Below, piece after piece: positions 1 to 64,000 of a stretch of DNA of 64,000 nt. The position numbers and the translations under genes are program-made. The stretch spans positions 104,896,428 through 104,960,427 of the forward strand of contig JAVGWX010000007.1 of NCBI GenBank assembly GCA_036924085.1, in the 5' to 3' direction. The DNA is from Ariolimax columbianus (Eukaryota; Mollusca; Gastropoda; Stylommatophora; Arionidae). Every line of letters starts with the position of its first letter. Positions within the stretch are counted from its first letter, which is position 1. The notes under the pieces are model-generated. The model was not told the origin of the DNA. It saw nothing but the letters and a program-made list of their open reading frames with translations, and made no database searches.

Positions 1-1410
1 TTGACATAAGTCCAACTTATCTGGGAATAACAATGGACCCAAGGTTGACATGGAAAAAACAGATTTAAAAAAGCCCCCAACAAGGCTACGACTACAATGG
101 CGATAATGAGGAAGATATCAGGTTCAACATGGAGAGCGGACACGGGCATACTAAAGAAACTGTACACAGGTTATGTGAGACCAGTGCTAGAATTCGGGAT
201 AGCAGCATGGTCCACAGCAACAAAGAATAACTTTCACAAAACAAATACAACCCAAAACCAAGGTATACGTATCATCACTGGAGCTATGAGAACAACACCA
301 ATAAATGCAATGGAGAACATCACAAGAATCGAAAGAATTGAGACGCGTAGAGACCAAAAAATACTCCAGCAGGGGGAGAAGTTCAAACAAATGCCTGATC
401 ACCCAATATATGACAGGATAAATCGCATGGGAAGAGGCAGATTAAAGAGAAACCACTTCATATCAAAAACAAAAAGAACTTGCAAGAGCAGACCAAATCA
501 TAAGCCAAACAGTGGTTAGAGATCTAAAACAAACATCCCAAATCCCACCATGGAAAAAAGGCAAGTCCCCTGAGATAGTAGAAACCATAGAGGGAATATG
601 AAAAAAAGATAACTCAGACAGATTCAGAAAGTAAATTTATCACACAAGAATATCTTAGGAGAGTATACCCACCAGAAACATGGATACACGTATGTACAGA
701 TGGCTCATCTAACAAAGCCACATCCAATGGAGGTGAAGGGGTCTATTACAGACCAAGGAATGGAGAAGAAAAAACGAGAATTAACAACGGGAACATATTC
801 CAATTATTTCCGTGCAGAAGCAGAGGCACTGAAGGCCGCAGCTGAGCTTGTAATGCAAGATAAAGATATCCACCAAGAAAACATAGTATTCCTGACTGAT
901 GCCGCGTCAACACACAGATGAAGATCTCGAGCAATGTATGTTCTCCCGCACACAGCTCTCAGCAGAACAGCCAAGGTTGGTGTTACACTGCAATATTGAA
1001 GGCAATGAAGCTGCAGACAAACTAGCAAAGTGTGGAGGAGCATCCCCACAAACAGACCTGAGTATCACATATAACGAGGCCAAGACCATAATTAAAGTCA
1101 ACTTCAGGTTAAAATGGGTTGATCAACATCTCGACGTTCTAAAAGAAGACAGCTACTTTAACTTTACTAGAGAAGAGCAAGTCATCATCTTCACACTGAG
1201 AACTTGGCATAACATACTCTAGTGTCATCTTTACACCAAAATGAGGATTGGGACAGATGACAGGTGCCCGTATGGGGAGCATATCATGACCGCGGAACAC
1301 AACCTACAAAGCCGCACGCTCACGCAGGAAAAGAGAGAACAATACTGGCCTCGTGAGACATATGAGACAAAAATGGAGAAGAAACAGCCTTACAAACAAC
1401 GGTGTCCTTT
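1..1410 (+). mobile_element. LINE-H copy 1, 3' part (RT thumb and RNase H), broken
   Basis: Remnant of an RNase H-bearing non-LTR retrotransposon that enters from the left edge of the window. It opens with the RT motif TYLGITMDPRLTWK, then a thumb block (97-519, VRPVLEFGIAAWS and GRLKRNHF). Next comes an RNase H domain starting near 690 (CTDGSSNKA) with a conserved E near 820 and FLTDA near 890. A deletion and frameshift near 915 remove the middle of RNase H, and the reading resumes at 960 with EGNEAADKLAKCGG. The C-terminal Cys/His tail motif is recognisable at 1220-1300. At least three frame breaks make it non-functional. The family resembles I/Jockey-superfamily elements, but the exact clade is inference. 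The 3' UTR carries the 31-bp repeat that follows, then a GAAGAAGAAG tail near 1505-1520. Confidence 0.85.
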
Positions 1411-1505
1411 GTAAGAGAAACCTGGACCTTGATCTGAGGATGTAAGAGAAACTGGGATCTTGATCTGAGGATGTAAGAGAAACCGGAACCTTGATCTGAG
1501 GATGA
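1411..1505. repeat. 31-bp minisatellite, 3 copies, in a LINE-H 3' UTR
   Basis: Three tandem units built on GTAAGAGAAAC and CTTGATCTGAGGAT lie between the RNase H stop and the GAA-rich tail. The same unit, reverse-complemented and with about six copies, lies in the LINE-H 3' end at 49838-50145. The array therefore belongs to this LINE subfamily's 3' UTR and was not made locally. Confidence 0.85.
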
Positions 1506-1576
1506 CAGAAGAAGAAGAAAATTATGTGCTACAAACTCCCAAAAATATTGCGCATAACGACAGACAAATACAATTT

Positions 1577-1840
1577 GTCCCTTGAGGTGTCCCTTGAGAT
1601 TTTCCTTGAGGTGTCCCTTAATTTGAGTGAGGTGTCCCTTGAGATGTCCCTTGAGGTGTCCCTTGAGATGTTCCTTGGGGTGTCCCTTAAGGTATCTCTT
1701 GAGATGTTCCTTGGGGTGTCCCTTGAGGTGTCCCTTGAGGTGTCCCTTGAGGTGTTCCTTGAGGTGTCTCTTGAGGTATCTCTTGAGGTGTCCCTTGGGG
1801 TGTCCCTTGGGATGTCTCTTGAGGTGTTCCTTCAGCTTGT
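1577..1840. repeat. 12-bp minisatellite, about 22 copies
   Basis: Units of TCCCTTGAGGTG with point variants (GAGATG, TTGGGG). The 12-bp period keeps frames open on both strands (LEVSLEVS and HLKGHLKG), so the long low-complexity ORFs over it are not genes. Confidence 0.9.
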
Positions 1841-1975
1841 AGAAGAGGGAGAGGAAGAGGGTGTCAGATAGGGACTGGACGAAGGGTGCGGTCAAATGTC
1901 GTCAAACTTGAGACGCTCCAATGCAACTAGTGTTTGTCGACTTGTGCGTGGTCGAGCATTGCCGAGCTGAAGAAT

Positions 1976-2103
1976 TGCGACCACGTCCATACGACCACGT
2001 CCATACGACCACCTCCACACGACCACGTCCACACGAACACGTCTACACGACCACGTCCACACGACCACGTCCACACGACCACGCCTACACGACCACGCCT
2101 ACA
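1976..2103. repeat. 14-bp minisatellite, about 9 copies
   Basis: Units of ACGACCACGTCCAC with single-base variants. It starts shortly after a short unique segment (1845-1975) and is followed by unique sequence to about 2270 in which I recognise nothing. Confidence 0.88.
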
Positions 2104-2269
2104 ATGTTTTCACGTGTCGATCAGAGCTAACGGTATATGCAAAGAACCCATCTGGGACACGTTTCCATACTCAAGCACGGCATGGATAATGTATTAGACT
2201 CGCCCATTCGACATCATAAGCCCATTGCGGGAATATATTTCTGCTACTGGCTTACATCCCGTGTCCGGC

Positions 2270-2470
2270 AACCTCACTTCGTCTTCACCAAAAACCAGCC
2301 GACGCTAGTGCTCTTTCATTTGCAACGATCAGGTCCTCCACGGTACAGGACCCCTGCCTCCTAGGACATATAATCAGGTCTCCAGAGTCCTGGATGGCGC
2401 CACATTCGCAATATTCATCGTCTGCACATCCCCATTTTTTCAGATAAGACCCACACCTGGACACACCTGT
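2270..2470 (-). mobile_element. LINE C-terminal Cys-motif remnant
   Basis: Read on the minus strand, this stretch encodes LKKWGCADDEYCECGA, then LIICP, then CTVEDLIVAN. That arrangement is the Cys-rich C-terminal tail found after the RT thumb in several CR1/Jockey-type LINEs. No RT palm remains next to it. It abuts LINE-C copy A, which runs in the opposite orientation. The clade cannot be fixed from this short piece. Confidence 0.6.
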
Positions 2471-2486
2471 CCTTTAAAAAAATTGG

Positions 2487-4035
2487 AGGGGTTGAAAGTG
2501 GATAAATGTCCAGGTCAAGATGGAATTCATCCAAAATTGCTGTATGAAATTAGAGACCAACTAGCAAAACCATTGGCTAAATTATGTTCTCAATAACTTG
2601 CACAAGGGATTGTTCCACGGGATTGGAAAGATGCAGGAGTGATCCCCTTATTCAAAAATGGCAAAAAAGCAGATCCAGCAAACTATAGACCTGTGAGCTT
2701 AACGAGCATAGTCTGTAAATTGTTAGAGTCAATAATCAAAGAAAACATTGTAATGCATTTAGACAAATTTAATCTAATTAGAAATAGTCAGCATGGGTTT
2801 ACCAGAGGAAGATCATGATTAACAAATCTATTAGAATTCATGGAGGAGGTTAGCAAAATGATAGGGAAAGGAGAGCCAATGGACGTTAGTTATCTAGATT
2901 TTGCAAAACGCCTTTGATAGAGTACCTCATCAAAGATTATTTCGAAAGTTAAAATCACATGGAATAGGTGGGGAAGTTGCCAAATGGATTAAAAATTGGT
3001 TAACGGGAAGAAGGCAAAGGGTGGGTATAAATAGGAGTACTCTGATTGGTGTGAAGTGAAAAGTGGAGTGGCACAGGGCTCGGTTTTGGGACCAATTTTG
3101 TTCTTGATATATATAAATGATTTGGACATTGATATGAGATCCATGATTGCAAAATTTGCTGATAACACAAAACTATGCAGTAGTGTCTCATCTAAAGTAG
3201 AAGTGGATATATTGATGTCGGATTTAGATAAAATTCGAGAATGGTCTGTAACCTAGCAAATGGAGTTTAATGTAGATAAATGTACAGTCATCCACATTGG
3301 TAGATCCAATATGGAACATAATTACAGAATAGGTGAGAACAATATTAGAAAGATAGATAAGGAAAGGGACCTATGGGTTATAATAGATCATACAGGTAAG
3401 GTGAGTGAGCAAGTTCAGGTGGCAGTGAAAAAGGCAAATGCAATGTTAGGTATGATAAAAAGAAATATTAAACATAGGAGTAAGGAAGTGATAGTCAAAC
3501 TGTATAAAGCATTAGTTAGACCTAGATTGGAGTACTGTGTACAGGTGTGGAGTCCTTGTCAGAGAGGGGGTATAAACATGCTGGTAAGAATACAAAAAAG
3601 AGCGACAAAGCTGATAGTGGGATTCCAGAATTACAGTTATGAGGAAAGATTTTTTTAAACCGGCCTACAGTGTCTGGAAGAGAGAAGAATTCGTGGTGAC
3701 TTAATACAGGTTTATAAGATGATCAGAGGAATGGATAAATTAGACTATAACAAGTTTTTTTTTAAAAATACAACCACCAACAAGAACAAGAGGGCACAGC
3801 TACAAGTTGACTAAGGAGAGGTCCAGATTAGATATTATGAAGTATTTTTTTAGCCAGAGAGTTGTGAATGCTTGGAATGCATTGCCAAAGGAGGTGGTGA
3901 AGGCTGGGACGGTCAATGCATTTAAGAATAGATTGGATGAGTACAGCTTCTAGAGCAATGTGATGTAAATGGAACTGGTTGTATACAGACTCTGCAGTCT
4001 TCTAAGCCAGTATAAAGACGTTAAGCTAAGTTCAC
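2487..4035 (+). mobile_element. LINE-C copy A (CR1-like RT), 5'-truncated and broken
   Basis: CR1-like non-LTR element without RNase H. RT motifs run in order: DGIHPKLLYE (2515), NYRPVSLTSI (2680), QHGFTRGRS (2790), YLDFAKAFDRVPH (2895, with a one-base slip), SGVAQGSVLGPILFLIYINDL (3060-3120) and FADNTKL (3150). Then come the thumb and C-terminus in the 3260-3658 frame (ALVRPRLEYCVQVWSP). The catalytic FADD has become FADN, and in-frame stops interrupt the frame, so the copy is dead. The endonuclease is missing, consistent with 5' truncation. The 3' end (CCAGTATAAAGACGTTAAG) matches copies B and C and the stub at 19897, which places the family terminus near 4030. Confidence 0.9.
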
Positions 4036-4044
4036 CTGTTCAGA

Positions 4045-4445
4045 GATTTTCCACGTAGTATATGGCAGATCATGTCCTGGTGCAGGTTCTGTTTTGATCT
4101 CCATCCACCCCTCACCGTTCATTTGGCGCCACTTTTCTATGCGGTTTCTCTCAGGACTCTGTTCTGAGGGCTGTACAGTCCGCAGAAACCTTGTCCTGGA
4201 TTTCAGTCGTACCCTTTCTGCTGTATGTCCAACTAGAGGGTGTCTCTGGTCACGTGACTGCTTTGTCTCTCGACCTCAGATGCGACATGTCTTCTAACAT
4301 TCGGAGGTGCCATACTAGCGATTGCATCGACTTTTTCCGTTGGTATCGGTTTAAGGCATCCTGTTACAATTCGGCATGTCTTATTTACCGCCACATCGAC
4401 CTGTTTCTTGTGTGTGGATGCATTCCATACTGCTGCCGCATACTC
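4045..4445 (-). mobile_element. LINE RT C-terminal fragment
   Basis: The minus strand reads YAAAVWNASTHKKQ, CRIVTGCLKPIPTEK and ASMAPPNVRR, followed by VERQSSHVTRDTL and WRQMNGEGW in neighbouring frames. This is the region after the RT thumb of a LINE family different from those labelled H, C, Y and Z. It has frameshifts. It lies head to head with another LINE 3' piece starting near 4500. Confidence 0.65.
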
Positions 4446-4499
4446 TGCATGATACGACGACTGGCACGTGTCAGTTTGTCCACGCGAATACCCTGGACA

Positions 4500-4806
4500 G
4501 AGAAAAAGACAAATGTAGATATTCGGCAAGAGTTGAGCATAGAGTTGAACTGGTTTGTCAATTCCATTTTGGCTAGAAAATGCAAATACTTTGATCACAT
4601 CAAGAGATACAACGGTCTTGAGAGAACAGTGATGGAAGGTATGGTGCCAGGCAAAAGACGAAGGGATATACCAAGAAGACGATGGCACCAAGATATCCAA
4701 GAATGCCTAGGTATGACTGTGGTGGAGACTGGAGTTTTGGCAAGGGAACGAGTTTCTTTCAGACATACTGTGATGGGAGCGATGTTCTATAAAGGACATG
4801 CTACAT
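4500..4806 (+). mobile_element. LINE EN-RT C-terminal fragment
   Basis: An open frame (within 4191-4808) reads VDIRQELSIELNWF, KYFDHIKRYNGLERTVMEG, PGKRRRDIPRRRWHQDIQEC and a final GAMFYKGHAT. The pattern of F-H-x-K-R, L-E-R, then a basic G-K-R/R-P-R box with W-x-x-D-I marks the C-terminus of EN-RT LINEs. Palm and fingers are absent. A 29-bp array starts immediately downstream. Confidence 0.65.
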
Positions 4807-4814
4807 GATGAAAT

Positions 4815-5085
4815 AAGAAGGGATATATTTAGATTAGATAGAGATAAAGGACGAGATATATATTATATAGAGAAGACGGAATATATTTAGATTAGATAGA
4901 GAAGACGGGATAGATTTAGGTTAGATAGAGAAGACGGAATATATTTAGATTAGATAGAGAAGACGGGATAGATTTAGGTTAGATAGAGAGGACGGGATAG
5001 ATTTAGATTAGATAGAGAAGAAAGGATAGATTTAGGACATTTAGATAAGAAGGAATAGATTTAGATTAGACAGAGAAGGAAGAAT
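4815..5085. repeat. About 29-bp minisatellite (left part)
   Basis: Imperfect units around ATAGATTTAGATTAGATAG with GAGAAGACGG. The same unit resumes at 5755-5922 on the far side of a LINE-Y 3' fragment, so this appears to be one array split by an insertion. Confidence 0.85.
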
Positions 5086-5087
5086 TA

Positions 5088-5752
5088 GTTCCGCTCAATT
5101 CGTAACCCATCAGGTATTTAGGGCACACTTGAAGACACTCTCACCATCCCACGTCATCTCTCTCTCTGTCCGTTCATACCCTAAACTCATCAGGTATTTA
5201 GGGCACCCTTGAAGACACTCCCACATCATCTCTCTCTCTCTCTCTCAGTTCATCCCCTAAACTCATCAGGTATTTAGGGCACCCTTGAAGACACTCCCAC
5301 ATCATCTCTCTCTCAGTTCATCCCCTAAACTCATCAGGTATTTAGGGCACACTTGAAGACACTCCCACATCATCTCTCTCTCTCTCTCTATCTCTCTGTT
5401 AGTTCATCCTCTAAACTCATCAGGTCGTTAGGGCACACTTGAAGACACTCCCACATCATCTCTCTCTCTCTCTGTCAGTTCATCCCATAAACTCATCAGG
5501 TATTTAGGGCACACTTGAAGACACTCCCACATCATCTCTCTCTTTCTGTCAGTTCATCCCCTAAACTCATCAGGTCGTTAGGGCACACTTGAAGACACTC
5601 CCACAATCCCACGCCATCTCTCTCTCTCTGTCCGCTGCCTCCAGTGGTGCCTGACCAGGACGAAGGTTTGACCACTCAGTGATGTTGTCTGCCCATCTCT
5701 TCATTGGACGTCCCCTTCTACCATGTCCTGGTACGGAACCATGCAGTATAAT
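5088..5752 (-). mobile_element. LINE-Y 3' end with tandemly amplified 3' UTR
   Basis: The right end (5635-5752) matches the C-terminal coding end and 3' UTR of the other LINE-Y copies (CTCAGTGATGTTGTCTGCC, then GGTACGGAACC on the plus strand; compare 27920-27990 and 55035-55090). The 3' UTR proper, about 90 bp around CTCATCAGGTATTTAGGGCA and GAAGACACTCCCAC plus a TC microsatellite, is repeated about seven times between 5088 and 5630. The other LINE-Y copies have it once. Both flanks are the same 29-bp minisatellite. Confidence 0.8.
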
Positions 5753-5754
5753 AC

Positions 5755-5922
5755 ACGAAGAATAGATTTAGATAAAATAGACAACGAAGAATAGATTTAG
5801 ATTAGATAGGGAAGGAGATAGGTTTAGATTAGATAGGGAAGGAGATAGGTTTAGATTAGATAGGGAAGGAGAAAAACGTTTAGACTAGAAAGAGAAGGAG
5901 ATAGGTTTAGATTAGATAGGCT
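5755..5922. repeat. About 29-bp minisatellite (right part)
   Basis: Continues the motif seen at 4815-5085 (AGATTTAGATTAGATAGGGA plus GGAGATAGGTT). Short GAAGAAT(T)AG words at both junctions with the LINE-Y piece could be a target-site duplication, but they also occur in the array. The unique sequence at 5923-6184 shows nothing recognisable. Confidence 0.8.
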
Positions 5923-6184
5923 CTTCACTCTCAATATTTGATCTATTGCTGTTTGTTTATTTATTTCGACAAATTTGCCACGACCTTGACATTGTGAGAG
6001 ACGTTCAGAGGAGACGTTAAATGTTCTGGGATATTGACTGCTCTGGCATCATCTGGAAGGATCGACAGTCCCTGACTTCCAACGTCTACAGACACTCACA
6101 TAATTATTGCCTTGTCATGACCAAATATACTATGACTATCAATCTTGTTTGGTGTCATTTTGTAACTACTGGTTTCAGATGAGT

Positions 6185-7926
6185 GTTTTATTGTTTGTTG
6201 TTGGTTTGAGAGTTTCCTTGTTTGTTGTTGGTTTAAGTGTTTTCTTGTTTGTTGTTGATTTAAGAGTTTTCTTGTTTATTGTTGGTTTGAGAGTTTTCTT
6301 GTTTGTTATTGATTTGAGAGTTTTCTTGTTTGCTTTTGTTGGTTTGAGAGTTTTCTTGTTTATTGTTCTTGTTGGTTTGAGAGTTTTCTTGTTTATTGCT
6401 TTTGTTAGTTTGAGTGTTTTCTTGTTTGTTGTGTTGGTTTGAGAGTTTTCTTGTTTGTTGTTAGTTTGAGAGTTTTCTTGTTTGTTGTTGTTGCTTTGAG
6501 ACTTTTCTTGTTTGTTGTTGGTTTGAGAGTTTTCTTGTTTGTTGTTGTTAGTTTGAGTGTTTTCTTGTTTGTTTTTGGTTTGAGAGTTTTTTTTTTGTTG
6601 GTTTGAGAGTTTTCTTGTTTGTTTTTGCTTTGAGAGTTTTCTTGTTTGTTGGTTTGAGAGTTTTCTTGTTGTTGCTTTGAGAGTTTTCTTGTTGGTTTAA
6701 GAGTTTTCTTGTTGTTGTTGGTTTTAGAGTTTTCTTGTTTGTTGTTGGTTTGAGAGTTTTATTATTTGTTATTGGTTGAGATTTTTCTTGTTTGTTGTTG
6801 TTGGTTTGAGAGTTTTCTTATTTGTTATTGGTTGAGATTTTTCTTGTTTGTTGTTGGTTTGAGAGTTTTCTTGTTTGTTGTTGTTGGTTTGAGAGTTTTC
6901 TTGTTTGTTGTTGGTTGGAGACTTTTCTTGTTTATTGTTGTTGGTTTGAGAGTTTTCTTGTTTGTTGTTGTTGGTTTGAGTTTTCTTGTTTGTTGTTGAT
7001 TTGAAAGTTTTCTTGTTTGTTGTTTTTGGTTTGAGAGTTATTTTGTTTGTTGTTGATTTAAGAGTTTTTTTGTTTGTTGTTGTTGGTTTGAGAGTTGTCT
7101 TGTTTGTTGTTGATTTTAGAGTTTTTTTATTTGTTGTTGGTTTGAGAGTTTTCATGTTTGTTGTTGTTAGTTTGAGAGTTTTCTTGTTTGTTGTATTTGG
7201 TTTGAGAGTTTTCTTATTTGTTGTTGTTTGTTTGAGAGTTTTCTTGTTTGTTGCTGTTGATTTGAGAGTTTTCTTGTTTGTTGTTGGTTTGAGAGTTTTC
7301 TTGTTTGTTGTTGGTTTGAGAGTTTTCTTATTTGTTATTGGTTGAGATTTTTCTTGTTTGTTGTTGTTGGTTTGAGAGTTTTCTTGTTTGTTGTTGTTGG
7401 TTTGAGAATTTTCTTGTTTGTTGTTGGTTGGAGACTTTTCTTGTTTATTGTTGTTGGTTTGAGAGTTTTCTTGTTTGTTGTTGATTTGAAAGTTTTCTTG
7501 TTTGTTGTTTTTGGTTTGAGAGTTATTTTGTTTGTTGTTGATTTAAGAGTTTTCTTGTTTGTTGTTGGTTTGAGAGTTGTCTTGTTTGTTGTATTTGGTT
7601 TGAGAGTTTTCTTATTTGTTGTTTGTTTGAGAGTTTTCTTGTTTGTTGCTGTTGATTTGAGAGTTTTCTTGTTTATTGTTGTTGGTTTGAGAGTTTTCTT
7701 GTTTGTTGTTGGTTTGAGAGTTTTCTTGTTTGTTGTTGTTGGTTTGTGAGTTTTCTTGTTTGTTTTTGGTTTGAGAGTTTTCTTGTTTGTTGTTGGTTTG
7801 AGAGTTTTCTTGTTTGTTGTTGGTTTGAGAGTTTTCTTGTTGTTTGTTGTTGGTTTGAGAGTTTTCTTGTTTGTTGTTGTCGGTTTTAGAGTTTTCGTGT
7901 TTGTTGTTGGTTTGAGAGTTTTCTTG
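6185..7926. repeat. 1.74-kb minisatellite, about 27-bp T/G-rich unit
   Basis: The longest array in the window, with about 60 imperfect units of GAGAGTTTTCTTGTTTG followed by TTGTTGG(TTT). Units are 24-33 bp because the TTG run varies. Longer blocks recur: about 6770-7060 resembles 7335-7560, suggesting later duplications of multi-unit segments. Frames stay open on both strands (NNKQENSQT and VGLRVFLFV), which is a by-product of composition. Confidence 0.95.
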
Positions 7927-7996
7927 TTGAGATGAGATAAGATGAGAACCGATGAGATGAGAACCGATGAGATGGGAACAGATGACATGAGAACAG
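7927..7996. repeat. Short GATGAGA(A)CCGAT array
   Basis: About four imperfect 17-19-bp units of GATGAGAACCGATGAGATG, directly joined to the end of the large T/G-rich array. Confidence 0.75.
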
Positions 7997-8093
7997 ATAT
8001 AAGACAAGTGTACAAGTTGTCTGACACACGTTTAATAGAAGTAGTAACAAGATTTTTATCAAACGTTCTGATAAATGCTTAACACAATCAACC

Positions 8094-8300
8094 ACAACCA
8101 CCACCACCACAACAACCACAATCACAACAAGAACCACCACCACAACATTTTTGTCTAAATATAAACAAGAAGTGACAAAGCTAAAATTATGAAAGATAAT
8201 GATTACTCACGCTGCCAAAACATCTACCCCTTTCCCTCAACCATCACCTCACCAACCACCATCACCTCACCAACCACCATCACCTCACAAACCACAACTA
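8094..8300. repeat. CCA-rich simple tract and 18-bp repeat
   Basis: A CCACCACCACAACAACC-type tract (8094-8147) is followed, after unique DNA, by about three and a half copies of ACCATCACCTCACCAACC (8235-8297). Confidence 0.75.
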
Positions 8301-8344
8301 GTGTTCTATTGGGGAAAGCGTGAGTACATCAACTAACTAGTTAG

Positions 8345-8935
8345 TTGCCCATTGCAAGCGAAGATGGCGACAGCGTCAGACATGTTTATTCGGATGCGAC
8401 AGCATATGACTGCTGAGTCTGATCTGAGCGTGACAAACTCTACCGCACGTAGGGCATTTGTAGTTGGGCAGTCTTGCATTCTTTCCTTTCACGCAGCTTG
8501 CTTTTCCTGCACCTCCGTGATGGTCCTCTGCTTAGCGGAACAGGCCCCATGTGTGATGCAGTGTGCCAGGCTGAGCGGTTCGGAGCAAGCAGCTGTTGAG
8601 CAAGAATTTTTCCAGCAATCGACAGGAACGAGAATTCCCTGTGGTTTTCACAAGATTGATGATTGCCCTTGTACATGTGGACAATGGTGGCATCTTTCAG
8701 TTCCTGTGGCATATGACCTGTATTCCAAATTGAGCAAAAGAGGTAAGTCAGCTTATGTAGCAGCACAGGGCCTCCTGCCTTGTAGAGCTCAGCAGGAATA
8801 GTATCCGACCCAGGGGCTTTGCCACAGAACATTAAGCTGATTGCTTTCTCAACCTCATCCAACCCGGGGGCTTTGCCACTGGACATTAAGCTGATTGCTT
8901 TTTCAAACTAATCTGTCTGGGCAGGATACCCAGCC
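8345..8935 (-). mobile_element. LINE-Z relic: RT fingers fused to C-terminal C2H2-like finger
   Basis: Minus strand. The first half encodes the RT N-terminal region: DEVEKAISLM, GKAPGSDTIPAELYKAGG, MPQELKDATIVHMYKG and SIAGKILAQ. Near 8620 the sequence jumps to the extreme C-terminus, where a shifted frame reads YKCPTCGRVCHAQIRLSSHM followed by LSHPNK. This is a C2H2-like finger equivalent to the one ending the copy at 57545-62235. The whole RT palm, including FADD, is deleted. A near-duplicate of GKAPGLDEVEKAIS at 8850-8890 suggests a small local duplication at the upstream end. The copy is inactive. Confidence 0.75.
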
Positions 8936-9344
8936 TGTCATTGACTTCAACTTGAGGCCTTAGTTGTTATAGCTAATTCACTGATAGTGGATGGACGGTT
9001 TAGGATAGCACTGAAGTGCTCTGAGATATAATCTTTGTTGGTCATTAGTGCCAGGTTCTACCAGCTGTGGCACACCCTTGCTCAGGATAATTATGAAACT
9101 AGGTCAGCTTCCTCTTCCTCAACCCCATCGCACTCTATATCTGCCTCCCAATACATTCTTCTCTGCCTCCCAATCCATTCCAATCTGTCCCTCTCTGCCT
9201 TACAATCTAAGCCACTCTGCCTTCTAATCCATCACTCTTTTCCCTTAACCCACTAATTTCTTCCATCAACCCACTAATTTCTTCCCCCTCAACCTGCCAA
9301 TATCTTCCCATCAAAACATCCAAGGATTAATATAGTGATAGGTG
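8936..9344. other. No recognisable gene
   Basis: The left part may still be degenerate LINE-Z linker sequence. The right part (9110-9300) is C/T-rich with loose CCACTAATTTCTTCC-type repetition. I see no supported coding region. Confidence 0.5.
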
Positions 9345-9583
9345 AAAGTACATCTACTAATGTTCTATTTGTGTGAGAGTACATCTACTAATGTTCTATT
9401 TGTGTGGTACATCTACTAATGTTCTATTTGTGTGAGAGTACATCTACTAATGTTCTATTTGTGTGAGAGTACATCTACTAATGTTCTATTTGTGTGAGAG
9501 TACATCTACTAATGTTCTATTTGTGTGAGAGTACATCTACTAATGTTCTATTTGTGTGGTACATCTACTAATGTTCTATTTGT
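9345..9583. repeat. About 31-bp minisatellite, 8-9 copies
   Basis: Units of GTACATCTACTAATGTTCTA followed by TTTGTGTGAGA. Two units lack the GAGA part. Confidence 0.92.
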
Positions 9584-9627
9584 TACCTAATTCGGGTGTT
9601 CTCAAGTTGTCATTTTATTTTCCAGCA

Positions 9628-10710
9628 TACCATCACATAGAATAGGTGGGGAAGTTGTCAAATGGATTGAAATTTGTTAACGGGAAGAAGGCAGAGGGTG
9701 GGCATAAATAAGGAGTACTCTGAGTGGTGTGAAGTGAAAAGTGGAGTGCCACAGGACTCGATTTTGGGACCAATTTTGTTCTTGATATATATAAATGATT
9801 TGGACATTGATATGGGATCCATGTTAAAAAATTTGCTGATGACACAAAACTATGCAGTAGTGTCTCATCTAAAGCAGAAGTGGATATATTGAGGTCGGAT
9901 TTAGATAAAATTCAAGAATGGTCTGTAAGCTGGCAAATGGAGTTTAATGTAGATAAATGTACAGTCATCTACATGGGTAGATCCAATATGGAACATAATT
10001 ACAGAATGGAAGAGAACGAAATTAGAAAGATAGATAAGGAAAGGGACCTAGGGGTTATAATAGATCATACAGGTAAAGTAGGTGAGCAAGTTCAGGTAGC
10101 AGTGAAAAAGGCAAATGCAATGTTAGGGATGATAAAAAGAAATATTAAACTTAGAAGTAAGGAGGTGATAGTCAAACTGTATAAAGCTTTAGTTAGACCT
10201 AGATTGGAGTACTGTGTACAGGTGTGGAGTCTTTATCATAGAGGGGATATAAACATGCTGGAAAGGATACAAAAAAGAGCAACAAAGCTGATAGCGGGAT
10301 TACAGAATTACAGTTATAAGGAAAGACTCAGAAAAACTGGCCTACAGTGTCTAGAAAAGAGAAGAATTTGTGGTGACAATACAGGTTTATAAGATGATCA
10401 GAGGAATGGATAAATTAAACTAACAAGTTTTTTTCAAAATACAACCACCCACAAGAACAAGAGGGCATAGCTACAAGTTGACTAAAGAGAGGTCCAGATT
10501 GGATATTAGGAAGTATTTTTTTAGTCAGAGAGTGGTGAATGCTTGGAATGCATTGCCACAGAAAGTAGTGGAGGCAAGGACAATTAATGCATTCAAGAAT
10601 AGATTGGATGCACATAGCTTTTAGAGCAAGGTAATGTAAATGTAACTGGTTGTATACAGGACTCTACAGTCTTCTACACCAGTATAAAGATGTACAGTTA
10701 AATGGCAACA
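9628..10710 (+). mobile_element. LINE-C copy B (CR1-like), 5'-truncated
   Basis: Starts inside the RT palm (HRIGGEVVKWI-like) with no upstream motifs. It continues through SGVPQDSILGPILFLIYINDL (9740-9800) and a FADD-encoding stretch near 9835 that is one base out of frame. The thumb and C-terminus are in one open frame at 9880-10392 (WQMEFNVDKCTVIYMGRSN, KALVRPRLEYCVQVWS). It is very close to copies A and C at the amino-acid level. Further frame breaks occur near 10375. The 3' end is CCAGTATAAAGATGTACAG near 10690. Truncation at an internal RT position is the normal outcome of incomplete target-primed reverse transcription. Confidence 0.9.
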
Positions 10711-11042
10711 CCACAGACCCACATGCCAACCTAAGGCTTGCCAGTCCATCCTCCTTTCCACATATCAAAGTTATCCGAGTTTGGATATTGCACTGCCATT
10801 AGAGAAAACCTGGACTGCATTTCGTGACATGCTCACAGCTGACATTACAACAGATATCAGTCAGTGACACACACAGTCAGTCTACAGCAGCCTGGTCACC
10901 CCTGACAGCCAGGAAGCAGACCTGGACAGTCATGCAGGGACATTCCTTTCTGACATAACCATCATTAAAATCACAGGAACATAGCAACCACACACAGGAA
11001 GTCGTCCTGGTTCAACTCATTTGCCCACGTTAGATATCAGGA
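10711..11042. other. No recognisable gene
   Basis: Unique-looking sequence after the LINE-C 3' end. A short open stretch (LEKTWTAFRDMLTADIT) is present, but I do not recognise it and it lacks a clear start. Confidence 0.4.
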
Positions 11043-11120
11043 AATGCCATCTTCTGTCCCGTGCCATCTTCTGTCCTGTGCCATCTTCTGTCCCATGCCA
11101 TCTCCTGTCCTGTGCCATAT
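11043..11120. repeat. 18-bp repeat, 4 copies
   Basis: Units of GCCATCTTCTGTCCCGT with C/T and T/C variants. Confidence 0.8.
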
Positions 11121-11765
11121 TTTGTGTGGCCTTTGTTTATTTCAATCCATGTATTTGTTGTTTCTTGAACACTCAATTCATCTTATTCTTGGTCTTCCTC
11201 TAGTCCTGAAGCTCTGCTGTCTGTTGGCATGTGCCAGGGGTGAACTAGGAGATATTCTCTTTTGATTATAGCTTGCCAGAAACTGTCAACACAATGTATC
11301 ATATCATATCTGTGTAATGGATTGAATGAGCCTTACACACAATCAGCAAGATCCAAAGATTTCAAATAACTTTTACAAGTAAAATGATTGGTTCAATGTG
11401 GAAGTAACTGTCCAGGTGATTGGTTCACCATAATTAGCTGGCCATGGTAGGCAAAACATTTTCAGTACAACTGTGTTGAAATTGGCACCAAACATTTCAA
11501 GTTGTGCGCAAGCAGACATTCCTCCGGTACATACACTTGTTGTGGATGTGCCAACTCTGACCTCCAACTAATGAAATAATTGGATTATTTGATTAGACCA
11601 ATGATCATGCACCTGGATTACACACATATATTCAAGACACTTTGATGGAGATTTTGATTAGGACACAGAAGAATGGGGTTTTGATCATGAATACTCCCAT
11701 GAGTACCAACAAATGTTTTGTGCCAGCCACACATTAATTACATTTAAGGCTTCCTGCTATTCTTC
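11121..11765. other. No recognisable gene
   Basis: Unique sequence between two arrays. ORFs are short and show no motif I know. Any 3' UTR or downstream regulatory DNA of the MCFD2-like gene could extend here, but nothing visible shows it. Confidence 0.4.
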
Positions 11766-11963
11766 ATTATGTGTTGGAGATGCCTAGATCACAATTATGT
11801 GTTGGAGATGCCTAGATCACAATTATGTGTTGGAGATGCCTAGATCACAATTATGTGTTGGAGATGCCTAGATCACAATTATATGTTGGAGATGCCTAGA
11901 TCACAATTATGTGTTGGAGATGCCTAGATCACAATTATGTGTTGGAGATGCCTAGATCACAAT
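11766..11963. repeat. 28-bp minisatellite, 7 near-identical copies
   Basis: Units of GTGTTGGAGATGCCTAGATC followed by ACAATTAT. There is almost no divergence, suggesting recent expansion or homogenisation. Confidence 0.95.
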
Positions 11964-12119
11964 TTGAGCAATGTGTGTGAAAAGATTTCGTTTTGGATAC
12001 AACTATTTGACACAGAGAGTTATGGCACACACTTGTCATAGGCTGAAGGACACACATCAACAACATTATCCAGAACTGGACATGGTTTAATACGGAAGTA
12101 GCTGTCTACGAGACAGGTT

Positions 12120-12300
12120 CAATAAATAGGGAAGTGACAAGGTCAAGGTCAACTAGCTGAACTTACAAGGTCAAAGAGGTGAACTGACAAGGTTAGGTCA
12201 ACCAGGTGAGCTGACAATGTCAAGGTCAACTAGGTGAGCTGACAATGTCAAGGTCAACTAGGTGAGCTGACAATGTCAAGGTCAACTAGAACATCAGGTG
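12120..12300. repeat. 28-bp array carrying TCAAGGTCA words
   Basis: Units of GTCAAGGTCAACTAGGTGAG followed by CTGACAAT. The first copies are degenerate and the last three are nearly identical. Each good unit holds TCAAGGTCA, which equals the extended half-site bound by monomeric nuclear receptors of the NR5A/ERR type. That match is by sequence only. Confidence 0.85.
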
Positions 12301-12359
12301 GACTGACTAGGTCAACTAGAACATTAGGTGAACTGATCAGGTAAAAAACATAGAACTAC

Positions 12360-12990
12360 AACAGAGGTGACCTAACTAGGTCAGTCAACAACAGATGTGA
12401 CCTAACTAGGTCAGTCAACAACAGAAGTGACTTAGCTAGGTCAGTCAACAACAGCAGTGACCTAACTAGGTCAGTGAACAACAGATGTCACATAACTAGG
12501 TCAGTCAACAACAGCAGTGACCTAACTAGGTCAGTCAACAACAGATGTGACCTAACTAGGTCAGTCAACAACAGAAGTGACTTAGCTAGGTCAGTCAACA
12601 ACAGCAGTGACCTAACTAGGTCAGTGAACAACAGCAGTGACCTAACTAGGTCAGTCAACAACAGCAGTGACCTAACTAGGTCAGTCAACAACAGCAGTGA
12701 CCTAACTAGGTCAGTCAACAACAGATGTGACCTAACTAGGTCAGTCAACAACAGAAGTGACTTAGCTAGGTCAGTCAACAACAGCAGTGACCTAACTAGG
12801 TCAGTCAACAACAGCAGTGACCTAACTAGGTCAGTCAACAACAGCAGTGACCTAACTAGGTCAGTCAACAACAGATGTGACCTAACTAGGTCAGTCAACA
12901 ACAGAAGTGACTTAGCTAGATCAGTCAACAACAGCAGTGACCTAACTAGGTCAGTGAACAACAGCAGTGACCTAACTAGGTCAGTCAACA
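12360..12990. repeat. 30-bp minisatellite with higher-order pattern, 21 copies
   Basis: Every unit ends in ...TGACCTAACTAGGTCA(GTC/GTGA). The word TGACCT-N4-AGGTCA is an everted repeat of the AGGTCA half-site. Three variants alternate: CAGCAG, CAGATG and CAGAAG-TTAGC. The order ATG, AAG, then three to five CAG units occurs about three times, giving a higher-order period of roughly 150-180 bp. The 10-codon ORFs on both strands (SVNNSSDLTR) are side effects. The array lies downstream of the MCFD2-like gene. Confidence 0.93.
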
Positions 12991-13224
12991 TGCTTTCACA
13001 TGTCCATAACAAACCCAGTCTCACGTACACAAGAAATCATGATGCTGCTGATACCATTAACTTCTACCATGACCTTGTTAGATGTGCTGCCCACACTGAC
13101 CTTGACCCTCACTTAGACTATGTGGACAGAAAGAGGTGAAGTAGAAGGTTTCATATATAAATTAGCTCCTAGAGGAATGTTCCAGAATGTCAAGCAGATC
13201 CCAAAGACAGAGATACGGACATGA

Positions 13225-13409
13225 TCAGACGGTCGCCTGGGCTGCACCGGCGGCTGAAGCTTGTGACATTCTCTTAAACTCAAAGTACTCCACATAGCCA
13301 TTCTTGTCCTGATCAAATGTCTCGAGGATCCCGTCAACTGTCTTGGCCAGGTCCTCATCAGACAAGACTGGGCCGAGCTGCTGATCATTGTTGCCGGTCG
13401 TATTCTGTT
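13225..13409 (-). CDS. MCFD2: MCFD2-like exon 3 (EF-hand 2 and C-terminus)
   Basis: 185 nt including the TGA at 13227-13225. The acceptor is ATGTTATTTACAG at 13410. Encodes LSDEDLAKTVDGILETFDQD, the second Ca2+ loop, then a short Ala-rich tail after FKRMSQ. The family usually ends soon after the second EF-hand, as here. I could not identify a polyadenylation signal with confidence. Confidence 0.87.
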
Positions 13410-14559
13410 CTGTAAATAACATTATTTTTATATTTTTTTAAAGTCCACGTATAGTTTTTAAATTGGGAGAAATCATTGGGAGAAATCTCTGCACAATCAT
13501 TGGGAGAAATCTCTGCATAATCATTAGGAGAAATCTCTGCACAATCATTGGGAGAAATCTCTGCACAATCATTGGGAGAAATCTCTGCACAATCATTGGG
13601 AGAAATCTCTGCACAATCATAATGCGAGAATTGAATGTGAAAATTAGAATTGTATGAGTGAATATGAGAATTGTATGGGCGAATGTGGGAATTGTAGAGT
13701 GAATATTGGATTTTTATGAGTGAATATGGAAATTCTATGAAAAATATAAGAATTGTATGAGCAAATATAGGAATTGTAGAGTGAATATGAGAATTATAGA
13801 GTGAATATGGGAATTGTATGAGTATACTGATTATTGTATGAGTGAATATAAGAATTGTTTGAGTGAAAATGGAAATTGTAGAGTGAATTTGGGAATTCTA
13901 GAGTGAATTTGGGATTTGTAAAGTGAATATGATAATTGTATGAGGAAACAATGATTATTGTATGAGTGAATATGAGAATTGCATGAGTGAATATGGGAAT
14001 TGTATGAGTGAATATGAGAAATGTATGAGTGAATATGAGAATTGTATGAGTGAATATGGGAATTGTATGAGTAAATATGGGAATTGTATGAGTGAATATG
14101 GGAATTGTATAAGTGAATATGAGAATTGTATGAGTGAATATGGGAATTGTATGAGTGAATATGGGAATTGTATGAGTGAATATGGGAATTGTATGAGTGA
14201 ATATGTGAATTGTATGAGTGAATATGCGAATTGTATGAGTGAATATGCAAATTGTATGAGTGAATATGCAAATTGTATGAGTCAGTGGTTCTTAAACTGT
14301 GTGCCGTAGCTGGTTTACAGGGGTGCAACGAAACATTCCAACATTTTCTCTAAAAAGACACTTAGCCTTCGTGGTCTTAGAATCGGCCCACCCATGTTTA
14401 GATGATAGGAAGGACATTTGATGACACGCAGCGGAGTGCAGACAAAGGGGAAATGATTTCCTCCAATCTTTTATCGTATCCATAGAACATGGATAGCTTC
14501 ATTCTTCATTTCGTCATGGACTGGGTGATTGACACACGGGTCAGACAGGGTCGTCTTCT

Positions 14560-14629
<70 letters not shown>

Positions 14630-16793
14630 AGGTATGTAGACAGACACATGGATTGATGGACGGAACAAAAGACACGAGAGAGAGTATCTAAATAACACAA
14701 AAAAGTATATTGAATTGAGAGAGAGAACCTATATAAAACATAATCTATATAACAGAAAGAGAGAGAGATTATCTATAACAGAGATTGAGAGAATATTACA
14801 GTGGCGAGGGGGTGACCTTCTTAGAACTGTAAGAGAGCATCTATATAACAGAGAGAGAGTATCTATATAACAGAGAGAGAGTATCTATATAACAGAGAGA
14901 GAGAATCTATATAACAGAGAATGAGAGAGTATCTATATCACAGAGAGTATCTATAACAGAGAGAGCATCTATATAACAGAGAGAGTATCTATAACAGAGA
15001 GAGTATCTATAACAGAGAGAGCATCTATATAACAGAGAGAGTATCTATAACAGAGAGAGTATCTATATAACAGAGAAAGTATCTATACAACAGAGAGAGT
15101 ATCTATAACAGAGAGAGAGAGTACTGACGAAGTCCATAAGCCTGACCTTGGTGGACGTGAGTGACAGCTTGAACAATCTCCGAGCCATCCAGCTGGTTGT
15201 TGTTGTCGTAGTCGTGCAGCTTGAAGTAGTGGAACTCTAGCTCCTCCTGGCTCATCTCATCCTTGGATTTGGTGGCTACAACTTTCTGTAAGTGCTCCAG
15301 GATATGGCTGAGGGGAGAACAGTCTTCTTTCTGGATACTAATGTGGATTTGTGTATTATCTGTGTGGATACTAATGTGGATCTTGTATTATCTGTGTGGA
15401 TACTAATGTGGATCTTGTATTATCTGTGTGGATACTAATGTGGATTTGTGTATTATCTTTGTGGATACTAATGCGGATTTGTGTATTATCTGTGTGGATA
15501 CTAATGTGGATCTTGTATTATCTGTGTGGATACTAATGTGGATCTGTGTATTATCTTTGTGGATACCAATGTGGATTTGTGTATTATCTTTGTGGATACT
15601 AATGTGGATATGTGTATTATCTGCGTGGATACTAATGTGGATATCTGTATTATCTGCGTGGATACTAATGTGCATCTGTGTATTATCTGTGTGGATACTA
15701 TTGTGGATCTGTGTGGATACCAATGTGGATCTGTGTATTATCTGTGTGGATACTAATGTGGATCTGTGTATTATCTGTGTGGATGCCAATGTGGATCTGT
15801 GTATTATCTGTGTGGAGACTAATGTGGATTTGTGTATTATCTGTGTGGATACTAATGTGGATCTGTGTATTATCTGTGTGGATACCAATGTGGATCTGTG
15901 TATTATCTGTGTGGATGATGATAAAGCACAAGCCTCACACCACACCTCGAGACACACACAATACTCTGAGCCTCAGACAAGCCACCTAGCAGTACTTACT
16001 CAGCATTGTGAACCTCAGACAAGCCACCTAGCAGTACTTACTCAGCATTGTGAGCCTCAGACAAGCCACCTTGCAGCACTTACTCAGCATTGTGAGCCTC
16101 AGACAAGCCACCTAGCAGTACTTACTCAGCATTGTGAACCTCAGACAAGCCACCTAGCAGCACTTACTCAGCATTGTGAACCTCAGACAAGCCACCTAGC
16201 AGTACTTACTCAGCATTGTGAGCCTCAGACAAGCCACCTAGCAGTACTTACTCAGCATTGTGAACCTCAGACAAGCCACCTAGCAGTACTTACTCAGCAT
16301 TGTGAGCCTCAGACAAGCCACCTAGCAGCACTTACTCAGCATTGTGAGCCTCAGACAAGCCACCTAGCAGTACTTACTCAGCATTGTGAGCCTCAGACAA
16401 GCCACCTAGCAGTACTTACTCAGCATTGTGAGCCTCAGACAAGCCACCTAGCAGTACTTACTCAGCATTGTGAGCCTCAGACAAGCCACCTAGCAGTACT
16501 TACTCAGCATTGTGAGCCTCAGAAGCAAACTCCAGTGGTTTCCCATGATGACCATGCCCATGCCCCTCTTGGTGTGCCTGATCATGTTGCTGTTGGTGTG
16601 GCTGATTATTTTGCTGTTGGTGTGCCTGATCATGTTGCTGTTGGTGCTGCTGTTGGTGTGGCTGATCATGTTGCTGCTGGTGTTGTGGCTGACCATGAGG
16701 AGGCTGACGAGGAGGAACACCTGGAGGCTGTTGTGTGCTGACAGTTATAAGAGACAGCAGAAGCAGGCTGGGCAGTACCCTCATGTTCATCAT
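13225..16793 (-). CDS. MCFD2: MCFD2-like secreted EF-hand protein, three coding exons
   Basis: Joined coding exons 16793-16504, 15307-15147 and 13409-13225 give 636 nt, or 211 residues plus stop. Residues 1 to about 20 (MMNMRVLPSLLLLSLITV) look like a signal peptide. Residues about 22-85 are a Gln/His/Pro-rich stretch. Then follow HILEHLQKVVATKSKDEMSQ and EF-hand 1 (loop DYDNNNQLDGSE), the linker VTHVHQEQN, and EF-hand 2 (loop DQDKNGYVEYFE). Both loops have acidic residues at positions 1, 3 and 12. The order and the words HYFKLHDYD and THVH match animal MCFD2, the luminal Ca2+-binding partner of LMAN1/ERGIC-53 in ER-to-Golgi cargo export. That role is family knowledge. Intron phases 2 and 1 agree across the joins. 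The upstream ATGs at 16793, 16790 and 16784 are alternatives. A CGREF1-like paralogue is the main other possibility. Confidence 0.88.
13462..13621. repeat. 24-bp minisatellite in intron 2, 6 copies
   Basis: Units of AATCATTGGGAGAAATCTCT followed by GCAC. Lies about 55 bp from the exon 3 acceptor. Confidence 0.92.
13640..14283. repeat. 21-bp minisatellite in intron 2, about 30 copies
   Basis: Units of GAATATGGGAATTGTATGAGT. The left part is degenerate and the right part (13960-14283) nearly uniform, the usual gradient from old to recent copies. ORFs on both strands (MSEYGNC and HSYNSHI) are artefacts. Confidence 0.93.
14565..14622. repeat. (GA)n microsatellite in intron 2
   Basis: About 29 uninterrupted GA dinucleotides. 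The surrounding 14284-14690 is otherwise unremarkable intron sequence with scattered GAGA words. Confidence 0.97.
14690..15120. repeat. GAGAGTATCTATA(TA)ACA array abutting exon 2 donor side
   Basis: Imperfect 18-24-bp units of AACAGAGAGAGTATCTATAT. On the gene's strand each unit reads CTCTCTCTGTTATAG, a pyrimidine run ending in AG that resembles a 3' splice site, repeated many times immediately downstream of the exon 2 donor. Confidence 0.88.
15147..15307 (-). CDS. MCFD2: MCFD2-like exon 2 (EF-hand 1)
   Basis: 161 nt. The acceptor is TTCTCCCCTCAG before CCATATCC. The donor is CCAAG before GTCAGG at 15146, chosen because it gives phase 1 and joins to exon 3 as VHQEQNTT. Reading past it runs into the TC-rich array. 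Encodes HILEHL, MSQEELEFHYFKLHDYDNNN and the first Ca2+ loop. Confidence 0.87.
15325..15917. repeat. 30-bp minisatellite in intron 1, about 20 copies
   Basis: Units of TGTGTATTATCTGTGTGGAT followed by ACTAATGTGGATC. Lies about 20 bp from the exon 2 acceptor. ORFs (MDTNVDLCIIC and STQIIHRS) are repeat artefacts. Confidence 0.94.
15960..16523. repeat. 42-bp minisatellite built from the exon 1/intron 1 junction, 13 copies
   Basis: On the gene's strand each 42-bp unit is about 20 nt of exon 1 end (TCTGAGGCTCACAATGCTGA) plus about 22 nt of intron start (GTAAGTACTGC and GGTGGCTTG). Donor GT positions run from 16503 down to 15999 in exact 42-bp steps, giving 13 identical GTAAGT donors. The first in transcription order is the coding one. 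Using any later donor would include the in-frame TAA that lies inside GAG-TAA-GTA. Confidence 0.96.
16504..16793 (-). CDS. MCFD2: MCFD2-like exon 1 (signal peptide and His/Gln-rich region)
   Basis: 290 coding nt ending ...CACAATGCTGA before GTAAGT (donor at 16503), phase 2. The start is set by the signal peptide. Just upstream, the minus strand reads TTCTCCATCTCCAG followed by TGACAGACG, a credible acceptor near 16815, so a 5'-UTR exon may exist farther upstream. The repeated HQQQHDQAHQ-type segment (plus-strand GTTGGTGTGGCTGATCATGTT) is itself a degenerate coding repeat. Confidence 0.85.
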
Positions 16794-16829
16794 GGCACGA
16801 ACGTCTGTCACTGGAGATGGAGAACAAGC

Positions 16830-17822
16830 TGACTCACCACAGGGCTACTACACCACCACAGGCTACTGCACCACCACAGAGCTACTGCACCACAGGGCTA
16901 CTGCACCACAGGGCTACTACACCACAGGGCTACTTCACCACCCCAGGGCTGCTACACCACCCCAGGGCTACTACACCACCCCAGGGCTACTACACCACAG
17001 GGCTACTGCACCACCACATGGCTACTTCACCACCACAGGGCTACTGCACCACCACAGGCTACACCACAGGGCTACTGCACCACATGGCTACTGCACCACC
17101 ACAGGGCTACTACACCATGGGGCTACTGCACCACAGGGCTACTGCACCACAGGGCAACTGCACCACCACAGGCTACTACACCACAGGGCTACTGCACCAC
17201 CCCAGGGCTACTGCACCACCACAGGCTACTACACCGCCACAGACTACTGTACCACCACAGGGCTACTACACCACCACAGGGCTACTGCACCACCACAGGG
17301 CTACTGCACCACAGGGCTACTACACTACACGGCTACTGCACTACACGGCTACTGCACCACAGGGCTACTACACCACCACAGGGCTACTACACCACCACAT
17401 GGCTACTGCACCACCACATGGCTACTGCAACACCACAGGCCACTGCACCACAGGGCTACTGCACCACCACAGGCTACTACACCACAACTATTGCACCACA
17501 ACATGGCTACTGCACCACCACAGGGCTACTACACCACAACTATTGCACCACAACACGGCTACTGCCCCACCACAGGGCTACTACACCACCACAGGCTACT
17601 ATGCACCACCACAGGGCTACTACACCACCACAGGCTACTATGCACCACCACAGGGCTACTACACCACCACAGGCTACTACACCATCACAGGGCTACTACA
17701 CCACCACAGGGCTACTACACCACCACAGGGCTACACCACCACAGGGCTACTACGCCACCACAGGGCTACTACACCACCACAGGGCTACTACGCCACCACA
17801 GGGCTACTACACCACCACAGCT
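16830..17822. repeat. 18-20-bp minisatellite just upstream of exon 1, about 50 copies
   Basis: Units of GGGCTACTACACCACCACA with TAC/TGC and CAC variants. It starts within 40 bp of the MCFD2-like start codon, on the 5' side, so it lies in the 5' UTR, a 5' intron or the promoter. Long TTP/HHH-rich ORFs across it are artefacts. Unique DNA at 17823-18019 shows nothing recognisable. Confidence 0.94.
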
Positions 17823-18019
17823 ATCAAGTGCCAACTCCCCACTGAAGGTTGGCTGCAATGGGTCTCTAGTGTACTCTTGGTGCAATCTGACATGCTCTTT
17901 CGAGTCTACCTCCTGATGTTATCCATCCACTTAAAATGTCTGCCTCTTGAAAGAAATTCAGAAAGCTATGGAGTGTAATTTTGACAGATGGTAAAGGAAC
18001 AGTTATTATAATAAATTAG

Positions 18020-18625
18020 TTGGCCAAGTTTGGAGAGAAAGAAGCAATACCAGCAGACTGGAAGGGAGGTCAAGTTTGGAGAGAAAGAAGTAATTCCAGC
18101 AGACTGGAAGGGAGGTCAAGTTTGGAGAGAAAGAAGCAATACCAGCAGACTGGAAGGGAGGCCAAGTTTGGAGAGAAAGAAGCAATACCAGCAGACTGGA
18201 AGGGAGGTCAAGTTTGGAGAGAAAGAAGCAATACCAGCAGACTGGAAGGGAGGTCAAGTTTGGAGAGAAAGAAGTAATACCAGCAGACTGGAAGGGAGGT
18301 CAAGTTTGGAGAGAAAGAAGCAATACCAGCAGACTGGAAGGGAGGCCAAGTTTGGAGAGAAAGAAGCAATACCAGCAGACTGGAAGGGAGGCCAAGTTTG
18401 GAGAGAAAGAAGCAATACCAGCAGACTGGAAGGGAGGTCAAGTTTGGAGAGAAAGAAGCAATACAAGCAGACTAGAAGGGAGATCAGGTTTGGAGAGAAA
18501 GAAGAAATACCAGCAGACTAGAAGGGAGGTCAAGTTTGGAGAGAAAGAAGCAATACCAGCAGACTAGAAAGGAGGTCAAGTTTGGAGAGAAAGAAGCAAT
18601 ACCAGCAGACTAGAAGGGAGGCTAT
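18020..18625. repeat. 46-bp minisatellite, 13 copies
   Basis: Units of GGTCAAGTTTGGAGAGAAAG followed by AAGCAATACCAGCAGACTGG and AAGGGA. Copies are nearly identical, with GG to TA variants towards the right end. Confidence 0.95.
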
Positions 18626-18689
18626 GTGGTCAAGTTATACTGCTGCAGTGTTATAGAGAGGTAATGTTATCAGTGCCTGGAAGAATATT

Positions 18690-19010
18690 CTTCTTCTGCA
18701 TTCCTTCTCAATCTCCTGCTACCAAGCTCTGAATAGAGTTTGCAAGTAGTAGAATGTAGTCCGGAGAAGGAGAACGGAATACGTTGTGTCGCTAGTTTAC
18801 AGCTTGACTGTGATATTTGCACCTTTTGGTCCGACACATCTGTCTTCGGCAGCAGGCATTTTTTGAGTATCAGGTTAGCCTTCCCTCTTCGACCCTTGTT
18901 CAGCCTGCCCTGTTGCAGCCTGTTTTCCAGGATCACTGCACCTAGATGTAGAAGGGTCTTGGCAACTCTGGTGCACTGCTGCAGCTCATGCGCTGATCAG
19001 CATCTTTATC
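18690..19010 (-). mobile_element. SINE-like interspersed repeat, copy 1
   Basis: Homologous over its length to the 359-bp insertion at 31146-31504 in opposite orientation. Shared words include TTACAGCTTGACTG, CATTTTTTGAGTA, GTAGAAGGGTCTTG and GCAGCTCATG. In the orientation used here its 3' end is GAGATTGAGAAGG followed by GCAGAAGAAGAATA, a tail resembling the GAA-rich tails of LINE-H. No coding capacity, and no clear tRNA-type promoter. The family is unknown to me. Confidence 0.7.
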
Positions 19011-19039
19011 CCAGAAAAATATTGAAAAGAATCATCAGA

Positions 19040-19492
19040 GAGAGATTAAAAGATGTCATAGACAAAGAGCTGAGTCATGGGTTTTCGTTCTGTCACAGAC
19101 AAAGAGCTGAGCCAGGGTTTTTGTTCTGTCACAGACAAAGAGCTGAGACGGGGTTTTTGTTCTGTCACAGACAAAGAGCTGAGCCAGGGTTTTCGTTCTG
19201 TCACAGACAAAGAGCTGAGCCAGGGTTTTTGTTCTGTCACAGACAAAGAGCTGAGACAGGGTTTTTGTTCTGTCACAGACAAAGAGCTGAGACAGGGTTT
19301 TCGTTCTGTCACAGACAAAGAGCTGAGTCAGGGTTTTCGTTCTGTCACAGACAAAGAGCTGAGTCAGGGTTTTTGTTCTGTCACAGACAAAGAGCTGAGA
19401 CAGGGTTTTCGTTCTGTCACAGACAAAGAGCTGAGTCAGGGTTTTCGTTCTGTCACAGACAAAGAGCTGAGTCAGGGTTTTCGTTCTGTACT
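19040..19492. repeat. 36-bp minisatellite, 12 copies
   Basis: Units of TTCTGTCACAGACAAAGAGC followed by TGAGTCAGGGTTTTCG. The 36-bp period keeps frames open (FCHRQRAE and FRSVTDKEL), but there is no other coding evidence. Confidence 0.95.
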
Positions 19493-19896
19493 AACCAGAT
19501 AGCTAGACTGAGAACAAGAGCACAACGTGTGGAATGGAACTCACATGATTTAGGATTTATGGACTAGGACAATCATTTGACTGTTGGACAGAGAATAAGT
19601 GTGAAAGTAGTTCAGACACTATGGAGAGCTCCTGAAGTCCACTAACATAACTAAAACAAAGCGATGAGTTCTCCAAGAAGATGAGCTTGCTTAGCCTTAT
19701 CAGATAGAGCTGCAGTGATGTCTCTGATCTTCATTTCCCTTTCTACTGACTGAATTCTCCAAACTACATCAAACAAGGAGAATACAATGGACAAAACAAC
19801 TTTCTTCTTCTGTCAGCTCATTTTGGCTGCGACTGCATCTTCCAGAAGTCGGGTTTGTTTTCCTGGTGTCAGTACCACCATACTTCTCCTCAGATT
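19493..19896. other. No recognisable gene
   Basis: Unique sequence between an array and the LINE-C stub. I see no motif, ORF or RNA structure that I can support. Confidence 0.4.
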
Positions 19897-19937
19897 TTAA
19901 CTTAACATCTTTATACTGGTTTAGAAGACTGCAGAGA
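19897..19937 (-). mobile_element. LINE-C 3'-terminal stub
   Basis: The minus strand reads GTCTTCTAAACCAGTATAAA then GATGTTAAGTTAAAA, matching the last about 40 bp of the three larger LINE-C copies. It is an extreme 5' truncation. The array word CTTCTCCTCAGA lies at its left edge and related units start on its right, so it appears inserted in the adjacent 31-bp array. Confidence 0.75.
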
Positions 19938-19939
19938 AG

Positions 19940-20290
19940 GCTGGAGCCAGTCCTGACCCTTCTCTTCAGACATTGGGCCAGTCCTTCTCCTCAGAACTAA
20001 GGCCAGTCCTTCTACTCAGACCTAAGGCCAGTCCTCACCCTTCTCTTCAGACCTAAGGCCAGTCCTCACCCTTCTCTTCAGACCTAAGGCCAGTCCTCAC
20101 CCTTCTCTTCAGACCTAAGGCCAGTCCTCACCCTTCTCTTCAGACCTAAGGCCAGTGCTCACCCTTCTCTTCAGACCTAAGGCCAGTCCTCACCCTTCTC
20201 CTCAGAACTAAGGCCAGTCCTCACCCTTCTCCTCAGAACTAAGGCCAGTCCTCACCCTTCTCCTCAGAACTAAGGCCAGTCCTCACCCTT
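19940..20290. repeat. 31-bp minisatellite, about 11 copies
   Basis: Units of CAGACCTAAGGCCAGTCCTC followed by ACCCTTCTCTT, with a CTCAGAACTAAGG variant at the right side. Confidence 0.92.
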
Positions 20291-20414
20291 GTCCTTAGAT
20301 ATGTATGCTGGGGCCAGTCTTGAAGTACATGAGCTGCTGCCAGGCCACAGTAACATACGCTGGTGGTACATGTATTGGTAGTAAAAGACAATCTCAATCT
20401 TATTTTGGTTGATA

Positions 20415-20600
20415 ACCTGTATTGTGTCCCCATGACCTGTATTGTCTGTCCCATGACCTGGATTGTCTGTCCCATGACCTGGATTGTCTGTCCCATGACC
20501 TGGATTATGTCCAATGACCTGTATTGTGTCCCCATGACCTGTATTGTCTGTCCTATGACCTGGATTGTCTGTCCCATGACTGCAATCAATGGAGCAAATG
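20415..20600. repeat. About 21-bp minisatellite, 9 copies
   Basis: Units of CCATGACCTGTATTGTCTGTC with GGATTG and GTCCC variants. Confidence 0.88.
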
Positions 20601-20639
20601 ATGCAGCACTGAATAATCTGAATGATAGCTGGTTGCTTG

Positions 20640-20850
20640 TGTCAGCAAATCAAAGCTGACTGTATTGTCACCAAGTAGTGGCCCTTTAAACAGGCTATAC
20701 CCATCTAGTCTGAGAATAAGGATCAAAGATGGAAGGTAAACCAAGTTCTAAAAATGCAATGCTGAAAACAGATGTGTCTGACTGAAAAGTGCAGGTATTA
20801 CAGCATCGCTGTCAACTACTACACAACGACGGGACACAGCAGGTTGCTAG
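20640..20850 (+). mobile_element. SINE-like interspersed repeat, copy 3 (divergent)
   Basis: Weaker match to the 31146-31504 repeat in the same orientation: GTCAGCAAATCAAAGCTGAC, then AGATGTGTCTGACTGAAAAG and GTCAACTACTACACAACG. An internal block is missing. Older or more degraded than the other two copies. Confidence 0.55.
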
Positions 20851-20884
20851 GATGTTTAGGCAATAAGGGCTAGTCGTGCCACCC

Positions 20885-21005
20885 TTCCATGAGTGGTCCC
20901 ATCACACTCCACACTAGTGGTCCCATCACACTCCACATGAGTGGTCCTGTCACAAGACAACATAAGTAGTCCCGTCACACTCCACATGAGTGGTTCCGTC
21001 ACAGA
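20885..21005. repeat. About 24-bp array, 5 copies
   Basis: Units of GAGTGGTCCCATCACACTCC followed by ACAT, with degenerate middle copies. Confidence 0.8.
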
Positions 21006-21009
21006 CTGC

Positions 21010-21700
21010 ATGCAATGATTATGATGTATTTCTGACCTAACCAGGCGGTGCTTGAACGGTCACGGAGGTGAGGCCATGACAGGATGGGTTGACTCCCACC
21101 CCTGACGTCCATGACCAGTCCCAAGATCAGGCGGACACTGACATCCTCGACAAGGTATGCCAAATGAATGTTCAAATAGGGTCAACAGCAATGATCTAGC
21201 ATACTAAGTGTGCTTTCAAGGTCAGCCATGGGGCGACTTCTGTGTGTTGGCACCGGCCATACCAATTGATCGCAAGAATGCGCCTCTGGTTGCTCATGTG
21301 GAATACCTCAAAGCTTCCAATCGTCCTGCCAAATAGTCCAGGTTTTGAAACCGTACAGCAGGATTGGGACATCACAGGCCATGTCAATTCGTAGCTTGGT
21401 TTACAGTGTCTGCTGATTTCAGACTAGATTCAGGGTTTTCATAGAGGCTGAATGATGTTTTTTCTGGTGGACCCGTGCATCGCAGTATTGTTTACTGTCA
21501 AGACAAACAAAATCCTCAGTGAAGTCGACATGACTGCCATTGGGAACATCCCCTGCAGCTGTGGGACTGCAGCCAAGGCCGTGCATCCAAGTTTTAGCCC
21601 ATGAGATGTGCAGACCTAATCTAGAAAGCCAAATAAGATCCAAAATAAAATAAGTATCCTTGAGAGGTTGCAGAAAATCAGATTTCACTGGGAAACACAC
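21010..21700 (-). mobile_element. LINE RT thumb and C-terminus relic
   Basis: The minus strand, read 5' to 3' from 21700, gives LGLHISWAKTWMHGLG, FVCLDSKQ, TKLRIDMACDVPILLYG, TWTIWQDDWK and IPHEQ, then NQRRILAINWYGR in a shifted frame. This order (GL-x-IN-x-x-KT equivalent, F-x-YLGS, LLYG-x-E-x-W, RRILxIxW) is the thumb region of an RTE/R4-like EN-RT LINE. Several frameshifts and substitutions make it inactive. The palm is absent. Confidence 0.7.
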
Positions 21701-21898
21701 TGCCACAAGATGTGGAGAAATGATTCAAACACACTGCCACAAGATGTGGAGAAATGATTCAAACACACTGCCACAAGATGTGGAGGAATGATTCAAACAC
21801 ACTGCCACAAGATGTGGAGAAATGATTTAAACACACTGCCACAAGATGTGGAGGAATGATTCAAACACACTGCCACAAGATGTGGAGGAATAATTCAA
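21692..21898. repeat. 34-bp minisatellite, 6 copies
   Basis: Units of AACACACTGCCACAAGATGT followed by GGAGAAATGATTCA. The translation LPQDVEK resembles the tLPxDV word near LINE C-termini, so the unit may derive from a transposon end. Confidence 0.9.
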
Positions 21899-22219
21899 AT
21901 ATTTTGTTAACAATATAGACAAAGTTGGATGTGCAGACAGAGATGTCAAAATGAAGAATACAAAAGATGATAGGATTTACGTTGGGGAACTCATCAATAT
22001 TTATGAGGTCAAACAGAAAGATACAAATGTAAAGCATGTTCTGAAACATCAGACCAACAAAAACCATAAAAAAGCTACTTTCATCAATGGGAGTCTGCAC
22101 AGAGAAGAGGAATTGAAATAGTAAGATGTGTTAGAAAGAAGCAGACATGACATATTTCAGTGAAATACAACCTTAGGCGAAGGCACTGGATAGAACACAC
22201 ATCAAGAAGACCAAAGTTG
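21899..22219 (+). other. Open stretch of unknown origin
   Basis: From about 21900 to 22121 one plus-strand frame stays open (FVNNIDKVGCADRDVKMK, ELINIYEVKQKDTN, NGSLHREEELK), with unbiased composition. I do not recognise it and there is no credible start. It could be a degraded LINE linker upstream of the RTE-like relic. Confidence 0.3.
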
Positions 22220-22552
22220 ATAGTATAGCATTACAAGAAAATCTCTATTCTGAATGACGGGGGTTTACATCGGTACCCACAAGGCCAACTCTACATCAGC
22301 AGTTGTCCTCCCCCCCACATCGTCCATCTTGTTCAACAGGTGACATTTGTAGACCATCAGCTGGCTTTTTTTGACATTACCATCTCCAAATACCATACTG
22401 CTACCATCGTTCAAGTGTATGCACCAACAGCAGACCAAGATCAGGCTGATTTCTACGACAACTTCCACACAGTCCCCTGGCGACACCACAGCTACTAGAA
22501 GATCATTATCACCTCAATGTCAGAATGCTGAAACCTATGTGGAACCACACTC

Positions 22553-22912
22553 TGGACAAGCAAGGAACAGATGACAGACTGGCCAAGCAAAGAACAGGTG
22601 ACAGTCTGGCCAAGCAAAGAACAGATGACAGACTGGCCAAGCAAGGAACAGATGACAGACTGGCCAAACAAGGAACAGGTGACAGACTGGACAAGCAAGG
22701 AACAGGTGACAGACTGGCCAAGCAAGGAACAGGTGACAGACTGGCCAAGCAAGGAAGAGATGACAGACTGGCCAAGCAAGGAACAGATGACAGACTGGCC
22801 AAGCAACGAACAGATGACAGACTGGCCAAGCATTGAATAGATGACAGACTGGCCAAGCAAGGAACAGATGACAGACTGGCCAAGCAAGGAACAGATGACA
22901 GACTGGCCACTT
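22553..22912. repeat. 27-bp minisatellite inside the RTE-like endonuclease, 13-14 copies
   Basis: Units of AAGGAACAGATGACAGACTG followed by GCCAAGC. The 27-bp period leaves three frames open (WPSKEQMTD). It interrupts the endonuclease coding sequence. Confidence 0.94.
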
Positions 22913-23110
22913 TCTGCAAAACAAAATGATTGCTCCACTGTAACAGATTTTTTCAGAAGTCCACCCACCCACGTGGGACACAGTGGACTTCATCGTCACA
23001 AAATTAACCAGTCTGGTCCAATCATAGATCAGCAACAATTGTTGATTCATTTTTCGCTGGATCATCACCTTCCCTGTTTCCACTTTGATCTAAAACGTGC
23101 AAAGCTCCGA

Positions 23111-24017
23111 AAGAGCAATGATATCGGGGTCCAGAGACACTCATCAATCCCTTGATTGCTACCACCCTCACAGCTAGCAAGCAGTTCTAAGCTTGCATGG
23201 ACACCAATATCGATCCTGATTATGTAAATCTCATTGAAACAATTATCTCAATTGCAGCCAGTCTCCCAGCAAACCACTCTCACCACAACCTGCCACTCGA
23301 CCACCGAGTGGTCTGCCGGGGTCTTTGTGTATGACAAGGACAACAATAGCACCACAAAGAGCATGTCATAAGAGGCGACTGTGTCACATGGCATAACACC
23401 GGCCATGGTTAGGTGGGTTTTTTTTAGAGCAGCACAGATGGCACCTAACAGACTGTGGGTCTACTTTGTTTCTTGTCTATTGTTTTGAATTCGCACATCA
23501 GTTAATCACCCTCTGCGGCACTTGTCCCAACACAGTGGAGTAATAAGCTGCTCGAGCCTAGCCCGCTAAGCTGGAATTCCTCCTCCTGGCTAAATCTAGA
23601 TCGTACCAGAGCTGGGACCTGCACAGGGACATCCTCTCCCTGTAGAAGTACAGGTCGACTAAGTCTAAGACTTGCTTTGTTAGGGGAGCGAATGCAAGAT
23701 GGCCCATTCTACAGACAACCAATTTAAGCAAGATCTGCCATCAAAAACTTCAAGAAAATCGTGAGACCTTTGCCAGCAAACATCTCCTCAAAGCTGCAGA
23801 ATATCAGCGAAGCATCAAATTAGCTACTCATAGCCTCACCGAGCACTATCAAATCATTCTTAGTCTAAAAACTATGAGGCTTACTATAGCAACCTGTTCA
23901 GACCCCCCCCCCCCCCCCCCCCATTGTGTCCTTCGATCCACTAATTCCCTCTCCTCTTCCAGACTTTAATGTCCTTAGAAATTCGCCATGCTATCCAGTC
24001 AATGCAATCTAAAAAAT
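23111..24017 (+). other. RTE-like linker region, degraded, with a C20 run
   Basis: Expected position of the linker between endonuclease and RT. Many stops in all frames. A homopolymer of about 20 C lies at 23903-23922. A weak GPSYNQLDIS-type linker cannot be confirmed. Confidence 0.4.
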
Positions 24018-24240
24018 CACCAGGTGAATATGTGCATCACCAGGTGAATTTGGGCATCACCAGATGAATATGGGCATCACCAGATGAATATGGGCATCAC
24101 CAGGTGAATATAGGCATCACCAGGTGAATATGGCATCACCAGATGAATATGGGCATCACCAGGTGAATATGGCATCACCAGGTGAATATAGGCATCACCA
24201 GGTAAATATGGGCTACACCAGGTGAATTTGGGCATCACCA
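24018..24240. repeat. 20-bp minisatellite, 11 copies
   Basis: Units of GGGCATCACCAGGTGAATAT with GG/GA and missing-G variants, preceded by AAAATCACCAGGTGAATATG, which encodes KSPG like the RT entry motif KSPGxDG. The array seems to have grown from that motif. Confidence 0.92.
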
Positions 24241-24317
24241 GGCTTGCGGTCTACCCCTTTACCAAGCCAGAGCCCAATGTTTTTATTCAGAAGGAACACC
24301 TACCACTTGGGGCAACT

Positions 24318-24690
24318 CAAGAACAATACTCTTACACAAGGAGGGAGACCTACCACAACTCAAGGACTCTTACACAAGAAGGGAGACCTACCACAACTCA
24401 AGGACTCTTACACAAGAAGGGAGACCAACCACAACTCAAGGACTCTTACACAAGGAGAGAGACCTCTCACAACTCAAGGACTCTTACACAAGAAGGGAGA
24501 CCTACCACAACTCAAACACTCTTACACAAGAAGGGAGACCTACCACAACTCAAGGACTCTTACACAAGGAGGGAGACCTACCACAACTCAAGGACTCTTA
24601 CACAAGGAGGGAGACCTACCACAACTCAAGGACTCTTACACAAGGAGGGAGACCTACCACAACTCAAGGACTCTTACACAAGGAGAGAGA
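24318..24690. repeat. 38-bp minisatellite, 10 copies
   Basis: Units of ACCTACCACAACTCAAGGAC followed by TCTTACACAAGGAGGGAG. The 38-bp period cycles through all three frames, so it destroys any reading frame through it. Confidence 0.94.
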
Positions 24691-25519
24691 CATCCTTGCC
24701 ACCTTATTGAAGCAGTCTGAGAGTTCCAGATATCATAGATATTTACCTTCATTGGCTACAAAAAAGGTTTTGATTCGGTAGAACCATATATTGTCGGGCA
24801 TTCACTGTTGGAACAAGGTGTCGATCCTGGTTACATCAGAATTCTCACCAACAGTTATACGAACATCACTACCACATTTTGTGGCTTCCAACATCCAATT
24901 GTGATACCAGTAGAGAAAGGCTCACGCCGGGGGGATCATATCTAACGGAACCTTTTCTCCGCATGTTTGGAATCAGTCATCATCCAATGCAATTGGGACA
25001 CTTTTGGCATCCTTATTGATGGCAAACGCCTCAATTACCTTCAATTTGCCAACGAGATAGTGCTCATCAGAGTCAGCAGCAGAAGCCAGTTAAATTATAC
25101 AGCTACTCAATCATGAGGGTAAGAAAGCAAGATTAGAAATTAATGTCTCAAAGACCAAAGTGTCGCTCGATTGTAATCCAGTCTTCCTTGGCGGGGTAAG
25201 ATTATAGGATGTCAATGAGTACATCTATCTTGGGCACCTTCTCAATATGCAAAACAATCTCGAACCTGAACTAACAAGATGTCGTCACGTAGGCTGGGCA
25301 GCCTTCTCATCCATCCACACGGTTCTGGATAATTGCCAAGGTCAGAACCTATGAGTGTCTCTCTTCAACTCCCCTGTGCTCCATGCGATACCACAGAGAC
25401 ATAAACACTCACAAAACCACTGGAGAACAAATTGAGAGTGACACAAGCCTCTCTTGAGAGACGCTTGGTCAGAATCACTCTCCACGACCATAGTTAGCAA
25501 AATCTCAGCAATTCTGACA

Positions 25520-25668
25520 TACACATGGCAACAGATCACATGTTGTGGTCCATGGAGCATGGCAATAGATCACATGTTGTGGTCCATGGAGCATGGTAAC
25601 AGATCACATATTGTGGTCCATGGAGCATGGCAACAGATCACATGTTGTGGTCCATGGAGCATGGTAAC
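25520..25668. repeat. 34-bp minisatellite, 4 copies
   Basis: Units of CATGGCAACAGATCACATGT followed by TGTGGTCCATGGAG. The flanks at 25341-25519 and 25669-25940 show no recognisable gene. Confidence 0.92.
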
Positions 25669-25944
25669 AGTAACCCTTAATGGCTTGATAGATCAATTGA
25701 CTGTTTGTGTTGCCATTTATGTACAATCGTAAAAATGACACCAATATACCACAGTTAGTACAGCCTTTCAATCACCATTAGACCCCAATGTTGGCTCAAC
25801 CGTGCAGTTAATTTTTATGTTGCTTAAAGCAATTCAATATTGAAATGTCTTTGTTGTCATTGTATGTACACTTAATTGTTCTGATAAACATACGCTAGTT
25901 CATCCAAGTCTGCTAATCAGTATGTCCACAAAAGATTATATTAA

Positions 25945-26700
25945 TCATTCCGAATCTGTTGATTCAAAGAGGTTGATAATCGTTACTGGCTGGACAAATT
26001 GTAATCCATCTCGTTGCCAGTGATTTTCTTCCTGGAGCACATGTTCAACACACTTCTTCCAGAACTGAATGTCTATTTTTGAAAGGTGCTCACATGTCAA
26101 CACTTCAACATTACACATTTTAAGTGTTCTGTTCTGTTCGGCAACTTGTCCTTTGACTTTAGCCCACACAAGCTCTATATGGTTTAGATGAGCCTGATAT
26201 GCAGGTAGTCACAGAGAAGTGACCGTACTTTTTCCTTAGCTAGCCATGTCATTATTTGTATATGATGCAGTTGGTCTTCCTCTGATACTGCATTGTGATA
26301 GAATGCATTATCCATTACTAGGTATGTAATTGGAAGGAGATCATTCGTCATCCAGTACCTGAAAATGTGTCCATTCATTTCAATGTGATAGTTTCTACCT
26401 TCTGTACTTTTTTTAATTAGAAAATAGGTTCAGCGTCATGGAAAAGTCCATTTTCACTGCTTCCGGTATACGCCAGTATAATGCGCTGCCCTTTGCTGCT
26501 TGGAATTTGTCGGTTCTGTTCACTGTCAACTGACTGCCATTCTTGACCTTAGGTGTGGTGGTAAGCATTGACCCAGGATACATCCAAGTTTACATAGCCT
26601 TCCCTACGCCGATCTTGTATCTATCTCATCAAGTATTTGCTTCTGGCAGCAATCAAATGTGGATTTTCACATATAATATTCCTGCCGCATCACGTTTTCC
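25945..26700 (-). pseudogene. DDE-type transposase relic (DDE_3 / IS630-Tc1-like)
   Basis: Minus strand. Near 26600 a frame reads NLDVSWVNAYHHT, the place of the first catalytic Asp. Near 26480 comes KGQRIILAYTGSSENGL. At 26378-26250 comes EMNGHIFRYWMTNDLLPI followed by VMDNAFYHNA, the second catalytic Asp. Near 26190-26160 a shifted frame reads HIELVWAKVKGQVAEQN, with the Glu of the NPIELVWAxVK box. The C-terminal region is at 26169-25945 (CEHLSKIDIQFWKKCVEHV). The order D, DN, E and spacing fit DDE_3 transposases. At least three frameshifts and the loss of NP before IEL-W show it is a relic. I could not place terminal inverted repeats or TA target sites. Upstream DNA to about 26870 holds faint N-terminal remains. 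Confidence 0.72.
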
Positions 26701-26879
26701 TGAATGTTAAGCCAGCGACTCTTACAATTTTCCAGAGTACTTATGGAAATTTCAAAACTGCAGTCGGATTGCAATGTTAATATTAGTTTTCGGAGAGTAA
26801 CAAGTTGATTTTTCGTCTAAGTTTCAAAATCACCCGTTTTGTAACATCTCTGTAGAAATCATCAAATTTCCTTTTCCTT

Positions 26880-27805
26880 CCTTGCTTGAAATATATTTTG
26901 TTGTTGCTCTCGTCTTATTTCTCTATTCCACAAGGCTGTGTGCGTTGGACTATGTTTTTATTTTTGCACCTGTCAGCTCAGTGCATCCAATTTCGGCGTG
27001 CATTTTATATAAGAGTCGGCTTTCTCTTGCATTTTCTAAGGGTTTGTTTCCCCGGGGTAAAAGCCGGTTATGTGAAGAGGAGTGAACCCAGCACCTTCGG
27101 ATTGTGTCACTTAGCCACTAGCCCACACTGTCTCCTTAAACCTTGCTTCATATGAGTGCACTTGGAGTCCTGTCCAATCCAACGGTAAAAGAATGATCTA
27201 TCCAGACCGATCGCCAATTGTGTTCCTTTCTCTGGGTCATGAATATCGCAATATAAATGACCCATCTGAGATTATCTGCCGAAAAACGTGTATAGTAAAA
27301 CGGTAACCCTCTGCATTGTTATAAGTGTACACTTCAAACTCATTTTGAAATTGATATCAATGTAACTTTTGTAAAAGCAACTATATGTCACAATAACCTC
27401 ACGAACTATAATATCGTGATACAACTATAACTGAACGACAGTTTCGCATGAATGACTTTGGTTGTTTTCTGCACTCGACAAAGTGCAAGTAATCTATAAA
27501 ATGTTTTTAAATTAGCTTATTTGAATGTCAAAACATCTATTTTTAAAACAGCAGGACTGTGAACCATAAATATGTTAAAATTATGTCCAACTCAGTGAGG
27601 TTGCTTTTAATATAGCTTAGTGAATCAATTTTCAAAATACATCAAATTTATTAGAGAAAAGAAATATTCACTTAACGTAATGGATATTCTAAACCTGCAT
27701 GCGAAAATTCATTGTGATATGACATGCACTTTTGTAGAAAATTGCTTCGGACCTTGTTTATGAATTAAATGAAGGACTATAGCAAGTGTTAGCCAGATTC
27801 ATCTG
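26880..27805. other. No recognisable gene
   Basis: AT-rich unique sequence with short ORFs only (such as 26882-27085), none with a motif. It may contain the 5' end of the DDE element. No array is present, which is unusual for this window. Confidence 0.4.
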
Positions 27806-27814
27806 CCTGTTCAG

Positions 27815-28935
27815 TTCAGTTCATCCCATCAGGTCATTGGGGCACACTTGAAGACATTCCCAAAATCCCATGCCATTTTTCTCTGTCTGCCGCCGCCTGT
27901 TATATCTCACCGGGACAAAGGCTTGACCACTCAGTGATGTTGTCCACCCACCTCTTCCTTGGACGTCCTCGCCCTATCTGTCCCGGTACGGAACCAAAGA
28001 GTATCGAGTTGGTAATTCCGTTGCACCTCGAGACATGCCCGCACCAGGCCATCTTTCGTCTTTTGATTGTCGTGAACAGATCTTCGAAAGGACCAATAAT
28101 GTTTTCAACTCTGTCATATTTCTACGTTCGTGACACGATCTTTATATGTAACATTTAGGAGTTTTCTATAGCACCTCATTTCCATTGCATGTATTCTGCC
28201 CTAGATATCTGCTATAATGGTCCAGGTCTCACAGACATACAGAAATATTGAGATCACCAAAGAGCGCATTAGCCTGACTTTTATGCCGAGGGCGAGCCAC
28301 TTGTCTTGCCATATAGGTTTCAGTCGAATAAGCGCCGCTGTTGTTTGTGCTATTCTCGCAATTACCTCTGCCTGCGATCCCTCTTTACTGATCAATGATC
28401 CCAGATATTTGAAACGTTTTACCACCTCAAGTTCCTGCCCATTTGCCTCTATTACAGATTTAAACCCCTCTATCATCTATGTTATTAGCCATGAGCTTTG
28501 TTTTATCTGCATTTATTTCCATACCAAAACTCTGTGTCGCTCTATCCGATCTACCAATCAACTCCTGGAGTTCCCTTTCTGTGCCTGCCAATACATCAAT
28601 ATCATCTGCAAATCAGAAGTTTGTGATAAGCCTGTCACCTATTTCAACCGTGTCCTTTTAAGGTCGTCTCCATTATTCTCTCCAAGAATATATTGAAGAG
28701 TGTTGGGAAGAGTGTGTAGCCCTGTCTCACACCCACCGTCGTGCAGAACTGATCCCTAGCATTCCCTCTATAGAGACTGCGCTTGACGCCTGCTCATAAA
28801 GGTTTGAATTACCCTCACAATATTACTGTTGGTTGAACTTATAATGCTTCATTGTTGACCATAACGTCGCATGCCACACGGGACACGCCTTTCTAAAGTC
28901 AATAATCAAATAATGTCAAACCCCCCTGTAGTGTT
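27815..28935 (-). mobile_element. LINE-Y copy 2, RT palm to 3' end
   Basis: Minus strand from 28935. First a degraded palm (FRKACPVWHATLWSTMK; the D of the DFKKAFD motif is lost in this frame), then the thumb at 28476-28201 (IEANGQELEVVKRFKYLGSL, ARIAQTTAALIRLKPIWQDK, VISIFLYVCETWTI). The C-terminus and 3' UTR extend to 27815. The FADD region is deleted or unreadable. The end TGGGATGAACTGAACTGAA carries a short (TGAAC)n tail shared with the copies at 5088 and 54898. Multiple stops make it inactive. Confidence 0.82.
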
Positions 28936-29439
28936 AACCTAATCTGCTTAGTTTCTCTACCATGTTTGTTTAATAGCTGATTCTACCGATGCATCAGCAT
29001 CGGCTTGTCTTGTCTTTCATGCTAATGATGCTTGTGAACCACTCAACCAGCCTTTTCTTTCAGTTCTCCCTTTTACTTCTATTAAATAGTTATTATTGTC
29101 TCATTTACTCAGTACATAGACTTGACATTCTGATTAGATGCCTTTAGATATGTTGAGTTATGACTTTTATCCCCGTATCAAGTACTGTTTGCGCTGAAAT
29201 TAAAAACGGTCACTATATATATATATAAATCAAATGTTTAGAGAGCTGAGCTGACAGTACGTACCGTGTGGTAAGACGGCGGAAGTAATCAAACATGGTG
29301 ACGAGGCTAGTCGGCGGCCGCCGGGGCTTCCGGCTGGAATCAATTCATCCTCGGCATGTTAACCGCAGGTCAGAGTTCGACCTTCTCCAGCTATTTCTCT
29401 CAACCCTGAACTTGCTACAAATGTCTTCCGCTTCACTTT
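28936..29439. other. No recognisable gene; GC-rich patch at 29265-29350
   Basis: Mostly AT-rich. The segment GAGGCTAGTCGGCGGCCGCC is locally GC- and CpG-rich and precedes a LINE 3' end, so it could be transposon sequence. I see no supported gene. Confidence 0.35.
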
Positions 29440-29690
29440 TTGAAAAATGTCAACACAAAAAATGAGAATGCACCCTCATCATCTTCCACTGATGGCTTAC
29501 AACGCTGGTATATTTGGCTACAGGGCAAGGGGGCGGCCGCGAGGTAGGTGGATAGATGACATTAGAGTGATTGTGCAACGACAAGGGCTCACATTGACCG
29601 ACGCAACGCACTTGGCGCAAGATAGACGACTCAAGCCAAGCTCCCCACGACGCTAAACGGCACAAGTGGAAAGAAAACTAACTAACTAAC
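29440..29690 (+). mobile_element. LINE 3' end with (CTAA)n tail
   Basis: A frame at 29447-29656 ends GYRARGRPRGRWIDDIRVIV, DATHLAQDRRL and a stop. The G-R-P-x-x-R-W-x-D-D-I then T-H-L-A-Q-D-R pattern is the C-terminus of an EN-RT LINE. It is followed by GGAAAGAAAACTAACTAACT, a CTAA-repeat tail different from the GAA and TGAAC tails elsewhere, so it represents a further LINE family. Confidence 0.7.
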
Positions 29691-29935
29691 AGCACAAAAC
29701 ATGAATTTATTTTGGTAATCCAACCTGAAAATGTCCCGTCGCTAGCTACAAATATGAACTCTTGTATTATTTTAGGTCATTTCTGTTCTACCAGCGCTCT
29801 AGTCCATTGAAGTACGCGATTATATTTATAACGTTATTATTTGTGTGTTGATGATAATGATATGGTCGCTTGTCTAATAATTACTGATTCCCACAATATA
29901 GGGTCACACTATAATTGATCTGTAAAGTCGAACTG

Positions 29936-30375
29936 TCTAGTCTGATGTCACACTTTGATCTTTCTGTCCAGTTGACCTGTGTAGTCTGATGTCACACTTT
30001 GATCTTTCTTGTCCAGTTGACCTGTCTAGTCTAATTTCACACTTTGATCTTTCTGTCCAGTTGACCTGTGTAATCTGGTGTCACACTTTGGTTGGTCTGT
30101 CCAGTTGACCTGTGTAGTCTGATGTCACACTTTGGTTGGTCTGTCCAGTTGACCTGTCTAGTCTGGTGTCACACTTTGGTTGGTCTGTCCAGTTGACCTA
30201 TGTAGTCTGATTTCACACTTTGGTTGGTCTGTCCAGTTGACCTGTCTAGTCTGGTGTCACACTTTGGTTGGTCTGTCCAGTTAACCTGTCTAGTCTTGTG
30301 TCACACTTTGGTTGGTCTGTCCAGTTGACCTGTCTAGTCTGGTGTCACACTTTGGTTGGTCTGTCAAGTTGATGT
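29936..30375. repeat. 44-bp minisatellite, left block, about 10 copies
   Basis: Units of GTCTGTCCAGTTGACCTGTC followed by TAGTCTGGTGTCACACTTTG and GTTG. The same unit returns at 31790-32085 and, shortened, at 33165-33290, bracketing and splitting LINE-C copy C. Confidence 0.94.
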
Positions 30376-31145
30376 CTAACTTAACGTAAAGTTTTTATAC
30401 TGGTTTAGAAGACCAATCAGAGTCTGTAGACAACCAGTCACATTTGCATTACCCTGCTTTAAAAGCTATGCACATCCAATATATTCTTAAATGTATTTAC
30501 TGTTTCTGCCTCCACTACCTTCTGGGGTAATGCATTTCAAGCATTCACCACTCTCTGAACAAAGAAATATGTCCTAATATCCAATCTGTACCTCTCTTTA
30601 GTTAATTTTCAGCTATGGAATCTTGTTCTTGTTTGTGGTTGTATTTTGAAAAAACTTGTTATAGTCTAATTTAACCTTGCCTGTGATTATCTTATAAACA
30701 TGTATTAAGTCACATCGAATTCTTCTAGACACTGTAGGCCGGTTTTTCTGAGTCTTTCCTCATAACTGTAATTCTGGAATCCCACTATCAGTTTTATCGC
30801 TCTTCTTTGTATCCTTTCCAGCATGTTTACATCCCCTCTATGATAAGGACTCCACACCTGTACACAGTACTCCAATCTAGGTCTAACTAAAGCTTTATAC
30901 AGTTTGACGATCACCTCCTTACTCCTATGTTTAATATTTCTTGTTATCATACCTAACATTGCATTTGCCTTTTTCACTGCTACCTGAACTTGCTCACTCA
31001 CCTTATCTGTATGATCTATTTTAACCCCTAGGTCCCTTTCCTTATCTATCATTCTAATATTGTTCTCACCCATTCTGTAATTATGTTCCATATTGGATCT
31101 ACCCATATAGATGACTGTACATTTATCTATATTAAACTCCATTTG

Positions 31146-31504
31146 TGATCAAGATGCTGAGCAGCACATGAGCTGCAGTAGTCAGCAACCCATAGCTGAC
31201 TGCTAGCGTCAGGGCCAACGAACCAGAGCTGTCAAGACCCTTCTACACCTCCACGCGGTGATCCTGAATAACAGGCTGCAGTAGGGCAGACTGGCTAAGG
31301 AGAAGGGATCGAAAAGGGAATGCTAACCCGGTACTCAAAAAATGCTTGCTGGAGTCGGATGTGTTGGACCGAAAGGTGCAAATATCGCAGTCAAGCTGTA
31401 AACTACAACACAACGCATTCTGTTCTCTGGACTACATTCTGGTACGTAAGCCCTTTCAGGGTTTGGTAGCGGGAGATTGAGAACGAACGAAGCCAAACCA
31501 AGCC
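31146..31504 (+). mobile_element. SINE-like interspersed repeat, copy 2, with 12-bp target-site duplication
   Basis: A 359-bp insertion into LINE-C copy C between perfect direct repeats AAACTCCATTTG at 31134-31145 and 31505-31516. The uninterrupted LINE-C copies have this word once, in WQMEFN. The body matches 18690-19010 (reverse) and, weakly, 20640-20850. No ORF of note and no clear A/B box. The length, lack of coding capacity and duplication suggest a non-autonomous retroposon. Confidence 0.85.
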
Positions 31505-31789
31505 AAACTCCATTTGCCATTTCACAGTAAAGTCTCGAATTTGATCTAAATCCGTCCTCAATATATCCACCTCTTATATAGTTTTGTGTAATCAGCAAAT
31601 ATGTCAATCATGGATCCTATATCAATGTCCAAATCGTTAATATATATCAAGAACAATATTGGTCCAAAAACCGCTCAGAGTACTCCTTATTTATGCCCAT
31701 TCTCTGCCTTCTTCCCGCTAACCAATTTTCAATCCATTTGGCAACCTCCCCACTTATTATATGTGATTTTAACTTTTTTTAAAAATATG

Positions 31790-32085
31790 TCTGTCTAGTT
31801 GACCTGTGTAGTCTGATTTCACACTTTGGTTGGTCTGTCCAGTTGACCTATGTAGTCTGATGTCACACTTTGGTTGGTCTGTCCAGTTGACCTGTCTAGT
31901 CTGGTGTCACACTTTGGTTGGTCTGTCCAGTTGACCACTGTAGTCTGATTTCACACTTTGGTTGGTCTGTCCAGTTGACCTGTGTAGTCTGATGTCACAC
32001 TTTGGTTGGTCTGTCCAGTTGACCTGTCTAGTCTGGTGTCACACTTTGGTTGGTCTGTCCAGTTGACCTGTCTAGTCTGGTGTTT
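31790..32085. repeat. 44-bp minisatellite, internal block
   Basis: Six to seven units identical in type to 29936-30375. It sits exactly where the RT coding sequence of LINE-C copy C is missing. Confidence 0.93.
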
Positions 32086-33164
32086 TCTTTGATTATTGAC
32101 TCTATCAATTTACAGACTATGCTCGTTAAACTCACCGGTCTATAATTTGCTGGATCTGATTTCTTGCCCTTTTTGAATAAGGGGATTCCTCCTGCTTCTT
32201 TTCAATCTCTTGGAAAAATCCCGTTTGCAAGTGATTGAGAACATAATATAGCCAATGGTTTTGCTAGTTAGTCTCTACTTTCAAACAGTATTTTTGGATG
32301 GATACCATCTTGACCTGGACATTTATCCACTTTCAACCCCTCCAATTTTGTTCAATACCATTTCCTCTGTAATACAGAATGATTTTAATCCCATTATATC
32401 CATTTCATATTTGAAAATATTTGTAGGCTCTGGGATCTTGGAGAAGTCCTCTTTTGTGTAGACTTTGCCAAAATACTGATTGAGTAGATTAGCTGCCTCC
32501 TTATTCTCACTTATTATTTGTCCTGTACTGTCTATGAGAGGGCCTACTTTGTCTTTCGTTCTTTGTTTATTTCTAACATAAGAGAAGAAGTTTTTACTAT
32601 GAGTCCTGATCCCATTAGCAAGTTGTTTTTTTCAAAGCTTTTGCTGCTTTATTCACTTTCTGAGATATGTTTTGCTTGTCCAAATAATTTAAATATGTTT
32701 CTTTTGATTTACCTGCCTCTATATATTTTTTCCATGCTTTATTTTTAGCTGTTCTACATTTAACTACAAATCTAGTTATTCACTTTCTATGCTTGGTATT
32801 TACGTCCCTACATGGGACACGTTTCACTTTTAGCTTTTCTAGAACTGTTTTGAAACTCTCCCACTCTTGCTCAACATCTGTTCCTCTGACAATATCTTTC
32901 CAGATTATGTGACTGGTTGTCTCTGTCATCTTCTGAACATCTTTCTTAGAGTAGTCGTACGCTTCGTCAGTTTATGTTTACTTCTCTCCTTGCTATAAGA
33001 TTCCAACGGATGATCTGATGGTCACTTGAGCCAAACAGTTCCCCAACAATAGCGTTTTCAATCATATTTTTCTCTGTAGTAAAAATTAGGTCGAGTGTAT
33101 TTTTGCCTCTGGTAGCTTCTTCTACATGCTGAATCAAAACATGGTCAGTAATTGTCTTATTTGG

Positions 33165-33290
33165 TGTCACACTTTGATTGGTGAGTTATTGTCTTGTCTT
33201 GTGCCACCCTTTGATTGGTCAGTTATTGTCTCGTCTGGTGCCACACTTTGATTGGTCAGTTATTGTCTCGTCTGGTGTCACACCAAGATT
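33165..33290. repeat. 38-bp related array, right block
   Basis: About three units of GGTGTCACACTTTGATTGGT followed by CAGTTATTGTCTCGTCT. It shares the TGTCACACTTTG-TTGGTC core with the 44-bp array but has a different remainder. Confidence 0.85.
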
Positions 33291-33535
33291 GTCCAGGACC
33301 AGCTCAGGACTATGCAGGATGCGTGGCTTAACGGCAAAGCTGGTGAAATCCAGCGGTACACAGACACAAATGACTCAATGGCGGTTTTACGATGCCATGA
33401 AGACGGTCAATGGTCCCAGGTCCTATCATTCATCTCCTGTCCTTAATGCTGATGGCACGACACTGATGACCCACAAAGTCGACATTCTGGAGCGATTGTC
33501 TGAGCATCTCAGTGCTATCCTAACTAGTCCATAGA
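33291..33535 (+). mobile_element. LINE-Z linker fragment
   Basis: The overlapping frames give LRTMQDAWLNGKAGEIQRYT, RFYDAMKTVNGPRSYHSSPV, LNADGTTLMTHKVDILERLS and EHLSAIL. This is the linker before the RT in the LINE-Z family (compare LREMQDSWLSKRADEIEMFA at 60210). It has one frameshift near 33375. It stops abruptly at a 29-bp array, beyond which a different LINE (type H) begins. Confidence 0.75.
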
Positions 33536-33697
33536 GAAGAGCAACATCCAGTATTGGATAATGAGAAGAGCAACATCCAGTATTGGAGAACGAGAAGAGC
33601 AACATCCAGTATTGGATAACGAGAAGAGAAGAGCAACATCCAGTATTGGATAACGAGAAGAGCAACATCCAGTATTGGATAACGAGAAGAGCAACAG
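33536..33697. repeat. 29-bp minisatellite at a LINE-Z/LINE-H junction, 5-6 copies
   Basis: Units of GAAGAGCAACATCCAGTATT followed by GGATAACGA. The last unit runs directly into LINE-H coding DNA (GAAGAGCAACAGATGAGTGC), so part of the unit comes from the junction. Confidence 0.92.
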
Positions 33698-33699
33698 AT

Positions 33700-35596
33700 G
33701 AGTGCCAGTCTGGCTATAGAAAATACACGAGTACGGACGACCAGACCGCTTATCTGACCCAGGAAATCGAAGATGCCTTTCAGAGGAAATGCAAACCATT
33801 GGCCACCTTCTTTGACTTGACTAAAGGTTTTGATAAAGTCTGGAAAAAAGGACTAATGCTAAAATTAGCGGGCTGCGGAATAAGGGGGGAAGATGCTTGA
33901 CTGGATCAAAGACTACCTCCACTAACGATGTGGGAGAGTCAGACTGGATCAAAGACTACTTCCACTCACGATGTGCGAGAGTCGAGCTGGATCAAAGACT
34001 ACTTCCACTCACGATGTGGGAGAGTCAGACTGGATCAAAGACTACTTCCACTCACGATGTGCGAGAGTCGAGCTGGATCAAAGACTACTTCCACTCACGA
34101 TGTGCGAGAGTCGAGCTGGATCAAAGACTACTTCCACTCACGATGTGCGAGAGTCGAGCTGGATCAAAGACTACTTCCACTCACGATGTGCGAGAGTCAG
34201 GCTGAAAGAACACAGGAGCAAAATGGTCAAACTGCATGAGGGGATTCCCCAGGGAGGATCACTATCCCTACCTTGTTTATCCTCTTCATTAATGATCTGC
34301 CAAAACAGTTCAGACCATACATCCACAAGGCACTCCATGCGGATGACCTGGCCATATGGACCCAGGCAGAAAACACTGGAACTGCAAAAGCAAGAATGCA
34401 GGGAGCAATTAATGCAGTAAAGAAATGGGCAGACTCATGGGGTGTCACAATAAACAATAGCAAGACCCTCTCAATAAACATCCAATGCAAGGAAAAGTCA
34501 ATGAATTAACAACAACAAAAATGCATAAAAAGAACAAGCTTCAATCATCTACCAAAAGCCCTTACAGCCAGGAACAGTGACATCATATCAAAATGTCCAA
34601 CGACGTGGGAAATGATACAAGTATATGAAAATACAGACCAACAGCCCAACTTCACGGTGGAAGCGAAAATACCAGGTATCGATAGAAAGGTGGAAGAATC
34701 AGACCATGCATTGAGAGAAAATCCTAAAGCATATTGGAGACGCCTATCCTCAACCCACGTGGCCGCACGTCTACACAGATGGATCATCAGAGGAAGCATT
34801 GAGGAAAGGAGGGGCGGGACTCGTCATATTTCTACAGGATGGAACCGTTATAGAAAAAGCAAGTGCTGCCGGGGGCCCTCAACAAATCTAAGAACAGAGC
34901 AACAGGCAATAATTGAAGCAGTCAAACTATTGGATGAAAAGGGGTTAAAGGATTACCGAAAAGTGTTTTTGTGCGACTGCATGGAAATTTTGCACGCCAC
35001 ACAAAGAGAACCACGAAATAGTATGGAAAGGGAACTGATATGCCATCTTTATATAAACTATCAGACTACAATAAAATCACCCTCTAGTGGATTCCAGCTC
35101 ACTGCGGCATACCTGGGAATGAATGGGCGGACAGGCTGGCCAGGGAGGGAAGACAAAGAGAACAATTCACCCACCCAGTGTCACTGCCAGAAGTCAAGGT
35201 AAACATCAAAAAATATATATAAACAACAGTAGATAGAGAGAACAAACAGTAAATACCCACAGGACCCAATCAATAGACTGAATTACAAACAGTATACCAC
35301 AATTTTTCGCCCCAGAACAGGTCATTGCAGACTAAATGCACACATGCATAAAATGAAAGCAGCACAGACTGCACAATGCACATGTCAGAGAGGACCCCAG
35401 ACTCCAGAACACATCCTGCAAACATGTCCACTGCACCAAGACTCCCGTGAGAAGACCTGGTCCGAGGAGAGAAACATACAAGACAAACTGTGGTGAACCA
35501 TTGAGGACCTGCGACTGACGTGTCACTTCGTGGAGGCAGCCCATCTGGTGGCATAAAACGAGCATACGAAACCGAACTCAAAGAAGAAGAAGTCTT
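33700..35596 (+). mobile_element. LINE-H copy 2, RT to RNase H, with GAA tail
   Basis: RT: SGYRKYTSTDDQTAYLTQEI (33712), FFDLTKGFDKVWKKGL (33810), then a 43-bp array at 33899-34200 encoding WIKDYFHSRCARV. Next are EGIPQGGSLS (34230), FINDLPKQF and HADDLAIW (34340), where the usual Y of YADD is H but both Asp remain. RNase H: YTDGSSEEALRKGGAGLVIF across frames at 34775-34840, then RTEQQAIIEAVKLL. The HCGIPGNEWADRLAREG block is near 35100-35150 in a shifted frame. The C-terminal C-x-C...H...C motif is at 35370-35430. The element ends in AAAGAAGAAGAAG at 35581-35594. Several frameshifts make it inactive. The 5' end is cut at the 29-bp array. Confidence 0.85.
33899..34200. repeat. 43-bp minisatellite inside LINE-H RT, 7 copies
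   Basis: Units of TGGATCAAAGACTACTTCCA followed by CTCACGATGTGCGAGAGTCG and AGC. They encode the W-I-x-x-Y-L...R-x-A-R-V stretch of the RT. The 43-bp period shifts frame at every copy. Confidence 0.94.
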
Positions 35597-35739
35597 CTTA
35601 CCAACACATTCAGGAATCAGTTACCAATTGATATCAGACGCAACCGTTGCTATGGAACTTCTAGACTAGACTTCTGATCTAGGACAAAACAAAACAATGG
35701 ATATTAAAGAATCGTTTCTGGGTTAATTTGAATCCATGC

Positions 35740-36300
35740 CAAAGATGAGACAACGCTTGAGAGAGACTTGACATCCACGCCAAAGATAAGACAACGCTTG
35801 AGAGAGACTTGACATCCACACCAAAGTTGAGACAACTCTTGAGAGAGACTTGACATCCACACCAAAGATGAGACAACGCTTGAGAGAGACTTGACATCCA
35901 CGTCAAAGATGAGACAACGCTTGAGAGAGACTTGACATCCACACCAAAGATGCGGCAACGCTTGAGAGAGACTTGACATCCACGTCAAAGATGAGACAAC
36001 GCTTGAGAGAGACTTGACATCCACACCAAAGATGCGACAACGCTTGAGAGAGACTTGACATCCACGTCAAAGATGAGACAACGCTTGAGAGAGACTTGAC
36101 ATCCACACCAAAGATGAGACAACGCTTGAGAGAGACTTGACATCCACGTCAAAGATGAGACAACGCTTGAGAGAGACTTGACATCCACGCCAAAGATGCG
36201 GCAACGCTTGAGAGAGACTTGACATCCACGTCAAAGATGAGACAACGCTTGAGAGAGACTTGACATCCACGCCAAAGATGAGACAACTCGTGAGAGAGCT
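35740..36300. repeat. 41-bp minisatellite, about 14 copies
   Basis: Units of ACATCCACGTCAAAGATGAG followed by ACAACGCTTGAGAGAGACTTG, with GTC/ACC/GCC and ATGAG/ATGCG variants. It immediately precedes hAT-like coding sequence. The 5' flank 35597-35739 is unrecognised. Confidence 0.95.
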
Positions 36301-36434
36301 TTAGTGGATAAACTTGAAAATGCCAACTTACATCTGACTGATCTCAATGCCGGCTGCTTTGATGGCTGGCCACATATCAGGCCTTTAGCAAGTGATCTGT
36401 GCAAGAAATCATCGTGCATTGTTTGTCAATTGTG

Positions 36435-36610
36435 ATAACTAAAGCTTGAACTTAGCAGGAGTGTGATAATCATAGCTTGAACTTAGCAGGAGTGTGATAA
36501 ACATAGCTTGAACTTAGCAGGAGTGTGATAATCATAGCTTGAACTTAGCAGGAGTGTGATAAACATAGCTTGAACTTAGCAGGAGTGTGATAATCATAGC
36601 TTGAACTTAG
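36435..36610. repeat. 31-bp minisatellite in hAT-like ORF, 6 copies
   Basis: Units of GCTTGAACTTAGCAGGAGTG followed by TGATAATCATA, grown from the codons for SLNLAGV. Confidence 0.94.
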
Positions 36611-36837
36611 CAGGAGTTTATTCCGCCAAGCAGGATCCAATTGTCATTACGTTCTTCGGTACAGTTGAAACCATATCTGTGGTTTTCTCCCGCTCCACAC
36701 TTCGCTGGGAAGAACTCATGAAAATTGTGCCGAAAACAGCAAAACCTGAATCTGATACCCGAGGGAGTGCGCGAGCAGAAGCTGTTAAAGGAATTGATGA
36801 AGGTTTGTGGGAACTGTTTAGTTTACTTGACGAACTT

Positions 36838-37060
36838 GCCGAAGATAGACAACAGACAGCTGATACTAGAACTTGTCGAAGATAGACAACAGACAGTTGA
36901 TACTAGAACTTGTCGAAGATAGACAACAGACAGCTGATACTAGAACTTGTCGAAGATAGACAACAGACAGCTGATACTAGAACTTGTCGAAGATAGACAA
37001 CAGACAGCTGATACTAGAACTTGTCGAAGATAGACAACAGACAGCTGATACTAGAGTTGA
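36838..37060. repeat. 37-bp minisatellite in hAT-like ORF, 6 copies
   Basis: Units of AACTTGTCGAAGATAGACAA followed by CAGACAGCTGATACTAG. It interrupts coding between LLDELAED and LLLNIFNF. The 37-bp period shifts the frame. Confidence 0.95.
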
Positions 37061-37280
37061 TACAAAACGAACTTCTACTAAACATATTCAATTTCTATTT
37101 TATTGCTTTCCTTTATTTCTGGGACACCATTCTTGGAAGAATTTACCGGACACAGAAGCAATTGCAGGATCCTAGCATGTATGTCAAGGATGTCGCTTCT
37201 AATCTAGAAGGCCTTGATAATAAACTGAAAGAAATTCGAGAAGATGTGTGTACACGTGCAGTTGAGGATGCAAAGAGCAA

Positions 37281-37550
37281 ATGTCAGTCAGGTCAGGTCA
37301 CAACGTAACCAGTGAGGTTGTTGGGGTACGCATGAAGACATCCTTACAACCCCACGCCACCCTTCTCTGTCAGTGGCCGGCGCCTGTGCCTCTTCTGGGC
37401 GGAGATTGGTCCATCTTTTATGTTGTCCTCCCACCTCTTTTTTCGGACGGCCTCTTCGTCGTCTGCCATGCACCTTTCCGTGCAGGATCGTATTTGCAAG
37501 ACCATCTGATCTCGATATGTGACCATACCAAGCGAGTTTCCTTCTTTTGA
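37281..37550 (-). mobile_element. LINE-Y 3' end
   Basis: The minus strand reads TVKRRKLAWYGHISRSDGLA, ILHGKVHGRRRRGRPKKRWE, DNIKD and DREGWRGVVRMSSCVPQ, the C-terminus of LINE-Y. The 3' UTR ends TTGTGACCTGACCTGACTG, a tail of TGACC units. It interrupts the hAT-like reading frame after AKSKCQ. Confidence 0.83.
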
Positions 37551-37642
37551 CAGTTGTCACACCTGGGGAATGGAAGTTGAAAGTTGACACACCTGGGGAA
37601 TGGAAGTTGACAGTTGACACACCTGGGGAATGGAAGTTGAAC
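37550..37642. repeat. About 31-bp array, 3 copies
   Basis: Units of TTGACACACCTGGGGAATGG followed by AAGTTGA. Abuts the truncated 5' end of the LINE-Y piece. Confidence 0.88.
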
Positions 37643-37689
37643 GAATTATAAGACGTAGAATGATGCCTGGAGAGTTGGCTCGGGATGCT

Positions 37690-38575
37690 GGTCTTACTGA
37701 GGAGGGAGGTGTGTGGTTTGGGATACTGGTCTTACTGAGGAGGGAGGTGTGTGGCTCGGGATACTGGTCTTACTGAGGAGGGAGGTGTGTGGCTCGAGAT
37801 GCTGGTCTTACTGAGGAGGGAGGTGTGTGGCTCGGGATGCTGGTCTTACTGAGGAGGGAGGTGTGTGGTTTGGGATACTGGTCTTACTGAGGAGGGAGGT
37901 GTGTGGCTCGGGATGCTGGTCTTACTGAGGAGGGAGGTGTGTGGGATGCTGGTCTTACTGAGGAGGGAGGTGTGTGGTTTGGGATACTGGTCTTACTGAG
38001 GAGGGAGGTGTGTGGTTTGGGATACTGGTCTTACTGAGGAGGGAGGTGTGTGGTTTGGGATACTGGTCTTACTGAGGAGGGAGGTGTGTGGTTTGGGATA
38101 CTGGTCTTACTGAGGAGGGAGGTGTGTGGTTTGGGATACTGGTCTTACTGAGGAGGGAGGTGTGTGGTTTGGGATACTGGTCTTACTGAGGAGGGAGGTG
38201 TGTGGTTTGGGATACTGGTCTTACTGAGGAGGGAGGTGTGTGGTTTGGGATACTGGTCTTACTGAGGAGGGAGGTGTGTGGTTTGGGATACTGGTCTTAC
38301 TGAGGAGGGAGGTGTGTGGTTTGGGATACTGGTCTTACTGAGGAGGGAGGTGTGTGGTTTGGGATACTGGTCTTACTGAGGAGGGAGGTGTGTGGTTTGG
38401 GATACTGGTCTTACTGAGGAGGGAGGTGTGTGGTTTGGGATACTGGTCTTACTGAGGAGGGAGGTGTGTGGTTTGGGATACTGGTCTTACTGAGGAGGGA
38501 GGTGTGTGGTTTGGGATACTGGTCTTACTGAGGAGGGAGGTGTGTGGTTTGGGATACTGGTCTTACTGGATAGGA
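37690..38575. repeat. 38-bp minisatellite, 23-24 copies
   Basis: Units of GAGGAGGGAGGTGTGTGGTT followed by TGGGATACTGGTCTTACT. Left copies vary (GCTCGGGATGC); the last 15 or so are identical, indicating very recent expansion. Confidence 0.97.
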
Positions 38576-38980
38576 CGAAGTTATGCGTGTAATGAAAAGT
38601 ATTAATACCAGAATTACAAGATTGAAAGATTGTTATGTAAAAGTTCTGCTCTACATTCCAAATCTTATTCGAATCGACAACCAGCTTATGGATCTTCTCA
38701 GACAAGACAGCCTTGACCTCGGAATGTGTTATGACATCGATGTTGATGGGCGGGTTGTTTACTGGGGCGAACGACTCTTGGATGTTGCTGAAATGTTGCC
38801 CTGACACACTCCAACTACTCCCTTGGAACGTCATCATTCTATCACCAGTCAAGTCCAAGATGTTTTCCGAAGATCTACGGAGCCATCTGCAAATGTTGAT
38901 TGTCCAAAGTTGGCTGTGAAAGATCATTCAACAAACGGAAGTTAGAACTCATACGTGCGAGCGTCAGTGGGACATGGTCG
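38576..38980. other. Segment between arrays, possibly degraded hAT-like coding
   Basis: Short frames on both strands (plus: MKSINTRITRLKDCYVKVLL, GMCYDIDVDGRVVYWGERLL; minus: INIDVITHSEVKAVLSEKIH). I cannot decide which, if any, was coding. The position fits the hAT-like segment before the C-terminal dimerisation box, but I see no diagnostic motif. Confidence 0.35.
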
Positions 38981-38984
38981 GTTC

Positions 38985-39124
38985 AGTGATCTAGACCTAC
39001 ATGGTATTAAGAGAGGAACACTGGAGACAACAGACTGAGTTCAGTGATCTAGACCTACATGGTATTGAGAGAGGAGCGCTGGAAACAACAGACTGAGTTC
39101 AGTGATCTAGACCTACATGGTATT
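38985..39124. repeat. 58-bp repeat in hAT-like 3' coding end, 2.5 copies
   Basis: Units of GACCTACATGGTATTGAGAG, AGGAGCGCTGGAAACAACAG and ACTGAGTTCAGTGATCTA. The last unit is cut after CCTACATGGTATT by the 8.5-kb LINE, and the other side of the cut is at 47590. Confidence 0.9.
39112..39124. repeat. Target-site duplication, left copy
   Basis: CCTACATGGTATT, directly followed by the CTTCTTCTTC complement of the LINE tail. Its partner is at 47590-47602. Confidence 0.9.
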
Positions 39125-39151
39125 CTTCTTCTTCTTCTTCCTCGTTCATCT

Positions 39152-40615
39152 TCAGACCTCAACTTCAATGACTCTAACGAAGGCAGCGGTCAACTCAAGG
39201 CTATGTACGCTTCCGTACAGCTTCTCGTGGAAGGACACTGGCTGTTGCCAAATGCTACTTCTTTTGTCGGTATACAGTGGACAAGACTGCAAAATATGTT
39301 TTGCACAAAGATCTGTAGTGCCAATCTTGAACTTGTTGTACAGATGGTATCTAAATCTATGGGGACCTGTGCGTAGCCGGAGAATTATCACCTGGTCTCG
39401 CCTGGAGAGTTGATGGTAGGCATCGTTTTCTATGTGGCCAGGGTGGTCTTTTTTCCATTTTGCACTGCACGTTGCCCTGATGAATGATTTTGTCTCATTG
39501 TATGTGATTTCTGTATCACTCTGCTGCAGCATTCCTCCCTCTCTGGTGAGTCTGTCTGCCTCCTCGTTGCTTTGAATATCGCAGTGGGCTGGTATCCACT
39601 GGACTGTGCTATTTTTTTGGAAGCACTGGGAGAGGCGTTCGAAAGAGTCTGCCAGAGCACCAAGTTCATTTTTGTGCTGGTTCTTGAGCACCATTAACAC
39701 TGCGAGAGCGTCTGTGAAAATGACTACTTGCATTTCTGCCTGCTCCTTATGGTCTATAAGGATTTCAGCTGCTTGTCTCATGGCACTCGCTTCGGCACTG
39801 AAGTTGATGCAGCGTCTCCCAGTGGCAAATGCTGCTGAGTATACTTTGCTTTGTAGTTTTATAGCGATGCCTCCTTCCCCGTTTCCAATGGCATCTTTGG
39901 CTGAGCCATTCGTATAGGCGTGCGTCCAGGCCGGTGGTGGACATTTTTGGTTGATGTAATTTGTGACTGTGTGTTTTTTTCTGTTCCTTTGTTTGTGTCT
40001 TTTTGTCTTCGGTGTTGGGGATATTGCAAATAATATCAGGGAACGGTCTTCCTTTCCAGAGGCAGCGGATGGAGCATGCTGGTTTTGGTTTTTTTCGTTT
40101 AAGAGTGCAGCATTGTTTTTAGTCTTTTCTTTTACCTGGACTGTAAAACTTTTCCTTTTTAGCCTGCCGCGTCCCAACCCATTTAGTCTGTGATGCATCG
40201 GGTGGTCCATGATTTGTTTAAAATTTTCCGCTTGCTGCAGTCTCGGCGGTCGTCCATTGGCTGTAGCCCAGTCATAGCTTCCAGGCCTTTTATTTGGGTG
40301 GACTTCAGGGCTCATGTTATGATACGGGCTGCTTGGTTCTGGGTGCGCCCTATTTGGGTGGACTTCAGGGCTCCTGTTATCATACGGGCTGCTTGGTTCT
40401 GGGTGCGCCCTATTTGGGTGGACTTCGGGGCTCCAGATCATACGGGCTGCTTGGTTCTGTGTGCGCCCTATTTTGTCAAAGTTTGATTTGGATGCCGTGG
40501 ACCAAGCTGCAATGCCGTATTCCAAAACTGGTCTCACTCTGCCTGTGTGTAATTTCTTGAGTGTGTTTCCGTCAGCACCCCAAGCAGTACCAGCAAGTTT
40601 CTTCATGATGGACAT
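39152..40615 (-). CDS. LINE-H thumb and RNase H ORF (487 codons)
   Basis: The longest transposon frame in the window. Residues 1-60 are the RT thumb (MSIMKKLAGTAWGADGNTLK, VRPVLEYGIAAWSTAS). Residues about 64-111 are a 20-residue repeat in 2.5 copies (PEVHPNRAHPEPSSPY), produced by a 60-bp in-frame array. Residues about 112-170 are connector (GRGRLKRKSF). Residues about 235-375 are RNase H: AYTNGSAKDAIGNGEGG, FSAEASAMRQAAEI, VIFTDALAVL and WIPAHCDIQSNEEADRL. The first catalytic Asp of the usual T-D-G-S is Asn, while E, the second D and the last D remain. The C-terminus has H-x-L-Y-N-K...C...H-I-L-x-x-C-P. The ORF presumably continued upstream from RT before a frame break near 40650. Confidence 0.85.
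   Translation of the reverse strand: MSIMKKLAGTAWGADGNTLKKLHTGRVRPVLEYGIAAWSTASKSNFDKIGRTQNQAARMIWSPEVHPNRAHPEPSSPYDNRSPEVHPNRAHPEPSSPYHNMSPEVHPNKRPGSYDWATANGRPPRLQQAENFKQIMDHPMHHRLNGLGRGRLKRKSFTVQVKEKTKNNAALLNEKNQNQHAPSAASGKEDRSLILFAISPTPKTKRHKQRNRKKHTVTNYINQKCPPPAWTHAYTNGSAKDAIGNGEGGIAIKLQSKVYSAAFATGRRCINFSAEASAMRQAAEILIDHKEQAEMQVVIFTDALAVLMVLKNQHKNELGALADSFERLSQCFQKNSTVQWIPAHCDIQSNEEADRLTREGGMLQQSDTEITYNETKSFIRATCSAKWKKDHPGHIENDAYHQLSRRDQVIILRLRTGPHRFRYHLYNKFKIGTTDLCAKHILQSCPLYTDKRSSIWQQPVSFHEKLYGSVHSLELTAAFVRVIEVEV
40285..40470. repeat. 60-bp in-frame array inside LINE-H ORF, about 3 copies
   Basis: Units of CCTATTTGGGTGGACTTCAG, GGCTCCTGTTATCATACGGG and CTGCTTGGTTCTGGGTGCGC. The normal sequence is NQAARMI after the thumb. 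Repetition inserts 20-residue blocks without breaking the frame. Confidence 0.92.
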
Positions 40616-40648
40616 GCGTAGCCTCGCCCTCAGCTGGGTCTTTAAAAT

Positions 40649-41622
40649 TTACGTTTTCCACGTGAGACGCCGGTCTAAGAAAACTCCTAAAAAGGTTGGA
40701 GCCTGATCTTTTCCATTTAATTGGAGTTTTACCTGGTGCCGTGTGTTTGACAGGGAGAAGATGGTATGTGTTGTTTTTTGTTCATTTATTTTTAGTAACC
40801 AGGTCTTGGACCATCTTTCGAGGGCTGCCACAGAGCCTTGCATTCATGTGCTGGCTGTAGTGATGTGTTTTTCAGTAGTCCACATGGCCAGGTCATCAGC
40901 GTAGAGAGAATAGTGGGTAGTTTTGTGGAGGTTGTTGGCGATGTCATTTATGTAAATAAGGAAGAGTGTAGGGGAGAGGACACCACCATGGGGAACACTT
41001 TGTTCCATGGTTTCCTTTTTGCTGGTATGCCCTTGGACCTGCACTCTTGCTGTTCTATTTTCTAAGTAGTTTCTGATCCACTTGTACATTTTCTCCCCAT
41101 ACTCCATATTGCAGCATTTTTCCACGCAGCCCGTCTTTCCATACTTGGTCGAAGGCTTTTTCCAGGTCTACCCATACAGCCAGAGTGTGTTTTCCTTCCT
41201 GGAAAGCGTCTTCGATTTCTTGTGCTATGTGGATTACCTGATCTTCCGTGGACCTGTGCTGCATGAAGCCTGCTTGTTGTGGTATAATGATTTGTTTTTC
41301 TTCGAGGTGCCAGCTGTCTGGTATTTATTATTTTTTCCATGAGCTTGCCTGTGCAGCTCAGGAGACTGATTGGCCTATAGCTCTTTGGGTCAAGTTTATC
41401 TTTATTTTTCTTCAGGATGGGGATCATTCGTGCTTCTTTCCACACTTGAGGTACAATGCCACGCTTCCAGCTGCAGTTCATGATCGCGAGGAGTATTTTC
41501 TTCGCAGTGCCACCCAATCTCATGAGCATGTCGTTGGTTACCCCGTCTTTTCCAGGTGACTTTCTTGGTTTGAGGGAGTCAATGGCTGCAGCAAGTTCCT
41601 TCATGGGCAGGTTGGTTGTCAT
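40649..41622 (-). pseudogene. LINE-H reverse transcriptase palm and fingers
   Basis: In order on the minus strand: LPMKELAAAIDSLKPRKSPG and KDGVTNDML (41615-41530); VPQVWKEARMIPILKKNKDK and YRPISLLSCTGKLMEKII (41450-41350); then after a break STEDQVIHIAQEIEDAFQEG and AVWVDLEKAFDQVW (41255-41150). After another one-base break: WIRNYLENRTARVQVQGHTS, GGVLSPTLFLIYINDI and YADDLAMW (41100-40880). Last is LERWSKTWLLKINEQKT and FLGVFLDRRLTWKT (40820-40650). All palm Asp residues are present (VDLEK, YADD). Three small frame breaks separate the blocks. QGG of the usual VPQGGVLSP is HGG. Confidence 0.85.
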
Positions 41623-42415
41623 ATGTTGGTCAGGTTGGTTGTCATATGTTGGTCAGGTTAGTTGTCATATGCTGGGCAGGTTGGTTGTCATATGTTGGTC
41701 AGGTTGGTTGTCATATGCTGGGCAGGTTGGTTGTCATATGTTGGGCAGGTTGGTTGTCATATGCTGGGCAGGTTGGTTGTCATATGCTGGGCAGGTTGGT
41801 TATCATGTGCTGCTCTGGGCAGGCTGGTTGTCATATGCTCCTCTGGGAAGGTTGGTTGTCATATGCTTCTCTGGGCAGGCTGGTTGTCATGTGCTGCTCT
41901 GGGCAGGCTGATTGTCATATGCTCCTCTGGGAAGGTTGGTTGTCATATGCTCCTCTGGGAAGGTTGGTTGTCATATGCTGCTCTGGGCAGGCTGATTGTC
42001 ATATGCTCCTCTGAGCAGATTGGTTGTCATATGCTCTTCTGGGCAGGTTGGTTGTCATATGTTCCTCTGGGAAGGTTGGTTGTCATATGCTCCTCTGGGC
42101 AGATTGGTTGTCATATGCTCTTCTGGGCAGGTTGGTTGTCATATGTTCCTCTGGGAAGGTTGGTTGTCATATGCTCCTCTGGGAAGGTTGGTTGTCATAT
42201 GTTCCTCTGGGAAGGTTGGTTGTCATATGTTCCTCTGGGAAGGTTGGTTGTCATATGTTCCTCTGGGAAGGTTGGTTGTCATATGTTCCTCTGGGAAGGT
42301 TGGTTGTCATATGTTCCTCTGGGAAGGTTGGTTGTCATATGTTCCTCTGGGAAGGTTGGTTGTCATATGCTCCTCTGGGAAGGTTGGTTGTCATATGCTG
42401 CTCTGTGCAGGCTAA
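41605..42415. repeat. 23/28-bp compound minisatellite between linker and RT, about 31 copies
   Basis: Right-hand copies (42000-42400) are 28 bp, GTTGGTTGTCATATGTTCCT followed by CTGGGAAG. Left-hand copies (41605-41810) are 23 bp, GTTGGTTGTCATATGCTGGGCAG. The source is the codons for MTTNLP just before the RT. The period differs from a multiple of three, so it breaks the ORF. Confidence 0.95.
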
Positions 42416-42457
42416 TGACTTTTTTTTAAAGATCTATCTCTGTAGCCATTGCCTGTT

Positions 42458-43066
42458 TTATTGCAGGTGGGATATGATTCGGGCTCGCTTGCGGTAATGT
42501 TTTATGAATGCGTTAGCTGCCTGTGTTCTGGTCAGAATTTTCCCGCTCAGCTGTACTGCGATTTCGTGGTTCCTGCAGTCCTCGTTGTTTAGGGCTTTGG
42601 CTAGCCTCCATAGTTTTCTGCCGTCTTTGTCCAGATTTAGCGCTTCAGTTGTTTTTATCCAGATGTTTCTCGCTGAGCTATTTAGTGTTGTTTTGTACTT
42701 TGCTGCAATAGCTTTGTAGGAGATGTTAGCCTGTTTCGATCTTTCCATTTCTGCTCTTCCTCTGGCTTCTGTCAGTTGTTCTTCCAGTTCCTGAAGTTCT
42801 GCTGTCCAGTAAGGTTTGTAGTCTCTTCTTGCTCCTTGGGGTATTGATTCGAGGGCAGCTCTCAGGACAGCTTTGTTGAAGCTTTCGGCTAGTTCCCCGA
42901 TTCTTATATTTCGGATGTTAATCTGGCTGCAGTACATGTCAGACAGCGTTGAAAAGAGGTTCCAGTTTATTTTTTTGTAATTCCATCGGGGCAGTGGCTT
43001 ATTTTCTTGGGCTGTGTGTTCCATATTAATAACCAGCTTTATTGGTTTGTGAACACTGCCTGCCAA
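42458..43066 (-). CDS. LINE-H endonuclease-RT linker ORF
   Basis: A 202-codon open frame of unbiased composition: LPRWNYKKINWNLFSTLSDM, ELAESFNKAVLRAALESIPQ, RDYKPYWTAELQELEEQLTE, ARNIWIKTTEALNLDKDGRK and LWRLAKALNNED. The W-N-Y-x-K-x-x-W and K-x-Y-W-x-x-E-L blocks are characteristic of the linker between the AP endonuclease and RT of I/Jockey-type LINEs. It stops just before the 28-bp array. Upstream, 43067-43156 joins it to the endonuclease across one stop. Confidence 0.85.
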   Translation of the reverse strand: MAGSVHKPIKLVINMEHTAQENKPLPRWNYKKINWNLFSTLSDMYCSQINIRNIRIGELAESFNKAVLRAALESIPQGARRDYKPYWTAELQELEEQLTEARGRAEMERSKQANISYKAIAAKYKTTLNSSARNIWIKTTEALNLDKDGRKLWRLAKALNNEDCRNHEIAVQLSGKILTRTQAANAFIKHYRKRARIISHLQ

Positions 43067-43449
43067 TTGGTCTAGTACAACTCTGTTTATCTTGTGACTG
43101 ATGCCTCTTGTCGAAAATGCAAGGTCGCGTGTTGAGATGGACTGCCATCTTCTTGATTAAAAACAGGGCGCATCTTCTGCTATGTTAATGAGCTGTAGGT
43201 TACTATCGATTTCCCAGTCTTCCACTTCGGTGCCGCGTGTATCAGTATCCGTGTATCCACATCTTTCTGAGTGGCTATTGAAGTCTCCGACAAATACGCA
43301 ATTTGAGTGTTGCACCTCTATTGATGTCAGTGAGAGATCCTTATCTGGTGGGGGGGGGGGGGGGGGGCAGTACAGATTTATCACTCTCATGGTTTGTTCA
43401 TCTACACTGACATCGGCACCAATGATTTCAGTTTGGTTGCTTGTGTGAG

Positions 43450-44600
43450 CTGGGACTTCTCTGCATGGTAGAGAGTTTCTAGTTAGCGTGATCACTCCAC
43501 CTTTGTGGACTTCTCTGCATGGTAGAGAGTTTCTAGTTAGCATGATCACTCCACCTTTGTGGTCTTCTCTGCATGGTAGAGAGTTTCTAGTTAGCATGAT
43601 CACTCCACCTTTGTGGCCTTCTCTGCATGGTAGAGAGTTTCTAGTTAGCATGATCACTCCACCTTTGTGGCCTTCTCTGCATGGTAGAGAGTTTCTAGTT
43701 AGCATGATCACTCCACCTTTGTGGCCTTCTCTGCATGGTAGAGAGTTTCTAGTTAGCGTGATCACTCCACCTTTGTGGACTTCTCTGCATGTTAGAGAGT
43801 TTCTAGTTAGCGTGATCACTCCACCTTTGTGGCCTTCTCTGCATGTTAGAGAGTTTCTAGTTAGCATGATCACTCCACCTTTGTGGCCTTCTCTGCATGG
43901 TAGAGAGTTTCTAGTTAGCGTGATCACTCCACCTTTGTGGACTTCTCTGCATGGTAGAGAGTTTCTAGTTAGCATGATCACTCCACCTTTGTGGCCTTCT
44001 CTGCATGTTAGAGAGTTTCTAGTTAGCGTGATCACTCCACCTTTGTGGCCTTCTCTGCGTGGTAGAGAGTTTCTAGTTAGCATGATCACTCCACCTTTGT
44101 GGCCTTCTCTGCATGGTAGAGAGTTTCTAGTTAGCGTGATCACTCCACCTTTGTGGCCTTCTCTGCATGGTAGAGAGTTTCTAGTTAGCGTGATCACTCC
44201 ACCTTTGTGGACTTCTCTGCATGGTAGAGAGTTTCTAGTTAGCATGATCACTCCACCTTTGTGGCCTTCTCTGCATGGTAGAGAGTTTCTAGTTAGCGTG
44301 ATCACTCCACCTTTGTGGACTTCTCTGCATGGTAGAGAGTTTCTAGTTAGCATGATCACTCCACCTTTGTGGCCTTCTCTGCATGGTAGAGAGTTTCTAG
44401 TTAGCATGATCACTCCACCTTTGTGGCCTTCTCTGCATGGTAGAGAGTTTCTAGTTAGCATGATCACTCCACGTGTGTGGCCTTCTCTGCATGGTAGAGA
44501 GTTTCTAGTTAGCATGATCACTCCACCTTTGTGGCCTTCTCTGCATGGTAGAGAGTTTCTAATTAGCATGACCACTCCACCTTTGTGGCCCTCTCTGTCA
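43450..44600. repeat. 54-bp in-frame minisatellite in the endonuclease, about 21 copies
   Basis: Units of TTCTCTGCATGGTAGAGAGT, TTCTAGTTAGCATGATCACT and CCACCTTTGTGGCC, with CATG/CGTG, GGCC/GGAC and GGTAG/GTTAG variants. Translates on the minus strand as CREGHKGGVIMLTRNSLP. The antisense frame is also open, which is a property of the unit. Confidence 0.97.
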
Positions 44601-44629
44601 AGCCGAAGGGTTTCGTATCCTCGTATCAG

Positions 44630-44880
44630 GAACCCATGATTTGGGTTCAGGTGGGTCTCTTGGATGTATCAGGAACCCATGATTTGGGTTCAGGTGGGTC
44701 TCTTGGATGTATCAGGAACCCATGATTTGGGTTCAGGTGGGTCTCTTGGATGTATCAGGAACCCATGATTTGGGTTAAGGTGGGTCTCTTGGATGTATCA
44801 GGAACCCATGATTTGGGTTCAGGTGGGTCTCTTGGTTGTATCAGGAACCCATGATTTATGTTTAGGTGGGTCTCTTGGAT
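44630..44880. repeat. 43-bp minisatellite in the endonuclease, 6 copies
   Basis: Units of ATCAGGAACCCATGATTTGG, GTTCAGGTGGGTCTCTTGGA and TGT, from the ETHLNINHGFLI codons. The non-triplet period breaks the frame. Confidence 0.95.
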
Positions 44881-45351
44881 GCAAGCAATGTCAATGCTTT
44901 CCTCATGGAGTTTGTGAGCGAGCGGTAACTTCTTATTTAGGACACCCTCTGCATTCCATTGAAGTATATTTTGAGTCCTTCTCTTTGTGTTTTGGTCAGT
45001 AGTGGTTTCCCTAGCTGTCCGTGCCCTGGCTCCAGGGAGGTAGGAGACCGCCAGTAGCATTTTGTGAACCCCTTCGAGGCGGGGGTCTAGGACTCATCCC
45101 ACCTGGCGGGACACCTTGGGTCGAGCACCATCTCGTTGAGTCATTTTGGTGTCCGTCATCATTAAACGTACTGTAGCCCAGTGCCTCCGACTTCAGCATG
45201 CATTTGTTCGGGGCCGCCTCCCTAGCCCTTGGCTGTCCCCAGCCTGCCTGCAGGGCAGCAGTTGTTTGGGTTCACAGTTGTCTCTCCTAGGAAAGCTGTC
45301 GTACACGACTGTCGGATCTTCCCTATCCAGATTTTGATCAATTTTTCCATC

Positions 45352-45580
45352 TCGTTGTGCGGGCGTCAGTCAGGGATGTTGTGCGGGCGTCAGTCAGGGA
45401 TGTTGTGCGGGCGTCAGTCAGGGATGTTGTGTGGGCGTCAGTCAGGGATGTTGTGCGGGCGTCAGTCAGGGATGTTGTGCGGGCGTCAGTCAGGGATGTT
45501 GTGTGGGCGTCAGTCAGGGATGTTGTGCGGGCGTCAGTCAGGGATGTTGTGCGGGCGTCAGTCAGGGATGTTGTGCTCCT
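45352..45580. repeat. 24-bp minisatellite near a possible ORF1 end, 9-10 copies
   Basis: Units of GGGATGTTGTGCGGGCGTCA followed by GTCA. The triplet-multiple period keeps all frames open (TTSLTDAR on the LINE strand). Upstream DNA (45350-45060, minus) reads KIRQSCTTAFLGE-type sequence that may be the tail of ORF1. Confidence 0.93.
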
Positions 45581-46287
45581 CCCATGCATCATAGGATTTG
45601 CGTCCTGGTTTTCCTCTGCGATTGCTCACGTAGTTTAGCCGACCAGTCAAAGCCGTTGCCCGGGGGGTGTCGCTGCTGTTTGTTAGCAGACTCTAGGAGC
45701 CATACGTGAGTTAGACAGGACCGGGGGGGGGGGGGGTAGCAAACCCCACTGTTTGCCCAGGCCGTTATTCTAACTTAAAACATTATCACACTCATCCATA
45801 TCAATCATGGCCACACACTGAAAATAATACAGCACACAGCAGATGGCATATTTATTATATAATACTCAACCAGAAAAATGAGCAGTGAAATTACAAACAC
45901 AGTACAATACATATCATCTGAACTAAATATTCCTATATTATATATATGTTAATATAAATATTAAACTAAAGCGGACATTTTAAGCATAAGCTATTGATGG
46001 AATTCCCAACTATTTAAACCCAGTTATATTGCCTTACTCCCATCACACACACATCTCTTTAACTGCATCCCCCACACCTTATCAAATACTCTTCCTCACT
46101 CAAATCCCCTCAGGCGGGCGATCTGGACATACCTCGTTCACAATGTGTCCTGCTTACAAACACACGTTCAGATTATCTATTAATACAAAACTCACACACC
46201 TATTTGAGCGATCCTGTTCTATAACTAACATTCGTGCAACAGTTTATCAATCGCTCCTATATCTAAGCTAAACATACTATCTAAATT

Positions 46288-46331
<44 letters not shown>

Positions 46332-46774
46332 TCTCTATCCAGCCTCCTATCCATCCAGCCTCCTGAGCTAAACTTTGTCTCGAGTTATATACACTCAAGC
46401 AAAGTCAGAGCTTGACCAATGGATCTCAGGGGATGGCTCTATTCAGTCTTATTGGAACGAAATACTTTGCACACCTGTCACTGATCTATCGAAGCAAGCT
46501 CCGTTGCCAATACGTCTGTCACTCATCATTCTCCCCCTACCCAAATCGGAAGACCACTGCTCCCCTGCTACCTGTCCACATTCTTTGCCCCAACTCTGTT
46601 CTCCTTTGTTGAGACGGTGAGTGACATTGACACGCATTCAGGTACCTTTGAGCTTTAACATGTTCAGGTACCTTTGTTATCAGCAACCACATCACCCCTG
46701 TCCTAAACTCTCTTGCTCCGGCGGGAACTGTTACAGGGGAACCAAGTAGGATCCAGACCATCCTTTTTTGTTAG
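45581..46774 (-). other. LINE-H 5' region between monomers and ORF2
   Basis: No clear ORF1 product is readable. Contains a G15 run (45722-45736), AT-rich stretches and a (TC)n microsatellite (46283-46330). The minus frame at 46637-46449 is open but has no motif I know. ORF1 may have decayed here or this may be 5' UTR. Confidence 0.4.
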
Positions 46775-47570
46775 GAAGTGACTGCCTCTTGCCGCGAGGT
46801 GCCATCCCTTACACGCTCTTGCCCTAGGAAGTGACTGCCTCTTGCCTTGAGGTGCTATCCCATACACGCTCCTGCCCTAGGACGTGACTGCCTCTTGCTT
46901 TGAGGTGCCATCCATTTCACGCTCCTGCCCTAGGAAGTGACTGCCTCTTGCCGTGAGGTGCCATCCCTTACACGCTCCTGCCCTAGGAAGTGACTGCCTC
47001 TTGCCTTGAGGTGCCATCCCTTACACGCTCCTGCCATAGGAAGTGACTGCCTCTTGCCGTGATGTGCCATCCCTTACACGCTCTTGCCATAGGAACTGAC
47101 TGCCTCTTGCCGCGAGTTGCCATCCCTTACACGCTCCTGCCATAGGAACTGACTGCCTCTTGCCGCGAGGTGCCATCCCTTACACGCTCCTGCCATAGGA
47201 ACTGACTGCCTCTTGCCGCGAGGTGCCATCCCTTACACGCTCTTGCCATAGGAACTGACTGCCTCTTGCCGCGAGGTGCCATCCCTTACACGCTCCTGCC
47301 CTAGGAAGTGACTGCCTCTTGCCGCGAGGGGCCATCCCTTACACGCTCCTGCCCTAGGAAGTGACTGCCTCTTGCCGCGAGGTGCCATCCCTTACTCGCT
47401 CCTGCCCTAGGAACTGACTGCCTCTTGCCGCGAGTTGCCATCCCTTACACGCTCCTGCCCTAGGAAGTGACTGCCTCTTGCCGCGAGGTGCCATCCCTTA
47501 CACGCTCCTGCCCTAGGAAGTGACTGCCTCTTGCCGCGAGGTGCCATCCCTTACACGCTCCTGCCCTACC
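46775..47570. repeat. 53-bp 5' monomer array of the LINE, about 15 copies
   Basis: Units of CTAGGAAGTGACTGCCTCTT, GCCGCGAGGTGCCATCCCTT and ACACGCTCCTGCC, with CCTAGG/CATAGG and CGCGAG/CGTGAG/TTGAG variants. CpG-containing and directly at the 5' end of the element, inside the target-site duplication. The arrangement resembles the promoter monomers of mouse L1, but promoter activity is inference. Confidence 0.93.
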
Positions 47571-47589
47571 CCTCACCCCACCCCCACCC
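47571..47589 (-). other. G-rich 5' terminus of the LINE
   Basis: On the LINE strand the element starts with runs of four to five G separated by single T (GGGGGTGGGGGTGGGG), then GAGGGG and AGGG. Four or more G-runs with short loops could form a G-quadruplex. Confidence 0.7.
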
Positions 47590-47602
47590 CCTACATGGTA
47601 TT
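47590..47602. repeat. Target-site duplication, right copy
   Basis: CCTACATGGTATT, continuing into GAGAGAGGAGCGCTGG as in the uninterrupted 58-bp units at 38985-39124. Confidence 0.9.
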
Positions 47603-47690
47603 GAGAGAGGAGCGCTGGACACAAGAGACTTTGACGATGTTATTGAAGCAGTTGCTGCCGTAAAAGCCAAGAAAATAAATCTCTTGTAAA
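47603..47690 (+). pseudogene. hAT-like transposase C-terminus beyond the LINE
   Basis: Across the duplication the reading continues as IERGALDTRDFDDVIEAVAA, then VKAKKINLL and a TAA stop near 47688. The pattern S-L-x-x-I-E-R...D-x-D-D-V-I-D-x-F-A-x-x-K-A-R-K is the end of the hAT dimerisation domain in ZMYM1/DUF4371-type proteins. The downstream 47690-47830 is AT-rich and may hold the element's 3' terminal region. Confidence 0.7.
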
Positions 47691-47829
47691 CTTGTTAAAT
47701 AATCATTATAATTCAAATTCTTCTCTGCTAGTCTATGGTCATAGTGTTATATTTGTTTTGTATTTAACAGTAGTTTAGCCAAAACTGACGGTCATGTTTA
47801 GTTAATTGTTAATCTTGTAAATATCTAAA

Positions 47830-49070
47830 CATCTAACTATCTATCTATGTTCTTTGCGCGCCAAATGCGGCGCATCAGGCAGAAACAAATGATCGTCAGT
47901 TGGAACGGTGTGACGCCACTGTCTTTAGATCTTGTATGGCCCATGGTTGAGCCCTATCGGTTGATTGTTCTGAGTGTTTCCTTGGGTCTCCCTCTTTTCC
48001 AAACGCCCCTTGGTGTCCATTCGAGTGCTTGCAATGGAAAACGGTTATTGTTCATTTTAAAGACATGTTCGATGTATGTCCATCGTTTTTTTCCCTGATG
48101 ATTGTCGACACGTATAGTTGGTTTGTCTCTGTTCTTATCTAGTCATTAGTTATAGACTTGTCCCAGTGTATATTCAATAATTTTCTTAAACATTTATTTT
48201 CAAAGATATTTAGTTTGTTTTCCAGCGCTTTTGTTGTCTTCCAGCTTTCACATGCACCAGTCAGGACTGATATTACGAATGAGTTGAATAGTCTGTGCTT
48301 GGTATGTTTGCTCGGTGTCGTTGATTTCCAGATGTTGGTGAGCTGATTAAAGGCGCACGAGGCCCTAGCAATTCAAGTGGAACTTTATATTGTGACATCT
48401 CCGTCTTGTGTCATGTTGCTCCACAGATATGTGTAGTGTTGGACATGTTGTAGAGATTTCCCCTGTAGCTTGATATCATCCGTTGTGGTTGTGGAAGCCA
48501 TGCTTTTCGTCTTTGATGCGTTTACTTGAAGTCCTATCTGCTCTGACCATTGGCATAGTCTATATTCTTGTGTTTTTTCAATAGTGGTACTTAGTGGCGT
48601 TAGGTCGTCTGCAAAATCAAGATCTTGTAAGCTCGTATTATCTGTCCATTTTATGCCTACATGCTTATCATGGGCATATTGTTTCATAATCCAATCTATA
48701 GCTATGCTAAAAAGTAGAGCTGATAAAATACATCCCTGTTTTAGACCTGTTTTTATGTTAAGCCATTCAGTGTTGCCTTTGGTTGTTTGAACACAGCGTC
48801 GTAAATTTTCATATAAGGCCTCGATAACATTTCTGAATTTTGAGGGTAGACCATAGTTCTTTAGAATTTTCCATAATGTTGGTCGGTGTAGACTGTGAAA
48901 GCCTTCTGGAAGTAAATGAAGTTGATGATTAGTGGGAATTGCATCTCCACTGATTCTTCTATGATAGTTCTGAGTGTGACAATGTGATCAATGGAAGAAC
49001 GCTTTGGTCTAAAGCCAGCCGGCGTGGGGCCATGGGAAGGGGAGAGGGGGGGGGGGGCACTGCAATAATG
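47830..49070 (-). mobile_element. RTE-like EN-RT LINE relic, RT to C-terminus
   Basis: Minus strand: AGFRPKRSSIDHIVTLRTII (49025), INFIYFQKAFTVYTDQHYGK across a break, LKQGCILSALLFSIAIDWIM (48770-48700, frame-shifted) and DLDFADDLTPLSTTIEKTQE (48620). Then GLQVNASKTKSMA, YTYLWSNMTQDGDV, VLTGACESWKTTKALENKLN (48240) and WTPRGVWKRGRPKET (47960). FADD is intact but the frame is broken at least four times. The W-x-P-x-G-x-x-K-R-G-R-P-K-x-T end is RTE-type. A G12 run at 49047-49058 sits at its 5' edge. Confidence 0.78.
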
Positions 49071-49084
49071 TAAATCGTCAATCT

Positions 49085-49837
49085 TGTGATAATCATAGGC
49101 GAATCTCCCTCCTGGAAAAATTCTAGCTCGTGTCTTGCTCAACCGCTCATCTCGAAGCTACTCCCAGAGAGTCAATGTGGTTTCCGAGCTGGTCGTGGGA
49201 CAGTTGATATGATTTGTGCAGCTTGTCAAATCAAAGAGAAATGTCAGGAATATTATCGTGATCTGTACACGACTTTTGTTGACCTGATCCAGGCCTCTGA
49301 CACCGCCAGCAGGGTGAGCTGTACACGACTTTTGTTGACCTGACTCAGGCCTCTGACACCGCCAGCAGGGTGAGCTGTACACGGCTTTTGTTGACCTGAC
49401 CCAGGCCTCTGACACCGCCAGCAGGGTGAGCTGTACACGACTTTTGTTGACCTGACTCAGGCCTCTGACACCGCCAGCAGGGTGAGCTGTACACGACTTT
49501 TGTTTACCTGACCCAGGCCTCTGACACCGCCAGCAGGGTGAGCTGTACACGACTTTTGTTTACCTGACCCAGGCCTCTGACACCGCCAGCAGGGTGAGCT
49601 GTACACGACTTTTGTTGACCTGACTCAGGCCTCTGACACCGCCAGCAGGGTGAGCTGTACACGACTTTTGTTGACCTGACTCAGGCCTCTGACACCGCCA
49701 GCAGGGTGAGCTGTACATGACTTTTGTTTACCTGACCCAGGCCTCTGACACCGCCAGTAGGGACGGACTCTGGAAAATCATGGTGAAATTCGGTTGTCCC
49801 AGAAAATGCATCACAGTTGTCGATCAGTTTCTGCCGC
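49085..49837 (+). mobile_element. LINE-Z RT fragment with 56-bp array
   Basis: Starts near AGKILARVLLNR (frame-shifted, 49110), then LISKLLPESQCGFRAGRGTV, DMICAACQIKEKCQEYYRDL and YTTFVDLIQASDTAS (49150-49300). The last block is repeated by a 56-bp array, after which RDGLWKIMVKFGCPRKCITV (49760-49830) continues the RT. The usual T-K-A-F-D is Q-A-S-D. A LINE-H 3' end then cuts it at 49838. Inactive. Confidence 0.82.
49300..49760. repeat. 56-bp minisatellite inside LINE-Z RT, 8-9 copies
   Basis: Units of GCTGTACACGACTTTTGTTG, ACCTGACTCAGGCCTCTGAC and ACCGCCAGCAGGGTGA, encoding LYTTFVDLTQASDTASR. The 56-bp period shifts the frame each time. Confidence 0.96.
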
Positions 49838-50145
49838 TTCTTCATTCCTCATCAGTTCAAGGTCCTTGTCTCTCTTGCATCCTCAGATCAAGGTCCTTGT
49901 CTCTCTTACATCCCCATATCAAGGTCCCAGTTTCTCTTACATCCCCATATCAAGGTCCCAGTTTCTCTTACATCCCCAGATCAAGGTTCCAGTTTCTCTT
50001 ACATCCCCAGATCAAGGTCCCAGTTTTTCTTACATCCTCATATCAATCTTCCGGCTTTTCTTACAAAGGACATCAGTGTGTGTAAGTCTGTTTTATCTCC
50101 ATACAGCTTTTGTCTCATATCTGTCTCTCGAGGACTGCATATCGT
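49838..50145 (-). mobile_element. LINE-H 3' end with 31-bp 3'-UTR array
   Basis: On the plus strand, TCATCCTCAGATC-type units (about six, 49858-50050) are followed by TTCTTACAAAGGACATCAGT and CTCCATACAGCTTTTGTCTC. Reverse-complemented, these match 1340-1505 of LINE-H copy 1: the end of the coding region, the 31-bp array, then a short GAATGAAGAAG tail at 49838-49848. An extremely 5'-truncated insertion into the LINE-Z RT. Confidence 0.78.
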
Positions 50146-50159
50146 GTGGATCTCGAATG

Positions 50160-50350
50160 GACTTTGTCTGGTCAGAGTACTGTGACCTCTGTCACTGTGT
50201 CTGTTCAGAGTACTGTGCCCTCTGTCACTTTGTCTGGTCAGAGTACAGTGGACTGTGTCACTTAACTTTGTCTAATCAGAGTACTATGGCCTCTGTCAGT
50301 TTGTCTGGTTAGAGTACCGTGGCCTCTGTCACCTTGTCTAGTCAGAGTAC
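50160..50350. repeat. About 33-bp array, 6 copies
   Basis: Units of TTTGTCTGGTCAGAGTACTG followed by TGACCTCTGTCAC, with drift between copies. Confidence 0.85.
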
Positions 50351-50660
50351 TGTGAGGTTGGACCCGTGATCTCTGAGTAGTGAGGTCGGACCCCTGATCT
50401 CTGGGCGGTGAGGTCTAACCCCTGATCTCTGGGTAGTGATGTCGGACTCCTGATCTCTTGGTAGTGATGTAGGACCCCTGATCTCTGGGTAGTGATGTTG
50501 GACCCCTGATCTCTGGGTAGTGATGTCGGACCCCTGATCTCTGGGTAGTGAGGTCGGACCCCTGATCTCTGGGTAGAGAGGTCGGACCCCTGATCTCTGG
50601 GTAGTGATGTTGGACCCCTGATCTCTGGGCAGTGATGTCGGACCCCTGATCTCTGGACAG
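50350..50660. repeat. 28-bp minisatellite, 11 copies
   Basis: Units of GACCCCTGATCTCTGGGTAG followed by TGATGTCG. Confidence 0.93.
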
Positions 50661-51029
50661 TAAGATAGAAAAGAATATGCTTAACGGCCGCTGCCAGGAG
50701 AAAATAAAAAATGCTAGTTTAAAATGTAGCCATAATATTTGTATCTTTCCCCAGCCTGGTAAGCTGTAGGAAGTTGAAAATACCAACTACGGAAAGCCGA
50801 TAGCATTCGGTTAACTGGCAACAGACATTAACATGTATGTTTAAATACCAGGATTGCAAGTAATCCAACTATACTGAGATGACTTGTGTCATATAGGTCA
50901 ATTGCACATTTAGGGTAGATGCTAGTTTATTTGACTAAACATATGGACAGAAAGTTGCACCACTAATTATAAGCTGGAGACAAACGATGTTTGGAGACCA
51001 CCACTAGATCGTTGTGACATTGAGGTAAC
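50661..51029. other. No recognisable gene
   Basis: Unique sequence without motif-bearing ORFs. Confidence 0.4.
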
Positions 51030-51115
51030 ATATAGTGCCGCTGTGGTCGAGAGGTAAGACACTCTCCACTCAAAGTGATGCACACGAAGGAATGTTTCAA
51101 GCCACTCCTGGTCTC
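51030..51115 (+). mobile_element. Possible tRNA-derived SINE head
   Basis: GTGCCGCTGTGGTCGAGAGG at 51033 contains TGGTCGAGAGG, which fits the pol III box A consensus. About 50 bp on, TGTTTCAAGCC is a degenerate box B. The 86-bp region resembles the 5' part of tRNA-derived SINEs. It cannot fold into a standard tRNA that I could draw, so it is not called a tRNA gene. No second copy is visible in the window. Confidence 0.35.
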
Positions 51116-51254
51116 AAGGAAGGTAGGACCAAAGTAGTTGCATACTGAGTGACCTCTCGACTAATGTCATGCCACTAGGACAACGTAGCTCTGGATCAGA
51201 GAGTGAATTTGATGACCAGCGCAGTTTCTTCCTCCCTATAATCCATAAAATCAT

Positions 51255-51490
51255 GCACACACAGTTGCAGAAGACCCAAATCGGATGGGCAAGCCAGACA
51301 ACCGCATCCTCAAACAACTAATGCATGGCGAGCTTAAAGAGGGAATGTGTATGGTCGATGGGTAAAAGAAGAGCTTCAAAGAATGCTTCAAAATATCCTT
51401 GCTAGGCTACAACTTCGATGTCAACTCACGTTGGGTGCGAAGGGCCACCCGTGATAACACAACATGTCTGATGATGTCGTCATCATCTCT
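51255..51490 (+). mobile_element. LINE-Z C-terminal fragment
   Basis: One frame reads MGKPDNRILKQLMHGELKEG, then KKSFKECFKISLLGYNFDVN and RWVRRATRD. It aligns with LINE-Z copy 5 (LPKKLLYGELR, KKRFKDCLKDSLKSCQIDV). The zinc finger is replaced by a TGATGTCGTCATCATCTCTT 3' UTR end seen in such elements. Truncated and frame-broken. Confidence 0.65.
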
Positions 51491-51802
51491 TGCGATGGAC
51501 AGCTAACTTTTCAGTTCCAGAGTAGCCACTCCTCAATTATTGCGAGAACCGTCGTTCTCCAGTCGCCGTGCAGAGACTAGTTGAGAAGCCCTTTCCACGG
51601 CTGGCCCTGAAGGACCTGCCATCTTGGAACAGATCTCCTCACTTTTTGGCTCCAGCCTCCATATCAGAACTGGCACAGTCATGCGCGTGCGCGCTTAAAG
51701 CTACCGAGTTGGCTCGCTGTAAAAAATAGGTACGTGTTTGTCCTAATTTGTGAATTACTTGCTATTTTTAAATAAGGTAGTACACTCTTAAGGCCACTTA
51801 CA

Positions 51803-52090
51803 GTCAACTCTGATTTTTGCTTGTACACACAGCACACAAAAAGTGTTTCTGGGAAGGAATTGTTTTATTGTTTTGGTCAGCTTGGAGAATTCAAATTGGC
51901 TTGTGCGAGTAAGTGCTGTGGCTGATTTCCGCGTCACGCCCGTCCTGACTGCCATTTCCGACAAGACGTCCTCCATTTGTGCGGTCGCCTCACCGAGATC
52001 CTGGATACGGTCAACATACACTGGCCGCTCCTCGCCTCCATATCTTGTAGGTAGTGGTCCAGATTGAATGTTTTGGTTAACTATTGACAT
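51803..52090 (-). CDS. Orphan exon encoding an unknown helical protein start
   Basis: An ATG at 52090 opens a frame of about 96 codons before a candidate donor GACT|GTAAGT at 51801; if unspliced it ends four codons later. Composition is normal for a protein: GPLPTRYGGEERPVYVDRIQ, DLGEATAQMEDVLSEMAVRT, KSATALTRTSQFEFSKLTKT. It is predicted by eye to be helical after residue 25 and has no signal peptide. It has no resemblance to the transposons here. I do not recognise the family. The region upstream of the ATG is moderately GC-rich. It could be exon 1 of a host gene that continues to the left, but I found no acceptor-linked second exon. Confidence 0.45.
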
Positions 52091-52619
52091 TGTCGTTCAC
52101 ATGATGATATGGTCCGCATCGGCTCGGGCAACGCTATCTGTTAGCGTTAAATAACCAGTCACCATTGAAGTGCGGAACAGCAAACCTATTATCGATAAAT
52201 TCTGAATCGAGTGTCACCCAAAATATCTCCGAAAAAAGTGGATCAACTTTGGTTAATTTCATATCCAAAAATGGGCGACAAAGTTTGAATGATGCAGACA
52301 ATTCTTAAGCCGAAGTGGGTTTGGATTGGCAAATTATAAGGTTCATAGAACATTACGCGAATTCAAAACTAACATAGGGAGACTGTCAGAACATGAATGG
52401 GGCAGGGTTTAGAAAGTTAGCCATACAACTAGTTACTACTTGACTATCATTAATCTACTCATGATCAAATGGTCATCACACAAGCTGCTACTTTCAAACA
52501 TCTATCATTTTCTTATGGCCAATCTCCTCTCTAATTATTCACCATATCACATTTTTGTTATCCTACTACTAGTTAACTTGTTATGCTCTTCTTTTACGCT
52601 GGGGTGCAGATGTTTGACA
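52091..52619. other. Possible promoter side of the orphan exon; nothing specific seen
   Basis: AT-rich unique DNA without arrays. No TATA box or initiator that I could defend. Confidence 0.3.
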
Positions 52620-53320
52620 GGCTAGCCCCTGTTAGTAGTGTTAGTGTTGACCTGGTCCCAGTCTAGGCCATGTCTATCCAGTATATTTACTTAATGATCT
52701 ATCTTATGTTGTCATCCGAGCAGACTTCGTGTCATCCTAGGGTCTGGATCTGCAACTCTTTGCTTCCTATATATGTCTGCTGTAGTAGCCAATATAATTT
52801 TTCATTCTGCAGACATGGCCAAACCACCAAAGTTGAGTAGTCTATAGTGATGATTGTCTGATTGTAGACCTTGTCATTTCTTTTTACTTAAACCACATTT
52901 GTTACATGATATCTTATTGCTCATGGCTTTTCTGGGTTGTTACCATTCCTGACTCACATTTGTAAGTCGAGACTGGTACTACTTTTAAGTGGTGTGGTTA
53001 TACATAATACAGCCATGTTTTTAAACCTATTTCAGTTTTGTTGAGGAATCCTCTATTTATGGCATGAACAAGTTTACCAGCTGCTGTCTTTCATATAGCT
53101 AACACATCTTGAATACCTCCCTTCTGATGTATTACAATGCTAAGGTGTTTGAACTGTTCTAGAGGCTGCTCACCCAGAAAAATGTGATCGCTTTCTCAAG
53201 ACCACCATGATATTTCATTCTTTGTTTTTGATCTGTTATTGCTCACTTTTGCGGCCAGTCTGGAGATGTGCTTTTGATTTAGTAACCAGGGCCACATCAT
53301 CTGCAAATGCCAGCTCCAAT
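52620..53320 (-). mobile_element. Strongly degraded LINE RT thumb and C-terminus
   Basis: Minus strand fragments in changing frames: LELAFADDVALVTKSKAHLQ at 53310-53250 (FADD intact), a YLGS-equivalent near 53130, WFGHVCRMKN near 52820 and DPRMTRSLLG near 52750. The order is that of an EN-RT LINE. It is heavily mutated, and the LINE-H at 53325 lies immediately upstream of it, apparently inserted into the RT. Confidence 0.55.
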
Positions 53321-53324
53321 CTTC

Positions 53325-54890
53325 TTCTTTCGTTCGCTTTAAAATATTGTCTATATCTGCAATGTTGTCACTTGTATAAACTTTACTGTCTTTTGTAGTT
53401 CACATACAGGTCCATAAAGTTTCTCTTCCAGTGTTGTTTCTATGGGCCAGTAAGATTTTCTCTGTATATCATATTCGGGGCAGTTTTCTAGTATGTGCTC
53501 TGCTGCCTGGGGTGCCTGTCCACATGTACAGATGGCTGAGTTGCCAATCTTAATTTTTGTGTACATGTGGCTGCGGAGTCTGTTGTGTCCTGTTCTAAGG
53601 CGCAACACAACAGTTTGCTCTTGTCTGTTCATGTTATGGTACTCGTCTGGTGTTACTGTTGGTGGCTTTCTGATTGATTTGATCATCCTTATCTTCTGCT
53701 GGTATGTAACTGTCACACCTGGCTGCTAGTCTGCAGCACCCTCCTTTGCCAGTCGATCTGCTCTCTCGTTTCCTGGTACTCCACAATGAGAAGGTATCCA
53801 CTGCATGACAATCTTGCACTGGTTACTCAGTTCAGACAGTAGAGCCCGTAGATCTGGCAGTTTCTCAAATTTAAGTGCCTGGAGTGCTGATTGTCTGTCT
53901 GTCAGAAATACTACAGGTTGTGAACTGACATTGGTGTTCAACAGTTTCTCAGTTGCCACCTTGATTGCCTGTATTTCTGCATCATATATATGACAGAATT
54001 TTCCAGTTGGTACTCTGACTGTATCCCTAATGTTGTTTGGGTATTCTATGTACACTCCCGCTCCACCATTCTTTACTGCATTCTGTGCTGACCCATCTGT
54101 GTATACTCTGATCCAGAGGTCTTGTGGGTATTCTTCATCCAGGAAATTTAGGGTCACTATCACTATCTGTTCTGTTCATCCTTGTCTAATATTCCTTTCA
54201 CTTTTGTTTGAATGCATACTGATAGTCCATGCTTCTCTCTCCAAGGGGTTTGTTCTAGCACAGACTTTAGGGGGATGTCAACTTCAGGTAGATCTATAAT
54301 TTGCCTGCGAAGTCGTTTTGCCTGATGCATAAAACTACTTCTTTTCAGTCTTCCCATTGCTAAATTTTTAAATGTCTTTCATTGGATGGCTCGGCATGCA
54401 GGGGAACTTTTCTGCCTGTGTTAATACCTTTGTGTCTCTGCTTTCTCTTAGTGCTTGTATCCTTCCCATTTCTCCATCTCCACTATAGGTGTTGAATTCA
54501 TTGCTCCTGTAATGACCTTAAGTGCCTGATTTTGCACCTTATCCAAATCTTTTAGGGTAGTGTTTGCTGCAGGGCACCACGTTGCTGACCCATATTCCAG
54601 ATGTGGCCGCATACCTTGTTGGTAAACTTTAAGTATTTTTCTACTAGCTCCCCATGTGGTTCCACTTAATTTTCTCAGGATGGCTAACTTCCTCCTGGCT
54701 TTTTTGGCTGCCTTGTTGACGTGTTCCCTCCATGTCAACCTATCATCAAATGTAACTCCAAGATAGGTGGGTTGTTTATCTTCTTTGAGGTGTTCTCCAT
54801 TTATCTTGATAACTCTAGCTTTTTGTTTTGGGGAGAGGGTGAAAAGTGTAGTGCTACATTTTTGTCAGCTCCAATATATAGACTATATTG
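53325..54890 (-). mobile_element. LINE-H copy 4, RT thumb, RNase H and C-terminus
   Basis: Minus strand from 54880: KARVIKINGEHLKE and QPTYLGVTFDDRLTWREHVN, then thumb 54738-54448 (KLAILRKLSGTTWGASRKIL, MRPHLEYGSATWCPAA). Connector at 54357-54163 (MGRLKRSSFMHQAKRLRRQI). RNase H at 54163-53726: WIRVYTDGSAQNAVKNGGAG, IYDAEIQAIKVATEKL, VVFLTDRQSALQAL and WIPSHCGVPGNERADRLAKE, with all four catalytic acids present. C-terminus at 53716-53351: VVLRLRTGHNRLRSHMYTKI, C-T-C-G, AAEHILENCPEYD. The tail near 53320-53335 is AACGAAAGAAGAAGA. Only short frame breaks; the RNase H ORF is intact. Confidence 0.88.
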
Positions 54891-54897
54891 TCTAAAA

Positions 54898-55548
54898 TTA
54901 ATTCAGTTCAGTTCATCCCGTAACCCATCAGGTCGTTTGGGGCACACACGAAGACACTCCCAAAATCCCACGCCATCCCTCTGTGTCTGTCGCCGCCTGA
55001 CGTATCTCACCGGGGCGAAGGCCTGACCACTCAGTGCTGTTGTCCACCCATCTCTTCCTTGGACGTCCTCGCCCTCTCTGTCCTGGTACGGAACTAAAGA
55101 GTATTGAGTTGGTAATTCCGTTGGACCTCGCGGCGTGCCCGCACCAGGTCATCTTTCGTCTTTTGATAGCTGTGAACAGATCTTCAAAAAGACCAATAGC
55201 GTCTAACTCTCTGACGTATTACTACGTTCATGACACGATCTTTATATGTAACATTTAGGAGTTTTCTATAGCACCTCATTTCCATTGCATGTATTCTGCC
55301 CTGGATATCTGCTGTAATGCTCCAGGTCTCGCAGGCATACAGAAATATTGACAGCACCAAAGAGCGCATTAGTCTAACTTTTATGCCGAGGGCGAGGCGC
55401 TTGTCTTGCCATATAGGTTTCAGCCGAGTCAGCGCCGCTGTTGTTTGTGCTATTCTTGCAATTACCTCTGGCTTCGATCCCTATTCGCTGATCAACGATC
55501 ATAGATATTTGAAACGTTTTACCACCTCAAGTTCCTGTAATTCATAAA
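54898..55548 (-). mobile_element. LINE-Y copy 4, thumb to 3' end
   Basis: Minus strand: ELEVVKRFKYL (frame end at 55545), ARIAQTTAALTRLKPIWQDK, then MRSLVLSIFLYACETWSITA, MEMRCYRKLLNVTYKDRVMN (55369-55184) and MTWCGHAARSNGITNSILFS, GQRGRGRPRKRWVDNSTEW, GVSSCVPQ (55152-54928). The 3' end GGGATGAACTGAACTGAATT has the (TGAAC)n tail. 5'-truncated in the thumb. It abuts LINE-H copy 4. Confidence 0.86.
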
Positions 55549-56232
55549 AGATATATATTAGCCTTTAGCACGCCCTTGTCTGATCCCTTTGAACCAGCTC
55601 GGCCTGCAAAAACGGTGTTTGGAAAAAAAAAAATTTTTTTGGAACGGAGTCACTCCTGACAGCCATTTTTTACTGCTGACTACGCCCTCCACATATACAC
55701 GATATTTTGCCGGTTAAAGTATCGTGTGTTCGATTACAAATGGCTTTTGAACAGTTAATTTTGTATACGCCGTTTGGAGCAAGCCGACTTTTTGCGAAAG
55801 GGGAAGTAGGTTGTTGAGAAAGATTTTTATCGCGTAGATCTGTTTATTTTGTTTGTTTAAATGAAAGAACTACGTTTGAATTGGAAACTAACAGTTGTGG
55901 CGATATTGTAAACACAGTATCGATACGTTGTTGTGGTTTCCATGGTTTTCTATCGAAGTGACTAGGCCTAGTGGTCGAGTCCAAATTTTTCCCGAGATTT
56001 TCATAAATTTTCAACTTCATCTTTTTAAATCTCAAAAACTAACAAACATAAAACAAAAACAATAACACCCACATGTTCGTTAGGCTATTGTGTATATCTA
56101 CACGCCAGAAAATCATATTTATTGACAAACAAACATAAAAGTTACAAATTTTGAAAGACGACTACCACAGCGACTAATGAAGAAAATTAATTAGGTCAAA
56201 TTTTTTTCAAAAATATATTGGAGTGCTTAAGG
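55549..56232. other. No recognisable gene
   Basis: AT-rich sequence with an A11/T8 tract at 55624-55645. Short ORFs only, with no array. Confidence 0.4.
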
Positions 56233-56291
56233 TTAGTCGTCCTGTCTGACAGCGTACGACGAAGAAGAAGAAGAAAATATATTAGTCGTCC
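56233..56291 (+). mobile_element. 39-bp retroposed 3' stub with 10-bp target-site duplication
   Basis: TTAGTCGTCC at 56233-56242 and 56282-56291 flank TGTCTGACAGCGTACGACGA and a (GAA)4-type run. The GAA tail is that of LINE-H, so this looks like an extreme 5'-truncated insertion. Confidence 0.6.
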
Positions 56292-56429
56292 AATAGCAGT
56301 ATGAGTACTTTCTGTTCCTTTCCTTACTGGCATTGATAACATCATCCTTGAGTAGTATGATGACATATAGTGACGCAATGGTGGTCTTAAACTTCTCTTA
56401 ATGTAGTTTCTTCAAATCTTACAGAAACT

Positions 56430-56650
56430 CTGTGTGGCACAGGTCAAGGATGGTGGAATGTTTTTCCTTTCCAGGCATCCTCAGAACCTGCCACAGGAAA
56501 CATTATCGAATGCCTTTTTCTGGTCAAAGGAACATAGGTGCATTTAATCATAATCAAAAGTTCTTTTACTCTCAATTGTCCAAGTGTGAAGATAAGTGAG
56601 TACATTGATTAGCTTTGAATCCACACTTAGCTTTGCCATCTGTGGTATAG
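56430..56650 (-). mobile_element. LINE RT fragment
   Basis: The minus strand reads LCSFDQKKAFDNVSCGRF and GCLERKNIPPSLT, the palm motif D-x-K-K-A-F-D followed by L-x-R-K-x-I-P-x-L. No other motif is near. The family is uncertain. Confidence 0.5.
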
Positions 56651-56654
56651 CCAG

Positions 56655-56960
56655 GTGTCTCTGCATCAGTATCCTAGATTAGGCTTAGACAGGTTCTTAG
56701 TCTCTGCATCAGTATCCTAGAGTAGGCTTAGACGGGTGTCTTAGTCTCTGCATCAGTATCCTAGAGTAGGCTTAGACGGGTGTCTTAGTCTCTTTCCTTC
56801 CTCTGTGTTTATTGGGGTCCTGTTGAACAGTTGCTGGTTCTCTACCGCATTCTTTCCTTCCTCGTGTTTATTGGGGTCCTGTTGAACAGTTGCTGGTTCT
56901 CTCCCGCATTCTCTCCTTCCTGGTGTGACATGTTTATTGGGGTCCTATTGAACAGTTGCT
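56655..56960. repeat. Two adjacent arrays: 50 bp x3 and about 51 bp x3
   Basis: The first unit is CTGCATCAGTATCCTAGAGT with AGGCTTAGACGGGTGTCTTA. The second is GTTTATTGGGGTCCTGTTGA with ACAGTTGCTGGTTCTCT. Confidence 0.88.
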
Positions 56961-57465
56961 GGTTTTCTTATGTTAGTCTTGGCTTCCAAGTGTTTTCATG
57001 CCTTTTTCTTTCCCCTTGTCATTTTGACTTTAGTCCAAAGGTGTGTCCTCTTTATATCCTTCTTCACTTCATTCTGCTGCAGCTACATTGAGGGTAGTCT
57101 TTAATTTTAACCAGAGAGCTTCTAGATACTTGGGTGGTTACTATGCACTTCTCACAGTTGTAGATACTAGCCCCTGATATTTGGTCCTGACTTCTTATCT
57201 TATAGGCATCTATTCTTGCAATTTATAAATAGATGCCTGGCTGAACGGCCAGGGAAGGAAAAAGGCAAAGAAGAACTGGCCACCCAACCTCATAAAGCTG
57301 TGGCTTAGTACAGTGAAGGCTCTAACACATCACCCCCGATGGCAGTGTCTGCTTTGGGACTACCTTAACCGTAATTATAAATCCTATACATTGACCAATG
57401 TTTGTTGGTGAAACTCTCTTGTGATCCTAAGTTTTCACTGCACTTTTATATATGTATGTCTATGA
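56961..57465. other. No recognisable gene
   Basis: Unique DNA. A short inverted word pair around 57208-57235 (GCATCTATT and AATAGATGC) could form a small hairpin of unknown meaning. Confidence 0.35.
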
Positions 57466-57544
57466 TGTTTGTGTATGGGCTATAACCTTTTAGTATAGAC
57501 TATAACAGTTTGGTATGTGCTTTAAACTATTGGTATGTGCTATA
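57466..57544. repeat. About 20-bp minisatellite, left of LINE-Z copy 5
   Basis: About four units of GTATGGGCTATAACAGTTTG. The same unit resumes at 62236-62310 after the LINE. The last word before the LINE, ATGTGCTATA (57535-57544), recurs right after it (62236-62245). Confidence 0.85.
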
Positions 57545-57964
57545 TGAGTGGGTAAAGATGGCGCCTGGCATGGCCGCAGTCGATTTCCCTCTCGATGAAA
57601 CGGTGTTTTGTTTGTGTTTTCTATAATTCTCGGACTATTAACGTGATTCCTGGATATAATTGTGCCGACTTGTAAGTTAAGCATACTGATGTGAACAAAG
57701 TGATTCAACGAAGTATATAACAGTGTATTTTTAGTCGTGAAAGGTAGACTTAATGTGTACAGTCTCGATATGATATGACAAAGCGTGTCCCAAACTTCAC
57801 CCGGTCAAAAGCTAGTGTCGCTCTGACCTATATCGTGACCCAGATAACGAAGCATGAACATTGAAACAGAGGTCATCTGACCCGGTCAAATAGACAGTAC
57901 TTCAGAAAGGAGCTCATAGCACTTCGATCAGCACACTACGTCCCTTCTAACTCGTACCTACATC

Positions 57965-58200
57965 TGTTGCGTGTGATGAAAATACACTTAACCGAGGCGG
58001 CAACGGAACTCACAAGTAAACAATCAACTCGAAAGACCAGAGGAAAGAGAAGTGGAAGAAGAATACATAAACAAATGCACTCAGAAACTGATACCTCAAA
58101 GCTCCATCCCAGCGATAAAATAGAAGGGAAGGGCTACCGAGAAAATGAGGCACACGTTGACACCATACTGTCTGCATCCGAACCCTTCACTAGAAGTCTT
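57965..58200 (+). pseudogene. Possible LINE-Z ORF1 start
   Basis: A frame opening MRVMKIHLTEAATELTSKQS and continuing KTRGKRSGRRIHKQ, KGYRENEAHVDTILSASEPF. Basic and polar, as expected for a nucleic acid-binding ORF1, but it has no zinc knuckle or RRM motif that I can see and it runs into the 77-bp array. Confidence 0.35.
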
Positions 58201-59222
58201 GACAATGTCTTGCCTCTAGAACTGAGGCACACGCTGACACCATCCTGTCTGCATCCGAACCCTTCACTGGAAGTCTTGACAATGTCTTGTCTCTAGAACT
58301 GAGGCACACGCTGACACCATCCTGTCTGCATCCGAACCCTTCACTGGAAGTCTTGACAATGTCTTGTCTCTAGAACTGAGGCACACGCTGACACCATCCT
58401 GTCTGCATCCGAACCCTTCACTGGAATTCTTGACAATGTCTTGTCTCTAGAACTGAGGCACACGCTGACACCATCCTGTCTGCATCCGAACCCTTCACTG
58501 GAAGTCTTGACAATGTCTTGTCTCTAGAACTGAGGCACACGCTGACACCATCCTGTCTGCATCCGAACCCTTCACTGGAATTCTTGACAATGTCTTGTCT
58601 CTAGAACTGAGGCACACGCTGACACCATCCTGTCTGCATCCGAACCCTTCACTGGAATTCTTGACAATGTCTTGTCTCTAGAACTGAGGCACACGCTGAC
58701 ACCATCCTGTCTGCATCCGAACCCTTCACTGGAAGTCTTGACAATGTCTTGTCTCTAGAACTGAGGCACACGCTGACACCATCCTGTCTGCATCCGAACC
58801 CTTCACTGGAAGTCTTGACAATGTCTTGTCTCTAGAACTGAGGCACACGCTGACACCATCCTGTCTGCATCCGAACCCTTCACTGGAAGTCTTGACAATG
58901 TCTTGTCTCTAGAACTGAGGCACACGCTGACACCATCCTGTCTGCATCCGAACCCTTCACTGGAATTCTTGACAATGTCTTGCCTCTAGAACTGAGGCAC
59001 ACGCTGACACCATCCTGTCTGCATCCGAACCCTTCACTGGGAGTCTTGACAATGTCTTGTCTCTAGAACTGAGGCACACGCTGACACCATCCTGTCTGCA
59101 TCCGAACCCTTCACTGGAATTCTTGACAATGTCTTGTCTCTAGAACTGAGGCACACGCTGACACCATCCTGTCTGCATCCGAACCCTTCACTGGAAGTCT
59201 TGACAATGTCTTGCCTCTAGAA
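58150..59222. repeat. 77-bp minisatellite in the LINE-Z 5' region, 14 copies
   Basis: Units of CTGAGGCACACGCTGACACC, ATCCTGTCTGCATCCGAACC, CTTCACTGGAAGTCTTGACA and ATGTCTTGTCTCTAGAA, with GGAAG/GGAAT alternation. The first unit has ACACGTTGACACCATACTGT, so the array starts from the ORF1-like sequence. Its period breaks the frame. Confidence 0.97.
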
Positions 59223-59384
59223 CATGTTGAGAGAGTGAGAAAGATCCTGCGCACATCCCCCTCACCATAAACACATTGCGCAACTCACGACATCACCCTA
59301 CAGATCACACCCTGACTAGCAACTGGCAGGCCCCCAAAATACAGCGGCGGAACAGACAGAAAACGATCACGAAAACTACCCATC

Positions 59385-60050
59385 ACGCTTGCAACATGGA
59401 ATGTCCGCACGCTACTGGACAACACCAAAGCGAACAGGCCCGAACGATGGACAGCACTGATCGCCAGGGAACTGGCTAGATACAACATCTGCATAGCTGC
59501 CCTGAGCGAGACACAGCTGGCAGAGAAAGGGCAGATCACAGAGGAAGGCGCTGGTTATACTTTCTTCTGGAACGGCCGCAGCAAAGAAGTACGCCGTGAA
59601 GCTGGAGTTGGCTTTGCCATCAAGACCAACATGGTGGACAAGCTCACAAGCATGCCCAGAGGAATTAATGACCGCCTGATTACACTGCGTCTCCCCCTAA
59701 TCTCCCACTTATCAGTGCATACGCACCCACAATGACAAATCCTTGAGAAACAAAAGATAAGTTTTATGAGGACCTTGAGGTGCTCATCGCTGCAGTCCCC
59801 AAATCTTACAAAACCTAACTGGTCATCCTCAGTGATTTTAACGCTAGGGTTGGCACAGACCATACAGCCTGGGAGGGGGCCATTGGCAGACATGGTATCG
59901 GAAAATGCAATAGTAACGAACTGCTCCTTTTGAGGACATGTGCCACAAATGAACTACTCATTACAAACACAGCTTTCCGACTTCTGGTCCGAAATAGAAC
60001 CACATGGATGCACCCAAGGTCCCGCCACTGGCACCTCATTGACTAGCCCA
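59385..60050 (+). pseudogene. LINE-Z AP-endonuclease
   Basis: Reads ITLATWNVRTLLDNTKANRP, IARELARYNICIAALSETQL, GYTFFWNGRSKEVRREAGVG and FAIKTNMVDKL up to 59690, with the catalytic N and E present. After a frameshift come [14 protein letters not shown] (59822) and [36 protein letters not shown] deletion then removes the segment with the final S-D-H region, and the sequence jumps at about 60050 to the linker (RKHKDWFDEND). Non-functional. Confidence 0.85.
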
Positions 60051-60054
60051 CTCA

Positions 60055-61385
60055 CGCGCAAGCATAAGGATTGGTTTGATGAGAACGATCTGGAAATACA
60101 GGGCCTTCTCAATGCAAAACATGAAGCGCACAGAGAATACCAAAGAGACACACCATCTCCAGCAGCAAAAGCTACCTTAAAAACTGCTCGCAAAGCTGCA
60201 CTGACCAGACTTAGAGAGATGCAAGACTCCTGGCTCAGCAAAAGAGCTGACGAAATTGAGATGTTTGCCGAGTATCATAACACCAAACGGTTTTACGAGA
60301 CACCGAAAGCTCTCTATGGCCCGCAGCCCTCTGGTAATACTCCAGTTCGCAGTGCGGATGGAGCACTGTTAATAGATAAGGTTCAGATTCTAGACAGATG
60401 GGCAGACCACTTCTGCAAAATACTAAATCGTCCATAAATGAAGAGGCCACCCGCCAAATGCCGCAGGTGGAACTGAACCTGACGTTGGATGAAGTCATCA
60501 CTGAGGAGGAAGTTGACAGGGCAATCAGTTCACTATCTATAGGAAAAGCTCCAGGAGCGGATGCAATACCAGCAGAGGTATATAAGACAACTGGCCCATC
60601 CCTCACCAGAAGGATCACTGAACTCTTCTGTCACATGTGGGCTGAAGGAAAAATTCCGCAGGCGCTAAAGGACGCCTCAATCGTTCACCTGTACAAGAGA
60701 AGAGGCAACCGGCAGGAATGCGACAATCATCATGGAATATCGCTACTCTCCGTAGCAGGCAAGATCCTAGCGGGCTTACTGCTAAACAGGCTCAACAAAC
60801 AACTTGAACAAAGCCACCACCTCCCAGAAAGCTAATGTGGATTCAGAGCCGGAAGATGAACAGTGGACATGATTTTTTGCCGCTCGCCAAGTACAAGAGA
60901 AGTGTTGAGAACAAAATCAGGCCTTGTACACCACATGTATTGATTTGAGAAAGGCATTTGATACAGTAAACAGAGGAGGGCTGTGGATGAAAATGTCCAA
61001 GTTTGGCTGCCCCAACAAGTTCATTACCTATGGTGAAACAGCTACACAAAGGCATGTACGTGTACTGGACAGCGGACCAATCTCTAAAACGTTTCTAGTA
61101 TCAAACGGAGTAAAACAAGGATGTGTACTCGCCCCGACTTTGTTCAGCATGATGTTCGAGGCACGATGACAGACGCCTTCGGATCACTGGAGCTTGGAAT
61201 ACCCATAAAGTACCGCACAGATGGCAAGTTCCTCAATCCCAGAAGAATGAAGGCCAAAACCAAAGTGGCTGGCGACATAATCAGGGAACTTGTATTTGCT
61301 GACGACTGCGCTCTAATGAGCAACTCAGAACTGAACATGCAGGTTGGAATGGACCAGTCTCTGCCGCATGCAAAAATTTTGGCCT
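60055..61385 (+). pseudogene. LINE-Z linker and reverse transcriptase
   Basis: Linker: KDWFDENDLEIQGLLNAKHE and LREMQDSWLSKRADEIEMFA (60060-60260). RT: EVDRAISSLSIGKAPGADAI, PQALKDASIVHLYKRRGNRQ and LLSVAGKILAGLLLNRLNKQ (60510-60810). After a stop come CGFRAGR, YTTCIDLRKAFDTVNRGGLW (60925-60990) and SNGVKQGCVLAPTLFSMMF (61100-61155). After a one-base shift come VAGDIIRELVFADDCALM (61270-61320). FADD is intact. Four frame breaks prevent expression. Confidence 0.87.
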
Positions 61386-61389
61386 GACC

Positions 61390-62185
61390 ATAAATGCCAA
61401 TGTACAACCAGCACCAGGCATGCCGTACACAAAACCAGAGACTACAGTCAGCGGGCAGACACTGAATGTCGTAGACAAATTCACATATCTGGGCAGCACG
61501 TTGTCGAGATCTGTCAGCCTAGACGATGAGGTGGCAAGCAGAATAGCAAAGACCAGCACAGTCTTTGGTAGAATGCGCTCGATGGCGTGGGCATGTCGTG
61601 GCATCAGCGTCAAGACCAAACGTCTACCGTGCAACCATCATTCCAACCCTACTATACGCTTGCGAAAGCTGGACTGCATACTCTGGACATGCAAGGAGGT
61701 TAAACCACATCCGATGGCAAGATCGTGTCACTGACATCGAGGTTCTCTCGGGGACTAACATTCCCAGCATCCATGCACTGAAAAAGCACAACTAGGATGG
61801 GCCGGACACCTCGTCCGTATGTCAGACGAGCGGCTCCCAAAGAAGCTTCTCTATGGCGAGCTGAGATAGGGATGGCGTGAGAGAGGGCGCCCAAAGAAAC
61901 GTTTTAAAGACTGTCTGAAGGACTCACTGAAAAGTTGCCAGATAGACGTCGACACCTGGGAATGTCTTGCGCAAAACAAATATGACTGGAGAAGCACAGT
62001 CAAATCGGGTGTAGCTACCGCCGAAGGCGACCGTGTTGTGAATGCCGGGAGCAGACGCGAGACCCGGAAATCCCGAACAGCGGGAACACCATCACCTTCT
62101 ACAAACCTCATGTGTCCGATATGTAGCAGATGTTTTTGTGCCCGCATTGGCCTGTTCAGCCACATGCGCACCCACACGCAATAGG
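61390..62185 (+). pseudogene. LINE-Z thumb and C-terminal C2H2-like finger
   Basis: Reads NVVDKFTYLGSTLSRSVSLD, DEVASRIAKTSTVFGRM, YACESWTAYSGHARRLNHI, WQDRVTDIEVLSGTNIPSIH and a basic GRPKKRFKDCLKDSL (61885). The end is LMCPICSRCFCARIGLFSHM followed by RTHTQ and TAG at 62182, a C-x2-C-x12-H-x3-H-type finger at the extreme C-terminus. Several frame changes. Confidence 0.82.
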
Positions 62186-62235
62186 GACATCTGTGACAAG
62201 GATGGTGTCGGCGGTCCTCGTGGACAGCTATTATG

Positions 62236-62312
62236 ATGTGCTATAACAGTTTGGTATGTACTATAGCAGTTTTGTATGGGCTATAACCTTTTAGTATGGG
62301 CTATAACAGTTA
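62236..62312. repeat. About 20-bp minisatellite, right of LINE-Z copy 5
   Basis: Units of GCTATAACAGTTTGGTATGT with GGGCTATAACCTTTTAGTAT variants, the same set as at 57466-57544. Confidence 0.85.
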
Positions 62313-62315
62313 GAT

Positions 62316-64000
62316 CTCATAGATACAGCAACAGAGATCGTGGGATGCCACCAAACAAAAAAGAAGCCATGGGTGACCAAAGAAATTCTAGACCTTTGTG
62401 ATAGAAGGTCACTGAAAAACCAAAATTACCGATATGATGAGGTTGGCAGATATAAAGATGTCAAGAATGCAATACAACAAAAGATGAGAGAGGCAAAAGA
62501 AGCGGGGATATGTGAGCAATGTGCAAACATCGAAGAGGGATTAAACAGAAATGATGCTAAAGGAGCATACAAGGTTGTCAAAGAACTGGTAACACCAAGA
62601 CAAGGCAGGAACTTTATGATCCATGATAAAAGTGGCAAATGCCTTATTGAGGAAAATGACGTACTGGTACGATGGACAGAGTACTGTTCCGAGTTATATA
62701 ACTATGAAGGACGAAATGAACCTGAGAAAATAATCCCTCCAACATCAACTATAGAGGATAATCAACTGATAATGAAGGAAGAGGTAACTGCAGCGGTAAA
62801 GACATTGAGAAGAGGGAAGGCGGCTGACGTGGACAATATACCAGCAGAGCTCTTACAGGCAGGTGGAGAGGTAGTGGTAGAAAGCCTGACAAACATCTGC
62901 AACAAAATATGGGCGACGGGAAACTGGCCGAACTTATGGACAAAATCAATGGTTATACCGTTACATAAGTCTGGAAACCTAAAGCTGTGCCAAAATTACA
63001 GAACAATAAGCCTCATTAGCCACCCTAGCAAGGTCAAGCTTAGATTAATCCTCGACCGATTAAAACCCCAAGCAGAGAACATCATTGCCGAGGAGCAAGC
63101 AGGGTTCAGACCGGGAAGAAGCACTACAGAACAGATATTTAATTTAAGGCTGCTAAGCGAGAAATATCTAGAACAGTAGCAAAAACTGTATCATGTGTTT
63201 GTTGATTTTAAGAAGGCATTTGATAGGGTATGGTATAAACCGCTATGGGCAACTATGAGGGTGTATAAAATCAACGGAAATATTATAACGGTCATTGAAC
63301 ACCTGTATGACAAGGTGTCCAGCGAGGGAACTAGTTTCGCACATCAGTTGGTGTGAGACAGGTGTACACTCTCTCCAACTCTTTTCAATATATTCCTTGA
63401 GGGAATTATGAGTGAAGCACTTGGAGGTCACGTTGGTACTGTCAAGATAGGGGGCCCAACGATTACCAACCTTTGTTTTGCAGATTATATTGGTGGGTTC
63501 AGAAGTAGAACTCCAGGAATGGGTCAGAAGGCTCGATGAAATAGCGCTTGACTACGGTATGGAAAGACAAAAATGATGACCAGCAACTCCGAGGGCTTCA
63601 ACAGCAGGATAAAAGCTAACGGTCAGGACCTCGAAGTGGTTGACTGGTTTAAATATCTAGGGTTGATTGTCAGTGATGAAGGATCAAAATGTGAGGTGTT
63701 GGCCAGAATAGCATATACAATAGCTGCGCTTGCACTGCTTAACATAATCTGGCAAGATAAACGGGTAGCACTATGCACGAAAATCAGATTAATGCGTACA
63801 TTGGTCCTGTCAATATTCCTCTATGCTTGTGAGACATGGACAGTTACAGCTGACCTTCAGCGAAGGATACAGGCCTAGGAGATGAGATGTTTCCGAAAAC
63901 TTTTAAAAGTCACGTACAAAGATCGAGTTACAAATGAGGAAATACGAGATAGAATTACAACAGCCTTTTGAAGATCTCTTGGCAATTATCAAAAGAAGAA
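62316..64000 (+). mobile_element. LINE-Y copy 5, runs off the window
   Basis: Starts in the linker near KPWVTKEILDLCDRRSLKN and is cut on the 5' side by the 20-bp array. RT and thumb are present and continue past 64000. The catalytic region reads LCFADYIGGF near 63470, so the second Asp of FADD is Tyr. Stops occur at 63177, 63355, 63540 and elsewhere. Thumb: IKANGQDLEVVDWFKYLGLI and TLVLSIFLYACETWTVTADL (63610-63860), then EMRCFRKLLKVTYKDRVTNE. Confidence 0.87.
62340..63179 (+). CDS. LINE-Y linker and RT N-terminal ORF (279 codons)
   Basis: The longest LINE-Y frame. Residues 1-115 are linker (KKPWVTKEILDLCDRRSLKN, GRNFMIHDKSGKCLIEENDV). From about 135 comes the RT entry: MKEEVTAAVKTLRRGKAADV, DNIPAELLQAGGE, NICNKIWATGNWPNLWTKSM, VIPLHKSGNLKLCQNYRTIS and EEQAGFRPGRSTTEQIFNLR. 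The usual K-S-P-G/A-x-G-x-D is K-A-A-D-V-D. It ends at TAG just before VFVDFKKAFDRVW, which is intact in the next stretch. Part of a transposon, so not a host gene. Confidence 0.83.
   Translation: MGCHQTKKKPWVTKEILDLCDRRSLKNQNYRYDEVGRYKDVKNAIQQKMREAKEAGICEQCANIEEGLNRNDAKGAYKVVKELVTPRQGRNFMIHDKSGKCLIEENDVLVRWTEYCSELYNYEGRNEPEKIIPPTSTIEDNQLIMKEEVTAAVKTLRRGKAADVDNIPAELLQAGGEVVVESLTNICNKIWATGNWPNLWTKSMVIPLHKSGNLKLCQNYRTISLISHPSKVKLRLILDRLKPQAENIIAEEQAGFRPGRSTTEQIFNLRLLSEKYLEQ

What the first reader, a model, noticed from the sequence alone, without database searches (positions are those of the whole stretch)
15960..16523. A host-gene 5' splice site amplified 13 times at exact 42-bp spacing
Seen: the MCFD2-like exon 1/intron 1 junction (20 exon nt plus 22 intron nt) is the unit of a minisatellite, so 13 identical CTGA|GTAAGT donors occur at 16503, 16461 and so on down to 15999. 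The first donor in transcription order makes the correct phase-2 join. Any later donor keeps an in-frame TAA (GAG TAA GTA) and would truncate the protein before both EF-hands. This gives a natural donor-choice array whose copy number could tune productive splicing or act as a U1 decoy. The functional consequence is inference.
Basis: partly seen in the sequence, partly recalled or inferred. Interest (0 to 1): 0.88.

Follow-up and report, generated by a model that had tools for sequence, protein, structure and literature searches.

The report
Splice-donor minisatellite in snail MCFD2-like gene
In a land-snail-like genome crowded with short tandem repeats, one repeat array has copied the end of a gene's coding exon, with its splice signal, thirteen times; the kind is known from amphioxus and a human interferon gene, and this array is most likely tolerated rather than used, though it makes a clean natural test of how cells choose among identical splice sites.

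Summary
A 42-bp minisatellite (15967-16523) has the exon/intron boundary of an MCFD2-like gene as its unit, giving 13 CTGA|GTAAGT donors at 16503-42n; donor 1 gives 211 aa, donors 2-13 all stop at 97 aa. Intron position and phase equal human MCFD2 c.149/150. A paralogue ends its exon with the same CACAATGCTGA, unamplified, so the array derives from the boundary. The exon is probably internal, not exon 1. Samples near contig ends are 43% tandem array, interior 11%; tandem consensus donors are about 12% commoner than a backwards control. The kind is known: amphioxus 'mirages' and human IFI6. Minigenes with two identical donors and long introns used the upstream one exclusively, so I expect donor 1 to dominate and the array to be tolerated. 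I found no support for a selected donor array or U1 decoy, but no RNA was available. Bonus: the coding copy reads Ala where 26 motif-bearing homologues read Ile, Val or Phe, while four intronic copies read Val.

The parts
15967..16523 (-). 42-bp minisatellite whose unit is 20 exon nt + 22 intron nt of the MCFD2-like gene; 13 full copies and a partial one
16504..16793 (-). first coding exon (290 nt, ATG to donor 1): signal-peptide-like start, Gln/His-rich stretch, ...LEFASEAHNA(D)
   Evidence: conserved FASExHNADHI motif across gastropods
16794..16810 (-). 5' untranslated part of the same exon (17 nt), if the acceptor ending at 16811 is real (exon then 307 nt)
   Evidence: acceptor-like CTTGTTCTCCATCTCCAG; paralogue has similar pyrimidine-AG signals upstream of its ATG; inference
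16498..16503 (-). donor 1 GTAAGT, the only one giving the full protein
   Evidence: homology of the junction
15994..15999 (-). donor 13, last of twelve downstream donors (16461 to 15999, every 42 bp), each leaving an in-frame TAA
15332..15916 (-). 33-bp minisatellite filling most of the rest of intron 1
   Evidence: intron 1 is 94% tandem array
15147..15307 (-). second coding exon, EF-hand 1 (acceptor ...TTCTCCCCTCAG|CC; donor CAAG|GTCAGG)
13225..13409 (-). third coding exon, EF-hand 2 and stop
16835..17820 (-). 19-bp minisatellite directly upstream of the exon
14832..15117 (-). 18-20-bp minisatellite in intron 2, units acceptor-like (CTCTCTGTTATAG)

Best explanation
This is a boundary-spanning minisatellite of the kind called 'mirage' in amphioxus. 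In a minisatellite-dense part of a chromosome, an array formed over the ancestral boundary of an MCFD2-like gene and spread into the intron, carrying 20 exon nt per unit. Shown: the array, the 13 identical donors, the conserved position of the junction, the in-frame stop after every later donor. Inferred: the exon is internal and, with long introns on both sides, is recognised across the exon, so the donor nearest the upstream acceptor (donor 1; exon 307 nt against 349-811 nt) is used nearly always. The other twelve are silent intron, with at most slight leakage to donors 2-3 giving messages that end early and are probably degraded. The array is tolerated, not selected. Its turnover also touches the exon end, because copy 1 is itself a repeat unit.
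For: Array and donors. Junction is ancestral: same alignment column and phase as human MCFD2 (D97 pairs with the residue I number E50; human splice variants c.149+5 and c.149+1); paralogue L042 has the same exon end CACAATGCTGA| followed by GTGAGT, boundary not amplified; 25 of 36 homologues carry SExHN at this point and one more TExHN. Environment: 32.7% of the window and 43.4% of 8 samples about 1.3 Mb from contig ends are tandem array, against 10.8% of 20 interior samples; intron 1 is 94% array; the paralogue's 25-bp array starts at about intron base 8. Tandem AGGTAAGT x3: 6,863 matches against 6,144 for the backwards control. Tolerance: with two identical CAG/guaagu donors in an exon-defined minigene the upstream was chosen exclusively in all five constructs (PMC9225289, Results); amphioxus mirages are reported not to disturb splicing (PMC3087553, PMC3902484, passages).
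Against: No transcript of this species was available, so use of donor 1 is not observed. The minigene result is human, with two donors and consensus CAG|GUAAGU; here the exon side is UGA|, mismatched to U1. In the same paper, large exons with two weakened donors were mostly skipped, and for human events in which both exon forms exceed 250 nt, as here, the upstream donor is preferred in only 44%. In human IFI6 two downstream repeat donors are used (PMC4526556 passage), so leakage may not be slight. The upstream untranslated exon was not located. The consensus-donor triple is about 12% more frequent than its control, and AGGTRAG occurs in 3 of 120 sampled array strands against 1.0 for shuffled units (maximum of 50 shuffles 5), so a weak excess is not ruled out.
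Confidence: 0.74

Rival explanations
1. Splicing rheostat or U1 decoy: the donors compete, so copy number sets the share of productive mRNA and the array is kept for that.
For: Thirteen identical donors with the unit a multiple of three and a stop in every extra unit; IFI6 shows that downstream repeat donors can be used.
Against: No excess conservation of the donor among copies (P = 0.43); donor arrays only slightly above the backwards control genome-wide; the experiment with two equal donors predicts upstream use only; the array RNA shows no special fold (20 of 20 shuffles fold at least as well).
Confidence: 0.1
2. Intron-proximal choice: the donor nearest the acceptor (15999) wins, most messages carry the stop, and the gene is largely silenced.
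For: Downstream donors are preferred for short introns and in unfiltered human data (about 60% of events; PMC9225289).
Against: All possible introns here are 692-1196 nt, above the 250-nt limit given for exon definition; the gene keeps an intact 211-aa frame and both EF-hand loops, which a long-silenced gene would be expected to lose.
Confidence: 0.08
3. Assembly artefact: copy number inflated or invented.
For: Units are near identical (97% matches), hard for short reads; no reads were available.
Against: Units differ at three columns in a non-periodic order; the locus lies inside a 106-Mb contig of a 401-contig assembly; similar arrays abound elsewhere in it.
Confidence: 0.06

Closest known systems
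Amphioxus 'mirages' (globin BflGb6/BflGb9, Adh3, troponin C, PGBD5)
   Same: Minisatellite-like tandem copies of an exon-intron boundary, with splice signals in many copies; BflGb9 repeats the donor side, as here; Adh3 units are 10-72 bp, which includes 42; described as not disturbing splicing (passages)
   Different: Here a mollusc and 13 full copies, all with an intact donor, against 6 and 3 units of 150-160 bp in the two BflGb6 haplotypes; splicing, length variation and somatic change could not be tested here
[quoted passage not shown] title seen in reference lists, text not held)
   Same: A minisatellite supplies several donors to one transcript
   Different: In IFI6 two downstream repeat donors are used and different isoforms result (PMC4526556 passage); here every downstream donor brings in a stop
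Intron gain by tandem duplication of AG/GT proto-splice sites (as discussed in PMC3087553; potato RdRp case PMC4974935, start of abstract seen in listing)
   Same: Local duplication multiplies splice sites inside a gene
   Different: No new intron is seen here; the original intron is lengthened

Membership tests
Mirage (boundary-spanning minisatellite) | Tandem minisatellite unit spans an exon-intron boundary | tested here: met
   20 exon + 22 intron nt per unit, 13 copies
Mirage (boundary-spanning minisatellite) | Copies carry splice signals | tested here: met
   13 of 13 full copies carry CTGA|GTAAGT
Mirage (boundary-spanning minisatellite) | Exchange or homogenisation among copies | tested here: inconclusive
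   All four combinations of two variable columns occur, which means exchange or repeated mutation
Mirage (boundary-spanning minisatellite) | Regular splicing undisturbed | not testable with these tools
   No RNA data for this species
Mirage (boundary-spanning minisatellite) | Length variation between alleles or cells | not testable with these tools
   No reads and no second haplotype; no other copy of the array among the listed part of 363 matches
IFI6-type donor minisatellite | Downstream repeat donors would give alternative protein isoforms rather than one truncated product | tested here: not met
   By translation donors 2-13 all give the same 97-aa truncated product; actual use not testable
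MCFD2 | Two-EF-hand protein related to solved MCFD2, with a signal-peptide-like start | tested here: met
   PDB 2vrg E = 1.1e-25; three EF-hand Pfam models above cut-off; signal peptide judged by eye only
MCFD2 | Phase-2 intron at the human c.149/150 position | tested here: met
   Alignment column, exon length 290 nt, human variant names; human residue number recalled

The most novel reading that the evidence does not exclude
The array is a self-homogenising bank of exon ends. Its turnover rewrites the last codons of a conserved gene (the change to Ala in the coding copy came from, or spread through, the intronic copies), and its copy number sets the share of productive message, so a polymorphic minisatellite would act at once as coding mutator and splicing dial.
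Probability: 0.1. Interest if true: 0.75.

Novelty: new member of a known kind. Interest (0 to 1): 0.4.

Why it matters
It is a natural version of a designed splicing experiment: 13 donors with the same ten bases, equal spacing, one acceptor, and a frame that tells productive from unproductive use. RNA from this animal would show whether cross-exon or cross-intron proximity rules in a gastropod. It also shows how a coding exon end can become tied to a repeat array: the residue that is Ile, Val or Phe in 26 of 26 homologues with the [ST]ExHN motif (several of them isoforms of one gene) is Ala in the coding copy while four intronic copies keep Val. The human counterpart of this donor is a disease site (MCFD2 c.149+5G>A and c.149+1G>A).

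Tried and rejected
RNA structure of the array: 20 of 20 shuffles fold at least as well, so donor sequestration has no support. U1 pairing: duplex energies -7.0 and -6.7 kcal/mol for the two unit types, -5.9 for the exon 2 donor and -14.6 for a full consensus; this does not separate donor 1 from the nine other copies with the same +7 base. Selection on donors: three variable columns, none in the donor, P = 0.43. Other EF-hand exons in the window: only the two known loops match the pattern (after earlier patterns of mine missed even the known ones). Rfam: no match at gathering score in the window or L042. Unit elsewhere in the genome: the DNA search gave 363 matches; in the listed part every match besides the gene itself lies within query 159-296, in the Gln/His-coding stretch; the rest were not listed and common words are skipped. 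The pattern search for the unit did not complete. Literature for a mollusc case: the listings (25 of 79 papers shown; 8 of 8; 8 of 8; 5 of 5; 10 of 92; 6 of 6; 5 of 5) showed none by title and abstract start; the library holds open-licence papers only. An earthworm paper (PMC12783039, passages) reports minisatellites inside a first intron, not over a boundary.

Human MCFD2 residue number 50, the U1 5' end, and the expectation that messages with early stops are degraded come from my own knowledge.

Full report
Observation. The window holds on its - strand a gene with coding exons 16793-16504, 15307-15147 and 13409-13225 that joins into a 211-aa frame. Its best solved relative is human MCFD2 (2vrg, E = 1.1e-25). 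Its best named protein matches are from land slugs and snails (Arion 63%, Candidula 72% over 62% of the query, Bradybaena 57%), so the genome (2.29 Gb, 401 contigs) is probably a stylommatophoran gastropod. Tandem Repeats Finder reports 15967-16523, period 42, 13.3 copies, 97% matches. There are 13 exact CTGA|GTAAGT sites, the first intron base at 16503 and then every 42 bases to 15999. Donor 1 gives 211 aa; donors 2-13 each give the same 97 aa ending before the EF-hands. The finding as seen is right.

The junction is real and old. The exon end lies in FASExHNAD-HILEHL, a block conserved across gastropods. In the alignment with human MCFD2 residue D97 pairs with the residue I number E50 (number recalled), whose codon would be split after its second base by the human intron, since human splice variants there are named c.149+5G>A and c.149+1G>A (passages). 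The exon here has 290 coding nt, also phase 2. A search of the whole genome with the protein gave five matches: the three exons of this gene, one paralogous exon at C13:726412-726585, and one weak match on C24 that was not followed (150 of 246 candidates scored). In the stretch fetched around the paralogue (L042; 100 of 10,000 bases read N) the preceding exon ends CACAATGCTGA|GTGAGT. The last 11 exon nt are the same in both genes, and the paralogue's boundary is not amplified, so the array here most simply derives from the boundary and not the reverse.

Setting. 32.7% of the window is tandem array, in 60 merged arrays. Twenty interior stretches of 10 kb average 10.8% (range 0.4 to 38.8%); eight stretches of 6 kb about 1.3 Mb from contig ends average 43.4% (range 18.0 to 79.1%; two of the eight are more than half N). 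The gene lies about 1.4 Mb from the end of contig C7, so it sits in a minisatellite-rich chromosome end, if contig ends are chromosome ends. Intron 1 is 94% array and intron 2 65%. The paralogue, 0.73 Mb from a contig end, has a 25-bp array starting at about base 8 of its intron and a 32-bp array just upstream of its exon. In this setting an array that overruns an exon edge by 20 nt is not very surprising.

Are donor arrays special? Of 80 array strands in the window, 1 carries GTAAGT (shuffled units 0.6), 2 GTRAGT (1.6) and 0 AGGTRAG (0.3); of 120 array strands in the samples, 1 (1.4), 3 (2.8) and 3 (1.0). Genome-wide, three AGGTAAGT words with gaps of 12-42 occur 3,386 + 3,477 times against 2,867 + 3,277 for the pattern read backwards; matches overlap, so one array counts many times. 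The excess is about 12%. Tandem arrays of strong donors are therefore common here and close to control. The rare thing is that one coincides with a coding-exon end. How rare could not be measured without gene models.

How it most likely works. An acceptor-like sequence ends at 16811, leaving 17 nt before the ATG, and the 19-bp array starts 24 nt further upstream. The paralogue has similar pyrimidine-AG signals upstream of its ATG, and in human MCFD2 the c.149 donor belongs to intron 2, so the ATG exon is most likely internal (inference). Exon length would be 307 nt with donor 1 and 349-811 nt with the others; intron 1 would be 1196 to 692 nt. These introns exceed the 250 nt given as the change from intron to exon definition (PMC9225289, passages). 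In that paper, five minigenes with two identical CAG/guaagu donors flanked by 365-nt introns used the upstream donor exclusively, and human events with near-equal donors and long introns prefer the upstream one (first part of the Results section). By that rule donor 1 wins and donors 2-13 are ordinary intron. Against this, the same paper finds the opposite preference for short introns, skipping of large exons when both donors are weak, and only 44% upstream preference among events whose two exon forms both exceed 250 nt (not matched for donor strength), which leaves room for leakage.

Exon end and array seem to evolve together. Three of 42 columns vary among the copies. One of them is the second base of residue 93: copy 1 reads GCT (Ala), as do eight other full copies; copies 7, 9, 10 and 13 read GTT (Val). 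In 26 of 36 homologues, those with the [ST]ExHN motif, the residue is Ile (15), Val (10) or Phe (1), never Ala; several are isoforms of one gene, so they are not independent. The other 10 lack the motif and have Val (3), Pro (2), Ser (2), Gln, Met or Lys. The paralogue has Val and human MCFD2 has Val in the aligned position. So Val is probably ancestral and the coding copy derived, while part of the intronic array keeps the older state. Either the change arose in an intronic copy and reached copy 1, or it arose in copy 1 and spread, or the Val copies are back mutations; the first two mean exchange between exon end and intron. All four combinations of this column and the +7 column occur, which fits exchange but also repeated mutation.

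Comparison. 'Mirages' in amphioxus are minisatellite-like tandem duplications of exon-intron boundaries, with splice signals in many copies, different copy numbers in two haplotypes of one gene (6 and 3) and, by the authors' account of RT-PCR and Adh3 data, no disturbance of splicing (PMC3087553, passages; PMC3902484, passage). [quoted passage not shown] The present case meets the anatomical definition of a mirage; its RNA behaviour is untested. It differs from IFI6 in that extra units carry a stop.

Verdict. A true and tidy example of a known kind in a mollusc, with a very regular unit. The regulatory reading is possible but unsupported. The interest lies in the natural test of donor choice and in the apparent coupling of exon end and intron.

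Noticed in passing
14832-15117 (- strand, intron 2): An 18-20-bp minisatellite just past the exon 2 donor repeats an acceptor-like CTCTCTGTTATAG; 13 pyrimidine-rich TAG sites lie between 15103 and 14841, a mirror image of the donor array.
   Followed up: partly
15967-16523, residue 93: Coding copy has Ala (GCT) where 26 of 26 homologues with the motif have Ile, Val or Phe; array copies 7, 9, 10 and 13 have Val (GTT).
   Followed up: yes
L042 2367-3405 and 3677-6053 (C13 paralogue): The MCFD2 paralogue's exon 1 is also hemmed in by minisatellites; one starts at about base 8 of its intron.
   Followed up: partly
L029-L036: Tandem arrays cover 43% of 8 samples about 1.3 Mb from contig ends against 11% of 20 interior samples; two of the end samples are more than half N.
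   Followed up: partly
39152-44668 (-) and 62307-63179 (+): Retroelement-like frames: RNase H, endonuclease-reverse transcriptase and reverse transcriptase matches above cut-off, and one reverse transcriptase match below it (41062-41652). The frame 43157-44668 contains a 54-bp x 21 repeat; Pfam also reports odd zf-U1 and RL10P matches in it with no single stretch passing.
   Followed up: no
Arion proteins P0016 and P0017: They share the N-terminal half and differ in the second EF-hand, which suggests alternative last exons in gastropod MCFD2 paralogues; no further EF-hand loop was found in this window.
   Followed up: partly
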